The position numbers and the translations under genes are program-made. Of a DNA stretch of 64,000 bases, positions 1 to 64,000 are shown piece after piece. The notes under the pieces were generated by a model. That model was not told the origin of the DNA and ran no database searches. It saw only the letters and a program-made list of their open reading frames with translations. The DNA is taken from assembly GCA_903832055.1 (NCBI GenBank), contig CAILAC010000013.1:310001-374000 (forward strand). Direction: 5' to 3'. The number at the start of each line of letters is the position of its first letter. The stretch's first letter is position 1. Source of the DNA: an uncultured Acidobacteriota bacterium (GTDB lineage Bacteria; Acidobacteriota; Terriglobia; Terriglobales; Acidobacteriaceae).

Positions 1-590
1 GCCTCCGTATCGTCGGTACTCTGGCTCACTGCCGCGCCGTTCAGGTCAATTCCGGCGAATAGCCCCTTGCTGCGCGAATACGTCAACAACTCCGCGCTCA
101 TCTTCCAGTCCGTCGCCGCCTGAGAATTGCGTCCTACCGGGCCAGCCGACGCCGCTGCATCGCCACCGATCTTGAACTTGCTCTTCAACAAATCCTGGAA
201 ACCGTGGTCATTGACCGCCACCAGCACAAGATCAGTCGACTGACCTCCGATCTGGAACCCAAATGAACCGCCGGCAATCGTAATAAACGCCGGCGCGCTC
301 CATCCGTGGCCCGTTCGGCAGCTCACCACTCCACGCCCATACTCCGCGCCCACAAGAAAAGCGCCCTTCTTCAGCCCTGGAATCACGGCCACACAGGTCG
401 CCTGATTGAGAATGTTCAGTGGAATCGTGTTGTCGGGTGTGTTCAAAATCTCCGACAAAACCGTCGATGCCGAATCTAACCGTTCCTGCAACACATTCCG
501 CGAAGATGCGGCTGTTGCGACGCCTGGGATTAAAAGACCCACACACAGCGCGAAGATTGCAAATACCATTCGTGTTCCGTACGTTTTCAT
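1..590 (-). CDS. SYLF-domain (Ysc84-like) exported protein, C-terminus cut by window start
   Basis: The first 196 codons are visible. The ATG at 588-590 is preceded by GGAG about 6 nt upstream. An N-terminal hydrophobic stretch ending near VATAASS looks like a signal peptide. The mature part carries the SYLF-domain landmarks: NILNQATCVAVIPGLKKGAF, then GAEYGRGVVSCR, SAPAFITIAGGSFGFQIGGQ and TDLVLVAVNDHG, followed by KFKIGGDAAASAGPVGR and YSRSKGLFAGIDLNG. The family includes lipid-binding actin-associated proteins in eukaryotes and secreted bacterial proteins of unclear role, possibly phosphoinositide or lipid binding. No operon partner is visible. Confidence 0.9.
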   Translation of the reverse strand, partial: MKTYGTRMVFAIFALCVGLLIPGVATAASSRNVLQERLDSASTVLSEILNTPDNTIPLNILNQATCVAVIPGLKKGAFLVGAEYGRGVVSCRTGHGWSAPAFITIAGGSFGFQIGGQSTDLVLVAVNDHGFQDLLKSKFKIGGDAAASAGPVGRNSQAATDWKMSAELLTYSRSKGLFAGIDLNGAAVSQSTDDTE

Positions 591-867
591 GCGAGGCTCC
601 TTCGTCTTTTGTACATTTTCATCAATCGTCGTTGGCCAGGTTGAAAATGGCTTCACACACAGGTTACAACCTGCGACACAGACATTTTCCTCGACTGCAA
701 TTCGATCCAACCTTGCGACACCGCGCATCCGCAGCAAAGGGCAAGCTTGCCCATCCGCTTGCTCCACCACTGCTCAACGAGTAAGACGCCTGCCAGAGCA
801 AAAGGGTTGGCATCCCTTTGCCTCTTCCGCCCCATTACCTTTCACGGACAATCACGGAAAATTCTTC

Positions 868-925
868 AAAAACAAAAAAATAGGACTTCTGTGGCATCAT
901 GATTTCCATGAGTCCACAGAAGTCC
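868..925 (-). terminator. Intrinsic terminator reading on the minus strand
   Basis: A perfect 12-bp stem, GGACTTCTGTGG (883-894) with CCACAGAAGTCC (914-925), is followed on the minus strand by a run of Ts (complement of 870-881). It lies about 275 nt beyond the stop of the LuxR-type gene, so it ends either that transcript or an independent small RNA. Confidence 0.8.
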
Positions 926-1024
926 TTCCCCAGATCTGCGTTGTTATGAAGGTAGTTTGCAAGAGATCAGGACTTTGGACAATATAAGGAAGGGACACTG
1001 TATAAAAGTAACCATTTTTAGTAA

Positions 1025-1038
1025 TTAACTTTTGTTAA
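1025..1038. promoter_or_regulatory. Palindrome TTAAC-TTTT-GTTAA
   Basis: A 5+5 inverted repeat with a 4-nt spacer in AT-rich intergenic DNA. It has operator-like dimensions. No regulator can be assigned and chance occurrence in AT-rich DNA is possible. Confidence 0.25.
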
Positions 1039-1199
1039 ATCAATAACATGCGAAATACAATTCATGTATCTCTTCGCGCATGATGTCAGAGCCAAGCATA
1101 GCGTATTAACTCGACATTCTCCTTTTGCGATAGCAAATAAAAATGCAATGATCGAGCAGATTTGAAAGAGTCGCAAATCGAGGCCTGATGCTTCCCACC

Positions 1200-1856
1200 C
1201 TAATTCAAATTAGGTCGCTGACCGCGAAGCGTTGCCTGCACCGAAAGAGCTACACGATTATTCGCACCCGTCTTACGCAGCAGACTGGCAACGTAGGCCT
1301 TCACTGTTCGCTCTTCGATTCCAAGCTCCATTGCGATTTCTCGATTCGAGCACGCCGTCATGATCAAGTCCAGTACTTGGCGCTCCCGCGGACTCAGCTC
1401 CTGCTCAGAAGCGGGTACTACGGCGACAGGCTGGCTAAGTAATCGATCAATCAGCGTCGAAAGCAGCCGACGTGGTGCCCAGATAAAACCAAGCATCACC
1501 GTTTCAACCGCCTGTCGTACCTGGAATGGACCGGAAGCCGAATCAAGGTATGCGCGAGCGCCGGCTGTGATTGACCGCATCACAAGTTCATCATTGCCTG
1601 CCGGACCCAGCACAATCTGCCGAATATCAGGCCGCAGACGCCTGACCATAAACAGGAGCTCTGTCCAACTCGAAGCACCGCCAACGTCAAGAATCAGGTA
1701 ACCAACCGTTGGATCGGCCAGAATCGTCTCAAGATCACCACAGACGGTTTTGACTGCCTGATCATCTTCGAAAGCACTTGCCAGACCTGCCTGGCGGATT
1801 GGTTCGTTCGAAACAATTCCGATTCGGGCATGAAATGCCCCGGGCTTTACGTGCAT
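1200..1856 (-). CDS. LuxR/NarL-type regulator with a degenerate receiver domain
   Basis: The N-terminal half has the layout of a response-regulator receiver (IGIVSNEPIRQAGL, YLILDVGGASSW, GARAYLDSASG). The C-terminal half is a clear LuxR HTH (LSPRERQVLDLIM, SNREIAMELGIEERTVKAYV, LLRKTGANNR). The acidic pair expected after beta-1 is replaced by SNE and the usual lysine near KD is replaced by Asp (YLDS). The Asp in LILD corresponds to the phospho-acceptor position. The receiver is therefore probably phosphorylation-independent or weakly responsive. An in-frame ATG lies 48 nt upstream (1904) without a ribosome-binding site, so the start at 1856 (MHVKPG) is preferred. No adjacent histidine kinase is present. 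Target genes are unknown. Confidence 0.85.
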   Translation of the reverse strand: MHVKPGAFHARIGIVSNEPIRQAGLASAFEDDQAVKTVCGDLETILADPTVGYLILDVGGASSWTELLFMVRRLRPDIRQIVLGPAGNDELVMRSITAGARAYLDSASGPFQVRQAVETVMLGFIWAPRRLLSTLIDRLLSQPVAVVPASEQELSPRERQVLDLIMTACSNREIAMELGIEERTVKAYVASLLRKTGANNRVALSVQATLRGQRPNLN

Positions 1857-2103
1857 ACCCAATTCCCCGCTTCCTGACGCCCAAAATTCAGCACACGAAT
1901 GCATGCAATCTGGTTATTAGCTCTTCGGGGGAGGAAAAGCACCGCAATCCAGACACAGACATAGTGACTGCAATTGTCAAAACGTGACAACAGACATTTG
2001 AGGTTTGCGAGAAGTTTAACTGCCAGGCCTAAAAACCGCACAAAATATTTCGTGGCATGAAAATCTGAGCATATCTCCACAGTGAAACAAGGCTGTAAAA
2101 CTC

Positions 2104-2658
2104 TTACAGCCTGGGAAGAACGATGCCCTGCTGCTTCTGGTACTTGCCCTTGCGGTCGGCATAGCTCACTTCGCACGGCTCCGATCCGCGGAAGAAAAGA
2201 ATCTGGCAAAGCCCTTCGTTGGCATAGACGCGCGCCGGCAGAGGCGTGGTGTTTGAAATTTCGAGAGTCACGTAGCCCTCCCACTCCGGTTCAAAGGGCG
2301 TCACATTCACAATGATCCCGCAGCGTGCATACGTAGACTTACCAACGCACACACTGATCACATCCCGTGGGATGCGAAAATACTCCACTGACCGCGCCAG
2401 AGCAAACGAGTTCGGCGGTACGATCACTGAGTCAGCCTGGACACTGACAAATGAACGCTCGTCAAACGCCTTCGGGTCAATAATGGCGCTGTTCACGTTT
2501 GTGAAAATCTTGAATTCATCCGAAACACGCAGATCATACCCGTACGATGAAAGTCCGTAGGAGATAACCCCCTCCCGAACCTGCTTTTCGCTGAATGGCT
2601 CAATCATTCCGTGCTGGAGTGCCTGTTCCCGAATCCAGCGATCACTTTGAATCGACAT
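2104..2658 (-). CDS. dcd: dCTP deaminase
   Basis: Deaminates dCTP to dUTP for thymidylate synthesis in the cytosol. The 184-residue length fits the family. The active-site block [10 protein letters not shown] (Ser108, Arg112) is followed by [14 protein letters not shown], whose Glu133 is the expected general base. [12 protein letters not shown] near the N-terminus and [11 protein letters not shown] near the C-terminus are typical family blocks. The terminal QKQ differs slightly from the common QGQ. It is divergent from the HU-like gene, with 234 nt between the two start codons. Confidence 0.97.
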
Positions 2659-2892
2659 AGTGCAAAATTCCTCTCCGGCCGGTCAGGCTCTGGATGCCCT
2701 TCCTCGGCGGTCCTGTTGAAAGGTACCTAAGTTGCTTATGGTATTGGACTACGCGAGGATTGACAACGGGGCCAACTCGCAATAGCATCTCGCCAGTGGG
2801 CCGCTTTATCTGGATATTCGCGCGAGCCCGATGATTACGCGTTCCAGTCATCTCCACCACCTCAGTCAATACTCACAAAAGGGGCTACGACA

Positions 2893-3183
2893 TTGATCAA
2901 GCAGGATATTGTTCACCACGTGATCGAGCGTACCGGCTTGCCTCGCGCCAAGGCCGAGGCGGCCGTAGATACAGTATTTGAGGGGCTTAAAGACGCCCTC
3001 ACCGCAGGCGACCGTATTGAACTGCGCGGTTTCGGCGTCTTCAGCGTCCGCCCACGCAAGACCGGTATCGGCCGCAATCCTCGCACCGGCACTGAAGTCA
3101 GCATCGCTCCCGGAAAAGCCGTCCGATTCAAGCCCGGTAAAGAGCTTCACGCTCTTGATGCAAGCCCAGTCGCTCGTAAATAA
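2893..3183 (+). CDS. HU/IHF-family DNA-binding protein
   Basis: A 96-residue nucleoid-associated protein that binds and bends DNA as a dimer. IELRGFGVFSVRPRKTG is followed by the beta-arm signature GRNPRTGTEVSIAPGKAVRFKPGK, with N-terminal helices containing DIVHHVIERTGLPRAKAEAAVD. The start is a TTG at 2893, preceded by AAAGGGG at about 9 nt. The 35-nt gap to the downstream site-2 protease gene suggests possible co-transcription. Confidence 0.95.
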   Translation: MIKQDIVHHVIERTGLPRAKAEAAVDTVFEGLKDALTAGDRIELRGFGVFSVRPRKTGIGRNPRTGTEVSIAPGKAVRFKPGKELHALDASPVARK

Positions 3184-3218
3184 GCGCCTTCTTCTCTTCA
3201 GCGCGCCAGATCGGCGTC

Positions 3219-4328
3219 ATGACCGGCAGGATCGACTCAACTCTGCCGTTTGCACCCAATCAGCACCTAATCGCAACATTTGCCAGACTGGGCGCTCCCG
3301 CAAATGCAAGGAATCAGCTCTTGAGTGACAAAAACGGGGCCCTGTCAGTAACGGAACTACTGAACGAATCACCAACGCCCCCCGTTACTCTTCGGATTCC
3401 CCTTCGCTCGTATTCCATCAACCTTGGTCTTCCCCTTCTCCTTCTTGCATTCAGTTCAGTCACCACAACGGCCATCGGCGCCCGATTCATGCGAAACTTC
3501 CTCGATGGCCTGCCGCCGGTCGTAAGCGAAAGTGACCTGTGGCCCTGGCCCTGGCTGCTAGCAGACAAGAGCCGATTCCTCCTCGGATGGCCGTTTTCCG
3601 TCACTCTTCTCGGTATCCTCTTAACCCACGAGTTCGGCCATTACTTCGCCTGCCGCATTCACGGCGTCAGGACGACTTTGCCCTGGGTACTGCCTGCCCC
3701 GACACTCAGCGGCACTGCAGGGGCCGTCATCCAGATCCGCGGGCGTATTCCCAACCGCTGCGCCCTCATGGACATCGGCATATACGGGCCTCTGGCGGGC
3801 TACCTCGCTTCGCTGATAGCCGTATTCGTCGGATTCCTGCTCTCTCGCCCTGCTCCGATTGACCAGGTCACTCCACTCATTGCCTTTGGCGAGCCCCTGA
3901 CCTTCCGCCTCGCGCACCTCGTCCTCGCCTTTTTGCATCCCGGCAGCCCGGCATTTGGACACTGCATCGCCCATCCTGCCCTGATTGCCGGATGGGTAGG
4001 CCTCTTCATTACTTCACTGAATCTGATACCCGCCGGGCAATTGGATGGCGGACACATCCTTTACGCAATCGCACCTCGCTGGCACAAGCGCCTCGTGTAC
4101 GCCATTCCTGCGGTTCTGTTCGTCTGTGGCTTCTTCTTCTGGGTGGGATGGATCCTCTGGGCCGGACTGCTCCTGCTGCCCGCCATGCGCCATCCACGCG
4201 TCACCACGGACGAGCCCCTGGGTTCATGCCGCCTCATCCTAAGCGGGGTAGCATTGGTGATCTTTGTACTGACTTTTTCTGCGGCGCCCTTTGCCGAAAG
4301 CTCAGTCCTGCACTATCTAAGGTATTAA
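3219..4328 (+). CDS. M50 site-2-type intramembrane metalloprotease
   Basis: A polytopic membrane protein of 369 residues. The zinc-binding HEFGH motif (His137-His141) lies in a hydrophobic segment, and the third zinc ligand is in NLIPAGQLDGGH (Asp276). Both are hallmarks of site-2 proteases. At least six hydrophobic segments are visible, and the first about 60 residues are hydrophilic. There is no PDZ-like insert between the two motifs, as in the short membrane-only subgroup. Substrate unknown. Intramembrane cleavage of anti-sigma or signal-peptide remnants is typical of the family. The converging neighbour's stop is 14 nt away. Confidence 0.9.
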   Translation: MTGRIDSTLPFAPNQHLIATFARLGAPANARNQLLSDKNGALSVTELLNESPTPPVTLRIPLRSYSINLGLPLLLLAFSSVTTTAIGARFMRNFLDGLPPVVSESDLWPWPWLLADKSRFLLGWPFSVTLLGILLTHEFGHYFACRIHGVRTTLPWVLPAPTLSGTAGAVIQIRGRIPNRCALMDIGIYGPLAGYLASLIAVFVGFLLSRPAPIDQVTPLIAFGEPLTFRLAHLVLAFLHPGSPAFGHCIAHPALIAGWVGLFITSLNLIPAGQLDGGHILYAIAPRWHKRLVYAIPAVLFVCGFFFWVGWILWAGLLLLPAMRHPRVTTDEPLGSCRLILSGVALVIFVLTFSAAPFAESSVLHYLRY

Positions 4329-4342
4329 GAGCCGTTCCCTGC

Positions 4343-5266
4343 CTATTTTCCCGGACCTGGAACATCGACTGCGGGTTCCTTGCCCGGAGTTCCTCGAACT
4401 TCTGCCGGACTCCCAGCCACTGACCTCTCCCGCAACTCAGGCCCATCGGTATGCTTCACCTTTAACAGCCGTCCGCTCTGGGCAAAGTACAGCACCCAGT
4501 CCGTTGCCTTGGTGCGTCTCTCGTCGTTCCCCGTCGTGTCCACAAACCGCACCTGAGCCCCGCCCTTACGCGTCACAACAAGCCGTGCCGGGGTTCGCAG
4601 GGGAAATACTTCATCCAACCCTGTGCGCGCCCGCAGGGCCGCACGGACGTGCCCACCCGAGAGCGCTGCATAGCACAACCCCAGCCGCAGCCAGTCCGGG
4701 CTCAATCCACGTCCCTCTTCCTTCAAAATATGATTGAAGTCATTGAGCGTAAGCGCGTTCGATGACGCAGGCGTCCAGAGCGAATACCCCCTGCGCTCCA
4801 CTGGAATCACCCGCACATGCCCTTCTCCACGCGGAATGACCGCGGAAAACAGCGTCACATCCCCGCGCCCGTTGTCCCGGCTGTACTCGAGCACAACATG
4901 ATCAGGAAACACCGGGCACACTGCCTGCTCATAGCCCCAGCTACGGCCATCACCGCCATCCAAATCAAACCCATGCAGCCGTGCCCGCCTTGCGATCTCG
5001 CCCTCGTTCGCGCCCACCAGTAGCCGATCTGCCTCGCTCATCTTGTCCGGCGCGCGAAACTCCAGCGTTTCCACCCGCCCAGCGCTCACATCCAGGGGAA
5101 ACGGCGTCGGCGTCGGCTTGGGGTGAATCTCGCGCACCTTGAGCCCGTGCATGTCTTCACCCGCGCCAGAACCGGCCCCATTGAACAGAGACTGCCCCTG
5201 CGCGCTGACAACAGTAGTCACCAGCACCACCCAGAACCCGATACGTTGCAAAGCAAAATTAGCCAT
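4343..5266 (-). CDS. Exported protein of unknown function (307 aa)
   Basis: Not recognised. An N-terminal hydrophobic stretch (RIGFWVVLVTTVVSA) with AQGQ at the likely cleavage site indicates export. The mature part is basic at its end and has no cysteine pair or catalytic motif I can name. Notable stretches are HPKPTPTPFPLDV, VLEYSRDNGRGDVTLFSAV and LTLNDFNHILKEEGRGLSPDW. The last 40 residues are rich in Pro, Gly and Glu. It is convergent with the site-2 protease gene. Probably a lineage-restricted periplasmic protein. Confidence 0.75.
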   Translation of the reverse strand: MANFALQRIGFWVVLVTTVVSAQGQSLFNGAGSGAGEDMHGLKVREIHPKPTPTPFPLDVSAGRVETLEFRAPDKMSEADRLLVGANEGEIARRARLHGFDLDGGDGRSWGYEQAVCPVFPDHVVLEYSRDNGRGDVTLFSAVIPRGEGHVRVIPVERRGYSLWTPASSNALTLNDFNHILKEEGRGLSPDWLRLGLCYAALSGGHVRAALRARTGLDEVFPLRTPARLVVTRKGGAQVRFVDTTGNDERRTKATDWVLYFAQSGRLLKVKHTDGPELRERSVAGSPAEVRGTPGKEPAVDVPGPGK

Positions 5267-5374
5267 ATCTGCCTTTCAGCTTACCATTCCGCAATTCCGT
5301 CAAGTCTTGACGGCCCAGACTCCCCGCCCTGGAAACGTCGCAGCCATTGTCCACTCAATGGCGTCCGATCCTCC

Positions 5375-5410
5375 CGCAAAAACAGAAGGCACCCCGGACG
5401 GGGTGCCTTC
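5375..5410 (-). terminator. Intrinsic terminator after the TPR-type secreted protein gene
   Basis: GAAGGCACCCC (5385-5395) pairs with GGGGTGCCTTC (5400-5410). On the minus strand the stem is followed by TGTTTTTG. It lies 24 nt beyond the stop of the gene ending at 5434. Confidence 0.88.
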
Positions 5411-5433
5411 TCTCTATCGAAATGCCCTGATGC

Positions 5434-6753
5434 TTAGGCAGCCTTGTGGTGAGCAGCTGAAGGCTTGTGCGTAACTGGCGCCTTCTTCTTGGCCGGCTCG
5501 TCCTTCTGGATTTCTCCATCGCGAAGGATGATTTGTGCCGGGTTCTGCGTGTAGGAGTCGTAGGTTCCAATCAGGTTCTTGATCTCTGAACCCACTGCCG
5601 GAATGTCCTTGTCCGCGAGAGGAGCCTTCAGGTTCACGGTGAAGTCGGCCTTCTTGTCAGCCTTCGCGTCATCCGTTACGGCAACCTGAATCTGCGAAGC
5701 CGTCGCCGCAATCACCGTTCCCGGAACCTCGCTCAGCTGATCCTTCACGATCGCCCAAAGCTTCTCGGCGTTTTCCTTCGAAGCATTGGCCAGAATGTAT
5801 TCCTTGTCGCCCAGAGCCAGCGTCGTCAGGTCCGGAGTATCCGCAACAACCTTGTTCGCAATATCCGTCGGGGTGTCAGCAGGCTTGATCGTCAAATCCT
5901 CCGGAGGGAAGACCGTAAGAGCAGACTTGGCCTTGATGTCGTCGTAACCATCGGTGCTGCCGTGGTGACGCTTGTACCAGTACTTTGCCTGCTTCTCGAT
6001 GATGGGCTTGTAGTTGTCAGGAGCGAAGTTCTGCGCACGCGACAGGAACCACACAGCCTTGATCGGGTCAGGAGGCGTCAGCTGCGTGTAGGTCTGCCCC
6101 AGCACCAGGGTGTCGTTCAGAGCAGGAGCGACCTTGGTCGCTTCAGGCGCTGTAATTTCCAACTCAGTGCGGAACTCAGCGATGGCAGCTTTCAAGTCCT
6201 TCTTGGAAAAGATCGCGTCATATGCCAGTACAGAATGGAAGAACGGGTCGGTCGTCGACTTCTGCTTTTTGAAGTCTTCGTCCTTCACATCAGCCGGCTT
6301 GGTCGCAGCCAGGCCTTTGGTTGCAATCGCCGCCGCATCATCCAGCAACTGGGCCTGCTGCGAAGGATTGCTCGCCGCAGCCTGGTTGGCTTGCTGCTTT
6401 TTGATGAATGCGACCAGGTACATCGCCTTCAGGTTGTTCGAATCAACTTGCAGCAGGCGCGTCGCAGCGTCCACCGTCTTGGCCTGATCAAAAGTGGCAT
6501 AAGCATCTACAAGGCCGTCGAGAACCGACTTCTTCACTACGCTGTTGGGATACGTTGTCAGAAATGTCTCGCTAAAAGACGCTTTGGCCCGGGCGTCGGT
6601 TTGCGTAATCGCATTCTGATACGAGTTGAACTCCGCAGGATCTTTGATTGTGATCTGGTCAGACTGAGCCAGAAGTGTGGGCGCTGAGACGAGGCTTGCG
6701 CCTGCCAGCACGAGTGCGGATGCGAAAACGGGCGCGAGGATAAACTTCTTCAT
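5434..6753 (-). CDS. Secreted TPR-like protein (439 aa)
   Basis: A signal peptide (about residues 1-29, ending SAPTLLAQ) precedes a helical region with TPR-like spacing: NSYQNAITQTDARAKASFSE, VDAYATFDQAKTVDAATRLL and LNDTLVLGQTYTQL. The C-terminal part is different (TVIAATASQIQVAVTDDAKA, FTVNLKAPL, IGTYDSYTQNPAQIILRDG) and resembles a small beta domain found in related acidobacterial proteins. The tail is Lys/His/Ala-rich (KKKAPVTHKPSAAHHKAA). Function unknown; such proteins often act as periplasmic scaffolds. It is followed by a strong terminator. Confidence 0.8.
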   Translation of the reverse strand: MKKFILAPVFASALVLAGASLVSAPTLLAQSDQITIKDPAEFNSYQNAITQTDARAKASFSETFLTTYPNSVVKKSVLDGLVDAYATFDQAKTVDAATRLLQVDSNNLKAMYLVAFIKKQQANQAAASNPSQQAQLLDDAAAIATKGLAATKPADVKDEDFKKQKSTTDPFFHSVLAYDAIFSKKDLKAAIAEFRTELEITAPEATKVAPALNDTLVLGQTYTQLTPPDPIKAVWFLSRAQNFAPDNYKPIIEKQAKYWYKRHHGSTDGYDDIKAKSALTVFPPEDLTIKPADTPTDIANKVVADTPDLTTLALGDKEYILANASKENAEKLWAIVKDQLSEVPGTVIAATASQIQVAVTDDAKADKKADFTVNLKAPLADKDIPAVGSEIKNLIGTYDSYTQNPAQIILRDGEIQKDEPAKKKAPVTHKPSAAHHKAA

Positions 6754-6940
6754 TCAATGCTCCTGGGAGGTCAAGAAAATAGCTTTCAAAATACTTCACT
6801 CGCGCTGGAAACCAATGCCAAGGCGAACTCGGCACCAGCCGCTTGGGGTAACCGCTTTCCGGGCCCCGTCTTCCATGCAGCGTAATCGGGATTATAGAAA
6901 CACCAGAGCCATGTGACAAGCGGCGAATCAAAACAAGCAA

Positions 6941-8059
6941 CTATCCGGCCAAATTCAATAGACGAACGAGTTCTGTTTGCTCCGCCAAAAACGCATCATG
7001 ACCGTGATCTGTTTCCATTTCACGGTATTCCACTGCCGCTCCGGCAGACAATACTTGATCCGCCAGCGCCCGAACATCACAGGGAGGGAAAAGCCAGTCC
7101 GAACTGATCCCAACGAACGTTAGACGCGCCAGAATGCGTCCGTAAGCATCCTCTGCGTTTCGAAATCCTCGCGCCGGATCCCAAAGATCCATCATCCTTA
7201 GAATTGCCAGGTAGCTGTTGGCATCAAACCGCTCCAGAAATCGCAGCCCCTGGTAATCCAGAAAGCCGCCAACATCAAAACGCCCGCCAATGAGCCCCTC
7301 GCCGTCATTTCCCAATCCCCACGGGTCTTCCCCGTTCCGGTTAGGATTGCGCCCAAAGCGCTCGGCAAACAGCTTCGGCGACTTGTAGCTGAGCATTGCA
7401 ATCCGCCGCGCCAGCGCCAACCCTTTGAATCCCTCGCCTGTCTGCACCCCCGGCAAGTACTTCCCTCCCTGCCAGTCCGGATCATCCACAATCGCCTGCC
7501 TCTGAATGTGGTTCAAAGCGAGCCCCATTGCGTTCAGTGGAGCCACCGCGATCACAACCGCCCTTTCCACGCGCTCCGGGAAAAGAATTGTCCACTCCAG
7601 AACCTGCATCGCCCCAATCGATCCCCCAATCGCCAGCGGAATCTTTACAATGCTCAGCGAATCCATCAACTCCGCCTGCGCCCGCACGTTGTCGCGAATC
7701 GAAACCAGAGGGAAGTTGGGGCCATACACCGCACCCGTCTCTGGATCAACCGACCCTGGTCCTGTCGATCCGTAGCAGGATCCCAGCAGGTTCACGCAAA
7801 TGACGCAGTCACGCTCGAGATCCACAATTCCGTGCGGCGCAAACAGTTCTGGCCACCAGGAACCCACCAGCGCTGAACCAGAAAGCGCGTGGCACACCAG
7901 CACCGCATTGCTCCGCTCAGCGTTCAGCCGCCCGTACACTGCATAGTGCAGTGCAGGCCTCACAAGCGTGCGACCGCACTCGAGGGCCAAACCACCCTCC
8001 AGCACAAAATCGCCCTCGTAGGTTGGCGCCACCGTTACAGCCTTTTCCAAAACGCTCAA
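6941..8059 (-). CDS. metX: Homoserine O-acetyltransferase (MetX)
   Basis: Alpha/beta-hydrolase enzyme that acetylates homoserine with acetyl-CoA, the first committed step to methionine by direct sulfhydrylation. The nucleophile elbow GGSIGAMQVLEW places the catalytic Ser at residue 147. The catalytic Asp and His lie in SSDWLFPP and DHGHDAFL. NLLGSCYGSTGP is the usual family block after the oxyanion region. Length 372 is normal. The start is a TTG at 8057-8059 with GAGGG four nt upstream. It is the second gene after metY, with a 135-nt gap that carries a repeat hairpin. Confidence 0.95.
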   Translation of the reverse strand: MSVLEKAVTVAPTYEGDFVLEGGLALECGRTLVRPALHYAVYGRLNAERSNAVLVCHALSGSALVGSWWPELFAPHGIVDLERDCVICVNLLGSCYGSTGPGSVDPETGAVYGPNFPLVSIRDNVRAQAELMDSLSIVKIPLAIGGSIGAMQVLEWTILFPERVERAVVIAVAPLNAMGLALNHIQRQAIVDDPDWQGGKYLPGVQTGEGFKGLALARRIAMLSYKSPKLFAERFGRNPNRNGEDPWGLGNDGEGLIGGRFDVGGFLDYQGLRFLERFDANSYLAILRMMDLWDPARGFRNAEDAYGRILARLTFVGISSDWLFPPCDVRALADQVLSAGAAVEYREMETDHGHDAFLAEQTELVRLLNLAG

Positions 8060-8144
8060 TCAACCCTCTTGCTTCCACGTTCTCGCTGTTGCTCTTGTTT
8101 TTGTATCTGCTTTCCTGTCTATCATCCCCCAAGAGAGCCCATCG

Positions 8145-8178
8145 GGTGCCCATGTCCGGTTCTTCGGACATGGGCACC
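8145..8178. repeat. GGGTGCCC-type intergenic hairpin, copy 1 (metY-metX gap)
   Basis: A perfect 14-bp stem, GGTGCCCATGTCCG (8145-8158) with CGGACATGGGCACC (8165-8178), and a 6-nt loop. The flank GGGTGCCC and arm CATGTCC match copies near 42.3 and 56.4 kb, so this is a dispersed element rather than a gene-specific terminator. It has no T-run. Confidence 0.8.
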
Positions 8179-8194
8179 ACCAAACCCGGCATTC

Positions 8195-9532
<1,338 letters not shown>

Positions 9533-9641
9533 TTAAACCGATTTCCAAACTTTTCGTCCTGAGCAAAGCGACGGATCTGCTTTTCCGACCCCTCCACAAT
9601 ACCCGCCTACCTACTGAGTTGCCGACCCGCCAGTTCGACGC

Positions 9642-9681
9642 AAAAAGAAAACGACCCGAATCCTCTCAGGGACTCGGGCCG
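9642..9681 (-). terminator. Strong terminator in the metY leader (possible attenuator)
   Basis: On the minus strand a 12-bp stem with three G-U pairs (9652-9663 with 9670-9681, loop CUGAGA) is followed directly by TTTTCTTTTT (9642-9651). It ends about 134 nt before the metY ATG and starts about 130 nt after a promoter-like sequence, which is the layout of a riboswitch or attenuator. It could instead simply end the transcript of the thioredoxin-like gene upstream. Confidence 0.82.
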
Positions 9682-9816
9682 CTATGGCTTATCTGTGCTG
9701 CGAACTTCTAAATTCGCTTGCTCCAGGCCTCGGGCACCGGTCCCCCGCGCATACACATGCACATACACATGGCGCGACGAACAGACCCGACGTGGCGAGC
9801 AATCAGCATGTCACCA

Positions 9817-9846
9817 AGTATTCCCTCCACCCCCACCCAAAGTCAA
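9817..9846 (-). promoter_or_regulatory. Candidate sigma-70 promoter for the metY-metX leader
   Basis: On the minus strand TTGACT (9841-9846) and AATACT (9817-9822) are separated by 18 nt. The predicted transcript would begin near 9810 and run about 130 nt before meeting the terminator at 9681. Several small hairpins are visible in this stretch, for example GCGAA...TTCGC, but no known SAM-riboswitch consensus was recognised by eye. Confidence 0.45.
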
Positions 9847-10031
9847 ATCTCCTCACAACCAATGCCACGCTCCATTGCCAACTCCGCTCAAGATGGGCGC
9901 CCTCAAAAGTCCCTCCCCTCCCTCTTTCAGCCCGCTTGCCACTCCTGCGGTGCCCGGGCCTGGCACCTATATCACCAGAAAATTGCATGGACCTAGGGGT
10001 TACTGACGGCTACGCCAGACGTCGCATGTCC

Positions 10032-10616
10032 CTATTTCTCACCACCGGCAGGCGTCGGCGATTTACCGGCCCCGGTCCTGGGCTGATTTGCACCATGAGC
10101 AGACTGGCTTACATGACGTTCTGAGGTTAATAACTCAATCTTCCGATTCAATAACACTGGATCCACTTCTCCTGAGAAGCGATCAACGATCCTGCCCTCT
10201 CTGTCGAGCAGGATTGTCGCGGGTACATTCTCTACGCCAAAACTCTCCATTGCTTCCGGAATTACATCGATGAATATTGGATAGCTGATCTTGAACTTTC
10301 TTGCAGTCGCATCCACTGCGTCGCGGCTGTTGGCTTCATCCAGCGAAGCTCCAAGGATAACCAGACCTTTGCTCGAGTAATTCATGTATAACTCCGAAAA
10401 AACAGGCAATTCATGCAGGCAGGGAGCACACCACGTCGCCCAGAAATTCAGCAGCACAACCTTCCCTCGATACTGCTTGAGACTGTGTTCACGCCCATTG
10501 GCTTCCCGAAAAGCGAGGGATGGCAACGGCTCCTTCGCCCCTGCCCGGGCACTGAATGCCAGGAAAAAGAGAGCCAGTGTCAGCGGGATGATCCAGAATC
10601 GCATGAACTTGAGCAT
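10032..10616 (-). CDS. TlpA-like periplasmic thiol-disulfide protein
   Basis: A thioredoxin-fold protein of the TlpA/ResA type. An N-terminal membrane anchor or signal (IIPLTLALFFLAFSARAGA) is followed by SLKQYRGKVVLLNFWATWCAPC, with redox cysteines 63 and 66. The cis-Pro loop is ENVPATILLDREGRIV. The last 25 residues (after SERHVSQ) are a low-complexity basic tail. The likely role is reduction of periplasmic disulfides, for example in cytochrome maturation. No cytochrome gene is adjacent, so the partner is unknown. Confidence 0.9.
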   Translation of the reverse strand: MLKFMRFWIIPLTLALFFLAFSARAGAKEPLPSLAFREANGREHSLKQYRGKVVLLNFWATWCAPCLHELPVFSELYMNYSSKGLVILGASLDEANSRDAVDATARKFKISYPIFIDVIPEAMESFGVENVPATILLDREGRIVDRFSGEVDPVLLNRKIELLTSERHVSQSAHGANQPRTGAGKSPTPAGGEK

Positions 10617-10902
10617 ACAGAGTGGTGATAGAGGATGGGTCTCGATGCTGTCAAGCGCTGAACGCCCAGCAGCACTCCGCCCCCAGGTCGTAATAACATC
10701 GCGCTCGAAGTCCCCCCAGATCCAACCTGAATGTTGCTTTTCTGAATGCGCTCATCCCTTGGATTGAGGACATCAATTCCGAGTGCAGGTAGATTCGGTT
10801 TTGCAAATACAAGTAGCTCTGGCAACGACTACTTCCCCTTGACGCGCTGTTGAGTCAAGCCCCAATCGACGCCAGAGATATTCCTATGAGGAGCATCACA
10901 TT
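10617..10902. other. Divergent intergenic region before the TonB-dependent receptor
   Basis: No supported gene. It should hold the divergent promoters of the thioredoxin-like gene and the receptor gene. AGGAG lies 9 nt before the receptor ATG. A minus-strand open frame (10580-10825) overlaps the start of the thioredoxin gene and shows no recognisable domain, so it was not called. Confidence 0.4.
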
Positions 10903-13900
10903 ATGTTGAGATTGACTGCCCGCGCCGGGTTAGCCGTCGCTGTCCTATTGCTTGGATTCTGCCTTCCCACCCATGCGCAAATGACGGAGGCAACCTTAAA
11001 AGGCGTGATTACCGATGCAGGCGGAAGAGTCCTTGCCGGATCACCGGTCAGCGCAAAAAGCGAGAGCACAGGCCAGAGTCGCACTGCGGTAACCGATGGC
11101 AACGGTGGCTTTGTGATGCCCGAACTGCCCCCTGGGGCTTACACCGTTTCAGTCACCATTCCCGGCTTCAAAACCTTTGAACAAAGAGGGTTGCGCCTCA
11201 ACGTCGGGCAGGCCACAGACATCGACATTCAGCTGCAGGTCGGCGAAGTGCAGGAAGTCATTGAAGTCAAAGCGGACGACGCCAAGGTGGCTGTTGCAAC
11301 CGATGCGCGCCTCTCCGATACGATCGAGCAGCGTCAACTCACAGAGCTGCCAGTCGCGCAGCGCGATGTCTTTGGGCTGATGCGCTTGAGCGCCGGGGCC
11401 ACCGCCATTCCCGGTGCCGCCATCTCGACCAAACTCACCAATTCGCCCGTCGTCACAGTCAACGGCAATCGCTATCGCGGAAACAACTACGTTCTGGATG
11501 GCTCAATGGATACCAACCCCAACAACTCTGGCGAGCCAGCCATCGTGCCCAGTCTCGAATCAGTTGAAGAGGTCCAGATACAGACGGGCAACTTCTCCGC
11601 CGAATTCGGCCGGGGCAACGGGTCAGTAGTCAACCTGCGCACCAAGTCCGGCACGAATGAGTTTCACGGCAAAGCATGGGAATACCTGCGCAACTCGGCC
11701 GCCAACGCGCGCAACTACTTTGCAACCCGCGATACCCCTCTCCGGTTCAACCAGTTTGGCGGCATCTTTGGTGGACCAATCTTCAAGGACAAGACCTTCT
11801 TCTTTGCATCCTATGAGGGTTCTCGCAGCTCCTCCGGGCAGGCACTCCGCTTTCAGGTTGAAACCCCGGAATTCAGCCAATACGTCTTCCAAACCGCACC
11901 GAATGGAGTCGCAGCTGGCCTGTTGAAAGCGCATCCTGCACCAATTCCCCTGCCCGGCACCACCGGACAGAAATATGCAGGTGAGGTGGACTTCACTCCT
12001 CCCAATCAGAGCGCCCCGATCCCTGAACTGGCAACCGCTGCTGTCATCCTGGGAGACCTCGCCCATGCCGATCAGTATCTGATTAAGCTCGATCACTCCC
12101 TCAACGGCGGCAAAGACAAGCTCACGGCCCGTTGGGTCGCCGAAAACGAATATGACAACGGCGGAGTCAGTTCGCAGCCCGCAACACTCGGCCAGGCTTC
12201 AAGGGGCTACTATGGGCCCTTCACTGGATTCTTTGGCAATATGAATCTCGGGCATATCCATGTATTCAATCGGATAGTCAACGACGCTCGCTTTTCCTTC
12301 CAGAACATCAGCACTGAAGTCGGCAAAGACGGCGCTGTAGTGCCCACCATCTCGATTACTGGCATCACCGCCGGCTTTGGAGACATCTTCAAGAACGGAA
12401 CCCGCCTGCGCACCTACGAGCTTCGCGATACCGTGAGCATTGACCGGGGCAAGCATCTCATTCGCGCCGGCGGCGAAGGAAGAAGAATTTTCAAAGGCCT
12501 CTCGCTCTCTCCGCCGACTTCGGGTTCTTTCAGCTTCAGAACTGCTCTCGATTTTGCGCAGGACAACCCATTCACCCAGATCCTCACCGTCAATCCCATC
12601 TCCGGCATTCCTACCGGATTTCCGCGCTACTTCACTCTGTATGAAAGCGGGCTTTTTGTTCAGGATGACTGGAAAGTAACCCCGCGGCTCACTCTTAATC
12701 TGGGACTTCGCCACGACTACTTCGGCACCGTCTCAGAAAAGCACGGTTTGCTCTCGTCCTATATTCCTGGTCCGGGCAGCACCTTTACCGAGCAGCTCGC
12801 GAACGGGGCGGTGGGCCATGTCAAACAGCTCTATACCCCGCAGAAGCTGAACTTCTCACCGCGCGTCGGATTGGCATACGACCCGTTTGGAGACGGCCGA
12901 ACCTCGATCCGTGCAGGATTCAGCCTTGCCTTTCAGCCGCATCATGGACAATCGATTTCAGGTGCCCGCCCTCTTCCTCCAGATGCAATTTCGGGCGTAC
13001 TGAGTCCTGCGCAGGGCATTGGCACAAAAATCCTCTACGGCATCCCGGTCCCGCTGAATCCTGACCAGTTTGCCCGTGGACTGAACGCTCAGGGCGGCGT
13101 CCCCGGTCTGCAAATCACCGGCTTCGTCGTCAATCCCACCATCAAGACCCAGTACAGCGAAAGCTGGTTCCTGAGCGTAGATCGGGAATTCCTCAAAGGG
13201 TGGACTGCCGAACTTGGTTATGTCGGAACCAACGGCGTCAATCTTGAGCGCCTTGACGACATCAACCGGGTCAAAGGCGACCTGCTCAATCCCGCCCACT
13301 TCGGCAAGCTCAGGCGTATCAATTCGAACTTTGGCACGCTCACCTGGGTAACCAATGGCACGACCTCCAGCTACCATGCAGCCACTGCGGAAATACGCCA
13401 CAGCCTGAGCCGGGGCCTTTCCTTCCAGGCAAACTACCGATTCTCAAAGTGGCTTGATTCAGGCTCTGACACCCAGCCCGGCCAGTTTACCGACAGTTCA
13501 GAACCCGCCAAGGGTACTGAAGACAAGGACTGCCTGCGCTGCGAACGCGGCCACTCCATGTTCGACATTCCCCATCGCTTTACGGTTTCGGCCATTTGGA
13601 CGCCCACCTTTCCCGTACAGCAGTCCCTGCTGAGAAAGGTTGCAAACGGCTGGGGACTTTCGACCATCGTCGCCCTGCAGTCGGGTCGGCCCTTCTCTGT
13701 ATGGACCGGAGCTCCTTCCAACCTGAAGTGCGACACCGATGGCGTCTTCACAAAGGTGCCCTCAACCGGCGTCTGTGACACCGGAACACTTCGCAATCTC
13801 GGCGGTGACTTCAACCTCGACGGAGGCGGCGGCATCTTCAGCGGATTCTATGACCGGCCCAATGCGCCTTCCCCAGGCACGGTGAAATCCTCCTTCAGTC

Positions 13901-14238
13901 AAAAGGGCTTCCTGACGGGCTTGTTTGATCCCAACGTCTTCCCGACGCCTGCACTTGGGGCCGACGGAACCCTGGGGCGCTTTACCTATCGCGGACCTCA
14001 CCAGATCAACGCTGACGTATCCGTGGCGCGGAGCTTCTCCGTCCACGAAGGCAAACAACTGCAATTCCGCCTGGATGCCATCAATGCGATTAACAAGACC
14101 AACCTCTACCTCCCAAACTCTGATCTGTCTCTGGCCTTGAAGGCAGACGGAACATACTCCACCACTTCGCTCTTTGGCCAATCCACCCGGGCCTTTGACG
14201 CGCGCACTTTGCAAGCCAGCCTGAAATTGAGCTTCTAA
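10903..14238 (+). CDS. Oar-type TonB-dependent receptor
   Basis: Outer-membrane receptor of 1111 residues. Order: signal peptide (about 1-25, ending THAQ), a carboxypeptidase-regulatory-like beta domain (about 27-115, ATLKGVITDAGGRVLAGSPV), a plug domain (about 120-260, VTVNGNRYRGNNYVLDGS, FSAEFGRGNGSVVNLRTKSG), then a long beta-barrel ending in the terminal Phe (LQASLKLSF). The barrel contains YRFSKWLDSGSDTQPGQF and RFTVSAIWTPTFP. This class is greatly expanded in Acidobacteria and is thought to take up large plant or microbial glycans or peptides. The substrate is not predictable. The next gene follows after 10 nt and is probably co-transcribed. Confidence 0.93.
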   Translation: MLRLTARAGLAVAVLLLGFCLPTHAQMTEATLKGVITDAGGRVLAGSPVSAKSESTGQSRTAVTDGNGGFVMPELPPGAYTVSVTIPGFKTFEQRGLRLNVGQATDIDIQLQVGEVQEVIEVKADDAKVAVATDARLSDTIEQRQLTELPVAQRDVFGLMRLSAGATAIPGAAISTKLTNSPVVTVNGNRYRGNNYVLDGSMDTNPNNSGEPAIVPSLESVEEVQIQTGNFSAEFGRGNGSVVNLRTKSGTNEFHGKAWEYLRNSAANARNYFATRDTPLRFNQFGGIFGGPIFKDKTFFFASYEGSRSSSGQALRFQVETPEFSQYVFQTAPNGVAAGLLKAHPAPIPLPGTTGQKYAGEVDFTPPNQSAPIPELATAAVILGDLAHADQYLIKLDHSLNGGKDKLTARWVAENEYDNGGVSSQPATLGQASRGYYGPFTGFFGNMNLGHIHVFNRIVNDARFSFQNISTEVGKDGAVVPTISITGITAGFGDIFKNGTRLRTYELRDTVSIDRGKHLIRAGGEGRRIFKGLSLSPPTSGSFSFRTALDFAQDNPFTQILTVNPISGIPTGFPRYFTLYESGLFVQDDWKVTPRLTLNLGLRHDYFGTVSEKHGLLSSYIPGPGSTFTEQLANGAVGHVKQLYTPQKLNFSPRVGLAYDPFGDGRTSIRAGFSLAFQPHHGQSISGARPLPPDAISGVLSPAQGIGTKILYGIPVPLNPDQFARGLNAQGGVPGLQITGFVVNPTIKTQYSESWFLSVDREFLKGWTAELGYVGTNGVNLERLDDINRVKGDLLNPAHFGKLRRINSNFGTLTWVTNGTTSSYHAATAEIRHSLSRGLSFQANYRFSKWLDSGSDTQPGQFTDSSEPAKGTEDKDCLRCERGHSMFDIPHRFTVSAIWTPTFPVQQSLLRKVANGWGLSTIVALQSGRPFSVWTGAPSNLKCDTDGVFTKVPSTGVCDTGTLRNLGGDFNLDGGGGIFSGFYDRPNAPSPGTVKSSFSQKGFLTGLFDPNVFPTPALGADGTLGRFTYRGPHQINADVSVARSFSVHEGKQLQFRLDAINAINKTNLYLPNSDLSLALKADGTYSTTSLFGQSTRAFDARTLQASLKLSF

Positions 14239-14248
14239 GAGAGAACAA

Positions 14249-15559
14249 ATGACATTCCTCCGATTCGTTGCGATCTCAGCAATCGCATTCCTTGCCACGC
14301 AGCCGCCGACAGCTTCAGCGGCGGCAGCGGCTGCCTCCGACGCAAACAAGACGCCACTAACCTCTGTCGCTACTCTCGAAGAACAGGCAAAGCTCAGTTC
14401 CAATGCAAAACCGAGAGTCGTACTCCCGGAGGAATCCTCAGCGATCTTCCAGGGAATCGACAGTCTTGAGACCTCCGGCAGCGGCCAGGTGCCCAACTAT
14501 CTGAGGGCCCTGTCACCCATGCCCAATGCAGTCAAGGCCTTTGCCCACCTCACCAGGACCATCCTGCTCGGTGGCGCCGTGGAACCGGAAGTAAAAATGG
14601 CGATGGGTCTGCGCATGGCTCAAATGCATGACAGCCCCTATGTTGCAGCTCATATGGAGCGGTTTCTGCGCTCCACAGAGCACGGACAGACGTTGCTCGC
14701 CGCCATCAAGTCAGGCAAGCTGGATTCCTTGACAACGTCCGACCGCCTCGCCCTCACCTATGCCGAAGAACTCACCCAGGGAGTCCACGGCGTCAGCGAC
14801 AGCGAATTTGCACGTGTCAGCGGTTATTTCAATGACTCACAGCTCGTCGAAATGACCATGACTGTCTGCTTCTTCAACTATTTCGACCGGTTTTCTCAGG
14901 CACTGAACCTCCCTGTTGAATCCTGGGTCCTTACATCCCCTGCCAAGCTGCAAACTCCGACTTACGAGGCCCCGCTCGCCCGGGTGGCGTTGATCTCTGA
15001 TGGAGAGATGAAAGCCACCAGCGACCGGCTGGCAGCCATGAAAGACCCCAAAAACCCCTCAAGCAGCTGGGGAATCGGCTTTGCAAATTCCATGCGCGCC
15101 CTGTTGCGCAGCCCCGATATTGCAGACGCCTGGATGTCCTACGGCACCGCAGCGAGGCAGACTGCAATAATCAGCCGCGAACTTCAACTGCAGATTTCCT
15201 TCGCGGTCTCAATGGCCAACGGATGCCGCTACTGCACCCTTCACCAGGTGCTCGGACTGCAGAGACTCGGTGTTTCTCCAGCCAAACTGCTGCAAATGAA
15301 GAAAGACGACAGCGCTCTCACGCCCCAGGAACTCGTCGCAGTTCAGTTCGCCCGTAAACTCGCACGAGACCCCGCCTCCATGACCGATGCCGACTATGAC
15401 AAGCTGCGCGCAGAATTCGGCGACCAGGGCGCGCTCGATGCACTCCTGCAAACCTGCAGTTTCTCCGGCTTCAATCGGTTTACCGACGGACTCCGCCTGC
15501 CCTCTGAAGACGAAGCAGTCAAAGTCTACAGAGAAGTGTACTCAACTGACTGGAAGTAA
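14249..15559 (+). CDS. Exported double-domain carboxymuconolactone-decarboxylase/AhpD-like protein
   Basis: A signal peptide (about 1-25) is followed by two helical AhpD-like repeats (about 85-225 and 270-430). The second carries the active motif ANGCRYCTLHQ (Cys326, Cys329, His332). The first has the same surroundings, MHDSPYVAAHMERF, but no cysteines. AhpD-like domains use a CxxC-His relay to reduce peroxiredoxin partners; here only one half could do so. Export and the 10-nt gap to the TonB-dependent receptor suggest a periplasmic role linked to receptor function. The partner and substrate are unknown. Confidence 0.85.
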   Translation: MTFLRFVAISAIAFLATQPPTASAAAAAASDANKTPLTSVATLEEQAKLSSNAKPRVVLPEESSAIFQGIDSLETSGSGQVPNYLRALSPMPNAVKAFAHLTRTILLGGAVEPEVKMAMGLRMAQMHDSPYVAAHMERFLRSTEHGQTLLAAIKSGKLDSLTTSDRLALTYAEELTQGVHGVSDSEFARVSGYFNDSQLVEMTMTVCFFNYFDRFSQALNLPVESWVLTSPAKLQTPTYEAPLARVALISDGEMKATSDRLAAMKDPKNPSSSWGIGFANSMRALLRSPDIADAWMSYGTAARQTAIISRELQLQISFAVSMANGCRYCTLHQVLGLQRLGVSPAKLLQMKKDDSALTPQELVAVQFARKLARDPASMTDADYDKLRAEFGDQGALDALLQTCSFSGFNRFTDGLRLPSEDEAVKVYREVYSTDWK

Positions 15560-15575
15560 CCGCGACAAACCTTAT

Positions 15576-15615
15576 GGCCTCTGGACTCTGCGACAAGCGC
15601 AGCGATCCAGAGGCC
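15576..15615. terminator. Long hairpin between convergent genes, probable bidirectional terminator
   Basis: The outer stem GGCCTCTGGA (15576-15585) pairs with TCCAGAGGCC (15606-15615). An inner stem CTGCG (15588-15592) pairs with CGCAG (15598-15602). It sits between two converging genes. Neither side has a T-run, so termination is inferred from structure and position. Confidence 0.55.
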
Positions 15616-15655
15616 CTTACGGTGAGCTCGACCAGTGCTGGCTCCCTTGAAATGC

Positions 15656-17428
15656 CTATTGGATACTGTTCTTCTTTTCGGCAGGCTTTTCGGCAGGTTT
15701 GTCTGCGGTCGTCGGTTCATCCACCTGCAGTAGCTGGTCAGCCTTCACCTGGTCGAGCGTCTGAATAGTGCCACTGGGCCAGTGAATCTCTACCTTTGCG
15801 CTGGTACTTGACATGAGCCCAAAGTGCGCGCGCGGGTCGCTGGATGAGAGGTATCCGCTTGCAGTCGTTACAGTCACCCATTGAGAGCCAGCCTCGGTTG
15901 TCACTTTGACGACCGCGCCAATGCCGTCGCGGTTGCTGCGATGGCCGGTCAGGTGAAGCGTGAGCCAGTGGTTCAATGTCCCAGTTCCTGATTCTGTCCT
16001 GTTCATCAACACGTGCGCCGGGCCGCCGTTTGTCGTGACAACAGCGTCAATTCGGCCATCGTTATCCAGGTCACCCAGCGCCATGCCGCGACCTACCCAG
16101 GCCTGCTGAAAAACCTCTCCCGACAGCGCGGAAACATCGACAAAGCGCTTGCCTGTGTTGCGCGCCAGCAGCATCGGTTCGCGATAATGCAGATGCGGCG
16201 ACGTGCGCTCGATCGTGTCAAGATCGTGGCCCTGCGCCACCAGCAGATCCTTCCACCCGTCATTGTCGTAATCAATGAACCGCGCGCTCCAGCCAGAGTG
16301 AAGCTGTGTAATCTGCCCGACTCCATTCGTAAAGCTGGCGTAATCAAAAGTCCCGTCCTGATTATTGTGATACGTAGCGTACCGCTGATTCGCAAGATCC
16401 GTCACGACCAGGTCGGGCCAGCCATCGTTGTCATAATCCGCAAAATCCACGCCCATCCCGGCGTAACTCTGCCCCTCGGAGTTGACGGCAACCTCAGACT
16501 CCAGGCCAACCTCTTCAAATGTCCCGTCCGCCTTCTGACGAAAAAGGAACTCCGGCATCGAGTCGTTCGCGATATAGAGATCGATGCGCCCATCATGGTC
16601 ATAATCCGCTACCGCGATGCCAAGAGCTTTGGCGGGCTTGTCAAGGCCCAGCTTGTGCGCGACTTCAGTGAAGTGCCCATGACCATCGTTGTGATACACA
16701 AGCATCGTAATGCCGCGAAACACATCAGGATGACAGTAACCCCGATTATCTGTAGAGCGATCCCCGCACCACACATCCTCCCAATCCCACGTCACATAGC
16801 GCTCTACCACCAGGTCCAGCAGCCCATCGTTGTCGAGATCCACCCAGGCTGCTGATGTTGACCAGCCATTGCCACCCACCCCAGCCTGCTCTGTCACGTC
16901 CGTAAAAGTGCAATTCCCATTGTTGTGGTATAGGTGGTTGCCTCCGTAGCTGGTAACAAAGACGTCTTCAGCGCCGTCGTTGTCATAGTCAGCGACAGCA
17001 ACACCCATTCCATATCCGATGCCCGCAAGACCCGATTTCTCAGTCACATCCTCATACGTGCCGTCGGACTTCTGGTGGTACATGCGATTCCAGAATTCCG
17101 GCCCGGTCTTCTGTGGGATCGCGCCCTTCGGCTCCGGGTCGCCGTAAGGCGCACCGTTCACCAGATAAATGTCGAGGCGGCCGTCGCCGTCGCAATCGAA
17201 CAATCCAACTCCAGACCCCATCGTTTCAATCAGGTATTTCCGTGAAGTGTGCGGGGCCTGGTGCAGGAAATGAATGCCAGACTTCTCGGTAACATCGATG
17301 AACTTGCCAGGAACCAGCCCGGCAGCGGAGTCGGAAGCCTTGGCCTGTGCCCCGGATGGTCTGGCTGCGAAAGCAGCAATCAGTACCACCGCGCAAGCAA
17401 GAGCTGAATTCTTGAGAAAGCGCATCAC
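15656..17428 (-). CDS. CRTAC1-family protein: FG-GAP/VCBS propeller with ASPIC/UnbV domain
   Basis: Secreted protein of 590 residues with a signal peptide (about 1-27). Seven Asp-rich calcium-type loops mark beta-propeller blades, among them DCDGDGRLDIYL, DYDNDGAEDVFV, DLDNDGLLDLVV, DYDHDGRIDLYI and DYDNDGWPDLVV. The C-terminal ASPIC/UnbV domain is seen in NHWLTLHLTGHRSNRDGIGA, SGYLSSSDPRAHFGL and VEIHWPSGTIQ. A low-complexity Lys/Pro/Glu tail follows. Bacterial CRTAC1 proteins are secreted or surface proteins of uncertain role, perhaps adhesion or ligand binding. It is monocistronic by spacing. Confidence 0.92.
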   Translation of the reverse strand: MMRFLKNSALACAVVLIAAFAARPSGAQAKASDSAAGLVPGKFIDVTEKSGIHFLHQAPHTSRKYLIETMGSGVGLFDCDGDGRLDIYLVNGAPYGDPEPKGAIPQKTGPEFWNRMYHQKSDGTYEDVTEKSGLAGIGYGMGVAVADYDNDGAEDVFVTSYGGNHLYHNNGNCTFTDVTEQAGVGGNGWSTSAAWVDLDNDGLLDLVVERYVTWDWEDVWCGDRSTDNRGYCHPDVFRGITMLVYHNDGHGHFTEVAHKLGLDKPAKALGIAVADYDHDGRIDLYIANDSMPEFLFRQKADGTFEEVGLESEVAVNSEGQSYAGMGVDFADYDNDGWPDLVVTDLANQRYATYHNNQDGTFDYASFTNGVGQITQLHSGWSARFIDYDNDGWKDLLVAQGHDLDTIERTSPHLHYREPMLLARNTGKRFVDVSALSGEVFQQAWVGRGMALGDLDNDGRIDAVVTTNGGPAHVLMNRTESGTGTLNHWLTLHLTGHRSNRDGIGAVVKVTTEAGSQWVTVTTASGYLSSSDPRAHFGLMSSTSAKVEIHWPSGTIQTLDQVKADQLLQVDEPTTADKPAEKPAEKKNSIQ

Positions 17429-17821
17429 CCCTTCACCCCGTCTGCGGACTTCAAGTCGTCGTAGTTCAAGCCTGACCAGACTCGTTTCGTCAGGACCGTT
17501 TCAATGAGCGAACAGGGCGATAGTCTCCTACCGGGGTTGATTCGACAGAGAATTCGACGACTCCAAGGCACACCTGAGGATAACGCGTGCCACCGGGGAA
17601 TAAAAGAGTGCCGACTTTGGATCTCCAACACCATTGCTACCCGGTACAAAGTCGAACCACGAACCTCAACCCGCACAAGGTATGGCAATTTGCAGAACGG
17701 CTCTCTTCTTTTCCATCACAGGCGTGATCCGCCGAATTTTCGCCCTTTCAGCAGATCAAACAGAGGAATCGCGATAGGGGGAGATTTCCCCGGGAAACGG
17801 CCTCAGCAACGACCATCGAGA
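17429..17821. other. Intergenic region between hypA and the CRTAC1 gene
   Basis: No gene supported. It must hold the promoter of the CRTAC1 gene (minus strand). The palindrome ATCAC-AGGC-GTGAT lies at 17715-17728; it has the half-sites of the island motif in the opposite order and is not counted as a copy. A weak GGGGA...TCCCC hairpin near 17780 may end the hypA transcript. Confidence 0.4.
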
Positions 17822-18172
17822 TCAGTCAATTTCCATCTCAATCGAAACAATATCCAGTTCCCGGCCCTGCCGAACATCGCCACTGGGCGTATCGCACTCA
17901 GGACAACTGAATTTCTGGATTCCCGGCAGCACGCGCAATTGCCCGCAAGGAAGGCAAAAAATCGCCACCGGGCACTCCTCAATCTCAAGAGTAGAACCAG
18001 ACAGGATCGTCCCTGCGGCTCCAATGTCATAGCTGAAAAGGAGTGCATCCTTCGAAACTCCGGACAGGGCACCCAGTCTGACCTTAACCGAATTCACCTG
18101 CTTTGCGTGGGCTTCCTTCGCATATTGCTCAACCGTTTCAACGATGCTATAAACCAGCGAGAGTTCATGCAT
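17822..18172 (-). CDS. hypA: [NiFe]-hydrogenase nickel-insertion protein HypA
   Basis: A 116-residue metallochaperone that delivers nickel, with HypB, to the hydrogenase large subunit. The N-terminal MHE carries the nickel-ligand His2. The zinc site is formed by Cys73 and Cys76 (CLPC) and Cys90 and Cys93 (CPEC). It is divergent from adhE and separated from the hox genes by adhE and hypF. HypB is not in the window. The 5' gap contains a GTGAC-N4-ATCAC copy oriented towards this gene. Confidence 0.96.
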   Translation of the reverse strand: MHELSLVYSIVETVEQYAKEAHAKQVNSVKVRLGALSGVSKDALLFSYDIGAAGTILSGSTLEIEECPVAIFCLPCGQLRVLPGIQKFSCPECDTPSGDVRQGRELDIVSIEMEID

Positions 18173-18228
18173 GGGGGGCCTCGTTTCCTCGGTTGTTTCT
18201 ATCCTGACAGAGAACTCATGATCTCAGC

Positions 18229-18242
18229 GTGATAACAGTCAC
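18229..18242 (-). promoter_or_regulatory. Crp/Fnr-type site oriented to hypA: GTGAC-N4-ATCAC
   Basis: Read on the minus strand the site is GTGACTGTTATCAC, identical at all ten defined positions to the sites ahead of adhE and hoxE. Its distance from the hypA ATG is 56 nt. The -10 at the expected spacing is poor (GATAGA at offset 39 instead of 37), so direct activation of hypA is less certain than for the other two. Confidence 0.6.
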
Positions 18243-18284
18243 AGGTCCTTCATTCCACGGGAAATACGTCATACTTGGCCGCCG

Positions 18285-18327
18285 GTGACGGGCATCACTG
18301 CTAGTTCTACAAGTGCACTTCTATACT
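18285..18327 (+). promoter_or_regulatory. adhE promoter: Crp/Fnr-type site plus -10
   Basis: GTGACGGGCATCAC at 18285-18298 is followed by TATACT at 18322-18327, a 5/6 match to the -10 consensus. The site starts 37 nt before the -10, which puts its centre near -41.5 relative to a start of transcription near 18334. That is class II activator geometry. There is no good -35 hexamer, as expected for an activator-dependent promoter. Confidence 0.7.
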
Positions 18328-18420
18328 TGCATACGTCACAGTTTTGCGCTCACAACAGTATGAATCAAGCAGTAACGTGGAATGCACTCAACCTGACAAT
18401 GAACTGAAGGAGTGGACACT

Positions 18421-21069
18421 ATGCCGATCACCACACTCACCGACCTAGATACGCTCACTGCCCGCGTAAAGGCGGCGCAGCAGATCTATGCAACTTTTTC
18501 ACAGGCTCAGGTTGATTCCATCTTTCGCAGCGCCGCGCTGGCGGCCAGCAATGCCCGCATCCATCTCGCTCAGTTCGCATTCGAAGAAACGGGAATGGGC
18601 GTGGTCGAAGACAAGGTCATCAAAAACCACTTCGCCAGCGAATACATCTACAACAAATACAAAGATGAATTGACCTGCGGCGTGCTTGAGCAGGACGACA
18701 CGGCAGGCACCATCACTCTCGCCGAGCCCGTCGGCGTCATCTGCGGCATCGTGCCCATTACCAATCCAACTTCGACAACGATCTTCAAGGCTCTTATCAG
18801 TCTCAAAACACGCAATGGCATCGTCTTCAGCCCCCATCCACGCGCCAGCCGCTGCACTTCCGAGGCGGCCCGAATCGTCCTCGATGCTGCCGTTGCAGCC
18901 GGCGCTCCCGCTGACATCATCGGATGCATTGATGCCCCAACCATCGAACTCTCCAATGCCCTCATGCATCACAAAAACATTGACATGATCCTCGCCACCG
19001 GTGGCCCCGGCATGGTGCGTGCTGCCTATTCATCCGGCAAACCCGCCATTGGCGTGGGAGCAGGCAATACGCCCGTGGTTGTTGACGAAACTGCCGATCT
19101 CAAGCGAACTGTCGCCTCCATCCTGCTCTCCAAAACCTTTGACAACGGAATGATCTGTGCCTCAGAACAGGCCGTGATTGCCGTTGACGCCATCTATCCC
19201 GCTCTGCGCGAGCGCTTCGTTCAGCACGGTGGCTTCGTGCTCTCTGCTGAAGAGCTTGAATCCGTGCGCACCACCGTCTTTCACGATGGCGCACTCAACG
19301 CCGCCATCGTTGGACAATCCGCAGTAACCATCGCCACGCTCGCCAACGTAAGTGTCCCTGCTGATACAAAGGTCCTGCTCGGCGAGGTCGACAGTACAGA
19401 CACATCTGAACCCTTTGCGCATGAAAAGCTCTCTCCTGTTCTGGCCCTGTATCGCGCCCGCAACTTTGATCACGCACTCCAACTCGCTTCAGAACTGGTC
19501 GCCCTTGGCGGCTTCGGCCATACCTCTGTTTTGTGCACCGATCAGGATCGCAATCCCGATCGCGTCATCGCTTTCGGTCAACGCATGAAGACCGCCCGTA
19601 TACTCGTCAACAGCCCCTCATCCCACGGCGGCATCGGCGACCTGTACAACTTCAGCATCGCCCCCTCTCTCACTCTCGGCTGCGGCTCATGGGGTGGTAA
19701 TTCCGTATCAGAAAACGTGGGCCCAAAGCACCTGATCAATCGCAAAGTTGTGGCCAAACGTGCCGAGAACATGCTCTGGCACAAGGTTCCACGCTCTGTG
19801 TATTTCCGTCGCGGAGCAGTTGCAGAGGCGCTCAAGGAAGTAGAGGGCTTGAAGCGTGCTCTCGTCGTGACCGACGCATTTCTTTTCCGCAATGGCAACG
19901 CAGATTCCGTGATTCATTTGCTCAAGCAGCATGGCCTTGAAGTAGAAGTCTTCTACCAGGTTCAGGCTGACCCAACACTTGCCCAAATTCGTAAAGGCGT
20001 CGAAGTCGCCAACGCCTTTCAGCCCGATGTGATCGTAGCCTTCGGTGGCGGATCACCCATGGATGCAGCAAAGATTCTGTGGGTCATGTACGAGCACCCC
20101 GAGGTACTTTTTGAAGATCTCGCACTTCGCTTCATGGACATTCGCAAACGCATCTACCACTTTCCAAAGATGGGAATCAAAGCGCAACTCATCGCCATCC
20201 CAACCACATCCGGCACCGGCAGCGAAGTCACACCATTCGCTGTCGTAACCGATGAAGCAACCGGCATCAAATACCCCATCGCCGACTACGAACTCATGCC
20301 CACCATGGCCATCGTAGATGCCAACTTTGTCATGCATCTGCCTCGCTCACTCACCGCCGCCGGCGGCCTCGATGCCATCACACATGCCATTGAAACCTAC
20401 GTCTCCATCCTCGCCAACGAGTTCACCGACGGCCAGGCATTGCAGGCCCTTAGTCTGCTCAAGCAGTACCTTCCTGCCGCCTATGAAGAGGGTGCAGCCA
20501 ACCCGACCGCGCGCGAAAAAGTCCATTCTGCAGCCACCATCGCAGGCATAGCTTTTGCCAACAGTTTCCTTGGCGTCTGCCATTCACTCGCGCACAAAAT
20601 CGGCTCCGCTTTTCACATCCCGCACGGAATCGCAAACGCCATGCTCCTCGCCAATGTCATTCGCTACAACGCCAATGACAACCCCACCAAGCAGGCAGCG
20701 TTCTCCCAATACGATCGCCCAAAAGCCAAGTGCCGTTACGCTGAAATCGCAGATCGCCTCGCACTTCCCGGAGGCTCAAACGATGAAAAAGTAGCAAGTC
20801 TCGTCGCCTGGTTTGAATCTCTCAATCGCCAACTCGGCGTGCCCGCCTCAATTCGCGAATTCGGAATTCCAGAGGCGGATTTTCTCGCCCAAGTCGATTC
20901 AATTGCACTCGATGCCTTTGACGATCAATGCACCGGAGCCAATCCACGCTATCCACTCATCGACGAGCTAAAAGCCATCCTGCTCGACAGCTACTATGGC
21001 CGGCCGTTTGTGGAACTTCATGCGCGTCATCCACTGATGGAGCATCACCTCGCCGCTGCTTCCATATAG
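18421..21069 (+). CDS. adhE: Bifunctional acetaldehyde-CoA/alcohol dehydrogenase (AdhE)
   Basis: Converts acetyl-CoA to ethanol with two NADH. The N-terminal aldehyde dehydrogenase half (about 1-440) has the catalytic Cys in FDNGMICASEQAV and the cofactor region GVGAGNTPVVVDE. The C-terminal iron-alcohol dehydrogenase half (about 450-882) has AFGGGSPMDAAK, and iron ligands in ITHAIETYVS and HSLAHKIGSAFHIPHG. Length 882 is normal. An in-frame GTG nine nt earlier overlaps AAGGAG (18407-18412), so the ATG at 18421 (8-nt spacing) is the start. AdhE usually forms filaments called spirosomes. It is flanked by hypA and hypF, which ties fermentation to hydrogenase maturation. Confidence 0.97.
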   Translation: MPITTLTDLDTLTARVKAAQQIYATFSQAQVDSIFRSAALAASNARIHLAQFAFEETGMGVVEDKVIKNHFASEYIYNKYKDELTCGVLEQDDTAGTITLAEPVGVICGIVPITNPTSTTIFKALISLKTRNGIVFSPHPRASRCTSEAARIVLDAAVAAGAPADIIGCIDAPTIELSNALMHHKNIDMILATGGPGMVRAAYSSGKPAIGVGAGNTPVVVDETADLKRTVASILLSKTFDNGMICASEQAVIAVDAIYPALRERFVQHGGFVLSAEELESVRTTVFHDGALNAAIVGQSAVTIATLANVSVPADTKVLLGEVDSTDTSEPFAHEKLSPVLALYRARNFDHALQLASELVALGGFGHTSVLCTDQDRNPDRVIAFGQRMKTARILVNSPSSHGGIGDLYNFSIAPSLTLGCGSWGGNSVSENVGPKHLINRKVVAKRAENMLWHKVPRSVYFRRGAVAEALKEVEGLKRALVVTDAFLFRNGNADSVIHLLKQHGLEVEVFYQVQADPTLAQIRKGVEVANAFQPDVIVAFGGGSPMDAAKILWVMYEHPEVLFEDLALRFMDIRKRIYHFPKMGIKAQLIAIPTTSGTGSEVTPFAVVTDEATGIKYPIADYELMPTMAIVDANFVMHLPRSLTAAGGLDAITHAIETYVSILANEFTDGQALQALSLLKQYLPAAYEEGAANPTAREKVHSAATIAGIAFANSFLGVCHSLAHKIGSAFHIPHGIANAMLLANVIRYNANDNPTKQAAFSQYDRPKAKCRYAEIADRLALPGGSNDEKVASLVAWFESLNRQLGVPASIREFGIPEADFLAQVDSIALDAFDDQCTGANPRYPLIDELKAILLDSYYGRPFVELHARHPLMEHHLAAASI

Positions 21070-21096
21070 CACTTGCGATGACGAATCCATGTTCTA

Positions 21097-23460
21097 TCAT
21101 TTGCGCCCAAGCTTTGCTGCTGCGACGACGGCCTGTCCGTAACTGAGGCCGCCGTCGCCCGGGCTCACCCGCGATGGCAGATACACGTCAAATCCCGCAT
21201 CTCTCAACCTCACATTCAAGAGACGCATCAGCAGCTTGTTATGCGCCACTCCGCCACTCACGCACACCTGTTCAATTCCGCTACAACTGCGCGCATGCAA
21301 GGCAAGTTTGAAATAGCCAAGCGCAACAGCTTTGTGAAAGCGATAGCTCATCACCGACTCCTCTTCGCCTGCATCGATATCAGCCAGGAGGGCACGAAAC
21401 AAGGATGCGGGATCAAGTTGCCAGGGAGCCCCAACAACCACCTCGTTTGAATTCCAACAAGAAGCGCCGGGCACGACGGCAATTTCATAGTCCTGTCCAC
21501 CATCATTTGCAATGAACTCTTCGTCAATCAAAAGCGCACGACCTTCAAGTTCAATTGCAGCCTGTGCCTCGTACTCAACAGTTCTTCGTTGCAAAATCAG
21601 CGCCGCCGCTGCATCAAAAAGCCGGCCACAACTCGATGTAAGAGGACTGTTAATGCCGCGCGTAATCATCCGATGCAAGAGCTTTATCGAAGTATCATTG
21701 GAACCGAGCCGCTGCATCACACGAGGCGAAAACGCCTCATCACCCAACGCATCCATGAGATGACTGAACGCCATGCGCCACGGCTCTCGTATCGCCGCAT
21801 CTCCTCCAGGCATCGCCACATATTTCAAGTGACCAAAGCGGGTGAAGTCTGCATAATTGCAGAGCAGCACTTCCCCTCCCCACACGTGCCCATCGCTCCC
21901 AAATCCAGTACCATCAAGCGCGAGTCCAATGACCCTCTGCGTCAGATCGTGTTCAGCCATGCAGCCCGCAATGTGCGCATGATGGTGCTGCACTGCAACA
22001 CGCTGCAGACTCTGTCTTTGCGCCCATTGCGTCGACATGTACGCCGGATGAAGATCATGCGCGATTACCTCTGGCTCAATTTCAAATGTGTTCTTCAGAT
22101 GTGCCAGAGCCTCCTCAAAAAAGCTGATGCCTGAAAGATTTTCCAGGTCCCCGAGATGCTGGCTTTGATAAGCATTGCGTCCAGCGGCGAGACAAAATGT
22201 GCTCTTGAGATGGCCTCCCACTGCAAGCAACGGCGGCGCATCAAATGGCAGCCGCACCGGCAAAGGAACAAATCCGCGCGCACGACGCAATATCTGCGGC
22301 TTTCCCTCAACCACCTGCAAGACAGAGTCATCGCAACGCTGCAGAATCTCGCGATCGTGCATTACAAACGCATCAGCGATATCCTGCAACCGCTCAAATG
22401 CCTCATCGTTATCGATTGCAATCGGCTCATCGCTTAAGTTGGCGCTCGTCATCACCAAAGCCTTGAGCGCTCCACTGGCCAACAGCAAATGATGAAGTGG
22501 CGCATAGGGTAAAAACACACCCAACCAGGGAATCCCCGGCGCAACCGATTCAGCAATGAAGCTGAGTTCTCTTCGACGCAACAGCACAATCGGTCTTTCC
22601 ACCCGCGTCAGCAATCCCCGCTCTGCCTCGTCCATTTCACAAGCGCCGTCAACCGCCTCAGCCTCCTTCAGCATTACCGCCAGCGGCTTGCCAAAGCGAT
22701 GCTTGCGCTGGCGCAGTCTCTGCACCGCAGATTCATTGGTCGCATCCACCGCAAGATGAAATCCGCCTATGCCCTTAATCGCCAATATTTCGCCTCGAAG
22801 CAAGTGCCTTATCGCCTCATCCACTGGGACTTCCGCCTCAATCGGCGCGCCCGCAGTATCGACCATCCATATTCGGGGTCCACACACGCTGCATGCATTG
22901 GGCTGCGCATGAAAGCGACGATTCATCGGGTCGTCGTACTCTGCCTGACAAATTGCACACATCGGAAACTTTGCCATCGACGTCTGCGGCCTGTCATATG
23001 GAATGCTGCGCGTAATGGTGAAGCGGGGTCCGCAATTGGTGCAGTTGATAAAGGGATAGCGAAAGCGGCGATCCAGCGGATCAAGCATCTCGCGCACGCA
23101 ATCGTCGCAGGTCGCCGCATCCGCAGGTATTTGAGCTGAGACAGCCCCTCTGACCTCGCTATGCAAAATGCGGAACGTCCGATCCCCAGCACAAGGCAAC
23201 TCATCAACGACAATGTCTGAAATCAGAGCCAGCGGCGGCTTCTCTAAGGGCAATCGCCGCAGGAAAGATGCGACCGCTTGGATCTGCCCCTCAATCTCAA
23301 TCGTCACGCCGCCTGTATCGTTCACAATGCTTCCAGCAAGTCCCTCTTCGCCCGCCAGTCGATAGATATAGGGGCGAAAGCCAACCCCCTGTACCACACC
23401 ACCAACCTGAATTCGACGACGAATCTTCTCCTGCATACGATCAGTCTTCCGATCTCTCAT
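21097..23460 (-). CDS. hypF: Hydrogenase maturation carbamoyltransferase HypF
   Basis: Makes the cyanide ligands of the [NiFe] centre by transferring a carbamoyl group to HypE. Domain order is normal for 787 residues. The acylphosphatase domain has VVQGVGFRPYIYRLA. Two zinc-finger pairs follow: CDDC with CTNC, and CAIC with CSVC. The YrdC-like domain has IKGIGGFHLAVDATN and RLRQRKHRFGKP. The Kae1-like C-terminal domain has HHHAHIAGCMAEH and GLALDGTGFGSDG. It is convergent with adhE (27 nt) and divergent from hoxE. HypE, HypC and HypD are not in the window. Confidence 0.97.
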   Translation of the reverse strand: MRDRKTDRMQEKIRRRIQVGGVVQGVGFRPYIYRLAGEEGLAGSIVNDTGGVTIEIEGQIQAVASFLRRLPLEKPPLALISDIVVDELPCAGDRTFRILHSEVRGAVSAQIPADAATCDDCVREMLDPLDRRFRYPFINCTNCGPRFTITRSIPYDRPQTSMAKFPMCAICQAEYDDPMNRRFHAQPNACSVCGPRIWMVDTAGAPIEAEVPVDEAIRHLLRGEILAIKGIGGFHLAVDATNESAVQRLRQRKHRFGKPLAVMLKEAEAVDGACEMDEAERGLLTRVERPIVLLRRRELSFIAESVAPGIPWLGVFLPYAPLHHLLLASGALKALVMTSANLSDEPIAIDNDEAFERLQDIADAFVMHDREILQRCDDSVLQVVEGKPQILRRARGFVPLPVRLPFDAPPLLAVGGHLKSTFCLAAGRNAYQSQHLGDLENLSGISFFEEALAHLKNTFEIEPEVIAHDLHPAYMSTQWAQRQSLQRVAVQHHHAHIAGCMAEHDLTQRVIGLALDGTGFGSDGHVWGGEVLLCNYADFTRFGHLKYVAMPGGDAAIREPWRMAFSHLMDALGDEAFSPRVMQRLGSNDTSIKLLHRMITRGINSPLTSSCGRLFDAAAALILQRRTVEYEAQAAIELEGRALLIDEEFIANDGGQDYEIAVVPGASCWNSNEVVVGAPWQLDPASLFRALLADIDAGEEESVMSYRFHKAVALGYFKLALHARSCSGIEQVCVSGGVAHNKLLMRLLNVRLRDAGFDVYLPSRVSPGDGGLSYGQAVVAAAKLGRK

Positions 23461-23626
23461 CTCTGGCGAAACGATCTTTACGATGGAATTGCCATCAGCA
23501 ACTCATAACTCTAACAACTTACACGCGAAACACGATGTGACTTTGCGCCGGAATCCTCATCAACCATCTCGCTTGCTGGTTTTACGCCATGACATCTCTC
23601 ATTAAATGTGTCATTTACAGTTCAAC

Positions 23627-23669
23627 GTGACAGCCATCACCGACGTGTGTACTCTTGCAATCGTACAAA
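23627..23669 (+). promoter_or_regulatory. hox operon promoter: Crp/Fnr-type site plus -10
   Basis: GTGACAGCCATCAC at 23627-23640 is followed by TACAAA at 23664-23669. The start-to-start distance is 37 nt, exactly as at adhE. The predicted start of transcription near 23676 gives a leader of about 41 nt before the hoxE GTG. The -10 is a 4/6 match. Confidence 0.65.
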
Positions 23670-23716
23670 GGAATTGTCCGCTGTGGTTCAAACGGGCAGT
23701 CTTCGCAGGAGGAAAC

Positions 23717-24217
23717 GTGCAAGCATATTCCATGCCCCCGCTGCCATCCGATGACAAGCGCTGGCGCATCGTCAACGGGACCATGCGACGCCACGGCTAC
23801 AACCGTCACGCCCTGATTGAGACCCTCCACACCGTACAGTCATCGTTCGGCTATCTCGATGAGGGCGCAATTCGTTTCGTTGCCAAATCTCTCCGCGTTC
23901 CCCTGAGCCAGGCCTACGGCGTGGCAACTTTCTACCATCACTTCAGCCTCAAAGCCCCCAGCAAACACACCTGCACCGTTTGCATCGGCACAGCCTGCTA
24001 CATCAAGGGCGCTGACAAGCTCGTAGTGGCGGCTGAAAAGCAGCTCCATATCAAAGCCGGCAAGTCCACGCCAGATGGCAACATCGCGCTCATGACTGCT
24101 CGTTGCGTCGGTGCCTGCGGCCGTGCTCCCGTCATGCTTGCCGATGAAGAACTCGTTGGATTGATCGAGCCAGCCCAATTGCTGGAGCAGTTGGAAAGGT
24201 GGACAGTCAATGACTAG
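23717..24217 (+). CDS. hoxE: Bidirectional hydrogenase diaphorase subunit HoxE
   Basis: NuoE-like [2Fe-2S] protein of the diaphorase module. The cluster cysteines are in CTVCIGTACYIKG and TARCVGACGRAPV. The helical N-terminal half has LIETLHTVQSSFGYLDEGAI and YGVATFYHHF. A longer in-frame ATG at 23606 would put the start upstream of the predicted transcription start. The GTG at 23717 follows AGGAGG (23707-23712) at four nt and gives a normal 166-residue protein. It overlaps hoxF by 8 nt. Confidence 0.93.
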   Translation: MQAYSMPPLPSDDKRWRIVNGTMRRHGYNRHALIETLHTVQSSFGYLDEGAIRFVAKSLRVPLSQAYGVATFYHHFSLKAPSKHTCTVCIGTACYIKGADKLVVAAEKQLHIKAGKSTPDGNIALMTARCVGACGRAPVMLADEELVGLIEPAQLLEQLERWTVND

Positions 24218-25883
24218 CGAAGAACTCCTCCAGATTGCCGAAACCGTCCAGGCAGAGCACGCCAACTTCGACTATGAAGTCAACGTATGCATGGGCACCG
24301 GCTGCATGTCGCAGCACAGTGACAAGCTCAAAGCCACGCTCACCAAAGAGGCAACCGCCTCCGGCAAGCACTGCCACGTGCGTCAGACCGGTTGCATGGG
24401 CCTTTGCGCGGCCGGTCCTCTCGTTCTCGTCGATCCCAAAAATTCCGATAAAGACATCCTCTACGGCGGCGTTCACGAGGCCGATTCTTATGAATTAATC
24501 GCCAGTCTCGACGCCAAACCCGTCGAGCGCCTCCTCACCCGCCTCGAACACTACTTCGACGGCCAGCAGCACATTGTCCTCGAAAACTCCGGCCACATCG
24601 ATCCCGAAAAAATCGACGAATACATCGCCCGCGACGGCTATCAGGCGCTCGTCATGGCGCTCACTGAGATGGACCCACAATCGGTCATCGATCAGATTTC
24701 CAAAAGCGGACTCCGCGGACGCGGCGGCGGCGGTTATCCCACCGGCCTCAAGTGGGGCACAGTCGCCAAGGCAATCGGTCCGCAAAAGTACGTCATCTGC
24801 AACGGCGACGAGGGCGACCCCGGCGCATTCATGGACCGCAGCGTCCTAGAGAGCGACCCACAGCGCGTCATCGAGGGCATGACTATCGCCGCCTTCGCCG
24901 TCGGTGCCAGCAAAGGCTACGCCTACGTCCGCGCCGAATATCCGCTCGCCGTCAGCCGCCTCACCGCATCTCTTCGTGAGGCCCGCCGCCGCGGCTTCCT
25001 CGGCAACAACATCTGCGGAACCGCCTTCTCCTTCGACATCGAAATTCGCCTCGGAGCGGGCGCGTTTGTCTGCGGTGAAGAAACAGCCCTCATCGCCTCC
25101 ATCGAGGGTCTGCGGGGCCAGCCACGCCCCCGCCCGCCCTATCCTGCAATGTCCGGCCTATGGGGTTTACCCACGCTCATCAACAACGTCGAAACCTTCG
25201 CCAACATCGCCCCCATCATCCGCAAAGGCGCTGACTGGTACGCCGGCATCGGCACTGAAAAAAGCAAGGGAACCAAAGTCTTTGCCCTCACCGGCAAAAT
25301 CACCAACACTGGCCTCGTCGAAATTCCCATGGGCATGCCTCTCCGCCAGATCGTCTTCGGTATCGGCGGTGGCGTTCCTGACGGCCGCAAGTTCAAGGCC
25401 GTCCAGACCGGTGGCCCTTCCGGCGGCTGCATACCCGACGAGCACCTCGACCTGCCCGTCAGCTACGAGGCACTCACCAACGTTGGCTCCATGATGGGCT
25501 CCGGAGGCATGATCGTCATGGACGACACCTCCTGCATGGTCAACGTCGCTCGCTTCTTCATGGAGTTCTGCATGACCGAGTCCTGTGGCAAATGCATCCC
25601 CTGCCGCGCCGGTACAGCGCAGATGTTTGGAATCCTCAGCAAAATCTGCGACGGCAAAGCCTCCCATGCCGATCTCGACCTGCTCATCGACCTCTGCGAC
25701 GTCGTCAAGCACACCAGCCTCTGCGGCCTGGGCATGACCGCGCCAAACCCCGTCCTAAGCACGCTGCGCTACTTCAAACACGAGTATCTTGAACACATCG
25801 ATCACCAACACTGTCGCGCCGGCGTCTGCGCCTGCGGCACCAAAGATGCATCACAGCTCGCCGCAGCAGAGGTGACAGCATGA
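24210..25883 (+). CDS. hoxF: Bidirectional hydrogenase diaphorase subunit HoxF (NADH/FMN)
   Basis: NuoF-like subunit that exchanges electrons with NAD(H). It begins with a thioredoxin-like [2Fe-2S] domain ([24 protein letters not shown]). Next is the FMN/NADH domain with [15 protein letters not shown] and [14 protein letters not shown]. The [4Fe-4S] site is in [13 protein letters not shown] plus the distal Cys of TSLCGLG. A short C-terminal extension contains CRAGVCACG, which could hold an additional metal or cluster; in some homologues this region is longer and ferredoxin-like. Length 557. It overlaps hoxU by 4 nt (ATGA). Confidence 0.96.
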
Positions 25884-26605
25884 GCGTTGCAACCGACGTA
25901 AAAACACTCGTCATCGACGGCATCAATGTAAGCGCTCGCGCCGACCAGACCATCCTTGAGGTCGCCCGCGAAAACAACATCAACATCCCCACCCTCTGTC
26001 ACCTCGACGGCCTCTCAGACGTCGGCGCGTGCCGCCTCTGCCTCGTCGAAGTCAAAGGCTCCCCAAAGCTCAACCCCTCCTGCGTTCTCAAAGTTGAAGA
26101 AGGCATGGAGGTCACCACCTCCTCCGATCGCCTCAAGCACTATCGCCAGACCATCCTTGAACTCCCCTTCGCCGAGCGCAACCACGTCTGCTCCGTCTGC
26201 GTCGCCAACGGCCATTGCGAACTCCAGTCCCTAGGCCAGTCCCAGGGCCTCACCCACGTCCGCATGCCCTACCGCAACCCCCAGCTTGAGGTTGACGCTT
26301 CTCACGAACGATTCGTCGTCGATCACAACCGCTGCATCCTCTGCACACGCTGCGTCCGAGTCTGCGGCGAAGTAGAAGGCGCACACGTCTGGGATGTTAT
26401 GGGCCGCGGCATCGACTCCATCGTCATCACCGACCTCTGCGACCCCTGGGGAGAATCCAGTTGCACCCGCTGCGGCAAATGCGTTCAGGTCTGCCCCACC
26501 GGCGCGCTCTTTGACAAGAGCAAAGTCGGCTCGCCTCACCCCAAATACCCTGAATTCCTCACCAACCTGCAAGTCATGCGCGAAGCGTCACGCGAGGGAC
26601 TATGA
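25880..26605 (+). CDS. hoxU: Bidirectional hydrogenase diaphorase subunit HoxU
   Basis: NuoG-N-terminal-like iron-sulfur protein of 241 residues. The [2Fe-2S] domain has [15 protein letters not shown]. The His/Cys [4Fe-4S] site is in [14 protein letters not shown] with the upstream KHYRQ histidine. Two ferredoxin-type clusters follow in [11 protein letters not shown] and [14 protein letters not shown]. It passes electrons between HoxF and the HoxY/HoxH hydrogenase. Coupled by 4-nt overlaps to both neighbours. Confidence 0.96.
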
Positions 26606-27135
26606 GCAAAATCAAAGTCGCAACAGTCTGGCTCGACGGCTGCTCCGGTTGTCACATGTCGTTCCTCGACATGGACGAGCGCCTCATTGAACTCAGCAGC
26701 CAGATCGATCTCGTCTTCAGCCCCCTCGTCGACTTCAAAATCTACCCCGAAAACGTAGACCTCGCCCTCGTCGAAGGCGCAATCTCCAGCGTCGAAGACG
26801 AACACAAAATCAAAATGATCCGCAAGCGTACGAAATTCCTCATCGCCATGGGAGACTGCGCCGTCACCGCCAACGTCCCCGCCATGCGCAACCCCTTCGG
26901 CCCCGAACCAATCCTCGAGCGTGCCTACCATGAGAATGTCTCCACCGGCGCTCAGATTCCCTGCGTATTTGTCCCGGCATTGCTTGAAAAAGTCCGTCCG
27001 GTCCACGAATTTGTCCCAGTAGACCTGTTCCTCCCCGGCTGCCCTCCCTCAGCCGACACCTTCTACACCGTGCTCACTGACCTGCTCGCCGGTCGCACCC
27101 CTGACGTTGCAAGTCTCACCCGCTTTGGCGCTTAG
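26602..27135 (+). CDS. hoxY: [NiFe]-hydrogenase small subunit HoxY
   Basis: Small subunit of 177 residues with the proximal [4Fe-4S] cluster. The ligands are in [21 protein letters not shown] and [11 protein letters not shown]. It has no Tat signal and no C-terminal multi-cluster domain, as expected for a soluble group 3d enzyme. A 4-nt overlap links it to hoxU and it is 11 nt before hoxH. Confidence 0.96.
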
Positions 27136-27146
27136 GAGAAAGTCTT

Positions 27147-28571
27147 ATGTCACAGACCATCACCATCGATCCAGTAACGCGCCTCGAAGGCCACGGCAAG
27201 ATCACCCTCAAAACCAATGACCAGGGCGAGGTTTCAGAGGCCTACTTCACCGTCACCCAGGTGCGCGGCTTTGAAAAATTCTCCCAGGGCCGCCCCTTCT
27301 ACGAGATGCCCGGCCTCATGGCCCGCATCTGCGGCATCTGCCCCGTCAGTCACCTCCTCGCCTCCGCCAAGGCCTGCGAAGCCATCATGTCCGTCACCAT
27401 TCCCCCCACCGCCGCCAAGCTGCGCAGCGCTTTGAACATGGCGCAGACCATCCAGTCCCACGCCCTCAGCTTCTTCTACCTCTCCTCCCCCGACCTGCTC
27501 CTCGGCATGGACGCTGACCCCGCCGACCGCAACATCTTCGGCGTCGTCAAGGTTGACCCCGAGCTCGGCCGCGCCGGCGTCGCCCTCCGCCGCTTCGGGC
27601 AGCACATCATCGAGCTCCTCGGCAAAAAGCGCATCCACCCCGGCTGGGTCGTCCCCGGCGGCGTCACTGAACCCCTCGACTCCGCCAAGCGCGACGAAAT
27701 CCTCGCCATGATTCCCGAGGCCTACGCCAACATCCGCCTCGCGCTCAACTGGTACAAGCGCATCGCCGACCGCTTCCGCGACGAAGCCGATCACTTCGCC
27801 AACTTCCCCGGAGCCTTCCTCGGCATGGTCGGCGAAGACAACGGGCTCGAATTCACCGACGGCAAGCTCCGCCTCATCGACGCCACCGGCAAAATCCTCG
27901 TCGACAAGCTCGAAGCAGCCCAGTTCGATGACCACTTCGGCGAAGCCGTCGAACCCTACTCCTACATGAAGTTCCCCTATTACAAGCCCCTCGGCTACCC
28001 CGATGGCTCCTACCGCGTCGGCCCTCTCGCCCGCCTCAACATCGCTACCCACGCCGGCACGCCCCTCGCCGACATTGAAGTCAAGGAATTCAAGCAGCTC
28101 GCCAACGGCCCCGTCCTCGGCTCCTTCTACTTCCACCACGCCCGCCTCATTGACATCCTCTACGGCATTGAATTCATCGAACGCATCTTCTCCGACCCCA
28201 CCATCCTCGACACCCACGTCCGCGCCACCGCCGGCGTCAACCGCCTCGAAGGATCAGGCGTCGCAGAGGCCCCGCGCGGCACACTCATGCACCACTACAA
28301 AGTTGACGAAAACGGCCAGATGCTCTGGGCCAACCTCGTCATCGCCACCGGCCAGAACAACAACGCCATGAACCGCGGCGTCCTCCAGACCGCGCAACGC
28401 TACGTCAAAGGCGACAAACTCGCCGATGGCATGCTCAATCGCGTCGAAGCCGTCATTCGCACCTTTGACCCCTGCCTCAGTTGCTCCACCCACGCCTTCG
28501 GCCAGATGCCTCTCGAAATCAAACTCGTCGCTCCCGATGGCTCCACCCTCGACACCATCCGTCGCGGCTGA
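27147..28571 (+). CDS. hoxH: [NiFe]-hydrogenase large catalytic subunit HoxH
   Basis: Holds the NiFe active site. The L1 motif RICGICPVSH gives Cys62 and Cys65. The L2 motif DPCLSCSTH gives Cys443 and Cys446, with cleavage expected after His449, leaving a 25-residue C-terminal peptide. The N-terminus TIDPVTRLEGHGKI is typical. AGGAGA precedes the ATG by 7 nt. The residues and the HoxEFU partners place it in the bidirectional NAD(P)-linked group 3d. The last A of its stop codon is the first base of the hoxW ATG. Confidence 0.97.
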   Translation: MSQTITIDPVTRLEGHGKITLKTNDQGEVSEAYFTVTQVRGFEKFSQGRPFYEMPGLMARICGICPVSHLLASAKACEAIMSVTIPPTAAKLRSALNMAQTIQSHALSFFYLSSPDLLLGMDADPADRNIFGVVKVDPELGRAGVALRRFGQHIIELLGKKRIHPGWVVPGGVTEPLDSAKRDEILAMIPEAYANIRLALNWYKRIADRFRDEADHFANFPGAFLGMVGEDNGLEFTDGKLRLIDATGKILVDKLEAAQFDDHFGEAVEPYSYMKFPYYKPLGYPDGSYRVGPLARLNIATHAGTPLADIEVKEFKQLANGPVLGSFYFHHARLIDILYGIEFIERIFSDPTILDTHVRATAGVNRLEGSGVAEAPRGTLMHHYKVDENGQMLWANLVIATGQNNNAMNRGVLQTAQRYVKGDKLADGMLNRVEAVIRTFDPCLSCSTHAFGQMPLEIKLVAPDGSTLDTIRRG

Positions 28572-29113
28572 TGTCCCTTTCTCCGGCAAACCCATCGCCG
28601 CAAGCGAGTCTCGCCCAGCCCCTGCTGCTCGCTTGCGGCAACCCACTTCGCGGCGACGACGGCGTCGGCTGGCGCATCGCCGATACCCTCGCAATCACCC
28701 CCAGCACCCCTCCCCTCCACGTCATCCTCTCCCAGCAGCTCCTCCCCGAGCACGCCGAACCCATCAGCGCCGCAGATCTCGTCATCTTCGTAGATTGCTC
28801 CGCGCTCACCCCGCACGGAGTTGTTTCCGTCATCCAAATCGAACCCGCCTCAAGCCTTCCCCGCATCTTCACCCACCACCTTGACCCAGCCTCCCTGCTC
28901 AGGCTCACGGTTGACCTCTACGGCCGCATCCCTTCCCGCTCCATCCTCGTCACCGTCGGGGGCCAGGAGTTCGAGCTGAGCGAGGAACTAAGCCCCCCCG
29001 TAGCCGCCGCCATCCCCGCTGCCATCGCCCTGATTCTCCGCGAATTCCAGTTGCAGCAAGCAAAAAATCCGGCCCAGCAAATGAAAGCGGCTGGGCCGGT
29101 GGAAGCTCCTTGA
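28571..29113 (+). CDS. hoxW: Hydrogenase maturation endopeptidase HoxW
   Basis: Nickel-dependent protease of the HycI/HupD family that removes the HoxH C-terminal peptide. ACGNPLRGDDGVGW contains the conserved nickel-binding acidic residue, IFVDCSA the second, and IFTHHLDPASLL the expected His region. The start is fused to the hoxH stop (TGATG). The last about 15 codons (KNPAQQMKAAGPVEAP) coincide with the terminator hairpin of the converging nifJ operon, so the tail is probably unstructured and recent. Length 180. Confidence 0.92.
   Translation: MSLSPANPSPQASLAQPLLLACGNPLRGDDGVGWRIADTLAITPSTPPLHVILSQQLLPEHAEPISAADLVIFVDCSALTPHGVVSVIQIEPASSLPRIFTHHLDPASLLRLTVDLYGRIPSRSILVTVGGQEFELSEELSPPVAAAIPAAIALILREFQLQQAKNPAQQMKAAGPVEAP
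29061..29099 (-). terminator. Terminator of the nifJ operon, embedded in the hoxW 3' end
   Basis: CCGGCCCAGC (29069-29078) pairs with GCTGGGCCGG (29090-29099). On the minus strand it is followed by ATTTTTTG (complement of 29061-29068). It lies 20 nt beyond the stop of the dihydroorotate-dehydrogenase-like gene and inside the coding region of hoxW. Confidence 0.88.
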
Positions 29114-29119
29114 AGCAAA

Positions 29120-30151
29120 CTATTTGCGCTGATGAGTTTGGTGCAGCGGCGCCCGGTGCAGCGGATATGAGCTCAGCGTCTTGATGTAATTTCCCCGCTC
29201 ATAAGGCGTCGGATCAGGCACCGAACTCCGGCTCAGCGCCCCCCGCATCTGGTTCGTCGATTCGTATTCGTGATCCTTCATCCACCTCACAACATCCGCC
29301 TGCACCGCCGCAAGATGCCGGATGCCGTACTGATGCAGCGCCGAAGTCATCATCGTCACCGCCGCACCCGCCATAATCCCCTTCAGCACATCTTCCGCCG
29401 TATGCACGCCCCCCGTAATCGCCAGGTCCGCCCGCACCCGGTGAAAAAGAATAGCCACCCAATGCAACCGCAACAGCAACTCACTTGAATTGCTGTAGCA
29501 AAGTCGCGGCAACACAGTCAGCCTCTCAATATCAAAATCCGGCTGGTAAAACCTGTTGAACAAGACCAGCCCATTTGCCCCCGCATCCGCCAGTTGCACC
29601 GCCAGATTCGGAATACTCGTGAACTGCGGCGAAAGCTTCACCGCCAGAGGAATCTTGATGTGGCTCCGAACATGCGCCACCAGCTCAATCAGGTGTTTCT
29701 CCACCTCATTGCTCGGCACCAGCGGATCAGTCACCAGCGCATACGTATTCAGTTCAATCGCATCCGCGCCCGCCGCCTCCACCTCCTTTGCAAAGTGCAT
29801 CCAACCGCCCGGAGTAATACCGTTGATACTGGCTATAATCGGGATCGCAACACACTCCTTCACCCGCATCAAGTGGTCCAGATACGCATCCGATCCCGCC
29901 CTGTAGTCAGGAAACTCCGGCAGATAACTCAACGACTCCGCAAACGACTCCGTCCCCTGCGAAAGATCCCGGTCCAGCGTGTAACTCTCAAGATTCAGCT
30001 GCTCCTCAAACAACGACCGCAGCACGATCGCAGCCGCTCCAGAATCTTCCATAAGACGCACGTTCTGAATCGACTCAGAAAGCGGCGACGCGGAAACCAC
30101 CAAAGGACTCTTCAGTTGAAGTCCCAGATACTGCGTGCTCAGGTCAATCAT
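29120..30151 (-). CDS. Dihydroorotate-dehydrogenase-like flavoprotein paired with NifJ
   Basis: An FMN-type TIM barrel of 343 residues: GLQLKSPLVVSASPLS, IIASINGITPGGW, ADAIELNTYA, PLAVKLSPQFTSIPNL and ADLAITGGVHTAEDVLKGIMAGA. It lacks an N-terminal membrane segment and the common DHOD catalytic Cys/Ser loop is not evident. The 4-nt overlap with nifJ shows translational coupling, so a role beside pyruvate:ferredoxin oxidoreductase is likely, not pyrimidine synthesis. Whether it passes electrons to or from ferredoxin, or acts on another substrate, is not known. Confidence 0.85.
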   Translation of the reverse strand: MIDLSTQYLGLQLKSPLVVSASPLSESIQNVRLMEDSGAAAIVLRSLFEEQLNLESYTLDRDLSQGTESFAESLSYLPEFPDYRAGSDAYLDHLMRVKECVAIPIIASINGITPGGWMHFAKEVEAAGADAIELNTYALVTDPLVPSNEVEKHLIELVAHVRSHIKIPLAVKLSPQFTSIPNLAVQLADAGANGLVLFNRFYQPDFDIERLTVLPRLCYSNSSELLLRLHWVAILFHRVRADLAITGGVHTAEDVLKGIMAGAAVTMMTSALHQYGIRHLAAVQADVVRWMKDHEYESTNQMRGALSRSSVPDPTPYERGNYIKTLSSYPLHRAPLHQTHQRK

Positions 30152-33100
30152 GGTTCCTGCCTTTCAGCTCCCGCCGCTACCGGCTCTTCTTCTCTCTCCG
30201 GCGGAGCAATATGGGGCGATTCGCTGCGCCCCGGCATCGCGGCCCGCGCCGAGTAAACATGCCATTGCCGCTCGACATCGTCCTGCGCCTCATGCAACAA
30301 CTCCTTGGCTATCTCCGGATGGCTGCGCGCCAGCATCGTATAGCGAGCCTCCTGGTACGCATAGTCCTTCAACGGAATCGACGGCGCCTTCGAGTCCAGC
30401 AGAAACGGGTTCTTACCCTGCTCGCGAAGCGCCGGGTTGTACCGCATCAGCGGCCAATAGCCTGAGTTCACCGCCGCTTTCTGCTGGTCCAGCCCATGAA
30501 TCAAGTCATATCCATGCGCAATGCACGGGCTGTACGCCAGAATGATTGACGGCCCGTTATGCGCCTCCGCCTCTTGAAATGCCTTCACCGTGTGGCTGTC
30601 ATTCCCCCCAAACGCCACCCGCGCCACATACACCGAGCCATAACTCACCGCCTCCATCGCCAGGTCTTTCTTGCTGTTCGGCTTTCCGCCGGCGGCAAAT
30701 TTGGCAATCGCCCCGCGCGGCGTTGACTTCGACATCTGCCCACCGGTATTGGAATAAACCTCTGTATCCAGCACCAGCACATTGATGTTCTGCCCCGACC
30801 CCAGCACATGATCCAGACCGCCAAATCCAATATCGTAGGCCCAGCCATCACCACCCAATATCCACACGCTTTTCCTTACCAGCGAATCGACAACCGCCAT
30901 CAGATTCCGCGCCTCAGAGCTGTGCCCATTGAAGCTGCGCACCGCGGCGGCTCCATTCTCCATTCCAGACTGGCTCAGAATCTCCTTGATCTTCTCCACC
31001 CGGTGCCGTTGCTGGTTGATCCCCGCCTCAGTCGTTTGATCCGCCGTCAGCGTCGCCAGGCCCAGCTCCGTCCCAATGAAAGGCATCATCCGTCGCAGCA
31101 GGTCCTCGGCAAAGCTACGCTGCTGGTCAACCGCCAACCGCATCCCCAGCCCAAACTCCGCGTTGTCCTCAAACAGCGAGTTCGACCACGAGGGCCCGCG
31201 ACCATCCTTATTCATCGTGTACGGCGTCGTCGGCAGATTTCCGCCATAGATCGACGAACACCCCGTAGCGTTCGCAATCATCAGCCGGTCCCCAAACAAC
31301 TGCGTCAGCAGCTTGATGTACGGAGTTTCGCCGCACCCTGCACAGGCTCCAGAAAACTCAAAAAGCGGCTCCAGAAGCTGCACATCCTTTACCTGACCGT
31401 GGTTCAACCGGTTCCGGTCAACATTCGGCAGCGATTCAAAGAACTCCCAGTTCGCCTTTTCAGCCACCCGAAGCGGTGCCTGTTCATGCATATTCAGCGC
31501 CTTGTGCTTCGCCTCGCTCTTGCTCTTCACCGGGCAAATCTCCACGCAAAGCTGACAGCCCGTGCAATCCTCAGGAGACACCTGCAAGCTGTAAAGCTCC
31601 TCCTCCATCGACCGCCATTTAGGCTTCGCCGTCTTGAAGCTCGCAGGCGCATGCTCCGCATATTTCACATCAAAAACCTTTGCCCGAATCACCGCATGTG
31701 GACAAACCATCACGCACTTGCCGCATTGAATGCAAAGCTCCTTGTCCCACACCGGAATCGCCTGCGCAATATTTCGCTTCTCCCACTTCGCCGTCCCCGT
31801 CGGAAAACTCCCGCCAGCAGGCAGCGCGCTCACCGCCAGGTTGTCGCCAAACCCGGCAGCCATCGTCCCCAGCACATCCCTTACAAATGCCGGAGCCGTG
31901 AATGGAATCGCCGGAAGTATCTCAAATGTCGCGCTCACAACTCTCGGCACCGCTACCTGGTAAAGATGCGCCAGCGCCGAGTCCACCGCGTCATAGTTCT
32001 GCTGCACCACCGCTTCGCCGCGTTTGCCATACGTCTTCTTGATTGCCTTCTTGATCTGCGCAATCGCCTCATCCCTGGGCAGCACTCCGCTGATCGCAAA
32101 GAAGCACGTCTGCATGATCGTATTGATGCGGTTGCCCATCCCCGCCGCCCGCGCCACCTTGTAACCGTCAATCACATAAAAATGTAGCTTCCGGTCGATA
32201 ATCGTTGCCTGTGTCTTGCGAGGCAGATGCTCCCAGATATCATCCGGGCCATACGGCGAATTCAGCAGAAACACCGCCCCCGGCGCCGCAGCCACCAGCA
32301 CATCCATCCGCTCCAGAAAATTGAACTGATGGCATGCTATAAAGTTCGCCTTCGTAATCAGATACGTTGAAGTAATCGGTTCCGGCCCAAACCTCAAATG
32401 CGAAGTCGTAATGGACCCCGACTTCTTCGAGTCATAAACGAAATAGCCCTGCGCGTAGTTATTCGTCTCCGAGCCAATAATCTTGATTGAATTCTTGTTC
32501 GCCCCCACCGTTCCATCCGAACCAAGTCCATAAAACAGCGCGCGTATCGTCCGCGCACTCTCCGTTGAAAACTCCGGATCATACGCCAGGCTCGTATGCG
32601 TAACATCATCCTCAATTCCGATTGTGAAGTGGTTCTTCGGCGTCTTCTTCTTCAACTCATCAAAGATCCCCTTCACCATCCCCGGCGTAAACTCCTTCGA
32701 AGACAGCCCGTAGCGCCCGCCAACAATCCGCGGCTGCTGCTCAAAATGCGAGTTGCCTTCAGCAAACCCCTCTGCCACCGCAGTAATGATGTCCTGATAC
32801 AGCGGCTCTCCCAGGCTCCCCGGCTCTTTCGTGCGGTCCAGCACCGCGATCGTGCGCACCGATTTCGGGAGCGCATTCAGCAGCGATTTCACATCAAATG
32901 GCCTGAACAACCGCACCATCAGTACCCCGACCTTTTCGTCCTTCAGCGCAGCATCCCGTATCGCCTCTTCAGCCGCCCCCGCGCTCGAACCCATCAGCAC
33001 GATCACCCGCTCCGCATCCGCCGCGCCCATATAGTCAAACAGCCTGTAAGCGCGACCCGTCTGCCTCGCAAACCGGTCCATCACATCCTGCACAATCGCC

Positions 33101-33825
33101 GGTGCCGCCAGATAGTAAGGGTTGCAGGCCTCCCGCGCCTGAAAGAAAACATCCGGATTCTGCGCCGTCCCCCGCAGTACCGGCCTGTCCGGGGTGAGAG
33201 CCCGCTGCCGGTGCGCAATCACAAATCGCTCATCCAGCAACGCGCGTATATCCTCATCGCTTATCGGAGTAATCTTGTTCACTTCATGCGAAGTCCGGAA
33301 TCCGTCAAAGAAATGCAAAAATGGCAGCCGCGGCTCCAGCGAAGCAACATGCGCAATCAGCGCCAGATCAGCCGCCTCCTGCACCGAGTTTGAACACAGC
33401 ATCGCATAGCCCGTGCTTCGGCAAGCCATCACATCCGAGTGGTCGCCAAAGATCGACAGAGCATGCGTCGCCAGCGCCCGCGCCGTCACATGCATCACAT
33501 TTGCCGTCAGTTCCCCGGCAATCTTGTACATGTTCGGGATCATCAACAACAATCCCTGCGAAGCGGTAAACGTAGTGCTCAAAGCACCCGCCTGCAACGC
33601 CCCATGCATCGCCCCGGCCGCTCCGCCCTCGCTCTGCATTTCTGCAATCAGCGGCACCGAACCCCAAAAGTTCGGCTTCCCCTCTTCCTTCCACTGGTCA
33701 GACCATTCGCCCATCGGCGAAGAAGGTGTAATCGGGTAGATTGCTATAACTTCGGAAAGCCGGTAGGCCACAGACACCACCGCTTCGTTGGCATCCAAAA
33801 TGACTGAGGTTCGCTTGTCCATGCC
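30148..33825 (-). CDS. nifJ: Pyruvate:ferredoxin (flavodoxin) oxidoreductase NifJ
   Basis: Single-chain enzyme of about 1225 residues that oxidises pyruvate to acetyl-CoA and CO2 and reduces ferredoxin. Visible in order: the N-terminal domain with YRLSEVIAIYPITPSSPMGE, the gamma-like domain, two ferredoxin-type clusters (CIQCGKCVMVCPHA, CTGCQLCVEICPVKS), the CAGCGETPY cluster, and the thiamine-diphosphate domain (GDGWAYDIGFGGLDHVL, TEVYSNTGGQMSKST). An in-frame ATG at 33930 adds 35 residues unlike the family, so MDKRTSVILDAN at 33825 is chosen, although its ribosome-binding site is weak. Ferredoxin or flavodoxin is not encoded nearby. Oxygen-sensitive by family. Confidence 0.96.
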   Translation of the reverse strand, partial: GMDKRTSVILDANEAVVSVAYRLSEVIAIYPITPSSPMGEWSDQWKEEGKPNFWGSVPLIAEMQSEGGAAGAMHGALQAGALSTTFTASQGLLLMIPNMYKIAGELTANVMHVTARALATHALSIFGDHSDVMACRSTGYAMLCSNSVQEAADLALIAHVASLEPRLPFLHFFDGFRTSHEVNKITPISDEDIRALLDERFVIAHRQRALTPDRPVLRGTAQNPDVFFQAREACNPYYLAAPAIVQDVMDRFARQTGRAYRLFDYMGAADAERVIVLMGSSAGAAEEAIRDAALKDEKVGVLMVRLFRPFDVKSLLNALPKSVRTIAVLDRTKEPGSLGEPLYQDIITAVAEGFAEGNSHFEQQPRIVGGRYGLSSKEFTPGMVKGIFDELKKKTPKNHFTIGIEDDVTHTSLAYDPEFSTESARTIRALFYGLGSDGTVGANKNSIKIIGSETNNYAQGYFVYDSKKSGSITTSHLRFGPEPITSTYLITKANFIACHQFNFLERMDVLVAAAPGAVFLLNSPYGPDDIWEHLPRKTQATIIDRKLHFYVIDGYKVARAAGMGNRINTIMQTCFFAISGVLPRDEAIAQIKKAIKKTYGKRGEAVVQQNYDAVDSALAHLYQVAVPRVVSATFEILPAIPFTAPAFVRDVLGTMAAGFGDNLAVSALPAGGSFPTGTAKWEKRNIAQAIPVWDKELCIQCGKCVMVCPHAVIRAKVFDVKYAEHAPASFKTAKPKWRSMEEELYSLQVSPEDCTGCQLCVEICPVKSKSEAKHKALNMHEQAPLRVAEKANWEFFESLPNVDRNRLNHGQVKDVQLLEPLFEFSGACAGCGETPYIKLLTQLFGDRLMIANATGCSSIYGGNLPTTPYTMNKDGRGPSWSNSLFEDNAEFGLGMRLAVDQQRSFAEDLLRRMMPFIGTELGLATLTADQTTEAGINQQRHRVEKIKEILSQSGMENGAAAVRSFNGHSSEARNLMAVVDSLVRKSVWILGGDGWAYDIGFGGLDHVLGSGQNINVLVLDTEVYSNTGGQMSKSTPRGAIAKFAAGGKPNSKKDLAMEAVSYGSVYVARVAFGGNDSHTVKAFQEAEAHNGPSIILAYSPCIAHGYDLIHGLDQQKAAVNSGYWPLMRYNPALREQGKNPFLLDSKAPSIPLKDYAYQEARYTMLARSHPEIAKELLHEAQDDVERQWHVYSARAAMPGRSESPHIAPPEREEEPVAAGAERQEP

Positions 33826-33939
33826 GCACCCATGGTCCCAGCCAAATACCAACCCAGCCTGTGCGCGTGTCAGTTCAACGGTACTCTTCCCGCGCTCGGG
33901 ACCTGCGATTAGTGTGCGACCGTGACCCACAATGCCGAT

Positions 33940-33953
33940 GTGATGGACAACAC
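33940..33953 (-). promoter_or_regulatory. Imperfect Crp/Fnr-type site upstream of nifJ
   Basis: Read towards nifJ the sequence is GTGTTGTCCATCAC, matching the island motif at 8 of 10 defined positions. A -10-like ACTAAT lies at offset 40, not 37. It is about 115 nt from the chosen start codon. Tentative. Confidence 0.3.
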
Positions 33954-33989
33954 AGCACCCTCCCCGTCACAATCGCACACCAGCTCCAT

Positions 33990-35777
33990 CTACCGCCGAA
34001 CCAGCGGCAACACAAGCGCCGACGCATGCTCCTTGTCGTGATAGACCGTATTCGTCGCCTTCTCCATCGTCTGATCCGTGGCCGCTTCCTTGCCCGTATT
34101 CAAATTCCGGTCAAATCGCGGAAAATCACTGCTGCTCACCTCCAGCCGTATCCGGTGCCCCTTCAGAAACACATTGCTCGTCGCCCACATATCAATGTGA
34201 AACGGATACACCTTCCCCGGCTCCAGCAGCTTCACTTCCTTCGTCGATTCCCGATACCGCCCCCGCAGGATTCCCTCCGTCAGATTGTGCGCCACGCCAT
34301 CCGCGTCCACGTCCACCAGCTTCGCCGTGAAGTCCGTGTCCACCGCCGAGCTCGCAGCAAAAAGCTCCAGCGTCACCGGCCCCGTAACCTCCATATCCTG
34401 CTCCAGTGGCGGCGTCGAATACACCAGCACATCCGCCCGCGCCTCCACCGCCCTCTGGTCACGAGGCCCCGGCGCAAGATGCTCCCCATCGCAGCACAGC
34501 GGTCCACCCACCGTCCCCACCGGGTTCTCAGGATCATAAACAAAGCTGTCCGCAGCGACTTGGTTGCCCGCCACCATCGTCAATGCCCCATCTCCGGCAG
34601 CCGAGTTCGCCTTCCCCGCTGAACTCAGATAAAAGCGCGTCGCCTTCGCCCGCTCCAGCGGCCACGAATCCTCCTCGCGCCACTTGTTCTCCCCCATCAC
34701 AAACAGCTTCACCGGCTTCTGCTTTGCAAACTCGTTCTGCTCCCCGCGCAACAGATACTGATACCAAGCCAGCGTGATCGCGTCTTCGTTGTACTCCTCA
34801 GCAGCCGCGCCAAAATCCATGCTGCCAATCTTCCGCCCGCCCCCGGCGTGTCCGCCAATCGTCACCAGCAGCCGCTGCCCCTTCCGCGCCGCCTCATTCC
34901 CCGCGCCAGCCTTCAGACCCGTGAAATTCCGCAGCGATCCACCCAAAAATATGTCGTACCACGCGGCCACAGTAAGCACCGGCACCTCGATCGACGCATA
35001 CTGCTCCTCAATCGCCCACTGCTTCCAGTAGCTGTCATACGTCGGATGAGCCAGCCAATCCTGAAAATACGGTGCCAGGCTCCGCGTCAGCCCGCTCGGC
35101 GACGAAGGCATCGTCATATTGAAGAGCGGATACTCCACCAGCGGCAGCATCCTGCTCCCCACCATCGCATTCGTCGCCTGCCGAATCACCCGGTCCGCCG
35201 TATCCTGCGCCAGCCCCGACGTCCACGACTCGTTGAACCACTGCTCAAACGCGCCGCCCTGGTACGTCCAGTTCTCGTGATAGTTGCTCGCCGTCACCAC
35301 CGGGCATATCCCAGCCAGATGTGGCGGATGCCCGACAGCCGTCAGCATCTGCGTCGCGCCCACATAAGACCCGCCAAACATCCCCACCTTGCCGTTGGAG
35401 TAAGGCAGGCTCGCCGCCCACTCCACCGCGTCATAGCCGTCATTCTCTTCATACTTGAAGGGATACCATTCCCCCTCTGAAGTAAAACGCCCCCGCACAT
35501 CCTGCGCCACCACGACAAATCCAGCCCGCGCCGCCTTCCGCCCAAACTCAGCCGTCTGCGACTTGTTGTAAGGCGTCCGCTGCAAGAGCACTGGAAACTT
35601 CCCCTCCCCAGCTGGCCGGTAAATATCCGCGCGCAACGCAACGCCGTCACGCGTCTTCATCACCACGCCATGCTCCTCTACCACCGCAGAGGCAGCATCA
35701 ACGGTAGCCTGACCCCTGCCAGCCACCGCAGTAAACATCAACCCCACCAGAAGCAATCCGCCAGCAATCCTCTTCAT
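33990..35777 (-). CDS. CocE/NonD-type alpha/beta hydrolase, exported
   Basis: An X-Pro dipeptidyl-peptidase/cocaine-esterase family hydrolase of 595 residues. The signal peptide is GGLLLVGLMFTAVAGRGQA. The nucleophile is in GMFGGSYVGATQML, the acid in VAAWYDIFLGG and the histidine in TIGGHAGGGRKIG. The C-terminal jelly-roll domain has YSTPPLEQDMEVTGPVTLEL and KGHRIRLEVSSSDFPRFDRN. Likely cleaves acyl-ester or N-terminal dipeptide substrates in the periplasm; the substrate cannot be read from the sequence. The ATG at 35777 follows GGGAGAG; an upstream in-frame ATG (35894) would hide the signal peptide. Confidence 0.92.
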   Translation of the reverse strand: MKRIAGGLLLVGLMFTAVAGRGQATVDAASAVVEEHGVVMKTRDGVALRADIYRPAGEGKFPVLLQRTPYNKSQTAEFGRKAARAGFVVVAQDVRGRFTSEGEWYPFKYEENDGYDAVEWAASLPYSNGKVGMFGGSYVGATQMLTAVGHPPHLAGICPVVTASNYHENWTYQGGAFEQWFNESWTSGLAQDTADRVIRQATNAMVGSRMLPLVEYPLFNMTMPSSPSGLTRSLAPYFQDWLAHPTYDSYWKQWAIEEQYASIEVPVLTVAAWYDIFLGGSLRNFTGLKAGAGNEAARKGQRLLVTIGGHAGGGRKIGSMDFGAAAEEYNEDAITLAWYQYLLRGEQNEFAKQKPVKLFVMGENKWREEDSWPLERAKATRFYLSSAGKANSAAGDGALTMVAGNQVAADSFVYDPENPVGTVGGPLCCDGEHLAPGPRDQRAVEARADVLVYSTPPLEQDMEVTGPVTLELFAASSAVDTDFTAKLVDVDADGVAHNLTEGILRGRYRESTKEVKLLEPGKVYPFHIDMWATSNVFLKGHRIRLEVSSSDFPRFDRNLNTGKEAATDQTMEKATNTVYHDKEHASALVLPLVRR

Positions 35778-36032
35778 CGTTACAACTCTCTCCCGCCAGT
35801 CTCGTCCAGACATCGAAACTTGCGCGCAAAAAAACAGATTTTCCAGACCGCCCTCCATACTAACTGCCCCACCGCCAAACTGAAACCACCACATTTCTTG
35901 CCCCGTGATTGAACTTTTTACAGTGAAAATTCGTTACTATTCCCGTACAGCATTCCGTCATGCTTTAGCACATCCGCAAGTCCCCGCCTGCGGCACTCAC
36001 TCCCTGAAACTCAAACCTGAAGGAGCCGATCC

Positions 36033-36929
36033 TTGTCTCTCGAAATTCGTGGCATTTCCAAGCGCTACTCCAACGGTGTCCAGGCCCTCGACAACCTGAG
36101 CCTCTCCATTGGCAACAACATGTTCGGCCTGCTCGGCCCCAACGGCGCCGGCAAGTCTACGCTCATGCGCACCATCGCCACGCTTCAAGACCCCGACTCC
36201 GGCCAGATTCTGCTCAACGGCATCGACGTCGTCCAGAACAAAGACGCAGTCCGCCGCCAACTCGGCTACCTGCCTCAGGAGTTCGGCGTCTATCCCCGCA
36301 TCTCCGCCCTCGACATGCTCCACCACCTCGCCGTCATGAAAGGCATCAGCAAAACCGGCGAACGCAAGGAAATCGTCGACACCCTGCTCCGCCAAACAAA
36401 TCTATGGGATGCCCGCAAGAAGGCCCTCAGCACCTATTCCGGAGGCATGAAGCAGCGCTTTGGAATCGCCCAGGCCCTGCTCGCAAATCCCAAACTCATC
36501 ATCGTTGACGAGCCCACCGCCGGCCTCGACCCCGCCGAGCGCAACCGCTTCCTCAATCTCCTCAGCTCCCTCGCCCGCGATGTCATCGTGATCCTGTCGA
36601 CGCACATCGTTGAAGACGTCCGCGAACTCTGCCCCCGCATGGCCATCATCAGCAACGGCCGCGTCGTCCTCGAGGGCGCGCCCGAGGAGACTCTCGAAAA
36701 GCTCCACGGTGGCATCTGGAGCATCGTCGTCAAAAATGAAGCGGAGTTCAACGACATCTCCACCAATTTCAAGGTCGTCTCCACCAAACTCGTCGGCGGC
36801 GAGCACGAACTCCGTATCCACGCCGAATCAGCCCCCGGAGACCGCTTCCGCGCCGTCGACCCCGACCTCGAAGATGTCTACTTCCTCACGCTAAACGCCC
36901 AAAACGGAACAAGCGCGCGCGTGCAGTAA
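36033..36929 (+). CDS. ABC transporter ATP-binding protein
   Basis: A 298-residue ABC ATPase. Walker A is GPNGAGKST, the Q-loop GYLPQEFGVYP, the signature YSGGMKQR, Walker B LIIVDEPTAGLDP and the switch His is in STHIVEDV. A C-terminal extension of about 80 residues follows, as in exporters of the CcmA/NatA type. The start is a TTG at 36033 with AAGGAG eight nt upstream. It pairs with the permease-peptidase fusion gene 88 nt downstream. Confidence 0.95.
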   Translation: MSLEIRGISKRYSNGVQALDNLSLSIGNNMFGLLGPNGAGKSTLMRTIATLQDPDSGQILLNGIDVVQNKDAVRRQLGYLPQEFGVYPRISALDMLHHLAVMKGISKTGERKEIVDTLLRQTNLWDARKKALSTYSGGMKQRFGIAQALLANPKLIIVDEPTAGLDPAERNRFLNLLSSLARDVIVILSTHIVEDVRELCPRMAIISNGRVVLEGAPEETLEKLHGGIWSIVVKNEAEFNDISTNFKVVSTKLVGGEHELRIHAESAPGDRFRAVDPDLEDVYFLTLNAQNGTSARVQ

Positions 36930-37017
36930 CCCACATTGCCAGACAGACACTTCCCCAGACACTCGCTTCGACCATCGCGCCGATCTTAACGTCGTTGACC
37001 GCCAGGAGAACCACCCC

Positions 37018-40000
37018 ATGTTTCTGGATTTTCTCAGTTTTGAACTCAAGCTTCGGCTTAAGAGCATCTCCACCTATTGCTACTTCGGACTGTGGGCCCT
37101 GCTCTCATTTCTTTCCGTCGCCGCCACCGACTTCGGCCCCGTGCCCTCCGGAAAAATCCTGCTCAACGGCCCCTACGCCACGCAACTGATCGACTTTCAA
37201 TTCGGCTTCTTTGGCGCTATCGTCATCGCGGCTATCTTTGGCACCGCCATCCTGCGCGACTTTCAGCGCGACACCTACCAGATCATCTTCACCAAACCCA
37301 TCACCAAGTTCGCCTACCTCGGTGGCCGCTGGGCTGGCTCTTTCTTTACCACTGCAATCGTCTTTCTCGGCCTTCCCTTTGGCGAAGCTCTCGGAAGCTT
37401 CGCTCCCTGGGCTGACCACACCCGCATCGCTCCGGTCGATTTAAGCAACCTGGCAATGCTCCTCTATCACTACGCCGTCATCCTGCTTCCGGAAATCTTC
37501 TTTCTCGGCACCGTCTTCTTCCTCGTTGCCGCGCTCACCCGGCGCATCATTGTCGTTTACCTTCAGGGTGCCGTCCTCTACGCTGTCTATTTCATCGGTC
37601 TCGTCACCGTCTCCCAGACCCGCAGCCTCAGCCCCTTCTGGCCCGCCGTCTTTGACCCCATCGGACTCCTCCTCGGTACAAGCGTTGCCCGCTACTGGAC
37701 CGTCGTCGAACGCAACACCCTCTGGATTCCCCTCAAAGACATGTTCCTTTGGAACCGCGTCGTCTGGTGCTCCGTTGGCCTCGTCGCTCTCGCTGCACTT
37801 TTCGCCCTTTTTCCGATGAGCGCCGAGGCGTTGACCTCGAGCAAGAGCAAAAAACGGAAGCTCGAGGCCCAGGAATCCACCGCACCCCCAAAGCCCCGCT
37901 TTCACAACACGCTCCCCGCCGTCTCCACCAGCTACTCCTTCGTCACCGGCCTCCAGCAGTTCGTTTCACTCACCCGCATTTACTTCAGGAACATCTTTCG
38001 CGAAATCCCCTTCTGGGCCATCACCATCGTCATGGTCGCCATCTGCATGCTCAACGGACATTTCGCCGGCCACCGCGACGGCGCAAACGTATGGCCCGTC
38101 ACCTACTACATGCTCGACTCAATCGAGGGCGGCGGCATCCTCTTCCTCTTCATCATCGCCACCATGTACGCAGGCGAACTCGTCTGGCGTGAGCGCGATA
38201 CCCACTTCGAACAGATTCACGACGCCCTGCCCTACCCCAGTTGGATTGATACCCTCGGCAAGTTCTCCGCCCTGGCAACCGCAGAACTGTTTCTCCTCAC
38301 GACCGTAATGCTCTGCGGCATCCTCTCCCAGACCATCGCCGGCTACTACAACTTCGAACTCCTCCAATACATCAAAGAACTCTACATCGTCACCTTTCCA
38401 CAGGTGCTCATCTTCGCCCTGCTCGCCTTCTTCCTGCAGACCGTTGTCAGTAACAAGTTCGTCGGCCACGGCATCGCCATCGGGGCATTCCTGATCCCGC
38501 CCATCTTTGAACGCATAGGATTCTCAGACCGCCTCTACCTCTACGACGACGTCGTCCCCTACACCTACTCCGATATGAATGGCTACGGCCACTTCGTTCA
38601 GCCGCTGTTCTGGTCCATCCTCTACTGGCTCTCCTGGGCCGTCCTGCTCGGCGTCATCGCCAGCCTGCTCGCCCGTCGCGGCGCAGAGATCAACCTCCGC
38701 GCCCGCCTGCGCACCGCGAAGCGATCACTCCCCGCCTACGCCATTCTGCTCATCATCCCGGCACTGGCCGCCATCGGCAGTGGCTGTTGGTACTACTACA
38801 ACACCCACAAACTCAACCCCTTCCTCACTGAGCAGGACGGGCGCAAGCTCCAGGCAGACTACGAAAAGCTATACAAGAAATACGAAAACGCACCCATCCC
38901 CAAGGTCACCGCTGTCGATACCCAGGTAGACATCTTCCCCCAGGAGCGCCGCTTCCACGCGACCGGCACCTACACCGCCGTCAACAAGAGCGACAAACCC
39001 ATCAGCGAAATCTACATTTCCAATACCCGCAGGTCGCTCAAATCAATCACTTTTGACCGCCCTGCCACCGCCACCATCGCCGACTCCGCCCATGGCTTCT
39101 GGCAATATCACCTCGCCACACCACTCGCCCCTGGCGAAACCCTGCCGATCCACTTCGAATGCGCCTACGCAAACCCCGGCTTCCGCAACAACGGTGAACA
39201 GGCCGAGTTCGCCTACAACGGTACCTTCTTCGACAAGGACTACTTCTTCTCCCTCGGCTACGATCGAGGCCGCGAAATCGACAACCCCGTCCGTCGCCGT
39301 GAGGCCAACCTCCCCACCCAGGAGGAAATGCCCGACCGCGGAAACCCAGTAGCGATGAACACAAACCTCTTCAGCACTGACTCTGATTTCATCACTTATC
39401 ACACCGTCGTCAGCACCACCCCCAGCCAGATCGCCATTTCCCCCGGCTACCTCGTCCGCGAATGGCAGCAGAACAATCGCCGCTACTTCGAATACTCCAT
39501 GGGCAGCACCCGCATCCAGAACTTCTTCAACTACATGTCCGGCGACTACGCCGTTCGTCGCGAAAAGTACAAAGGCACCAACATCGAGGTCTATTACTAC
39601 CCAGGCCATGCGTATAACATCGACAAGATGATCGGCGCCTCAGAGGGTGGTCTGGACTACTACACGGCCAATTACGGCCCATATCAGTTTGCGCAGTATC
39701 GCATCATCGAATTTCCGCGCTACCGCGGCTTTGCGCAGTCCTTTCCCAACACAGTTCCCTTCTCTGAAGCTATCGGCTTCATTGGCCGCCTCGAAAAGCC
39801 AGAAGACATCGACTTCACCTGGTTCGTCACCGCCCACGAACTCGCTCATCAATGGTGGGGCCATCAACTCATCGGCGGCGCTGAAAAAGGCTCAAACATG
39901 ATGTCCGAGAGCCTAGCCGAATACTCCGCCCTGCGTGTGATGCAAAAGAAGTATGGTGACGAAAACATGCGCCGCTTCCTCAAGTTCGAGCTAGACGGCT

Positions 40001-40605
40001 ACCTGCGCGGCCGATCTGGCGAAGTGCGCCACGAACCGCCACTAGTCCTGGTTCAGAGCGAGCCGTACGTCTGGTACCAGAAGGGCTCGATGGCGTTCTA
40101 CGGTCTCTCTGACGCCATTGGCGAAGACAAGCTCAACTTTGCTCTCAAGACCTTCCTCGATAAGTGGAAGATGAACGGGCCACCCTACCCCGACACGCGC
40201 GACCTCGTCGCCGCCCTGCGCCAGCAGACGCCCCCCGAGCTGCAATACATGATCACTGACCTCTTTGAGACCATCACCCTCTACGACAACAAGACGGCCT
40301 CAGCCAAGGTCCAGGAGACCCCTGACCACAAGTACAAGGTCACCCTCACCGTCGACGCCCACAAGATGCGCGCCAACGGCGAAGGCGCAGAAACCGAAAT
40401 TCCCATCCACGACCTCATCGAAGTCGGCGTCTTCAAAGGCAAAAAGGACTCCGAAAAGCCCCTCCATACCGAAAAGGTCTGGATCACTCAGCCCCACACC
40501 ACCTTTACCTACATCGTCAACGAAAAACCAACCCGCGCTGCCATCGACCCCTACAGCAAACTCATCGACCGCAACCCGGAAGACAACTGGGCCGACATCG
40601 AGTAA
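37018..40605 (+). CDS. ABC permease fused to an M1-family aminopeptidase
   Basis: A 1195-residue membrane protein. Residues about 15-270 and 320-590 each contain clusters of hydrophobic segments (ABC-2-type permease halves), joined by a charged linker (KSKKRKLEAQ). A last membrane segment (AILLIIPALAAIGSGCWYYY) leads into a large extracytoplasmic region with an M1 gluzincin core. HELAH (940-944) is followed by Glu964, a spacing of 19 residues instead of the 18 usual in stand-alone M1 enzymes. Related fusions occur in Acidobacteria and Bacteroidetes. It may export and trim peptides. AGGAG precedes the ATG. Coupled with the ATPase gene upstream. Confidence 0.92.
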   Translation: MFLDFLSFELKLRLKSISTYCYFGLWALLSFLSVAATDFGPVPSGKILLNGPYATQLIDFQFGFFGAIVIAAIFGTAILRDFQRDTYQIIFTKPITKFAYLGGRWAGSFFTTAIVFLGLPFGEALGSFAPWADHTRIAPVDLSNLAMLLYHYAVILLPEIFFLGTVFFLVAALTRRIIVVYLQGAVLYAVYFIGLVTVSQTRSLSPFWPAVFDPIGLLLGTSVARYWTVVERNTLWIPLKDMFLWNRVVWCSVGLVALAALFALFPMSAEALTSSKSKKRKLEAQESTAPPKPRFHNTLPAVSTSYSFVTGLQQFVSLTRIYFRNIFREIPFWAITIVMVAICMLNGHFAGHRDGANVWPVTYYMLDSIEGGGILFLFIIATMYAGELVWRERDTHFEQIHDALPYPSWIDTLGKFSALATAELFLLTTVMLCGILSQTIAGYYNFELLQYIKELYIVTFPQVLIFALLAFFLQTVVSNKFVGHGIAIGAFLIPPIFERIGFSDRLYLYDDVVPYTYSDMNGYGHFVQPLFWSILYWLSWAVLLGVIASLLARRGAEINLRARLRTAKRSLPAYAILLIIPALAAIGSGCWYYYNTHKLNPFLTEQDGRKLQADYEKLYKKYENAPIPKVTAVDTQVDIFPQERRFHATGTYTAVNKSDKPISEIYISNTRRSLKSITFDRPATATIADSAHGFWQYHLATPLAPGETLPIHFECAYANPGFRNNGEQAEFAYNGTFFDKDYFFSLGYDRGREIDNPVRRREANLPTQEEMPDRGNPVAMNTNLFSTDSDFITYHTVVSTTPSQIAISPGYLVREWQQNNRRYFEYSMGSTRIQNFFNYMSGDYAVRREKYKGTNIEVYYYPGHAYNIDKMIGASEGGLDYYTANYGPYQFAQYRIIEFPRYRGFAQSFPNTVPFSEAIGFIGRLEKPEDIDFTWFVTAHELAHQWWGHQLIGGAEKGSNMMSESLAEYSALRVMQKKYGDENMRRFLKFELDGYLRGRSGEVRHEPPLVLVQSEPYVWYQKGSMAFYGLSDAIGEDKLNFALKTFLDKWKMNGPPYPDTRDLVAALRQQTPPELQYMITDLFETITLYDNKTASAKVQETPDHKYKVTLTVDAHKMRANGEGAETEIPIHDLIEVGVFKGKKDSEKPLHTEKVWITQPHTTFTYIVNEKPTRAAIDPYSKLIDRNPEDNWADIE

Positions 40606-40640
40606 CGACCGTGTGCCGGGTGCCTTTTCAGACAGACATT

Positions 40641-40662
40641 TGCGGGGGTTTCATCCCCCGCA
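40641..40662. terminator. GC-rich hairpin between convergent genes
   Basis: TGCGGGGG (40641-40648) pairs with CCCCCGCA (40655-40662), with a 6-nt loop. It lies between two converging genes. No T-run follows, so termination is probable, not certain. Confidence 0.5.
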
Positions 40663-40705
40663 TATGTCGTCCACCCACAGCCCACCGATGTCCCCTACTC
40701 CCTCG

Positions 40706-42055
40706 TCAATAATCAATCCCCTTCAAAAAGTCCTGCGTAGGCACGTATTGAAACCGGTTCGGATCGCTCTTCACCAGCGCATCCCCCAGCGCATACCCCG
40801 TCGTCCCCCGCTCAGAATACGCATTGTCCTGAATGACAGTCCGGTCCAGCTGATAGTTCTCAAAGCTCTTGTTGTACTTCGCATTCGTATCCCATTGCTG
40901 CTCCACCGCCGCATTGTGCGCATCATTGGCCGCGCTCGTCGCATCCGCCCGTATCTGCGCCGCCTTCGCATTCGCGTGAATCTGGTCAATCACCTGGTTC
41001 GTCTCCTGCTGAATCACCTGCCCATTCTGCCGAAAACTCGCCACAATCGCTGAAATCGTCGGCTCCTCCTCTGCCGCCAGCGCATCCGGCACGTTCGAGG
41101 CATTGATCGTCAGCATCCACGCCCCGTCCTGCCCAGGGCGCGTCGCACCCAGCCGCGCATGCATCACCAGCGGACCCTTGCCGTCATGCATATCCATCTC
41201 CCCAATCACCCACGTCGCCTGCGCCTCAAACTGGTTCCCCGGCAGCTTCTGCTCGCTCGTTAGCTGAAACGTCGGCACCGGCAGATTCTGCCGCTCATGG
41301 TTCTGCTTCGCCACGCACATATACGCAGCCATCAGGTCGCCGCCACTCGGGCACACAAACACCGGCTTGTGCGCCATCTGCATGTACTGGATCATCTGCC
41401 GCGAACGCGGATTGTTAGGGTCATAAATCTGCTGAATCATCACCCCCACATTCACCGACTCGCCCCTAGGCCCCGCCGCATGCAGCGAACCACCCCCGCC
41501 CCCCGTAATCCTCCACCCCGCCGGCAACCCAATGCTCCCGCTGCCATCCGCCACTGAAGCGCGCTGCAACTGCGGCACCGCCGCATGTTCCACTCGACCC
41601 GCGCCAGCCGCAACAGCACCCGCAGGCCGCACACTCCCCGCCTGCCAAGCCTCATTCAGCTTCTTCATCAGCACCGGCTCCGTCTTGCCAAACCGCGCCG
41701 CCTCGTCATACAGCACCGCCGCCGCTGGCCGCGTGCCCTTCGGCATCGAAACAATCACCAGCCCCGCCATCCGCTTACCAGCCTGATTCTTCGCCGTAAG
41801 CGTAAAAAACGTAGCGACAGAATCCCCGCCCCGCCCCTGAAAGAACTTCCCAATCTCCGGCCTGTCACCAAAATGACCATGCACCTGGCGCAACATAAAC
41901 CCCATCGCCCCCTGCATCGTCGTCTGCCCCTCAACCGGCCCATACACCACCTGCCCGCCACCAGGGTTATCGATCGTCTTCAAACCCTCCTCGGCCACGG
42001 CACTCACCGCAGCAGCAAAGCAGGCCAAAATTACCAAACATCCAGCAACCCTCAT
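40706..42055 (-). CDS. Exported protein of unknown function (449 aa)
   Basis: Not recognised. A signal peptide (MRVAGCLVILACFAAAVSAVA) starts at the in-frame ATG 42055; the longer start at 42097 adds a hydrophilic lead with three Cys and is less likely. The middle has IGLPAGWRITGGGGGSLHAAGPRGESVNVG, a DUF-like beta region. The end has VIQQETNQVIDQIHANAKAA, a helical alanine-rich stretch, and YSERGTTGYALGDALVKSDP. The family appears in Acidobacteria as a hypothetical protein in my recollection; I assign no function. Confidence 0.75.
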   Translation of the reverse strand: MRVAGCLVILACFAAAVSAVAEEGLKTIDNPGGGQVVYGPVEGQTTMQGAMGFMLRQVHGHFGDRPEIGKFFQGRGGDSVATFFTLTAKNQAGKRMAGLVIVSMPKGTRPAAAVLYDEAARFGKTEPVLMKKLNEAWQAGSVRPAGAVAAGAGRVEHAAVPQLQRASVADGSGSIGLPAGWRITGGGGGSLHAAGPRGESVNVGVMIQQIYDPNNPRSRQMIQYMQMAHKPVFVCPSGGDLMAAYMCVAKQNHERQNLPVPTFQLTSEQKLPGNQFEAQATWVIGEMDMHDGKGPLVMHARLGATRPGQDGAWMLTINASNVPDALAAEEEPTISAIVASFRQNGQVIQQETNQVIDQIHANAKAAQIRADATSAANDAHNAAVEQQWDTNAKYNKSFENYQLDRTVIQDNAYSERGTTGYALGDALVKSDPNRFQYVPTQDFLKGIDY

Positions 42056-42258
42056 TTGCAACCCACCACAACGCATCGAACACACCATACAGACCACCTC
42101 ACCCAGTACTGCGCAAGTCTACCCCCAAATACCTCACCCCATCCGATACCCAAAAATTGGACACCCCTCAACCAAAGCGCCCATGCCTCCGTTGGGAGAC
42201 ATAGGCGCTCTCAAATCAAAAGAAAGGTAGTACCTTAATCCATCCCACCAAACGCAAA

Positions 42259-42300
42259 GCCGGGTGCCCCATGTCCCGACTTTGGGACATGGGACTCACC
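42259..42300. repeat. GGGTGCCCC-type hairpin, copy 2
   Basis: The flank CCGGGTGCCCC is followed by the stem CCCATGTCCC (42268-42277) with GGGACATGGG (42284-42293). It lies downstream of the rhamnosidase gene. A further imperfect hairpin with AGCGCC and GGCGCT arms is seen near 42177-42210. Confidence 0.8.
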
Positions 42301-42314
42301 CAACTCAAAACCAA

Positions 42315-45300
42315 CTACTCTACCCCACTCACAGCAAAGCTATAGCTCCCAGCCGGCAACACAAACCCACGCACCCCGTCCACCACAGACGAATGAACGC
42401 CCTTCGCTTCCGCCAGCACCGCCCCACCCAGCTTGTACCGCGCCGCATCCGCATCGCTCAGCGGCAACCAACCAGAGGCATTCGCCGGAATCGTCAGATT
42501 CCAAGTCGCAGTTCCAGCCTTTATCGTCCAAGCCGAATGAATCACCCCATAAGGCGACGGATAGCTGAAGTCAATGCTCCCCAGCTGCTTGTCAAACGAA
42601 GGGTGCAGGTAAATCGTGTGGAATCCCGCATCCATCGGCGTCGTATCCACACCCGCCGCATAGCGATAAATCCAGTCCGCCACCGCGCCATAAGCATAGT
42701 GGTTATATGAATTCATGCTCGGATCATCCTTCATCTGGTCGCCATTCCAGCGCTCCCACATCGTCGTCGCGCCATGCCCAACCAGGTAGCCCCATGAGGG
42801 ATACTGCGTATTCAGCAGCAGCTTGTACGCCAGGTCCCGATGCCCGCTCTCCGTCAGCACCGCCAACAGATAAGGCGTTCCCAGGAACCCCGTCCCCAGC
42901 AGCCCACGATTGCCCTCGATCTTGTCTACCAGTTTCTGCGCCACAGCCGCCCGCAGATTCTCCGGCAACAGATTCATATGCAGCGCCAGCACATACCCCG
43001 TCTGCGTATCTCCGCCCTTTGCCTTCGCATTGGGATTATTGATCACCCCAAACGGCGAGGGGCCATCATCCTCCCCAGCCACGAAGCCGTCGTCCCTCAC
43101 AAAAGACTTCACAAACGCAGCCTTGATCGCAGCAAAATCCGCCGCATACTTCGCCTCATCCGCCGTCTTGCCCAGCGCATGCGCCATCTGCTGCATCAAC
43201 GTCACGTCATACGCCCACGAAGCAGTCGCCACCAAAGAGTACTTCGTCGGACCCTCCGGTGAAAGCCAATCCCCAAACGGCGTTCCCGCATTCTTGACCC
43301 AAAGATGGTCGGGATTTGAGCGCTCGATCGCATCCACATACTTGCTCATAGCCGACCAGTTCTGCTCCAGCACCGTCGTGTCGCCCGTCTGGATCCAGGC
43401 CGTCCAAGGGATAATCACACCCGCATCGCTCCAACCCGCTCCAGAATTTGCGGCAGTCGTCGAAATTCCAGGCGCAAAAATCCCAAACAGCGCTCCCGCA
43501 GCCTCGGTTCCCTCTCCACTGCCCACCTGCGTCCCGCGAATGTCTTCGGTATATTTCCGCGAAAACGCCGCCAGGTCCATGTTGTAAGTAGCCGTCCGCC
43601 AGAACACCTGTGCATCCGCCGTCCAGCCCAGCCGCTCATCGCGCTGCGGACAATCCGTCGGCACACCGATAAAATTCGACCGCTGACCCCACAGAATATT
43701 CCGCCACAGGCTGTTGATCATCGTGCTGCCTGTATTCAGCTTTGCCGTAAACTCGGCATCCGTATGAAACACCACCCCCTGCACAGCATCCAGTCCAGGC
43801 TTCGCCGGCAACCCGGTAATCTCCAGATACCTGAACCCGTGGAAAGTAAACTGAGGTTGAAACTCCTCAACCCCCTTGCCCGCCAGAATAAAGTGGTCCG
43901 TCGAGAGCGCCGTCCGCAGATTGTCCGTGTAGATCGTCCCGTCCGCGTTCACTATTTCAGCCGTCCGCACCCGTACATCCGTGCCCGCCGGTCCGCTCAG
44001 CCGCAGCTTCTCCACACCAGAGAAGTTCTGCCCCATGTCATAGATATAGATACCCGGCTTCGGCTCCGTCATCGCCTTTGGCGTCAAAGTCCGTTCCACG
44101 CGAATCGGCTGAAAGTCCTGTCCATCGATCTTCACGGCCGCAAGCTCCGGCGCATGAATCTCCGCCGCCTTCCAGCCCTTATCTGCAAACTTCGCCGCAT
44201 CCCAACCCGGCTGCGCCCGTCGTGCATCCTGCGTCTCACCGTCGTAGATTTCCGCCTTCAGCGTCGGCGAAACATCCGCCTTCCAGTTGGCGTCCGTCGC
44301 CACCCAATCCACGCTGCCGTCCTTGTATTCAATGCGCAACTGCGCCATCAACGACGGAGCCGCCTTCCCATAAACGTTCGGCTGCTGAAACCACTGCAAC
44401 GGCGTCGAATACCAGCCCGGCGCAAGCAGCGCTGCAACCGCATTTGCCCCCCGAGCCAACATTCCCGTCACATCATACGTCTGATACTTCAGCCGCAGCC
44501 GATAGTCGGTCCAACCCGGCGATAGCACATCGTCCCCGACACGCTTGCCATTCAGAAACATCTGATAAGCACCCAGCGCCGTCGCATACAGCCGCGCCGA
44601 AACCACCGGCTTCGTCACGTCAAACTCGTGCCGCAGCGCCTTCACGGTCTGTGTTGGCCAGGGGTCACCCGGCAATCCAGCATCCGGCCCCGGCTCGGGA
44701 ACATACGTAATCACCGGCTTCCAGCTCGCATCCCCGCCACCCGCGCTCGTCGATCCCGCCGCTGTCCATCCGGCTGCCGGGCTAATCGAAGCCTTCCAGC
44801 CGCCATCCGTCCCACTCGCAATACGTGCAATCGCCCCATCCGCCATCTGCGCCACCAGAGTCGCACTCATCGGCGGCGGGTCCTTGCTCGCCATCCCATT
44901 GGGATTCACAACATAGTGCGTGATCTCAACCGCCAGGTCATTCGCTCCATCATGCACCTTACCGGTTACATCCACCTGAACGTACTTCTTCCACGGCAGT
45001 TGCTTCCAACCCGGCAACGCTGCGCCCTTCGTCACCTGCGCGCCATTCACCCAAGCCGATGCCACATCCTGCCCCGTCACAAACAGCCACGCCTTTTTCA
45101 CTTTGCCGCTCAGCTTGAAAGGCAACCGGTAAGCAATCTTCTGCTCCGCTGCTTTGGCATCCGCGAGAGCTTGGAAATCGGGGCTCGTCACCCACGTAGC
45201 TCCCGCCGTTCGCACTGCCGCCTCTTCCCAGGTCTGGTAGCCAATCCACTTGCCGCGCCAGTTCGCCTGGCCCAGCAATCCCGTCTCCCACCAGCTGGTG

Positions 45301-45737
45301 CCGCTCGCCGGATACGACTTCCCGTCCTGATCCCAGGCCAGCACACGCCAGTAATAGCGGGTCGTCGGAGCCAGAGCCGCTCCGTGATACGCCACGCCTA
45401 CCGACTGCTCCGAAGTAATTTTTCCGCTATCCCACGCGTCCGGCTTGCCCGCTGCCAGCAACTCCCGCTTGGTCGCCACCTGAATCTGGTACGCCGTCTG
45501 CTTCGCGCCCGTCCGCGCATCCTTGAGCAGCCAGGCAAATCGCGGAGTCGCATCGTCCAATCCCAGCGGCGTCACCAAATCATCCGTCCGCAGCTTCGCA
45601 GGCGCACCCATCATCACCGTAGCTTTTGCCGGGGCCGTCTTCGTCGCCGTTTCCGCAATTCCCGCCACCGACCCAGCCACCATCAGCAGGCCTGCTCCCA
45701 CAACCGCCATCCGCTTCACAAATCGCAACGTCGTCAT
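42315..45737 (-). CDS. GH78 alpha-L-rhamnosidase, exported
   Basis: Releases terminal L-rhamnose from glycans or flavonoid glycosides. It has a signal peptide (MAVVGAGLLMVAGSVAGIAETAT) and about 1140 residues. N-terminal beta domains come first (LVTPLGLDDATPRFAWLL, SWWETGLLGQANWRGKWIGY). The catalytic (alpha/alpha)6 barrel has GVPTDCPQRDERLGWTADAQ with the acidic active-site residues. The C-terminal domain has WNLTIPANASGWLPL. The start is one of two consecutive ATG codons (45737 or 45740) after GAGGA. It belongs functionally with the rhaI, rhaM and rhaT genes about 5-20 kb away. Confidence 0.94.
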   Translation of the reverse strand: MTTLRFVKRMAVVGAGLLMVAGSVAGIAETATKTAPAKATVMMGAPAKLRTDDLVTPLGLDDATPRFAWLLKDARTGAKQTAYQIQVATKRELLAAGKPDAWDSGKITSEQSVGVAYHGAALAPTTRYYWRVLAWDQDGKSYPASGTSWWETGLLGQANWRGKWIGYQTWEEAAVRTAGATWVTSPDFQALADAKAAEQKIAYRLPFKLSGKVKKAWLFVTGQDVASAWVNGAQVTKGAALPGWKQLPWKKYVQVDVTGKVHDGANDLAVEITHYVVNPNGMASKDPPPMSATLVAQMADGAIARIASGTDGGWKASISPAAGWTAAGSTSAGGGDASWKPVITYVPEPGPDAGLPGDPWPTQTVKALRHEFDVTKPVVSARLYATALGAYQMFLNGKRVGDDVLSPGWTDYRLRLKYQTYDVTGMLARGANAVAALLAPGWYSTPLQWFQQPNVYGKAAPSLMAQLRIEYKDGSVDWVATDANWKADVSPTLKAEIYDGETQDARRAQPGWDAAKFADKGWKAAEIHAPELAAVKIDGQDFQPIRVERTLTPKAMTEPKPGIYIYDMGQNFSGVEKLRLSGPAGTDVRVRTAEIVNADGTIYTDNLRTALSTDHFILAGKGVEEFQPQFTFHGFRYLEITGLPAKPGLDAVQGVVFHTDAEFTAKLNTGSTMINSLWRNILWGQRSNFIGVPTDCPQRDERLGWTADAQVFWRTATYNMDLAAFSRKYTEDIRGTQVGSGEGTEAAGALFGIFAPGISTTAANSGAGWSDAGVIIPWTAWIQTGDTTVLEQNWSAMSKYVDAIERSNPDHLWVKNAGTPFGDWLSPEGPTKYSLVATASWAYDVTLMQQMAHALGKTADEAKYAADFAAIKAAFVKSFVRDDGFVAGEDDGPSPFGVINNPNAKAKGGDTQTGYVLALHMNLLPENLRAAVAQKLVDKIEGNRGLLGTGFLGTPYLLAVLTESGHRDLAYKLLLNTQYPSWGYLVGHGATTMWERWNGDQMKDDPSMNSYNHYAYGAVADWIYRYAAGVDTTPMDAGFHTIYLHPSFDKQLGSIDFSYPSPYGVIHSAWTIKAGTATWNLTIPANASGWLPLSDADAARYKLGGAVLAEAKGVHSSVVDGVRGFVLPAGSYSFAVSGVE

Positions 45738-45789
45738 CATTCCTCGAATTCTCAAGTAGTCTCGTCTTCCAAAAGTCAAAAAATCAGCC

Positions 45790-47055
45790 CTACGGCTGCT
45801 CCGGCCCAATCTGCTGCGGAGTCACCGCACCAGCCTCCGCCAAAATTCCCGCCCTCGCCTTGCGCCCAGCCTCCAGCGCATGCAGCCGCTGAAACTCCGC
45901 CATCGCCCGCTTCGCTCCGTCCGCGTCGCCCGTCACCCGCAACGCCCGCCCCAGCCTGTACCAGGCCACTTCGTCCTCCGGCTTCAGCTCCGTCGCGCGC
46001 TTCAGGTGTGGCACAGCCAGCTCCGGCTTCTGGCTCTCAATCAACACTCCCGCCAGTCCCACCCGCGCCTGCTCAAACTCCGGCCTGCGCTCCACCAGCG
46101 CCTCAAACTCACCCCGCGCCCCATCCAGATTTCCCTGGTCATAGTGAATCTGCGCCAGCTCATACGCCGCATTCCCATTCGTCGGATCCAGCTCCAGCTC
46201 AGCGCGAAACTGTCCCTCCGCCAGGTCACGGTCCTTCGGCTCATGCGCCGCTTCGTACTTCGCCAGGTACACCCGCGCCATCCGGTAGTGCACCCCCGGC
46301 CGCTGCGGCTCCAGCCTCAAAACACCCTCAAAACTCGCAATCGCATCATCGTACTTCTGCTCGCTCTCCTGCGCCTCAGCCGCCGCCTGCAGCATCCACA
46401 CCGAGTTGGGAGCCTTGTCCCGCAGTCGCTCCATCGCTATATATGCAAAGTTGCCATAAATCTTCCCCGTCTCATACAAAACCTCGCCATCATCCGGGAA
46501 CGCCTTGTTCAGAGCCAGCCCCACAGTCACCGCATCCGCATCCCGATGCAGGGCCGTATACGCCCGCAGCAGCTCCAGACCGCATTGCCGCTTCACATCC
46601 GGCTCAGTCGCGCTCCGAAACCCCGCCTCCAACCCCGGCAACGCCTCCGCCGAATGTCCCGACTCTTCTAGCGAAATCGCCAGCAGCGTCTTCAGCTTCG
46701 TCAGCGTCGGCTTCAGCTTCAAAGCCTTCTTCAGAACCTCGACCGCCTCGTCAAACTTGCCCTCTTGAAAATAGATCGCACCCAGATTGGCATAAATCTC
46801 CGCCACCCCCGGCTGCAACTTGCTCAAAGCTAAAAATGCGGCCTCCGCCGCCGCAAACCGCCCCGCCGCCAGCGCCTCGCCTCCCTGCTGGGCAAGCTCG
46901 GCAATCTGGTCATTCTGCGATGGAGCTGCCGCAACAGTTGAGGCCGTTGGAGAGACCTTCTGTAAAACTGACTTCTTCTGGGCCACCAACGACCCGGAAC
47001 CTGCCCCGATTGCTCCCAGCAAAGCCAGGCAAACTATCTTTTTCACGTTAAGCAT
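45790..47055 (-). CDS. Exported TPR-repeat protein
   Basis: About 421 residues with a signal peptide (IVCLALLGAIGAGSGSLVAQ) and many tetratricopeptide units: AGEALAAGRFAAAEAAFLAL-type, LQPGVAEIYANLGAIYFQEG, AYELAQIHYDQGNLDGARGE and ATELKPEDEVAWYRLGRALR. TPR domains bind proteins. The start is set at 47055 (MLNVKK) just before the signal peptide; an upstream ATG would add 17 residues. It lies between a TonB-dependent receptor and the rhamnosidase, all on the minus strand, and could be part of the same uptake unit. Confidence 0.88.
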   Translation of the reverse strand: MLNVKKIVCLALLGAIGAGSGSLVAQKKSVLQKVSPTASTVAAAPSQNDQIAELAQQGGEALAAGRFAAAEAAFLALSKLQPGVAEIYANLGAIYFQEGKFDEAVEVLKKALKLKPTLTKLKTLLAISLEESGHSAEALPGLEAGFRSATEPDVKRQCGLELLRAYTALHRDADAVTVGLALNKAFPDDGEVLYETGKIYGNFAYIAMERLRDKAPNSVWMLQAAAEAQESEQKYDDAIASFEGVLRLEPQRPGVHYRMARVYLAKYEAAHEPKDRDLAEGQFRAELELDPTNGNAAYELAQIHYDQGNLDGARGEFEALVERRPEFEQARVGLAGVLIESQKPELAVPHLKRATELKPEDEVAWYRLGRALRVTGDADGAKRAMAEFQRLHALEAGRKARAGILAEAGAVTPQQIGPEQP

Positions 47056-47082
47056 GGCCGCCAGAATACAGGGAAAATGGTT

Positions 47083-47118
47083 AGGTCCGCCACAGCCGTA
47101 AGGCACCGTGGCGGACCT
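47083..47118 (-). terminator. Hairpin after the second TonB-dependent receptor gene
   Basis: AGGTCCGCCAC (47083-47093) pairs perfectly with GTGGCGGACCT (47108-47118), followed on the minus strand by AACCATTTTCCC. The T-run is short, so efficiency may be moderate. It ends 28 nt before the TPR gene's start. Confidence 0.65.
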
Positions 47119-47137
47119 GGGTTATACCGCAACCAAT

Positions 47138-50100
47138 CTAGAACACAAACTTGCCGCTGACCTGCAAGATACGTGCATCTGCAGCGGAAGTAATCTGCCC
47201 AAAGTTTGCCTGGGAGATGCTGTTCACGACTGGAACACCGTGAGTTCCAAATTGAGGATGGTTGAGCGCATTGAATGCTTCAAAGCGCATTTGGAAGCGG
47301 GCCCGCTCGGTAAACTCGATCGACTTGTTGAAACCAAAGTCCAGGTTTGCCGTGCCGGGCATCGTGAGGGTGTTGCGTCCGGAATTCCCGTATGACGCGA
47401 AAGCCGGTGCGGAAAACAGTGCCAGGTTCTGTGCTGCGTATTGATTCGTGACGCTCCACTTGACCTTCTTCGGGTCACCCAGAACATTGGCGCGGTTGTA
47501 ACCAAAGCTGTCCAGAAGACCACCAGGATCGCTCGCGCCCACATCCACAGGGAAGCCCTGCTGGAAGGTAACGATTCCTGTTCCTTCCCATCCACCAACG
47601 ATTGCATTGGCAATGTGATTGATGTCATGACCAAACTTCTGGCCACGGCCAAACGGCAACTGGTAAACAAAGCTGGTCACGAAACGCTTGCCTACTGCGA
47701 AATCCGAACGCCCGTAATCGCGCGCCGGATCATGGTTGTTCAGGAAGCCCTGCCAACCAGTTGCAGCGCCACCAGCACTCGCCGCGCTCGATTTGTCATC
47801 CAGGTTCTTCGCCCAGGTGAAAATCGACGTGATCGCCATGTTGTTGTTGCGGCGTTCCACCTTGAAGTTCAATGCGTTGTAGTTGGAGTAACCCACCCAC
47901 TTGCTGTCCAGATAGGTAGCAAAGTTGCTGAAAGGACGACGAGCCTGTACTTCGCAGTTCGCCGGAAGCGGGGTCACGTTGCAAGACGCTGGGTCAGAAG
48001 GAGCATACGCCTGGTTGATGTTGTTGCGAGCCAGCAGGCGGTTACCCTTGTTGCCCGTGTAGCTCACTTCGAGAGTCGTGTTCCGTGCGAGCTCGCGCTC
48101 AAACGAAGCAGACCATTGCGTGACCAGCGGATTCTTCGGCTTCTCCGAGATGATAACCGCGATGAAGCTGTTTGGACCGCTCGGGCCGCCCGTGATCGGC
48201 TTGATGGCTCCGAACGCCGGGAACAACTCATCGGTCGACTTGTAGGTTTCCTGCCCTATGTTCTGCTGAAGATTGGTGCGGCTCACGTAAGGATAAATGT
48301 CGCCTGAGTCGTCAATTTCACGGCCTTCGACGCCATCCCAGAACAGGCCGTAACCCGCCCGGACCACGGTCTTCGCATCAATACGATAGGCACCACCAAC
48401 GCGGGGAGCAAAGTCGCTCAACTCGTTCGGAGCCGGGTTGTTACGGCCGCAGTAGCTATAGAAGCCATTGCCTTCAGGCGCAACGCCGTCCGTAAGCAGC
48501 GTCTTGTCTGCGATGCACATGCCGCCGGCAGCATTGGAAACATCCAGCCAGCCCATGTGGTTCTTTGATTCCGTCGGCACACTGCGCAGATCCCAGCGCA
48601 GACCCAGGTTCAGGGTCAGCTTGCTGTCAACCTTCCAGTCATCCTGCAGGTAGCCTGCAAAATAACCAAAGCGGTAGTCATGCTGGTTACCAGCTTTACC
48701 CGGCGTGCTAAATGGACCAGGTACGAAGCCTGCCGCACCCGAATACGTTCCGATAAGGAAGTCGGCTACCTGATCGCCCGTTGCATAACCGGCAAACGTG
48801 TAGTCACCGTTGAAGTCATCGGCCAGATCGCGATACAGGTGCCACGTGCGGAAGTCCGCGCCAATTGCAAGCGTGTGCGCACCGTGAATGTACGAAACCG
48901 TATCGTTGATCTGCCACATCGGGTTGTCGCTGTAGGTATAAGCATTGACAGGGCCGCCAAAGCCGCCAAGTTTCTGCCCATTCTGGTTAGCAAAGCTGAT
49001 GCTCGAGAACGAGCGCTGCGCATCCGTCTGCGTCGGGAAGGTTCCCGTCAGGCCCAGTGAAGCAATCAACGCTGCGCTTGCAGTTGCACCGCTCTGCACC
49101 GAGTAGGCGTCCAATTGACCAATGCTGAATTGGTTCACAAGGTGCGGTGTAAGGCTGATCGTGTGCGAAGCCATCCAGTTCGCATCTGTTTCGGTAAAGA
49201 AGGTCGCTCCCACCGAGCCCGAAGGTGAGCTCTGTGAACCGCTGACGATCTTGGAATAGGTTCCGCGACCAAAGACGCGCCCGAACTTGCCGAGATCTTG
49301 GTCAAACCGGTAAGTCTGCTGGTTTGTGGTGAGGGTGCCCAGAGACGCAACCCGGTAGTTGAAGCCGGTCGGGCAAGTGGTGCAATTGGGAGCCGGGATC
49401 ATACCCGCGCCAATCGAAACCTGTGCAAGACGAGCAAAACGATCACTCGGAACGATCGACTTGAAGCCATTTCCACCAGGGAAAGGGTTGCCAGTCAAAG
49501 GATCCATGACTTCAGTGTCAAAGTTGCCCTGCAGGTTGGCCGGCGTCGGTACAGCGGTAAAGCTCGAACCGCCACCAGTGCTCTGCCGTTCACCTTCGTA
49601 GTTCGCCATCCAGAAGGACTTGTCCCGCCCGTTGTAAAGGAAAGGAATCCATACCGGACCGCTGGCTACATATCCAAACTGGTTCTGACGCAGCTTCTCT
49701 TTCACAGCGCCGCCCTGGAAGTAGCTCTTGGCATCAAATGCATCGTTGCGGTCAAACTCAAACAGCGAGCCATGCAGACTGTTCGTGCCGCTCTTGCTGG
49801 TTACGCTGATCTGGTTCGCACCAAATCCGTATTGCGCCGAGTAAGTTTCGCTCAGCACCTTGAATTCCTGAATTGCATCGACCGACATGATCACAGAGGG
49901 CGTATTGAGCGCCTGATCCGTGTTCAACATGCCGTCAAGCAGATAGGTGTTTGATTCAGGCCGGCTGCCGTTGATGCTGATGCCGTCGCCCTTGCCAACA
50001 CGCATGCCACCCTGCTCGCCGCCCGTCGTCACCGCGCCCACACCCGTGAACAAAAGCGACTGGAAGTTTCTGCCATTCAACGGCAGTTCCACAACCTGCT

Positions 50101-50530
50101 TTTCGCTCACCAGCTGCGAAATCGCAGAGTTGTCGGTATCGAGTTCAACAGCGCTCGCCGTCACCTCGACCACTTCCGAAACACCACCCGGCTTCAGCGT
50201 CAGGTTGACGCGCGCCTGCTGGTCGACGGTCAGTGTGATCCCGCTGACGACTTCCTTCGAAAATCCAGAAGCCTGCACCGAAACCGTATAGGATCCCGGA
50301 ATCAAGCTAAGCGCCGTGTAGTCGCCAGTACTCGTTGCTGAAACGGCCGTCTTCACGCCCGTCCCTGTATTGGTAATCGTCACCGTCGCGCCAGGCACTA
50401 CCGCACCTGACGAGTCTTTAACCGAGCCCAAAATCGAACCGGTCGCTCCTTGCGCTGCCAGTTTTACCGCTGATCCGCAAATACCGACCAGTAGTAGCAC
50501 CAACAGAACTAGACTTCTTCTTTGCATCAT
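47138..50530 (-). CDS. Oar-type TonB-dependent receptor, second copy
   Basis: About 1130 residues. Signal peptide MQRRSLVLLVLLLVGICGSAVKLAAQ; carboxypeptidase-regulatory-like domain GATGSILGSVKDSSGAVVPG; plug with VELPLNGRNFQSLLFTGVG, RPESNTYLLDGMLN and YGFGANQISVTSKSGTN; long barrel ending in Phe (ILQVSGKFVF). The start is at 50530, 7 nt after AGGAGG; the next codon is also ATG. Its position beside rhamnosidase, TPR and rhaI genes suggests uptake of rhamnose-containing glycans, by context only. Confidence 0.93.
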   Translation of the reverse strand: MMQRRSLVLLVLLLVGICGSAVKLAAQGATGSILGSVKDSSGAVVPGATVTITNTGTGVKTAVSATSTGDYTALSLIPGSYTVSVQASGFSKEVVSGITLTVDQQARVNLTLKPGGVSEVVEVTASAVELDTDNSAISQLVSEKQVVELPLNGRNFQSLLFTGVGAVTTGGEQGGMRVGKGDGISINGSRPESNTYLLDGMLNTDQALNTPSVIMSVDAIQEFKVLSETYSAQYGFGANQISVTSKSGTNSLHGSLFEFDRNDAFDAKSYFQGGAVKEKLRQNQFGYVASGPVWIPFLYNGRDKSFWMANYEGERQSTGGGSSFTAVPTPANLQGNFDTEVMDPLTGNPFPGGNGFKSIVPSDRFARLAQVSIGAGMIPAPNCTTCPTGFNYRVASLGTLTTNQQTYRFDQDLGKFGRVFGRGTYSKIVSGSQSSPSGSVGATFFTETDANWMASHTISLTPHLVNQFSIGQLDAYSVQSGATASAALIASLGLTGTFPTQTDAQRSFSSISFANQNGQKLGGFGGPVNAYTYSDNPMWQINDTVSYIHGAHTLAIGADFRTWHLYRDLADDFNGDYTFAGYATGDQVADFLIGTYSGAAGFVPGPFSTPGKAGNQHDYRFGYFAGYLQDDWKVDSKLTLNLGLRWDLRSVPTESKNHMGWLDVSNAAGGMCIADKTLLTDGVAPEGNGFYSYCGRNNPAPNELSDFAPRVGGAYRIDAKTVVRAGYGLFWDGVEGREIDDSGDIYPYVSRTNLQQNIGQETYKSTDELFPAFGAIKPITGGPSGPNSFIAVIISEKPKNPLVTQWSASFERELARNTTLEVSYTGNKGNRLLARNNINQAYAPSDPASCNVTPLPANCEVQARRPFSNFATYLDSKWVGYSNYNALNFKVERRNNNMAITSIFTWAKNLDDKSSAASAGGAATGWQGFLNNHDPARDYGRSDFAVGKRFVTSFVYQLPFGRGQKFGHDINHIANAIVGGWEGTGIVTFQQGFPVDVGASDPGGLLDSFGYNRANVLGDPKKVKWSVTNQYAAQNLALFSAPAFASYGNSGRNTLTMPGTANLDFGFNKSIEFTERARFQMRFEAFNALNHPQFGTHGVPVVNSISQANFGQITSAADARILQVSGKFVF

Positions 50531-50913
50531 TCCAAGACCTCCTGAATTTTTCCTGCCCACTGTGCACTTTGGTTCCGATTCCACCATTCGATTGCGTCCT
50601 CGGGAATTCCCCGCACCCTGCGAGTCCTGGGTTGGGTTCACTCCAGTTCGAGGGATGGATTTCAGTGCAACGCGACTCTAACGACTCAATTTGATGATTG
50701 TCAACAACGAATTTATTTTCTGATTGAAATATTCAGCTTGCTTTTCTGCTCATTTGAAATGTGCACGTTTTCATAAAAGCAAACAACTCGACCCCGATTT
50801 TTACGAACCAAGCCAGACAGTTCCGAACTAAATCCCATTTTGAATTTATGCACTGAATTCCAGGCTACTAAAACGCAAAAGCAGTCGAACACTGATTCCC
50901 TATTGAATTTCTC
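50531..50913. other. AT-rich intergenic region upstream of the second receptor gene
   Basis: No gene supported. It carries the promoter region of the receptor gene (minus strand) and, at its right end, the rhaI terminator. Part of 50690-50900 is AT-rich. No clear operator was identified. Confidence 0.4.
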
Positions 50914-50952
50914 AACCAAAAGCAAACCGCCCGGCAAGATCGACCGGGCGGT
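50914..50952 (-). terminator. Intrinsic terminator of rhaI
   Basis: ACCGCCCGG (50926-50934) pairs with CCGGGCGGT (50944-50952). On the minus strand it is followed by TTGCTTTTGG. It lies 29 nt beyond the rhaI stop. Confidence 0.82.
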
Positions 50953-50981
50953 GCAAAACTTTCTTCAACTTTTCTACTTTT

Positions 50982-52205
50982 TCAGGCGTAACTGCCGCCG
51001 CCACTCTGTCTTCCCTGCCGCTCCGCCGTGATTTTTTCCACATAACCGCCATCGCGCAACGCCTGAAGCGGATCAACCGGCAAGCCCCGCTCCTCGCGCC
51101 AGGCAGCCAGCAGCGGTCGCACATCCTCCCAGAACTTACCCCGGAAAAGCTCCTCCGCCTTCACCAATTCACACCGCCCCTGCAAATGACCAAGTTCCTC
51201 TCGGTCTACAAGCGCTGACTTGAGCCAAAGCTCCTGCGCGCTCATCACCGTCTGCACCATCGCCTCTATCTTCCCTTTCAGATTGTGGCTCTGGTCAATC
51301 ATGAACGCCACATCCAACGGCAGCCCATCCGACTTCGCCGCATGGATCTCATGGAAGATGCGGAAAACCTGATACGGATCGATCGATCCCAGCGTCAGAT
51401 CGTCATCCGCATACCGACGGTCGTTGAAGTGAAATCCACCCAGCATATCGGTATGAATAAGCCACGCCACAATCTGCTCAATATTCTGCGCCGAATAGTG
51501 GTGACCCGTATCCACAAGCACCTTGGCCTGCGGTCCCGCCACCTTCGCCAGATGCAGCGCCATGCCCCAGTCGGCAATATCGGTGTGGTAAAAAGCTGGC
51601 TCAAACGGCTTGTACTCCACCAGCAGCCGCTGCCCCGATTTCAATTTACTGTGCGCCGCCTGCAAAGCTTCCTCGATCCACCCGATCCTGTGGCGAATGC
51701 TCTGCGTCCCGGGGTAGTTCGAACCGTCCGGCACCCACATCGAAATATCCCGCGCATTCAACTGCGCAGCAATCTCAATCGAATCCACAACGTGCTCCAC
51801 AGCCTTCCCGCGAATCTCCGCCGAAGGATTGCAAAGCGAGCCAAACTTGTATTCCTGGTCCTGGAAAAGATTCGGATTGATCGAGCCAGAGCGAATCGAA
51901 TGCTCTTTTTCCAGCAGCCGCACCTTCTCCACGTCATCGACACCGTTCGGGAGATCCCAAAGCACATGCAGCGCCATCGTTGGCGTGCTGCCTGTCAATC
52001 GCTGCACCTCGGCTGCATCGCTGAACTTCTCTTCAATCGTCGATGCGGCCGCGCTCTGTAGAAACTTCCCAAAACGCGTACCCGTGTTCGCAAAGCCCCA
52101 CGAAGGTATTTCGATTTGAAACGCGTCCAGTGCCTCAAAGGCTCGAGCTTCAATCGCTCGATCCGTTAGATCCTTGCCTGCTGCTATCTCGGTCATCCAT
52201 TCCAT
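50982..52205 (-). CDS. rhaI: L-rhamnose isomerase (RhaI type)
   Basis: Interconverts L-rhamnose and L-rhamnulose, in a metal-dependent xylose-isomerase-like TIM barrel of 407 residues. Characteristic blocks: IEIPSWGFANTGTRFGKFLQ, SMWVPDGSNYPGTQSIRHR, LVEYKPFEPAFYHTDIADWG, VDTGHHYSAQNIEQIVAW and GGFHFNDRRYADDDLTLG, with His, Asp and Glu metal ligands in the last three. AGAGG precedes the first ATG; a second ATG lies three codons later. It is divergent from the GH39-like gene, with a shared control region. Confidence 0.93.
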   Translation of the reverse strand: MEWMTEIAAGKDLTDRAIEARAFEALDAFQIEIPSWGFANTGTRFGKFLQSAAASTIEEKFSDAAEVQRLTGSTPTMALHVLWDLPNGVDDVEKVRLLEKEHSIRSGSINPNLFQDQEYKFGSLCNPSAEIRGKAVEHVVDSIEIAAQLNARDISMWVPDGSNYPGTQSIRHRIGWIEEALQAAHSKLKSGQRLLVEYKPFEPAFYHTDIADWGMALHLAKVAGPQAKVLVDTGHHYSAQNIEQIVAWLIHTDMLGGFHFNDRRYADDDLTLGSIDPYQVFRIFHEIHAAKSDGLPLDVAFMIDQSHNLKGKIEAMVQTVMSAQELWLKSALVDREELGHLQGRCELVKAEELFRGKFWEDVRPLLAAWREERGLPVDPLQALRDGGYVEKITAERQGRQSGGGSYA

Positions 52206-52337
52206 CCTCTCGCGAACGTGCCGCGATTACAAATATCAAATGCACACGACACGCCTCGTTCGGCCACGACTCGCGCCAAACGGATGCCGAGTGCCACACC
52301 TGGACCGTTCGCCCCCACCCGAGGAAGCACTTTGACC

Positions 52338-52370
52338 TGACCGGTCTTTCAATGACCGGTTAACGGTTCG
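52338..52370. promoter_or_regulatory. Repeated ACCGGT operator-like sites in the rhaI leader
   Basis: Two direct copies of TGACCGGT (52338-52345 and 52353-52360) continue into ACCG-GTTAA-CGGT (52355-52367), a palindrome, followed by TCAATGACG. These lie downstream of the predicted rhaI promoter and in the shared gap to the GH39-like gene. ACCGGT also occurs 15 nt before the rhamnose-locus regulator start (63422-63427). Confidence 0.45.
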
Positions 52371-52414
52371 TCAATGACGATTTCAAGACGAAGTCGCGAA
52401 AAAGATTCTGTAAA

Positions 52415-52443
52415 GATATAGATTGTCTATTGCATCAAGTCAA
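52415..52443 (-). promoter_or_regulatory. Candidate rhaI promoter
   Basis: On the minus strand TTGACT (52438-52443) and TATATC (52415-52420) are 17 nt apart. The predicted start near 52408 gives a leader of about 200 nt that includes the ACCGGT repeats. Confidence 0.5.
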
Positions 52444-52707
52444 TACCCCTCACTCCGCCAATTTTTTTGGGTTCCCCTTTCCGGCTTCCGCTCCAAGCCC
52501 GCAACCCCAGCCAAACCAAGCGAATCGGCCTTGAAATTGACCATGCAGTACCTCGTCAATTTCCCATAAGAAACTCTTGCCTATGAGAACTTTCGCGTGG
52601 TACTCCTACTACGTTCGAAACGAATGCATTCGGCCCCTTCTGAATTCAAGATGGCCCCAGCCGCAAATACCCCGGTAAATGTACTTAACCCCTTTGGAGA
52701 CAACAAA

Positions 52708-54273
52708 GTGACCAGCCGTACCAGCAAGTCTTTCAAACGCTCTCAGCCTTCGCTCTCGCTCCTGCGCCCACTCATCGCCGTCGTCGGTTTGGCCCTTGCC
52801 TCCTCCTGCAGCCTTTCGCTCGCCGCCCAAACACCCGCATCCACTTCCCTCACCGTCCATTGGGATAAGCCCACCGTCCTCTCCAAATCCACGCCCACCC
52901 TCCAGATCGTCGTCAATCCCCTCACCATCCCCGGCTCCTCCATCCACGACGGAGCCTACGGCGCGGTCAAAGAACTCGGCGCAGAATATGTCCGCTACGT
53001 TCCCTGGCTTCCCTACCCCAAGTGGGCCGTCGCTGAACTCGAACCACCCACAGCCACCAAAACCTCCTGGGATTTCTCCCTCATCGATCCCCAGACCAAA
53101 GACTTCTTCGACGCCACCCAGGGCCATAACGGCATCCTCAACTTCAGCACCATCCCCACCTGGATGTTCAAAACCGACAAACCCGTCCCCTACCCCGCCG
53201 ACCCCGCCCAGCCCGTCTGGAACTACACCCAGGGCACCCAACCCCTCGACCCCACCGGCAAACAGATCGGCGACTATTACGCCCGCCTCGTCAGCTGGTA
53301 CACCAAGGGCGGCTTCACTGACGAATTGGGCGTTCGTCATGAATCAGGCCACCACTACTCCATTCCCGTCTGGGAAGTGCTCAACGAGGTTGATTTCGAA
53401 CACAACATGACCCCCGAGCAGTACACCATCATTTATGACGCCATCGTTACCGCCATCCACAAGGTCAGCCCCGAAACCAAGTTCATGGGCATGGCTCTGG
53501 CCGCGCCCAGCGCCGCCCCCAAGTTCTTCGAGTACTTCCTCAATCCCAAAAATCACAAGCCTGGCGTCCCCCTCGATTACATTTCCTACCACTACTACGC
53601 CATTCCCTCCGTCCACTCCACCATCAATGAGTGGCAATACAGCTTCTTTGAACAGGCCGACGGCTTCCTCAATACCGTCCGCTTCGCCGAACTCACCCGC
53701 AAGCGCCTCTCCCCCGCCACCAAAGTCGATCTCGACGAGCTCGGCGTCATCTCCGCCGACGACCTCACCCAGGACCAGCCCGGCCACGTCACCCAGCCCA
53801 TTCCCCCCGCCTACTGGAACCTCGCCGGAGCCATGTACGCCTACCTCTACATCGAGCTCGCCAAGCAGCAGATCGACATCGTCGGTGAATCCCAGCTCGT
53901 CGGCTACCCCACCCAGTTCCCCTCCGTCACCATGATTGACTGGACCAACGGCAAGCCCAACGCCCGCTTCCAGGTTCTCCGCCTGCTCAAGGAAAACTTC
54001 CACCCCGGCGACCAGCTCGTCGAAACCGCCCTGCCCTCCACCCTCGCAGGTGCTGATTTCGCCGCCCAGGCCTTCCAGACCAAACAAGGCAAGCGACTTC
54101 TACTCGTGAACAAGCGCAACCTCATCGTCGATGTCCCCCTGCCCTCCGGCTCTGAATCTGCCACCGCCGTCGCCGTAGACGTCCAAAGCGGCGAAGAACC
54201 AGCCCGCTCCGTCAAAATCGTAGACGGCAAAATCACCCTCGCTCCCTTCGCCGTCACCGTCGTAAGCTGGTAG
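52708..54273 (+). CDS. Exported clan-A glycoside hydrolase, GH39-like
   Basis: About 521 residues with a signal peptide (LLRPLIAVVGLALASSCSLSLAAQ). The TIM-barrel has two catalytic Glu candidates: Glu227 in WEVLNEVDFEHNM as acid/base, and Glu344 in KVDLDELGVI as nucleophile. Further blocks are AEYVRYVPWLPYPKW and YISYHYYAIPSV. The fold class is firm, but the exact family (GH39, GH5, GH30) and sugar are not. The start is GTG 52708, 8 nt after GGAG; the longer frame starting at 52597 adds residues that would bury the signal peptide. The next gene, rhaM, starts 7 nt later. Confidence 0.85.
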   Translation: MTSRTSKSFKRSQPSLSLLRPLIAVVGLALASSCSLSLAAQTPASTSLTVHWDKPTVLSKSTPTLQIVVNPLTIPGSSIHDGAYGAVKELGAEYVRYVPWLPYPKWAVAELEPPTATKTSWDFSLIDPQTKDFFDATQGHNGILNFSTIPTWMFKTDKPVPYPADPAQPVWNYTQGTQPLDPTGKQIGDYYARLVSWYTKGGFTDELGVRHESGHHYSIPVWEVLNEVDFEHNMTPEQYTIIYDAIVTAIHKVSPETKFMGMALAAPSAAPKFFEYFLNPKNHKPGVPLDYISYHYYAIPSVHSTINEWQYSFFEQADGFLNTVRFAELTRKRLSPATKVDLDELGVISADDLTQDQPGHVTQPIPPAYWNLAGAMYAYLYIELAKQQIDIVGESQLVGYPTQFPSVTMIDWTNGKPNARFQVLRLLKENFHPGDQLVETALPSTLAGADFAAQAFQTKQGKRLLLVNKRNLIVDVPLPSGSESATAVAVDVQSGEEPARSVKIVDGKITLAPFAVTVVSW

Positions 54274-54279
54274 CCAACC

Positions 54280-54627
54280 ATGAGCCAATCCACCCCAACC
54301 CACCAACGCCTCGCCTTCATGCTGCGGATCAATCCCGGCATGGGCGAGGGCTACGATCAGCGCCACCAGCAGGTCTGGCCCGAAATGCTCGACCTGCTCT
54401 CGCGCTCCGGCATCTCTGACTACTCCATCTTCCGCCGCGACGAAACCCTCTTCCTCGTCCTTTCCATCGCCGCCGATGACACCTTCGACGCCGTATGGCA
54501 GCGCATCGAGGCCGACCCCATCAATACTCGTTGGCAAGACAGCATGGCCCCCTACTTCCAACCCCTCACCAACCTCCGCCCCAACGAACGCTTCCCCATG
54601 TTCCAGCAAGTCTTCTACATGCCCTGA
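54280..54627 (+). CDS. rhaM: L-rhamnose mutarotase
   Basis: Interconverts alpha and beta anomers of L-rhamnose. The 115-residue length, RLAFMLRINPGMGEGYDQRHQQVWPEM-type start, ISDYSIFRRDETLFLVLSIA and the end (WQDSMAPYFQPL) match the RhaM/YiiL ferredoxin-like fold; the His in QRHQQVWPE is the usual active-site residue. It follows the hydrolase gene by 7 nt and so belongs to its transcript. Confidence 0.95.
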   Translation: MSQSTPTHQRLAFMLRINPGMGEGYDQRHQQVWPEMLDLLSRSGISDYSIFRRDETLFLVLSIAADDTFDAVWQRIEADPINTRWQDSMAPYFQPLTNLRPNERFPMFQQVFYMP

Positions 54628-54654
54628 AGAATCGTTCTCTCACACTGAATCAAT

Positions 54655-54674
54655 CCGGGTGCCCCAGGACCCGC
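54655..54674. repeat. GGGTGCCCC-type element, left arm only (copy 3)
   Basis: The flank CCGGGTGCCCC and the arm AGGACCCGC are present, but the complementary right arm is missing; the sequence runs directly into the tandem repeat that follows. Confidence 0.55.
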
Positions 54675-54690
54675 TTTTCACCCTCACACT

Positions 54691-54925
54691 TGTCTTTTTG
54701 GTTGTCATTCCCAAAGGGAATCTGCTTTTCACACTTCACACTCACACTTGCCCTTTTGGTTGTCATTCCCAAAGGGAATCCGCTTTTCACACTTCACACT
54801 TCACACTCGTCTTTTTGGTTGTCATTCCTAAAGGGAATCTGCTTTTCACACTCACACTTCACACTCACACTCGTCTTTTTAGTTGTCATTCCCAAAGGGA
54901 ATTTGCTTTTCACACTCACACTCAA
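54691..54925. repeat. Four-copy tandem repeat of about 60 bp
   Basis: GTTGTCATTCC starts at 54701, 54759, 54818 and 54882, giving steps of 58, 59 and 64 bp. Each unit has CTTTTTGGTTGTCATTCCC, a small hairpin ATTCCC-AAA-GGGAAT and then CTGCTTTTCACAC with a variable number of CACACT units. The variation of step length comes from the CACACT part. There is no gene here. Confidence 0.9.
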
Positions 54926-54930
54926 TCAAT

Positions 54931-54970
54931 CCGGGTGCCCCCGGTCCCGCTTCTGGGACCGGGGCTACAA
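54931..54970. repeat. GGGTGCCCC-type hairpin, copy 4
   Basis: CCGGGTGCCC flank, stem CCCCGGTCCC (54939-54948) with GGGACCGGGG (54955-54964). Both arms differ from the CATGTCC copies and remain complementary. It ends just before the ribosome-binding site of the next gene. Confidence 0.8.
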
Positions 54971-54987
54971 ATCCCCACGGAGAACAC

Positions 54988-56424
54988 ATGCCAACCCGCC
55001 CCCTCAAAGTAGCCCTCGCCGGCCTCGGCCTTTCCGCCTACTGGCCCCAGTTTCCCGGCCTCAAATCCAATCTCGAGAGCTACCTCTCCCGCCTCTCCGG
55101 TGAAATCTCCGGCCCCCACATTGAGGTCCTCCCCCTCGGCCTCGTCGACGACCTCCCCTCCGCCCGCGCCGCCGGCCACCGCTGCCGTCGCGAAGAAGCC
55201 GACATCCTCCTTCTCTATGTCACCACCTACGCCGTCTCCAGCACCGTCCTCCCGCTTGTTCAAAATGCCCAGCGCGCCGGCATTCCCGTCATTGTCTTGA
55301 ATCTCCAACCCACCGCCGCCCTCGACTACGCCGCTTTCGCCCAGCTTCCCGACCGCACTGCCATGACCGGCCACTGGCTCGAATACTGCTCTGCCTGCCC
55401 CGTCCCAGAAATCGCCAACCTCTTTACCCGCGCCAACATCCCCTTCCACCAGGTCACCGGCTACCTCGGCGAACCCCACGTCCAATCCGGAATCGCCTCC
55501 TGGCTCGCCGCCGCCCATGTCGTCGCCACCCTCCGCAACTCCACCCTCGGCCTCATGGGGCACTATTACAGCGGCATGTTGGATATCTACACCGATGTAA
55601 CTCTGGTTTCATCCGTCTTTGGCACCCACATAGAAATGCTTGAAGTAGACGAGCTCAGCGCGCTCCGCAATGAAGTCGACGAAGTCGCTCTCAACGAACG
55701 CATCGCCGAGTTCCACCGCGTCTTCGACGTCCAGCCCGACTGCTCCCACGCTGAACTCGCCCGCGCCGCCCGCACCTCTGTCGCACTCGACCAATTCGCC
55801 GCCAATCATGACCTCCAGGCCCTCGCCTACTACTACATGGGCTCCGGCAACCCCGCCAACGAAGACACCATCAGCTCCATCATCTTAGGCACGTCATTAC
55901 TCACCGCCCGCCACATCCCCGTCGCCGGCGAATACGAAGTCAAAAACGCCATCGCCATGAAAATCATGGACTCCCTCGGCGCAGGTGGCAGCTTCACCGA
56001 ATACTACGCAGCCGACTTCGCCGCCGATCAGGTGCTCATGGGTCACGACGGCCCCGGCCACTCTGGCATCGCCCAGGGACGAACCAAAGTCCGACCCCTC
56101 ACCGTCTATCACGGCAAAGTCGGCCGCGGCCTCTCCGTAGAAATGTCCGTCCAGCACGGCCCCGTCACCCTGCTTTCCGTCGTCGAAGACAAGGCCCACG
56201 GTTTCAAACTCCTCATCGCCGAGGGCACCAGCGAACCCGGCCCCATCCTCGAAATCGGCAACACCAACAGCCGCTACAGCTTCCCAATCGGTGCCCGAGC
56301 CTTCATCGAACAATGGAACGCCCAAGCCCCAGCCCACCACTGCGCCATCGGCATCGGCCACCGCAGCACAGACCTCCACAAACTAGCCCAACTCCTCAAA
56401 ATCCCCAGCATCCAAATCTGCTGA
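54988..56424 (+). CDS. L-fucose/L-arabinose-isomerase-like protein
   Basis: A 478-residue protein of the fucose-isomerase superfamily: LGLVDDLPSARAAGHRCRRE, LLYVTTYAVSSTVLPLVQ, NSTLGLMGHYYSGMLDIYTD, FGTHIEMLEVDEL, GSFTEYYAADFAADQVLMGHDGPGHSG. The GHDGPGH block and Glu residues in the C-terminal half fit a metal site. The ATG at 54988 follows CGGAGA at 6 nt; a longer in-frame start (54883) lies inside the tandem repeat. It may act on fucose, arabinose or another sugar; the rhamnose neighbourhood is suggestive only. The specific substrate is unknown. Confidence 0.85.
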   Translation: MPTRPLKVALAGLGLSAYWPQFPGLKSNLESYLSRLSGEISGPHIEVLPLGLVDDLPSARAAGHRCRREEADILLLYVTTYAVSSTVLPLVQNAQRAGIPVIVLNLQPTAALDYAAFAQLPDRTAMTGHWLEYCSACPVPEIANLFTRANIPFHQVTGYLGEPHVQSGIASWLAAAHVVATLRNSTLGLMGHYYSGMLDIYTDVTLVSSVFGTHIEMLEVDELSALRNEVDEVALNERIAEFHRVFDVQPDCSHAELARAARTSVALDQFAANHDLQALAYYYMGSGNPANEDTISSIILGTSLLTARHIPVAGEYEVKNAIAMKIMDSLGAGGSFTEYYAADFAADQVLMGHDGPGHSGIAQGRTKVRPLTVYHGKVGRGLSVEMSVQHGPVTLLSVVEDKAHGFKLLIAEGTSEPGPILEIGNTNSRYSFPIGARAFIEQWNAQAPAHHCAIGIGHRSTDLHKLAQLLKIPSIQIC

Positions 56425-56426
56425 GC

Positions 56427-56460
56427 CGGGTGCCCCATGTCCCGCTTTGGGGACATGAGA
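56427..56460. repeat. GGGTGCCCC-type hairpin, copy 5
   Basis: CCGGGTGCCCC flank, stem CATGTCCC (56436-56443) with GGGACATG (56450-56457), loop GCTTTG. It overlaps the region directly after the stop of the isomerase-like gene. Confidence 0.78.
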
Positions 56461-56499
56461 TTTCACAAATGCCCACCGGTCGTTGCCTTTGTCTTTCTT

Positions 56500-56626
56500 G
56501 TTGTCATTCCCCTCAGGGGAATCTGCTTCTCCCAACAGCGCCAAAGGCGCGCCACCATACCAGCCCAGCCCAACGGGCTGGGTTCACAAGGCCGAATAAG
56601 GATCGAGGGCTGAAAGCCCGCTCCAT
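56500..56626. repeat. TTGTCATTCCCC element plus composite repeat, first copy
   Basis: TTGTCATTCCCC (56500-56511) with the hairpin TTCCCC-TCA-GGGGAA is followed by a composite block (56531-56626). The block has AACAGCGCCAAAGGCGC, ACCAGCCC, a GCCCAACGGGC hairpin and GGGCTGAAAGCCCGCTCCATC. The same block recurs at 58034-58132. Confidence 0.82.
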
Positions 56627-56688
56627 CCACACGCTGTGATATTCATTGATTTCTCAAGCTCAACCCTCTGCCAACCAGGAGCAACCTC

Positions 56689-57912
56689 GTGCAACTCAAA
56701 CATCCCATCCTCGCTGCCTTTCTTCTCCTCGTCGTCGCCGCCCACGCACAGGCCCCCCAAGGCGAAGCCATCGCCGCCCAAATCCCCGCCCGCATCCAGC
56801 ACTTCGTCGACACCAAAACCGTCGCTGGCGCAGTCACCCTCGTCGCCCACGGCGACCACATCGTTGAATTCAACGCCACAGGCATGGCCGACATCGCGGC
56901 CAACCGCCCCATGGCCAAAGACTCCATCTTCCAGATCATGTCCATGACCAAGCCCTTCACCGCCGTCGGCATCATGATGCTCGCCGACGAGGGCAAACTC
57001 GCCCTACGCGACCCCGTCGAACTCTACCTGCCCGAATTCAAAGGCCAGCGCGTCGCCGCCAACATCGGCCCTGACAACGCCCGCCTCAGCACCCCCGAGC
57101 ACCCCATCACCATCCGCGACCTGCTCACCCACACCGCCGGAGTCACCGACGAAGCGCCCCCCGAGATCAGCGACTACCAGCACGCCATGAACGTCCCCCT
57201 CGACGAAGTCGTTCGGAAAATCGCCCAGCAAAAGCTCCTCTTCCAGCCCGGCACCGCCTGGAGCTACACCTCGGGCGGCATCGAAGTTCTCGGCCGCATC
57301 ATCGAGGTCGTCTCCGGCCAAAATTACGCAGACTTCATCGCCGACCGCATCCTCAAGCCCCTCCAGATGAAAGACTCCTTCTTCTACCCCGACCAGCAGA
57401 CGCAGGAGCAGCGAAACCGCATCGCCATGGTCTACGTCCTCCAGGACGGCAAACTCGTGCCTGCCTCCCGCAACATCCTCGGCGGCGACCCCGCCAAACA
57501 CCGCGCCGGCTCCGTCTTCCCCGCCCCCGGCTGGGGCCTCTACTCCACCGCCGAAGACCTCCTCCACTTCTACGAAATGATGCTCCACAACGGCGTCTAC
57601 CAGGGCCACCGTTACCTGTCAGACTTCGCAGTCCACCTCATGACCGAGCCCCACACCGCCAAAATCCGCCCCGTCGGCTGGATGCGCGGCGCAGACTACG
57701 GCCTCGCCTGGGAAGTCGTATCCGAACCCTTCGGCGAACTCGCCGGCCACTCCATCGGCACCTACGGCCACGGCGGAGCATTCGGCACCCAGGGCTGGAT
57801 CGATCCAAAGAATAACCTCATCTCCATCCTCCTAATCCAAAAAGCCGACGGCGGCGCCGACAGCATGACCAACATCTTCCTCCACATGGCCGAGGCCACC
57901 GTCGACCGATAG
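56689..57912 (+). CDS. Exported serine beta-lactamase-fold hydrolase
   Basis: A penicillin-binding-protein-like/class C-type hydrolase of 407 residues with a short signal peptide (ILAAFLLLVVAAHAQ). The SxxK motif is Ser85-Met-Thr-Lys88 in QIMSMTKPFTAVG. The second motif is YTSGGIEVLG (Tyr-x-Ser). The third motif is HGGAFGTQGW, in place of KTG. These proteins act as esterases, D-aminopeptidases or peptidoglycan hydrolases; there is no reason here to expect beta-lactam resistance. GTG start at 56689, 7 nt after AGGAG. It sits between two repeat-rich gaps. Confidence 0.9.
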   Translation: MQLKHPILAAFLLLVVAAHAQAPQGEAIAAQIPARIQHFVDTKTVAGAVTLVAHGDHIVEFNATGMADIAANRPMAKDSIFQIMSMTKPFTAVGIMMLADEGKLALRDPVELYLPEFKGQRVAANIGPDNARLSTPEHPITIRDLLTHTAGVTDEAPPEISDYQHAMNVPLDEVVRKIAQQKLLFQPGTAWSYTSGGIEVLGRIIEVVSGQNYADFIADRILKPLQMKDSFFYPDQQTQEQRNRIAMVYVLQDGKLVPASRNILGGDPAKHRAGSVFPAPGWGLYSTAEDLLHFYEMMLHNGVYQGHRYLSDFAVHLMTEPHTAKIRPVGWMRGADYGLAWEVVSEPFGELAGHSIGTYGHGGAFGTQGWIDPKNNLISILLIQKADGGADSMTNIFLHMAEATVDR

Positions 57913-57917
57913 TTCTC

Positions 57918-58140
57918 TTGCCGTTGCCCTTGCTTTTCTTGCTGTCATTCCCCATAGGGAATCTGCTTCTGCCGTTGCCTTTGTCCTTGCCCTTGCTTTT
58001 CTTTCTGTCACTCCCCGTAGGGGAATCTTCTTCTGCCAACAGCGCCAAAGGCGCGTCGCCATACCAGCCCTGGGCATCGCCCAGGGTGAGCCTCCGAAAT
58101 AGAACCACCAAGGGCTGAAAGCCCGCTCCATCGCCGGTCA
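57918..58140. repeat. Two TTGTCATTCCCC-type elements plus composite repeat, second copy
   Basis: Two elements (CTGTCATTCCCCATAGGG at about 57941 and CTGTCACTCCCCGTAGGGG at about 58005), each preceded by GCCCTTGCTTTTCTT-type sequence, are followed by a composite block (58034-58132) matching 56531-56626. The inner hairpin differs (GCCCTGGGC/GCCCAGGG) and stays complementary. GGGCTGAAAGCCCGCTCCATC is identical in both copies. Confidence 0.82.
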
Positions 58141-58143
58141 CCC

Positions 58144-58174
58144 CATCCATGACCCCGCATCCGGGTCATGGATG
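58144..58174. repeat. Long covariant hairpin, copy 6
   Basis: A perfect 12-bp stem, CATCCATGACCC (58144-58155) with GGGTCATGGATG (58163-58174). It belongs to the GGGTGCCCC family by loop and arm ends but has the CATCCATGACCC arm type. Confidence 0.75.
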
Positions 58175-58273
58175 AGAATCACAACAGCCCGCCTTTAGTT
58201 GCCCCCGTCCATGCCTCTCACACTTCACAGTCACACTCACTTTTCCGAACATCGCAGAGGCCACCGCATCCAG

Positions 58274-59431
58274 ATGAAAAGCCCGGCAAACAAAACAAAG
58301 CGACAACCCAGACTGAAGTTGACTCTATCTGGCCTTTCGTTCTTCGCTGTTTCGCTCGCCGCATTCCTGACACTGTGCGGCTGCAGTTCAACCTCCTCGC
58401 CGACCCCAATTACACCTCCCGCCAACACTTCCATCGATCTGCTGCCCGACCCGGGCATGCACAACCCCGTCCTCCATTTCGGCGACGGAGGCGTCGCAAA
58501 CAACCAGGGAACGCTCTTTCCCGGCACATCACCCGCAATGGGATACACCGATTACGGCTGGTGGGTAACGCAATGGGCAAAGGTCAGCAGCGATACCCCG
58601 CCAATCCCCTACTACCTCAAGCCAGACAGCTACATCTCAAACGATCCAGCCACCGCTGACTCCAACTTTGGCATTGCTCCTTTGACCTTCTACTCAGAGA
58701 ACGACCCAACCATCTCTCACTTCGCCCTCTACCCAGACAAGCCTCTCAACAACTGGGTCTATGAACTCTGGTCGCAGGATGGCGCGCTATCGTCCGGCGG
58801 AGGCACCAATCTGTTCCTCTCCAACGATGTCGCCAATCCCACCAAAGCAACTCTTGACGCAGACGTCCATCTCCAGTTGAAAACCAAAATCAAGAGCCGC
58901 GTCCTCTCGTTCAACGACCCGGCCGCCATGACCGATGGTTCCGTCCTTGCCATGTACTTCACCGGCATGACGTTGAACTACACCGATCCCACTTCCGGAA
59001 AGCAGTACTGGCAGTTCCTCCAGATTCCTCACGCCAACACCCAGGAAAACACCACCACCTACGCTGGCTGCGCAAATCTGGGCAAGGACGGCATCCCCGA
59101 CGTGCTGTGGAGCGGCATCCTTCCCGGCGGAACCTTTCTAAGCTCAACGCCATCCAACGGCTCCCTCAAGGATCTCGACTACGACGTGAACCAGTACCTC
59201 TGCGCCCTCGTCAAAGCCTCCTACGACTGCGGCTCAGGCCCCGTCACCTTTCCCCCCGCCGCCTACAACCTCAGCAACTGGCAGATCACATCCCTCTACA
59301 TCGGGCTCGAAACAGAAAACCGCACCACATCCAACCCACAGACCATCCGCGGCCACGCCGGCCTCGGCGTTCAAATCGAAGACCTGCACTTAATCAAATA
59401 TCCACAACTCTCCAGCCCACCCTGCAAATAG
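58274..59431 (+). CDS. Lipoprotein of unknown function (385 aa)
   Basis: The ATG at 58274 gives a signal peptide ending in a lipobox LCGC, followed by SSTSSPTPITPP, a linker. The mature part is rich in beta-type motifs: SIDLLPDPGMHNPVLHFGDG, WWVTQWAKVSSDTPPIPYYL, NNWVYELWSQDGALSSGGGT, LQLKTKIKSRVLSF and HAGLGVQIEDLHLI. No catalytic family recognised; a carbohydrate-binding or lectin-like surface protein is conceivable. The upstream ATG at 58199 would make the lipobox internal and is rejected. The CDS lies between repeat-rich gaps. Confidence 0.78.
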   Translation: MKSPANKTKRQPRLKLTLSGLSFFAVSLAAFLTLCGCSSTSSPTPITPPANTSIDLLPDPGMHNPVLHFGDGGVANNQGTLFPGTSPAMGYTDYGWWVTQWAKVSSDTPPIPYYLKPDSYISNDPATADSNFGIAPLTFYSENDPTISHFALYPDKPLNNWVYELWSQDGALSSGGGTNLFLSNDVANPTKATLDADVHLQLKTKIKSRVLSFNDPAAMTDGSVLAMYFTGMTLNYTDPTSGKQYWQFLQIPHANTQENTTTYAGCANLGKDGIPDVLWSGILPGGTFLSSTPSNGSLKDLDYDVNQYLCALVKASYDCGSGPVTFPPAAYNLSNWQITSLYIGLETENRTTSNPQTIRGHAGLGVQIEDLHLIKYPQLSSPPCK

Positions 59432-59446
59432 AAAACCTTTCGCGAG

Positions 59447-59481
59447 TGCCCCATCCATGACCCGCGTTTGGGTCAAGGGTG
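59447..59481. repeat. GGGTGCCCC-related hairpin, copy 7 (imperfect)
   Basis: GTGCCCCATCCATGACCC with a partly matching right arm GGGTCAAGGGTG (59470-59481). The left arm is the same type as copy 6. Mismatches break the stem on the loop-distal side. Confidence 0.6.
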
Positions 59482-59513
59482 GGAACCACAACAGCCCACC
59501 TACCGTTGCCCTT

Positions 59514-59590
59514 GCTCTTGCCTTTCACACTCATACTCCACACTCACACTTCACACTCACACTCACACTCACACTCACACTCGCCTCCAG
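59514..59590. repeat. CACACT-rich tract, left side of the M20 gene
   Basis: GTTGCCCTTGCTCTTGCC, then CTTTCACACTCA and a run of CACACT units to CTCGCCTC. The same start and end recur at 61062-61175. An additional small hairpin CTCCATC-TAT-GATGGAG lies at 59618-59634. Confidence 0.85.
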
Positions 59591-59705
59591 AGAAAGCCGT
59601 GGCTCGTCTCCTGAAAACTCCATCTATGATGGAGAATCACGTTCACGATTCTCTGCTGGCCTTCGTGCCACAAGTACATTCGCCGACGAGGCACAAGGAG
59701 AAACA

Positions 59706-61031
59706 ATGGTTGGTCGCTGTGTGTGGATCATGATCGCTTTGGGCATTGCAAATTGCAGCGCTGCTCGTGCACAGCAGGCTCCGGACATCAATCAGGCCGT
59801 GCCGGAAATCGCCGCGCTTGAACCCGAGCTTGAGAGTCTCTACCGAGACTTGCATGAGCACCCTGAACTCGCCTTTCATGAGCAGCGAACTGCGGCAACA
59901 CTCGCCGATCGCCTCAAGGCTCTCGGCTTCGAGGTAACCACCCAGGTGGGCGGCACCGGCCTTGTTGCCATCATGCGCAATGGCCCCGGTCCGGTCGTCA
60001 TGCTGCGCACCGAACTTGATGCGCTACCCATCGAGGAGAAGACTGGGCTTCCTTTCGCAAGCAAGGCAAAGGCAACCGATTCCGAAGGGAAATTGGTCCC
60101 GGTCGCGCACGCCTGTGGTCATGACTTGCACATGGCCGGCTGGTTTGGCACCGCCAGTATCATGGCCCGCCGCCGCGACAAATGGCATGGCACGCTGATG
60201 CTGGTTGGCCAGCCTGCCGAGGAGATCACGCGCGGGGCCGCTGCCATGTTGGCAGACGGTCTATTCACCCGGTTTCAAAAGCCCGATTTTGCAATCTCGA
60301 TGCACGACGAACCCTCTCTCCCATCCGGCAAGGTTGGTTTCCATGCCGGATTTTTTCGCGCGTCCTCAGATGCCGTTGATGTCACAATTTTCGGCCGCGG
60401 CGGACACGGTGCCAAGCCCCAGTTAACCGTTGACCCCATCGTCCTCGCGGCCCGCGCCATTCTCGGCATCCAGACCATCGTGTCGCGCGAGACAGATCCG
60501 CTGTCACCGGCCGTTGTCACAATAGGCTCCATCCATGGCGGCGTTGTAGGCAATGTGATTCCCGACGAAGTCAGGATGCTCATGTCCGTGCGAAGCTACG
60601 ACGAAAAGGTGCGAAAGCACCTGATTGCGTCCATCAAGCGCCAGTTGGATGCCGAATCCGCAGCAGCAGACGCGCCGACTCCTCCGTCGATCAAGGTCAC
60701 TCCAGGTGCTGAAGCCGTCTACAACGATCCTCAACTAACTGCGCGCATGGTCGATGCGCTGCGCCACAGTTTGGGGGCTGAAAGCGTCGTTGAAATGCCT
60801 GCCAAAATGACATCTGAAGACTTTTCAGAATACGGCCGCGCTGGTGCACGCGCAGTCCTCCTGCACATCGGTGCCGTCAACCCGGCAACTCTCGCAAGCG
60901 GCGCAAAAGTCCCCGACCTTCACTCCCCACAATGGTTTCCAGAGCTCGAACCAACACTCCGATCCCTCGTGGCCGCAGAAGTGGTGATGCTCACAGATCT
61001 GCTCGCAGCCCAGGGGAATGTGAGCAAATAG
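59706..61031 (+). CDS. Exported M20-family amidohydrolase/peptidase
   Basis: A metal-dependent aminoacylase-like amidohydrolase of 441 residues. A signal peptide ends near AAR-AQQ. Metal-site blocks: LHEHPELAFHEQRTAA, LRTELDALPIEEKTG, HACGHDLHMAGW and VGQPAEEITRGAAAML; the dimerisation domain contains GRGGHGAKPQLTVDPI. The end has MTSEDFSEYGRAGARAV. AGGAG precedes the ATG at 59706 (MVGRC); the longer frame from 59457 would start inside the repeat. N-acyl amino acids or hippurate-like substrates are usual. It is flanked on both sides by CACACT repeat tracts. Confidence 0.92.
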   Translation: MVGRCVWIMIALGIANCSAARAQQAPDINQAVPEIAALEPELESLYRDLHEHPELAFHEQRTAATLADRLKALGFEVTTQVGGTGLVAIMRNGPGPVVMLRTELDALPIEEKTGLPFASKAKATDSEGKLVPVAHACGHDLHMAGWFGTASIMARRRDKWHGTLMLVGQPAEEITRGAAAMLADGLFTRFQKPDFAISMHDEPSLPSGKVGFHAGFFRASSDAVDVTIFGRGGHGAKPQLTVDPIVLAARAILGIQTIVSRETDPLSPAVVTIGSIHGGVVGNVIPDEVRMLMSVRSYDEKVRKHLIASIKRQLDAESAAADAPTPPSIKVTPGAEAVYNDPQLTARMVDALRHSLGAESVVEMPAKMTSEDFSEYGRAGARAVLLHIGAVNPATLASGAKVPDLHSPQWFPELEPTLRSLVAAEVVMLTDLLAAQGNVSK

Positions 61032-61061
61032 CTGAATATCAGCTCAAGCCGGCTGTCCGTG

Positions 61062-61175
61062 TCGTTGCCCTTGCTCTTGCCTTTCACACTCACAATTCAC
61101 ACTCCACACTCACACTCCACAGTCACACTCACACTCACACTCACACTCACACTTCACACTTCACACTCGCCTCTA
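61062..61175. repeat. CACACT-rich tract, right side of the M20 gene
   Basis: Starts with GTTGCCCTTGCTCTTGCC followed by CTTTCACACTCA, as at 59514, and ends CTCGCCTCTAGGG (59590 has CTCGCCTCCAGAG). The two tracts are direct repeats surrounding one gene; the CACACT units between them vary in number. Confidence 0.85.
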
Positions 61176-61189
61176 GGGTAAGCCGGATT

Positions 61190-61777
61190 TCAACCCCGAC
61201 CGTGGCCCCTGAGGTCCGTCTTCCGGCTATTCCGCTTGGCCCACCAAGCCTCGATCGCCTCGGCTCGCGTCGCCCCCGGATTCTGCTGAAAATACGCGCG
61301 AAAGTGCCGGTTATACTCCAGTTGCGCCGGAATCTCCCTCTTCTCCGCGTCGGGTTTCACACTTTCCCGGTAACAAAAAATCACGTCCCCTAGCCGCCGC
61401 CCCTCGCCTTGATGAATGAATTCCCTCACCGCAGCGTTGAAGCGGAATCCCGTCCCAAACTCCTTGCGCAGAAAAGCACCCAAAGCCGGTCCACAACGCC
61501 ATCCTCGCCCAATCGTCATGTCCAAGTTAAATTCCAAAGGCATCGGAGCCACGCTCCTCGTCGGCCGCGAAGGTTTGGCAAGAATCGCGGCAGCATGCCC
61601 CACGGACGGGTCGGCCTGGCGCTTCAGTCGTTCAACAATCCGATGTTGAATCTCCAGCTTCGAACCCGAAGGCGAAACCCCATTGCGCCTGCAGAAGTCA
61701 ACCATCTCAGCTTTTAGCCAGTACCATGCCAGGAACTCCTCGGCAGTCAACGCATCAGTCAGTAAGGGACGTTTCAT
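61190..61777 (-). CDS. SAP-domain protein with DUF6434-like C-terminus
   Basis: A 195-residue cytosolic protein. The N-terminal third resembles a SAP-like helix pair (LTAEEFLAWYWLKAEMVDFC, SGSKLEIQHRIVERLKRQ). The C-terminal half has RGWRCGPALGAFLRKEFGTGFRFNAAVREFIH, then LEYNRHFRAYFQQNPGATRAEAIEAWW, which I recall from SAP/DUF6434 proteins. SAP domains bind DNA or RNA. The start is set at 61777 (MKRPLLTDALT); an upstream ATG adds 17 residues. Function unknown. Confidence 0.75.
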   Translation of the reverse strand: MKRPLLTDALTAEEFLAWYWLKAEMVDFCRRNGVSPSGSKLEIQHRIVERLKRQADPSVGHAAAILAKPSRPTRSVAPMPLEFNLDMTIGRGWRCGPALGAFLRKEFGTGFRFNAAVREFIHQGEGRRLGDVIFCYRESVKPDAEKREIPAQLEYNRHFRAYFQQNPGATRAEAIEAWWAKRNSRKTDLRGHGRG

Positions 61778-61887
61778 AAGCACCCAGGGCCAGGCCAGCC
61801 GCCGCCCTAAGATGTTGTAGCACAACACCGAAATTCCATTTGCGAAGTTATAGGTTGGTGCCAGATGCAGGCGAGCTCATCAATCCG

Positions 61888-61940
61888 AAGCCGGATACCG
61901 GCTTCCCCAGGTCCCGTTTCTGAGACCTGGGATTTCCCAC
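61888..61940. repeat. GGGTGCCCC-related hairpin, copy 8
   Basis: CCGGATACCGGCTTCCCC is followed by stem CCCAGGTC (61906-61913) with GACCTGGG (61924-61931), arm type AGGTCCC. It lies in the 322-nt gap between the SAP gene and rhaT. No other element was found in that gap. Confidence 0.65.
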
Positions 61941-62099
61941 GGAAACCGCAGAACAATCGCCGTGAAACATAGCATTGTTGAGATGGTCAAAATTACGCGC
62001 CAACGCAAGCGCATGAAAAAGCGACACTTCCAACACAAATACTCGACAGATTCCGCTCGTCGAAAAACCCGCAGATGTTACACGTGCAGCAACGCCGCC

Positions 62100-63167
62100 C
62101 TACTGCGTACTCAGCAGATTCCCATACCCCACAATCGCCGTCGAACCCACCAGCACAAGCAGCGTCAAAAACACCAGCAACTTCGTCCGCCCGCTCACCC
62201 CGCGCCACTCATGCAGCGCAATTCCCCACAGCGTGCTGAAAATAATGATGCTCGCCATATGCAGCGTCCAGCTCGAAAAACCATACTTCTTCCCCATCTG
62301 CGTCTCCCCCATCGAGTAAAAGAAGAACTGCAGATACCAGGTAAATCCAGCCACCGCCGACAAGATATAGTTCCGCGCAATCGAGGCACCCTTATCGCGC
62401 CCAGCCGGGATCCCCACATACTCAGCAAACGACTTGTTCCGCGTGCTCAGAATCAGGCACCAGACGCAGTTGGTCACAAACCCGCCCGTCAGCACCACAA
62501 TCAGCACTGGAAAGCCCTGAAACATCACCGGCGTTCCGTGGGCCAGCGAAAGCACCTTGATCGGATCGCCCGCCGCCAGACCAAACGCGAAGCACGCGCT
62601 CATAATCCCGCAAAACGTCGCCACCGCCAAACCCAGCTTCAGGTTGAACTCCGGCACCGTTTCCTTCGATTTCTCCCGCGAAAGCTCATTGTCCTTTGAA
62701 ATGCCCGCTGCCCCGGCAAACAGGATTCCCAGCACGCAAACTCCGACACCGCACAGAATCACGATGCCCGACTTTGTCTGCAACAGTCCCATGAACTGGC
62801 CGCGAAAAATCGGCGGAATCAGCGTGCCAAAAACTGCCGTGTAGCCCAGCGCTACGGCCATCCCAAGAGATAAACCCAGGTACCGCATCGTAAGACCAAA
62901 AGTCAGGCCGCCAAAGCCCCACATCAGTCCAAAGAGGAAGCACCATCCCAGCACCGAAACCGGGGTCTGGCTAAGCACCGTCAATAGATCGCGGCTGAAC
63001 AGTGCAGCCATGACCCACGGAGCAATAATCCAGCTCACCACGCCGCCGGCCAGCCAGTAGGTCTCCCACGACCAGCCCGTGACTTTGCGGTAAGGGACAT
63101 AAAAACTGGCTGAGGCCAGGCCGCCAAGCCAGTGCAAAAAAACGCCAAGAAACGGGTTGGGAATCAA
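62100..63167 (-). CDS. rhaT: L-rhamnose/proton symporter RhaT
   Basis: A drug/metabolite-transporter-fold sugar symporter of 355 residues with about ten membrane segments. Family blocks: GGLASASFYVPYRKV, GGVVSWIIAPWV, GFGGLTFGLTMRYLGLSLGM, FYSMGETQMGKKYGFSSWTLHMA and IIFSTLWGIALHEW. It takes up L-rhamnose with a proton at the inner membrane. TTG start at 63167 with AAGGAG about ten nt upstream. It is divergent from the regulator gene. Confidence 0.95.
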   Translation of the reverse strand: MIPNPFLGVFLHWLGGLASASFYVPYRKVTGWSWETYWLAGGVVSWIIAPWVMAALFSRDLLTVLSQTPVSVLGWCFLFGLMWGFGGLTFGLTMRYLGLSLGMAVALGYTAVFGTLIPPIFRGQFMGLLQTKSGIVILCGVGVCVLGILFAGAAGISKDNELSREKSKETVPEFNLKLGLAVATFCGIMSACFAFGLAAGDPIKVLSLAHGTPVMFQGFPVLIVVLTGGFVTNCVWCLILSTRNKSFAEYVGIPAGRDKGASIARNYILSAVAGFTWYLQFFFYSMGETQMGKKYGFSSWTLHMASIIIFSTLWGIALHEWRGVSGRTKLLVFLTLLVLVGSTAIVGYGNLLSTQ

Positions 63168-63222
63168 GAGGGGAAGTCTCCTTTTACATCGGCAAACATT
63201 GTGCTTAATGAAATACCAGCGA

Positions 63223-63252
63223 ATCCTAGGGCACGTTGCAAACCCTTGTCAA
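63223..63252 (-). promoter_or_regulatory. Candidate rhaT promoter
   Basis: On the minus strand the -35 TTGACA (63247-63252, full match) and -10 TAGGAT (63223-63228) are 18 nt apart. The start of transcription would be near 63215, about 50 nt before the TTG. Confidence 0.55.
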
Positions 63253-63442
63253 CCAAATCCTGCGCTCGCTTTTTCGCTGCCTCCGCCGGGCATGTTTCCC
63301 AACTGAATAATCTCCCTGAAAAGTTTCAACCACGAACTCACCCTTTTCTGCGAAGATAGCCGATAAGGTTCGCGCAAGGCTTTTAACTCAATGCTGGGCC
63401 GCAGCTTAGCATCCTCGCCCTACCGGTGCGTTTTCAAGGAGA

Positions 63443-64000
63443 ATGACTTTGGCTCGCGGTAAAATCAAGCGCCTCTACCTCATCCCCATCCTGTCGAAGG
63501 CCCTCGACGTACTCGAAATGCTCGAAGAGCAAAACTCGTCGATGACGCTTGAAGACGTCTACCAGCGCACCCAGATCTCCAAGACCTCGGTCTACCGCAT
63601 CCTCAAGACTCTCGTGCATCGCGGCTACGTCGCCCAAGGCGAGAGCGGCGAATACCGCCTCGTCTCGCGCCCCAAGCGCCTGCGCTTCGGCCTCGCCGTG
63701 CAGAGCGCAGAACTCCCCTTTTCTCAGCAGGTTGCCGCCTCCGTCACGGCCGCCGCTGCCAGCTCCGGCGTCGAGCTCATCATCCTCGACAACCACTTTG
63801 ACGCTGAAACCGCCATCCGCAACGCCGAGGAATTCGTCGCCAAGCGCGTCGATCTCGTCCTCGAATTCCAGGCCGAGGAGCACGTCGCCCCCCACGTCGC
63901 ATACATCTTCAAAAACGCCGGAGTCCCGCTGATCGCAATCGACGTGCCCCACCCTAACGCAACCTACTTTGGCGTGGACAATTTCGAGGTCGGCTACGAG
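63443..64000 (+). CDS. Regulator with IclR-like HTH and LacI/ribose-binding-type domain, C-terminus cut
   Basis: The first 186 codons are visible. Residues about 10-75 form an IclR-type winged helix: IPILSKALDVLEMLEEQN, SKTSVYRILKTLVHRGYV. From about 95 there is a periplasmic-binding-protein-like domain (GVELIILDNHFDAETAIRN, KRVDLVLEFQAEEHV, GVPLIAIDVPHPNATYFGVD), the fold used by LacI-type effector domains. Classical IclR regulators have a different C-terminal domain. AAGGAG lies only one nt from the ATG 63443 and seven from the in-frame TTG 63449; the TTG may be the true start. It is divergent from rhaT, suggesting control of rhamnose genes. Confidence 0.85.
   Translation, partial: MTLARGKIKRLYLIPILSKALDVLEMLEEQNSSMTLEDVYQRTQISKTSVYRILKTLVHRGYVAQGESGEYRLVSRPKRLRFGLAVQSAELPFSQQVAASVTAAAASSGVELIILDNHFDAETAIRNAEEFVAKRVDLVLEFQAEEHVAPHVAYIFKNAGVPLIAIDVPHPNATYFGVDNFEVGYE

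Follow-up and report, generated by a model that had tools for sequence, protein, structure and literature searches.

FNR promoters of Escherichia coli and Aliivibrio fischeri have class II geometry, which the sites described here appear to share. The FNR of Bacillus subtilis carries three cysteines, placed C-terminally, together with another cluster ligand. The box of the repressor Rex, TTGTGAANNNNTTCACAA, has the same GTGA-N6-TCAC core as our sites. HcpR of Desulfovibrio is a Crp/Fnr-family protein with a helix of the R180/E181 type and the target wTGTGAnnnnnnTCACAw, and it is associated with anaerobic energy genes (PMC1274295, PMC545781). According to the first of these papers, R180 and E181 go with the G and A of the GTGA half-site, and the T. 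tengcongensis orthologue of B. subtilis FNR has a CRP-like motif (PMC1274295).

Acidobacteriota are common soil bacteria, and group 3 bidirectional hydrogenases have been reported in Terracidiphilus MAGs from redox-oscillated peat; the term FNR is absent from that paper (PMC9599518). Among the literature matches listed, none describes the switch of Acidobacteriota to fermentation and H2 turnover, nor an acidobacterial Crp/Fnr regulon of the kind proposed here, and a literature search for the phrase 'GTGA-N6-TCAC' found no paper. Here we analyse a window, by which we mean the whole 64,000-bp stretch of DNA, in which adhE and a hox operon are each preceded by a perfect GTGAY-N4-RTCAC site. What is new is the lineage, the detail of the motif and the regulator candidate, while in its mode of working the proposed system follows known Crp/Fnr class II promoters. 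A defined site, a spacing and a candidate regulator make the acidobacterial fermentation switch testable.

The predicted system resembles HcpR in combining a Crp/Fnr regulator, an R180/E181-type helix, a GTGA/TCAC target and anaerobic energy genes. It differs in that our candidate regulator keeps three N-terminal cysteines whereas HcpR is reported to be without the FNR cysteine motif, and in that the sites here lie at adhE and hox, whereas the core targets of HcpR are hcp and frdX (PMC1274295, PMC545781). The inner pair C/T...A/G is also unlike HcpR, and instead matches that in the TTGAC-N4-GTCAA sites found in other delta-proteobacteria. FNR of E. coli and A. fischeri shares with the candidate its fold, N-terminal cysteines and targets of low-oxygen life, but the candidate has a CRP-like reading helix and no central cysteine, and the GTGAY-N4-RTCAC sites differ from the TTGAT-N4-ATCAA of FNR. 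As with B. subtilis FNR, an FNR-type regulator would be paired with a CRP-like target, but with cysteines that are N-terminal. The cAMP-responsive GlxR and CRP have the closest folds (GlxR first) and identical reading-helix residues; unlike them, the candidate has an N-terminal cysteine motif, and it scores 51.9 bits with the curated CRP model, whose cut-off is 266.

Sites and genes at the adhE and hox loci

The first-pass annotation had placed three perfect copies of GTGACNNNNATCAC in the window, and we find exactly these three, against a mean of 0.08 and a largest count of 1 in 100 dinucleotide shuffles. With one mismatch allowed there are seven matches where 3.4 are expected, and thus the perfect sites alone stand out in the window. 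Two of the three lie between hypA (17822..18172, minus strand; Pfam HypA 105 bits, TIGR00100 99 against a cut-off of 88.1) and adhE (18421..21069, plus strand), which encodes a bifunctional acetaldehyde-CoA/alcohol dehydrogenase (NF010378 1389.5 against a cut-off of 951). The coordinates of adhE are those of its first ATG, and an alternative GTG start is possible at 18412. The site that we assign to adhE (18285..18298, plus strand), in an inferred class II position, is an exact match with counterparts upstream of orthologues, and the other exact match lies at 18229..18242 on the minus strand. The third site (23627..23640, plus strand) follows hypF (21097..23460, minus strand; TIGR00143 815 against a cut-off of 466.1), and is the putative class II site of the hox operon, kept upstream of hoxE.

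The hox operon lies on the plus strand. Its first gene, hoxE (23720..24217, start codon assumed at 23720), has HoxE as its best NCBIfam model, with a score of 217.6 that is just under the cut-off of 224 of that curated model. There follow a hoxF-like gene (24210..25883; Pfam Complex1_51K and NADH_4Fe-4S), a hoxU-like ORF (25880..26605) named by eye from its position and sequence, a hoxY-like small subunit gene (26602..27135; Pfam Oxidored_q6), a hoxH-like large subunit gene (27147..28571; Pfam NiFeSe_Hases), and an ORF (28481..29113) with a weak match to a hydrogenase maturation protease (Pfam HycI, 20.4 bits against a cut-off of 23).

It had also been claimed that the adhE and hoxE sites start 37 nt before a -10-like hexamer, and this is confirmed for both: the distance runs to the first base of TATACT upstream of adhE (18322..18327, plus strand; predicted start near 18333) and of TACAAA upstream of hoxE (23664..23669, plus strand; predicted start near 23675). 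TACAAA recurs at the identical offset upstream of hoxE in three further loci (L031, L032 and L033). For the copy that faces hypA, the best -10-like hexamer is TAGAAA at offset 41. This copy may be a site for hypA or an upstream site for adhE, with its centre at about -97.5, the latter role being suggested by CRP class III promoters. All three copies do have the positions given in the first-pass annotation, but the shared orientation that it noted says little, since the GTGAY/RTCAC motif is nearly palindromic.

Conservation upstream of hoxE and adhE

We searched for HoxE in 150 genomes and used the 22 best matches (53-100% identity, our own included), leaving out the NuoE-like remainder. In 15 of these 22 orthologues the 400 bp upstream of hoxE contain a perfect GTGAYNNNNRTCAC, whereas in 300 dinucleotide shuffles the count averaged 0.02 and never exceeded 1. 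Among named genomes, in the first 40 of 80 loci, a perfect GTGAYNNNNRTCAC is present upstream of hoxE in 22 of the 25 records titled acidobacterial and in none of the 15 others, with sites less than 50 nt from the start left out of the count. The three acidobacterial records without a perfect site are L131, L149 and L153, the last of which has only 295 bp of upstream sequence. It is important to note that the two hoxE sets overlap, with L126 and L031/G002 agreeing in match and promoter, and share ancestry, and their counts are therefore not independent trials. The closest HoxE proteins among named genomes are those of MAGs titled Acidobacteria, Acidobacterium, Acidobacteriaceae and Terracidiphilus. 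One record titled Phycisphaerales (L137) has a HoxE that is 74% identical to an acidobacterial one, reflecting either a mis-binned contig or a transfer.

For adhE, the 18 best loci were used and single-domain matches left out. Perfect sites lie upstream of all four close orthologues (74-100% identity, our own included) and of none of the 14 distant ones (43-45%); six of these 14 keep GTGA-N6-TCAC with one mismatch. The genome G002 keeps both sites of the hypA-adhE region, together with their 56-bp distance. The proposal of a single regulon is weaker for adhE, with its four close orthologues, and for hydrogenase maturation, where the link is the location of the site; hypA is without the 37-nt spacing.

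Promoter architecture

Spacing is conserved along with the site. For 19 of 22 perfect hoxE and adhE sites, the best -10-like hexamer at offsets of 33 to 42 falls at 36 or 37; L041 is an exception, as are the upstream sites in both L060 and L061. Among the named-genome hoxE loci with a site, at least one site has its best hexamer at 36 or 37 in 16 of 22. When 45 distinct hoxE and adhE sites are aligned, the flanks are variable except for a G at position 16 (82%), followed by A (51%), C (44%) and A (42%), and an A/T-rich stretch begins at position 38. We read the flank pattern as the GACA of a TTGACA -35 box that abuts the palindrome, with 18 bp between it and the -10, the arrangement expected of class II promoters. 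The hallmarks of that class, namely a fixed distance to the -10 and a site that reaches the -35, are thus recognisable in the sequence, with offsets of 36-37 kept and an apparent -35 remnant abutting. That the sites occupy a class II position had been proposed before, and the retention of site and spacing across genera bears this out as far as promoter sequence can. We are confident that these are functional class II sites for a Crp/Fnr protein.

Distribution of sites in this genome and its relatives

The genome to which the window belongs, with the window on its contig C13, comprises 4.57 Mb in 18 contigs, and contains GTGAYNNNNRTCAC 23 times and the reversed pattern, our control, 10 times. 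GTGA-N6-TCAC overall is hardly raised (63 against 48 in the control), and therefore the excess sits in the Y/R class (23 of 63 against 10 of 48). Judged by eye, 20 of the 23 sites fall in the gaps between main ORFs, each ahead of a gene (L002, L022 and L024 are the exceptions), a judgement that passes over ORFs across sites which we took as spurious, such as one of 321 codons with low GC3 in L007. By comparison, none of five control sites examined, of the 10, is intergenic; all five lie inside long ORFs. The Pfam families beside the sites include Usp (2), BON (2), baeRF10, CcmE, Cytochrom_C_asm, a c-type cytochrome, two multihaem-like cytochromes, Fe-S_biosyn, radical SAM and peroxidase, phosphofructokinase and acetyl-CoA synthetase, SAICAR synthetase, CoA transferase and a TPR protein, while Pfam gave no family for three neighbours (those in L007 and L013, and a 93-residue ORF of L010). 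With many sites ahead of respiratory, stress and anaerobic genes, the regulon claim survives the genome-wide motif search. Over 29 site-gene pairs, with divergent pairs counted both ways and gene starts assumed, TAnnnT occurs six times at offset 36, three times at 37, and at most twice at any other offset.

We had considered ccmE as a second conserved target and dropped it, the site being kept in only 4 of 30 loci of its orthologues. Regulon membership therefore shifts between lineages while hoxE retains its site. On contig C2, a sequence that to the eye looks like a decayed phosphoribosyltransferase gene (L026 8440-9250) comes after a perfect site at 8426, in a region that also carries baeRF10, Usp and BON genes.

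In all 90 genomes of family f1 the pattern outnumbers its reversed control (3528 against 604 in total). We have set this excess aside as stand-alone proof of a regulon, since it also appears in genomes where no regulator was detected, and since codons such as GTG ATC may create the pattern inside genes. The number of sites can also be compared with the number of regulators, for which we counted relatives of two proteins: the regulator encoded on contig C16 (L029-like) and the protein encoded on contig C12 (L028-like). Over the 90 genomes, site number has a rank correlation of 0.70 with L029-like copies, against 0.18 for the control pattern, and of 0.65 with L028-like copies; the partial correlations are 0.36 and 0.16, respectively. 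The ratio of sites to control is 6.6 in 47 genomes with both regulators, 5.5 in 31 with L029-like proteins only, 2.8 in seven with L028-like proteins only, and 6.0 in five with neither, and this last value is evidence against a simple link between regulator and site. The genome G084 (84% complete, about 610 contigs) has 69 perfect sites against 11 control sites, and no R-E-x-x-R helix was found among those of its family matches that were read. If the link between regulator number and site number holds (0.70, 90 genomes), it would describe a regulon growing together with its regulator family. The regulator family is expanded in several relatives, G088, G063, G018 and G082 among them, which carry at least 100 perfect sites together with 10-14 L029-like regulators.

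A candidate regulator and the alternatives to it

Two proteins in the genome combine a cNMP-type domain with a Crp helix-turn-helix, both above cut-off, and these are encoded on C16 and C12; beyond them there are four cNMP matches in three longer frames and two weak helix-turn-helix matches below cut-off. We consider the protein encoded at C16:50241-50978, outside the window, to be probably the regulator. It has 246 residues and belongs to the Crp/Fnr superfamily by its matches to PF00027 (61.1 bits), PF13545 (71.9) and PF00325 (45.5), all above their cut-offs, while the curated Fnr model gives 66.8 bits against a cut-off of 228. Its structural model (mean pLDDT 80.5) matches the folds of GlxR (first), mycobacterial CRP and A. 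fischeri FNR, the last with a TM-score of about 0.8. The reading helix contains SRETVTR, in which R210, E211, T214 and R215 show no variation among the 30 relatives. We count this R210-E211-x-x-T214-R215 helix in favour of the protein because it matches the published link of R180/E181 to GTGA (PMC1274295). At the N-terminus stands C18-x2-C21-x8-C30; among the 30 relatives C18 is kept in 30, C21 in 29, C30 in 30 and C69 in 29. The place that we take, by eye, to be equivalent to C122 of FNR has a cysteine in 15 of 30 relatives and a valine in the C16 protein, which is consequently not an FNR proper, with three N-terminal cysteines and a central one. The earlier suggestion of a less-studied family member with a hybrid site would fit such a protein, with its CRP-like reading helix and FNR-like N-terminal cysteines. 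A perfect site lies within 500 bp upstream of the match in 6 of 30 related regulator loci, our own among the 30, but the 321 bp ahead of the C16 regulator gene itself contain no site, even with two mismatches allowed, and we dropped autoregulation in this genome for that reason. Directly upstream of the gene there is a tRNA-like sequence, recognised by eye (L029 4980-5300).

The sites and their class II geometry could be real and yet be bound by another Crp/Fnr protein, either the C12 protein (L028, C12:232674-233375, helix TRSRVSFF) or several paralogues. That L028-like copies track site number too, that the motif is enriched in the seven genomes with an L028-like and no L029-like protein, and that the C16 gene is without an upstream site of its own all speak for this; against it, the L028 helix is without the glutamate and second arginine that the published rule (PMC1274295) ties to GTGA, the enrichment is higher (5.5) in the 31 genomes that have L029-like but no L028-like proteins, and the partial correlation of L028 is the lower one. 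Weighing these points, we regard a different binding protein as unlikely, though as the most serious of the alternatives.

Much less probable still is control by the NADH-sensing repressor Rex, with the sites as its operators. Rex is reported to control adhE and hydrogenase-related genes in clostridia and relatives. Its box has the GTGA-N6-TCAC core in common with the sites, but every aligned perfect site, given the pattern used to find it, has C/T and A/G at the inner positions, unlike the GTGAA-N4-TTCAC of Rex, and it is in that class that the excess over control lies; moreover, a fixed distance to the -10 and a site that ends at the -35 box are a better fit to an activator. As for a coincidence of short matches, the window has no shortage of one-mismatch sites and TACAAA makes a poor -10, but conservation upstream of hoxE goes far beyond the shuffles and the offset recurs. 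We have rejected chance, which is hardly credible, on the orthologous hoxE promoters (15/22; 22/25 acidobacterial against 0/15 others).

Proposed mechanism

The sites are conserved, regularly spaced and mostly intergenic; activation by a bound protein is what we infer from them. Our favoured explanation, that they are operators of a class II Crp/Fnr-superfamily activator for adhE and hox, is likely as a whole. A Crp/Fnr dimer would bind GTGAY-N4-RTCAC with its centre near -41.5, directly against a weak -35 box, and once bound would help RNA polymerase to use a -10 whose first base lies 36-37 nt past the start of the site. The regulator would probably switch on adhE and the hox operon, which encodes a bidirectional [NiFe] hydrogenase, when oxygen or another electron acceptor runs short, and a wider regulon would include universal stress, BON, c-type cytochrome, cytochrome-maturation and Fe-S genes. 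That the signal is oxygen or redox is a somewhat better than even guess, made from the targets and the cysteines. Against the explanation as a whole we count the hypA spacing, the scarcity of the site at ccmE (4/30) and at distant adhE genes (0/14), the lack of a site at the gene of the regulator itself, the nearly equal correlation of the L028 family, the enrichment in the five genomes with neither regulator and in G084, and the hardly raised count of GTGA-N6-TCAC overall.

More speculatively, and we think this doubtful, expanded FNR-like sensors with CRP-like reading of GTGAY-N4-RTCAC might run the low-oxygen shift in Acidobacteriaceae and their kin. In the lineage of this genome the central cysteine would have been lost and C69 may hold the cluster instead, giving a different sensing site in a known fold.

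The neighbouring pyruvate:ferredoxin oxidoreductase gene

Beside the hox operon, at window positions 29120-33930, lie a pyruvate:ferredoxin oxidoreductase gene and, at its end, a dihydroorotate-dehydrogenase-like gene, an arrangement that may be a pyruvate-to-H2-and-ethanol island. Upstream of the pyruvate:ferredoxin oxidoreductase gene, at 118 bp from its likely start (33822), there is a degenerate site, GTGTTGTCCATCAC (33940..33953, minus strand), and that it might serve this gene we offer as a suggestion only. In G002, a one-mismatch site lies at the matching 118-bp distance from the pyruvate:ferredoxin oxidoreductase gene.
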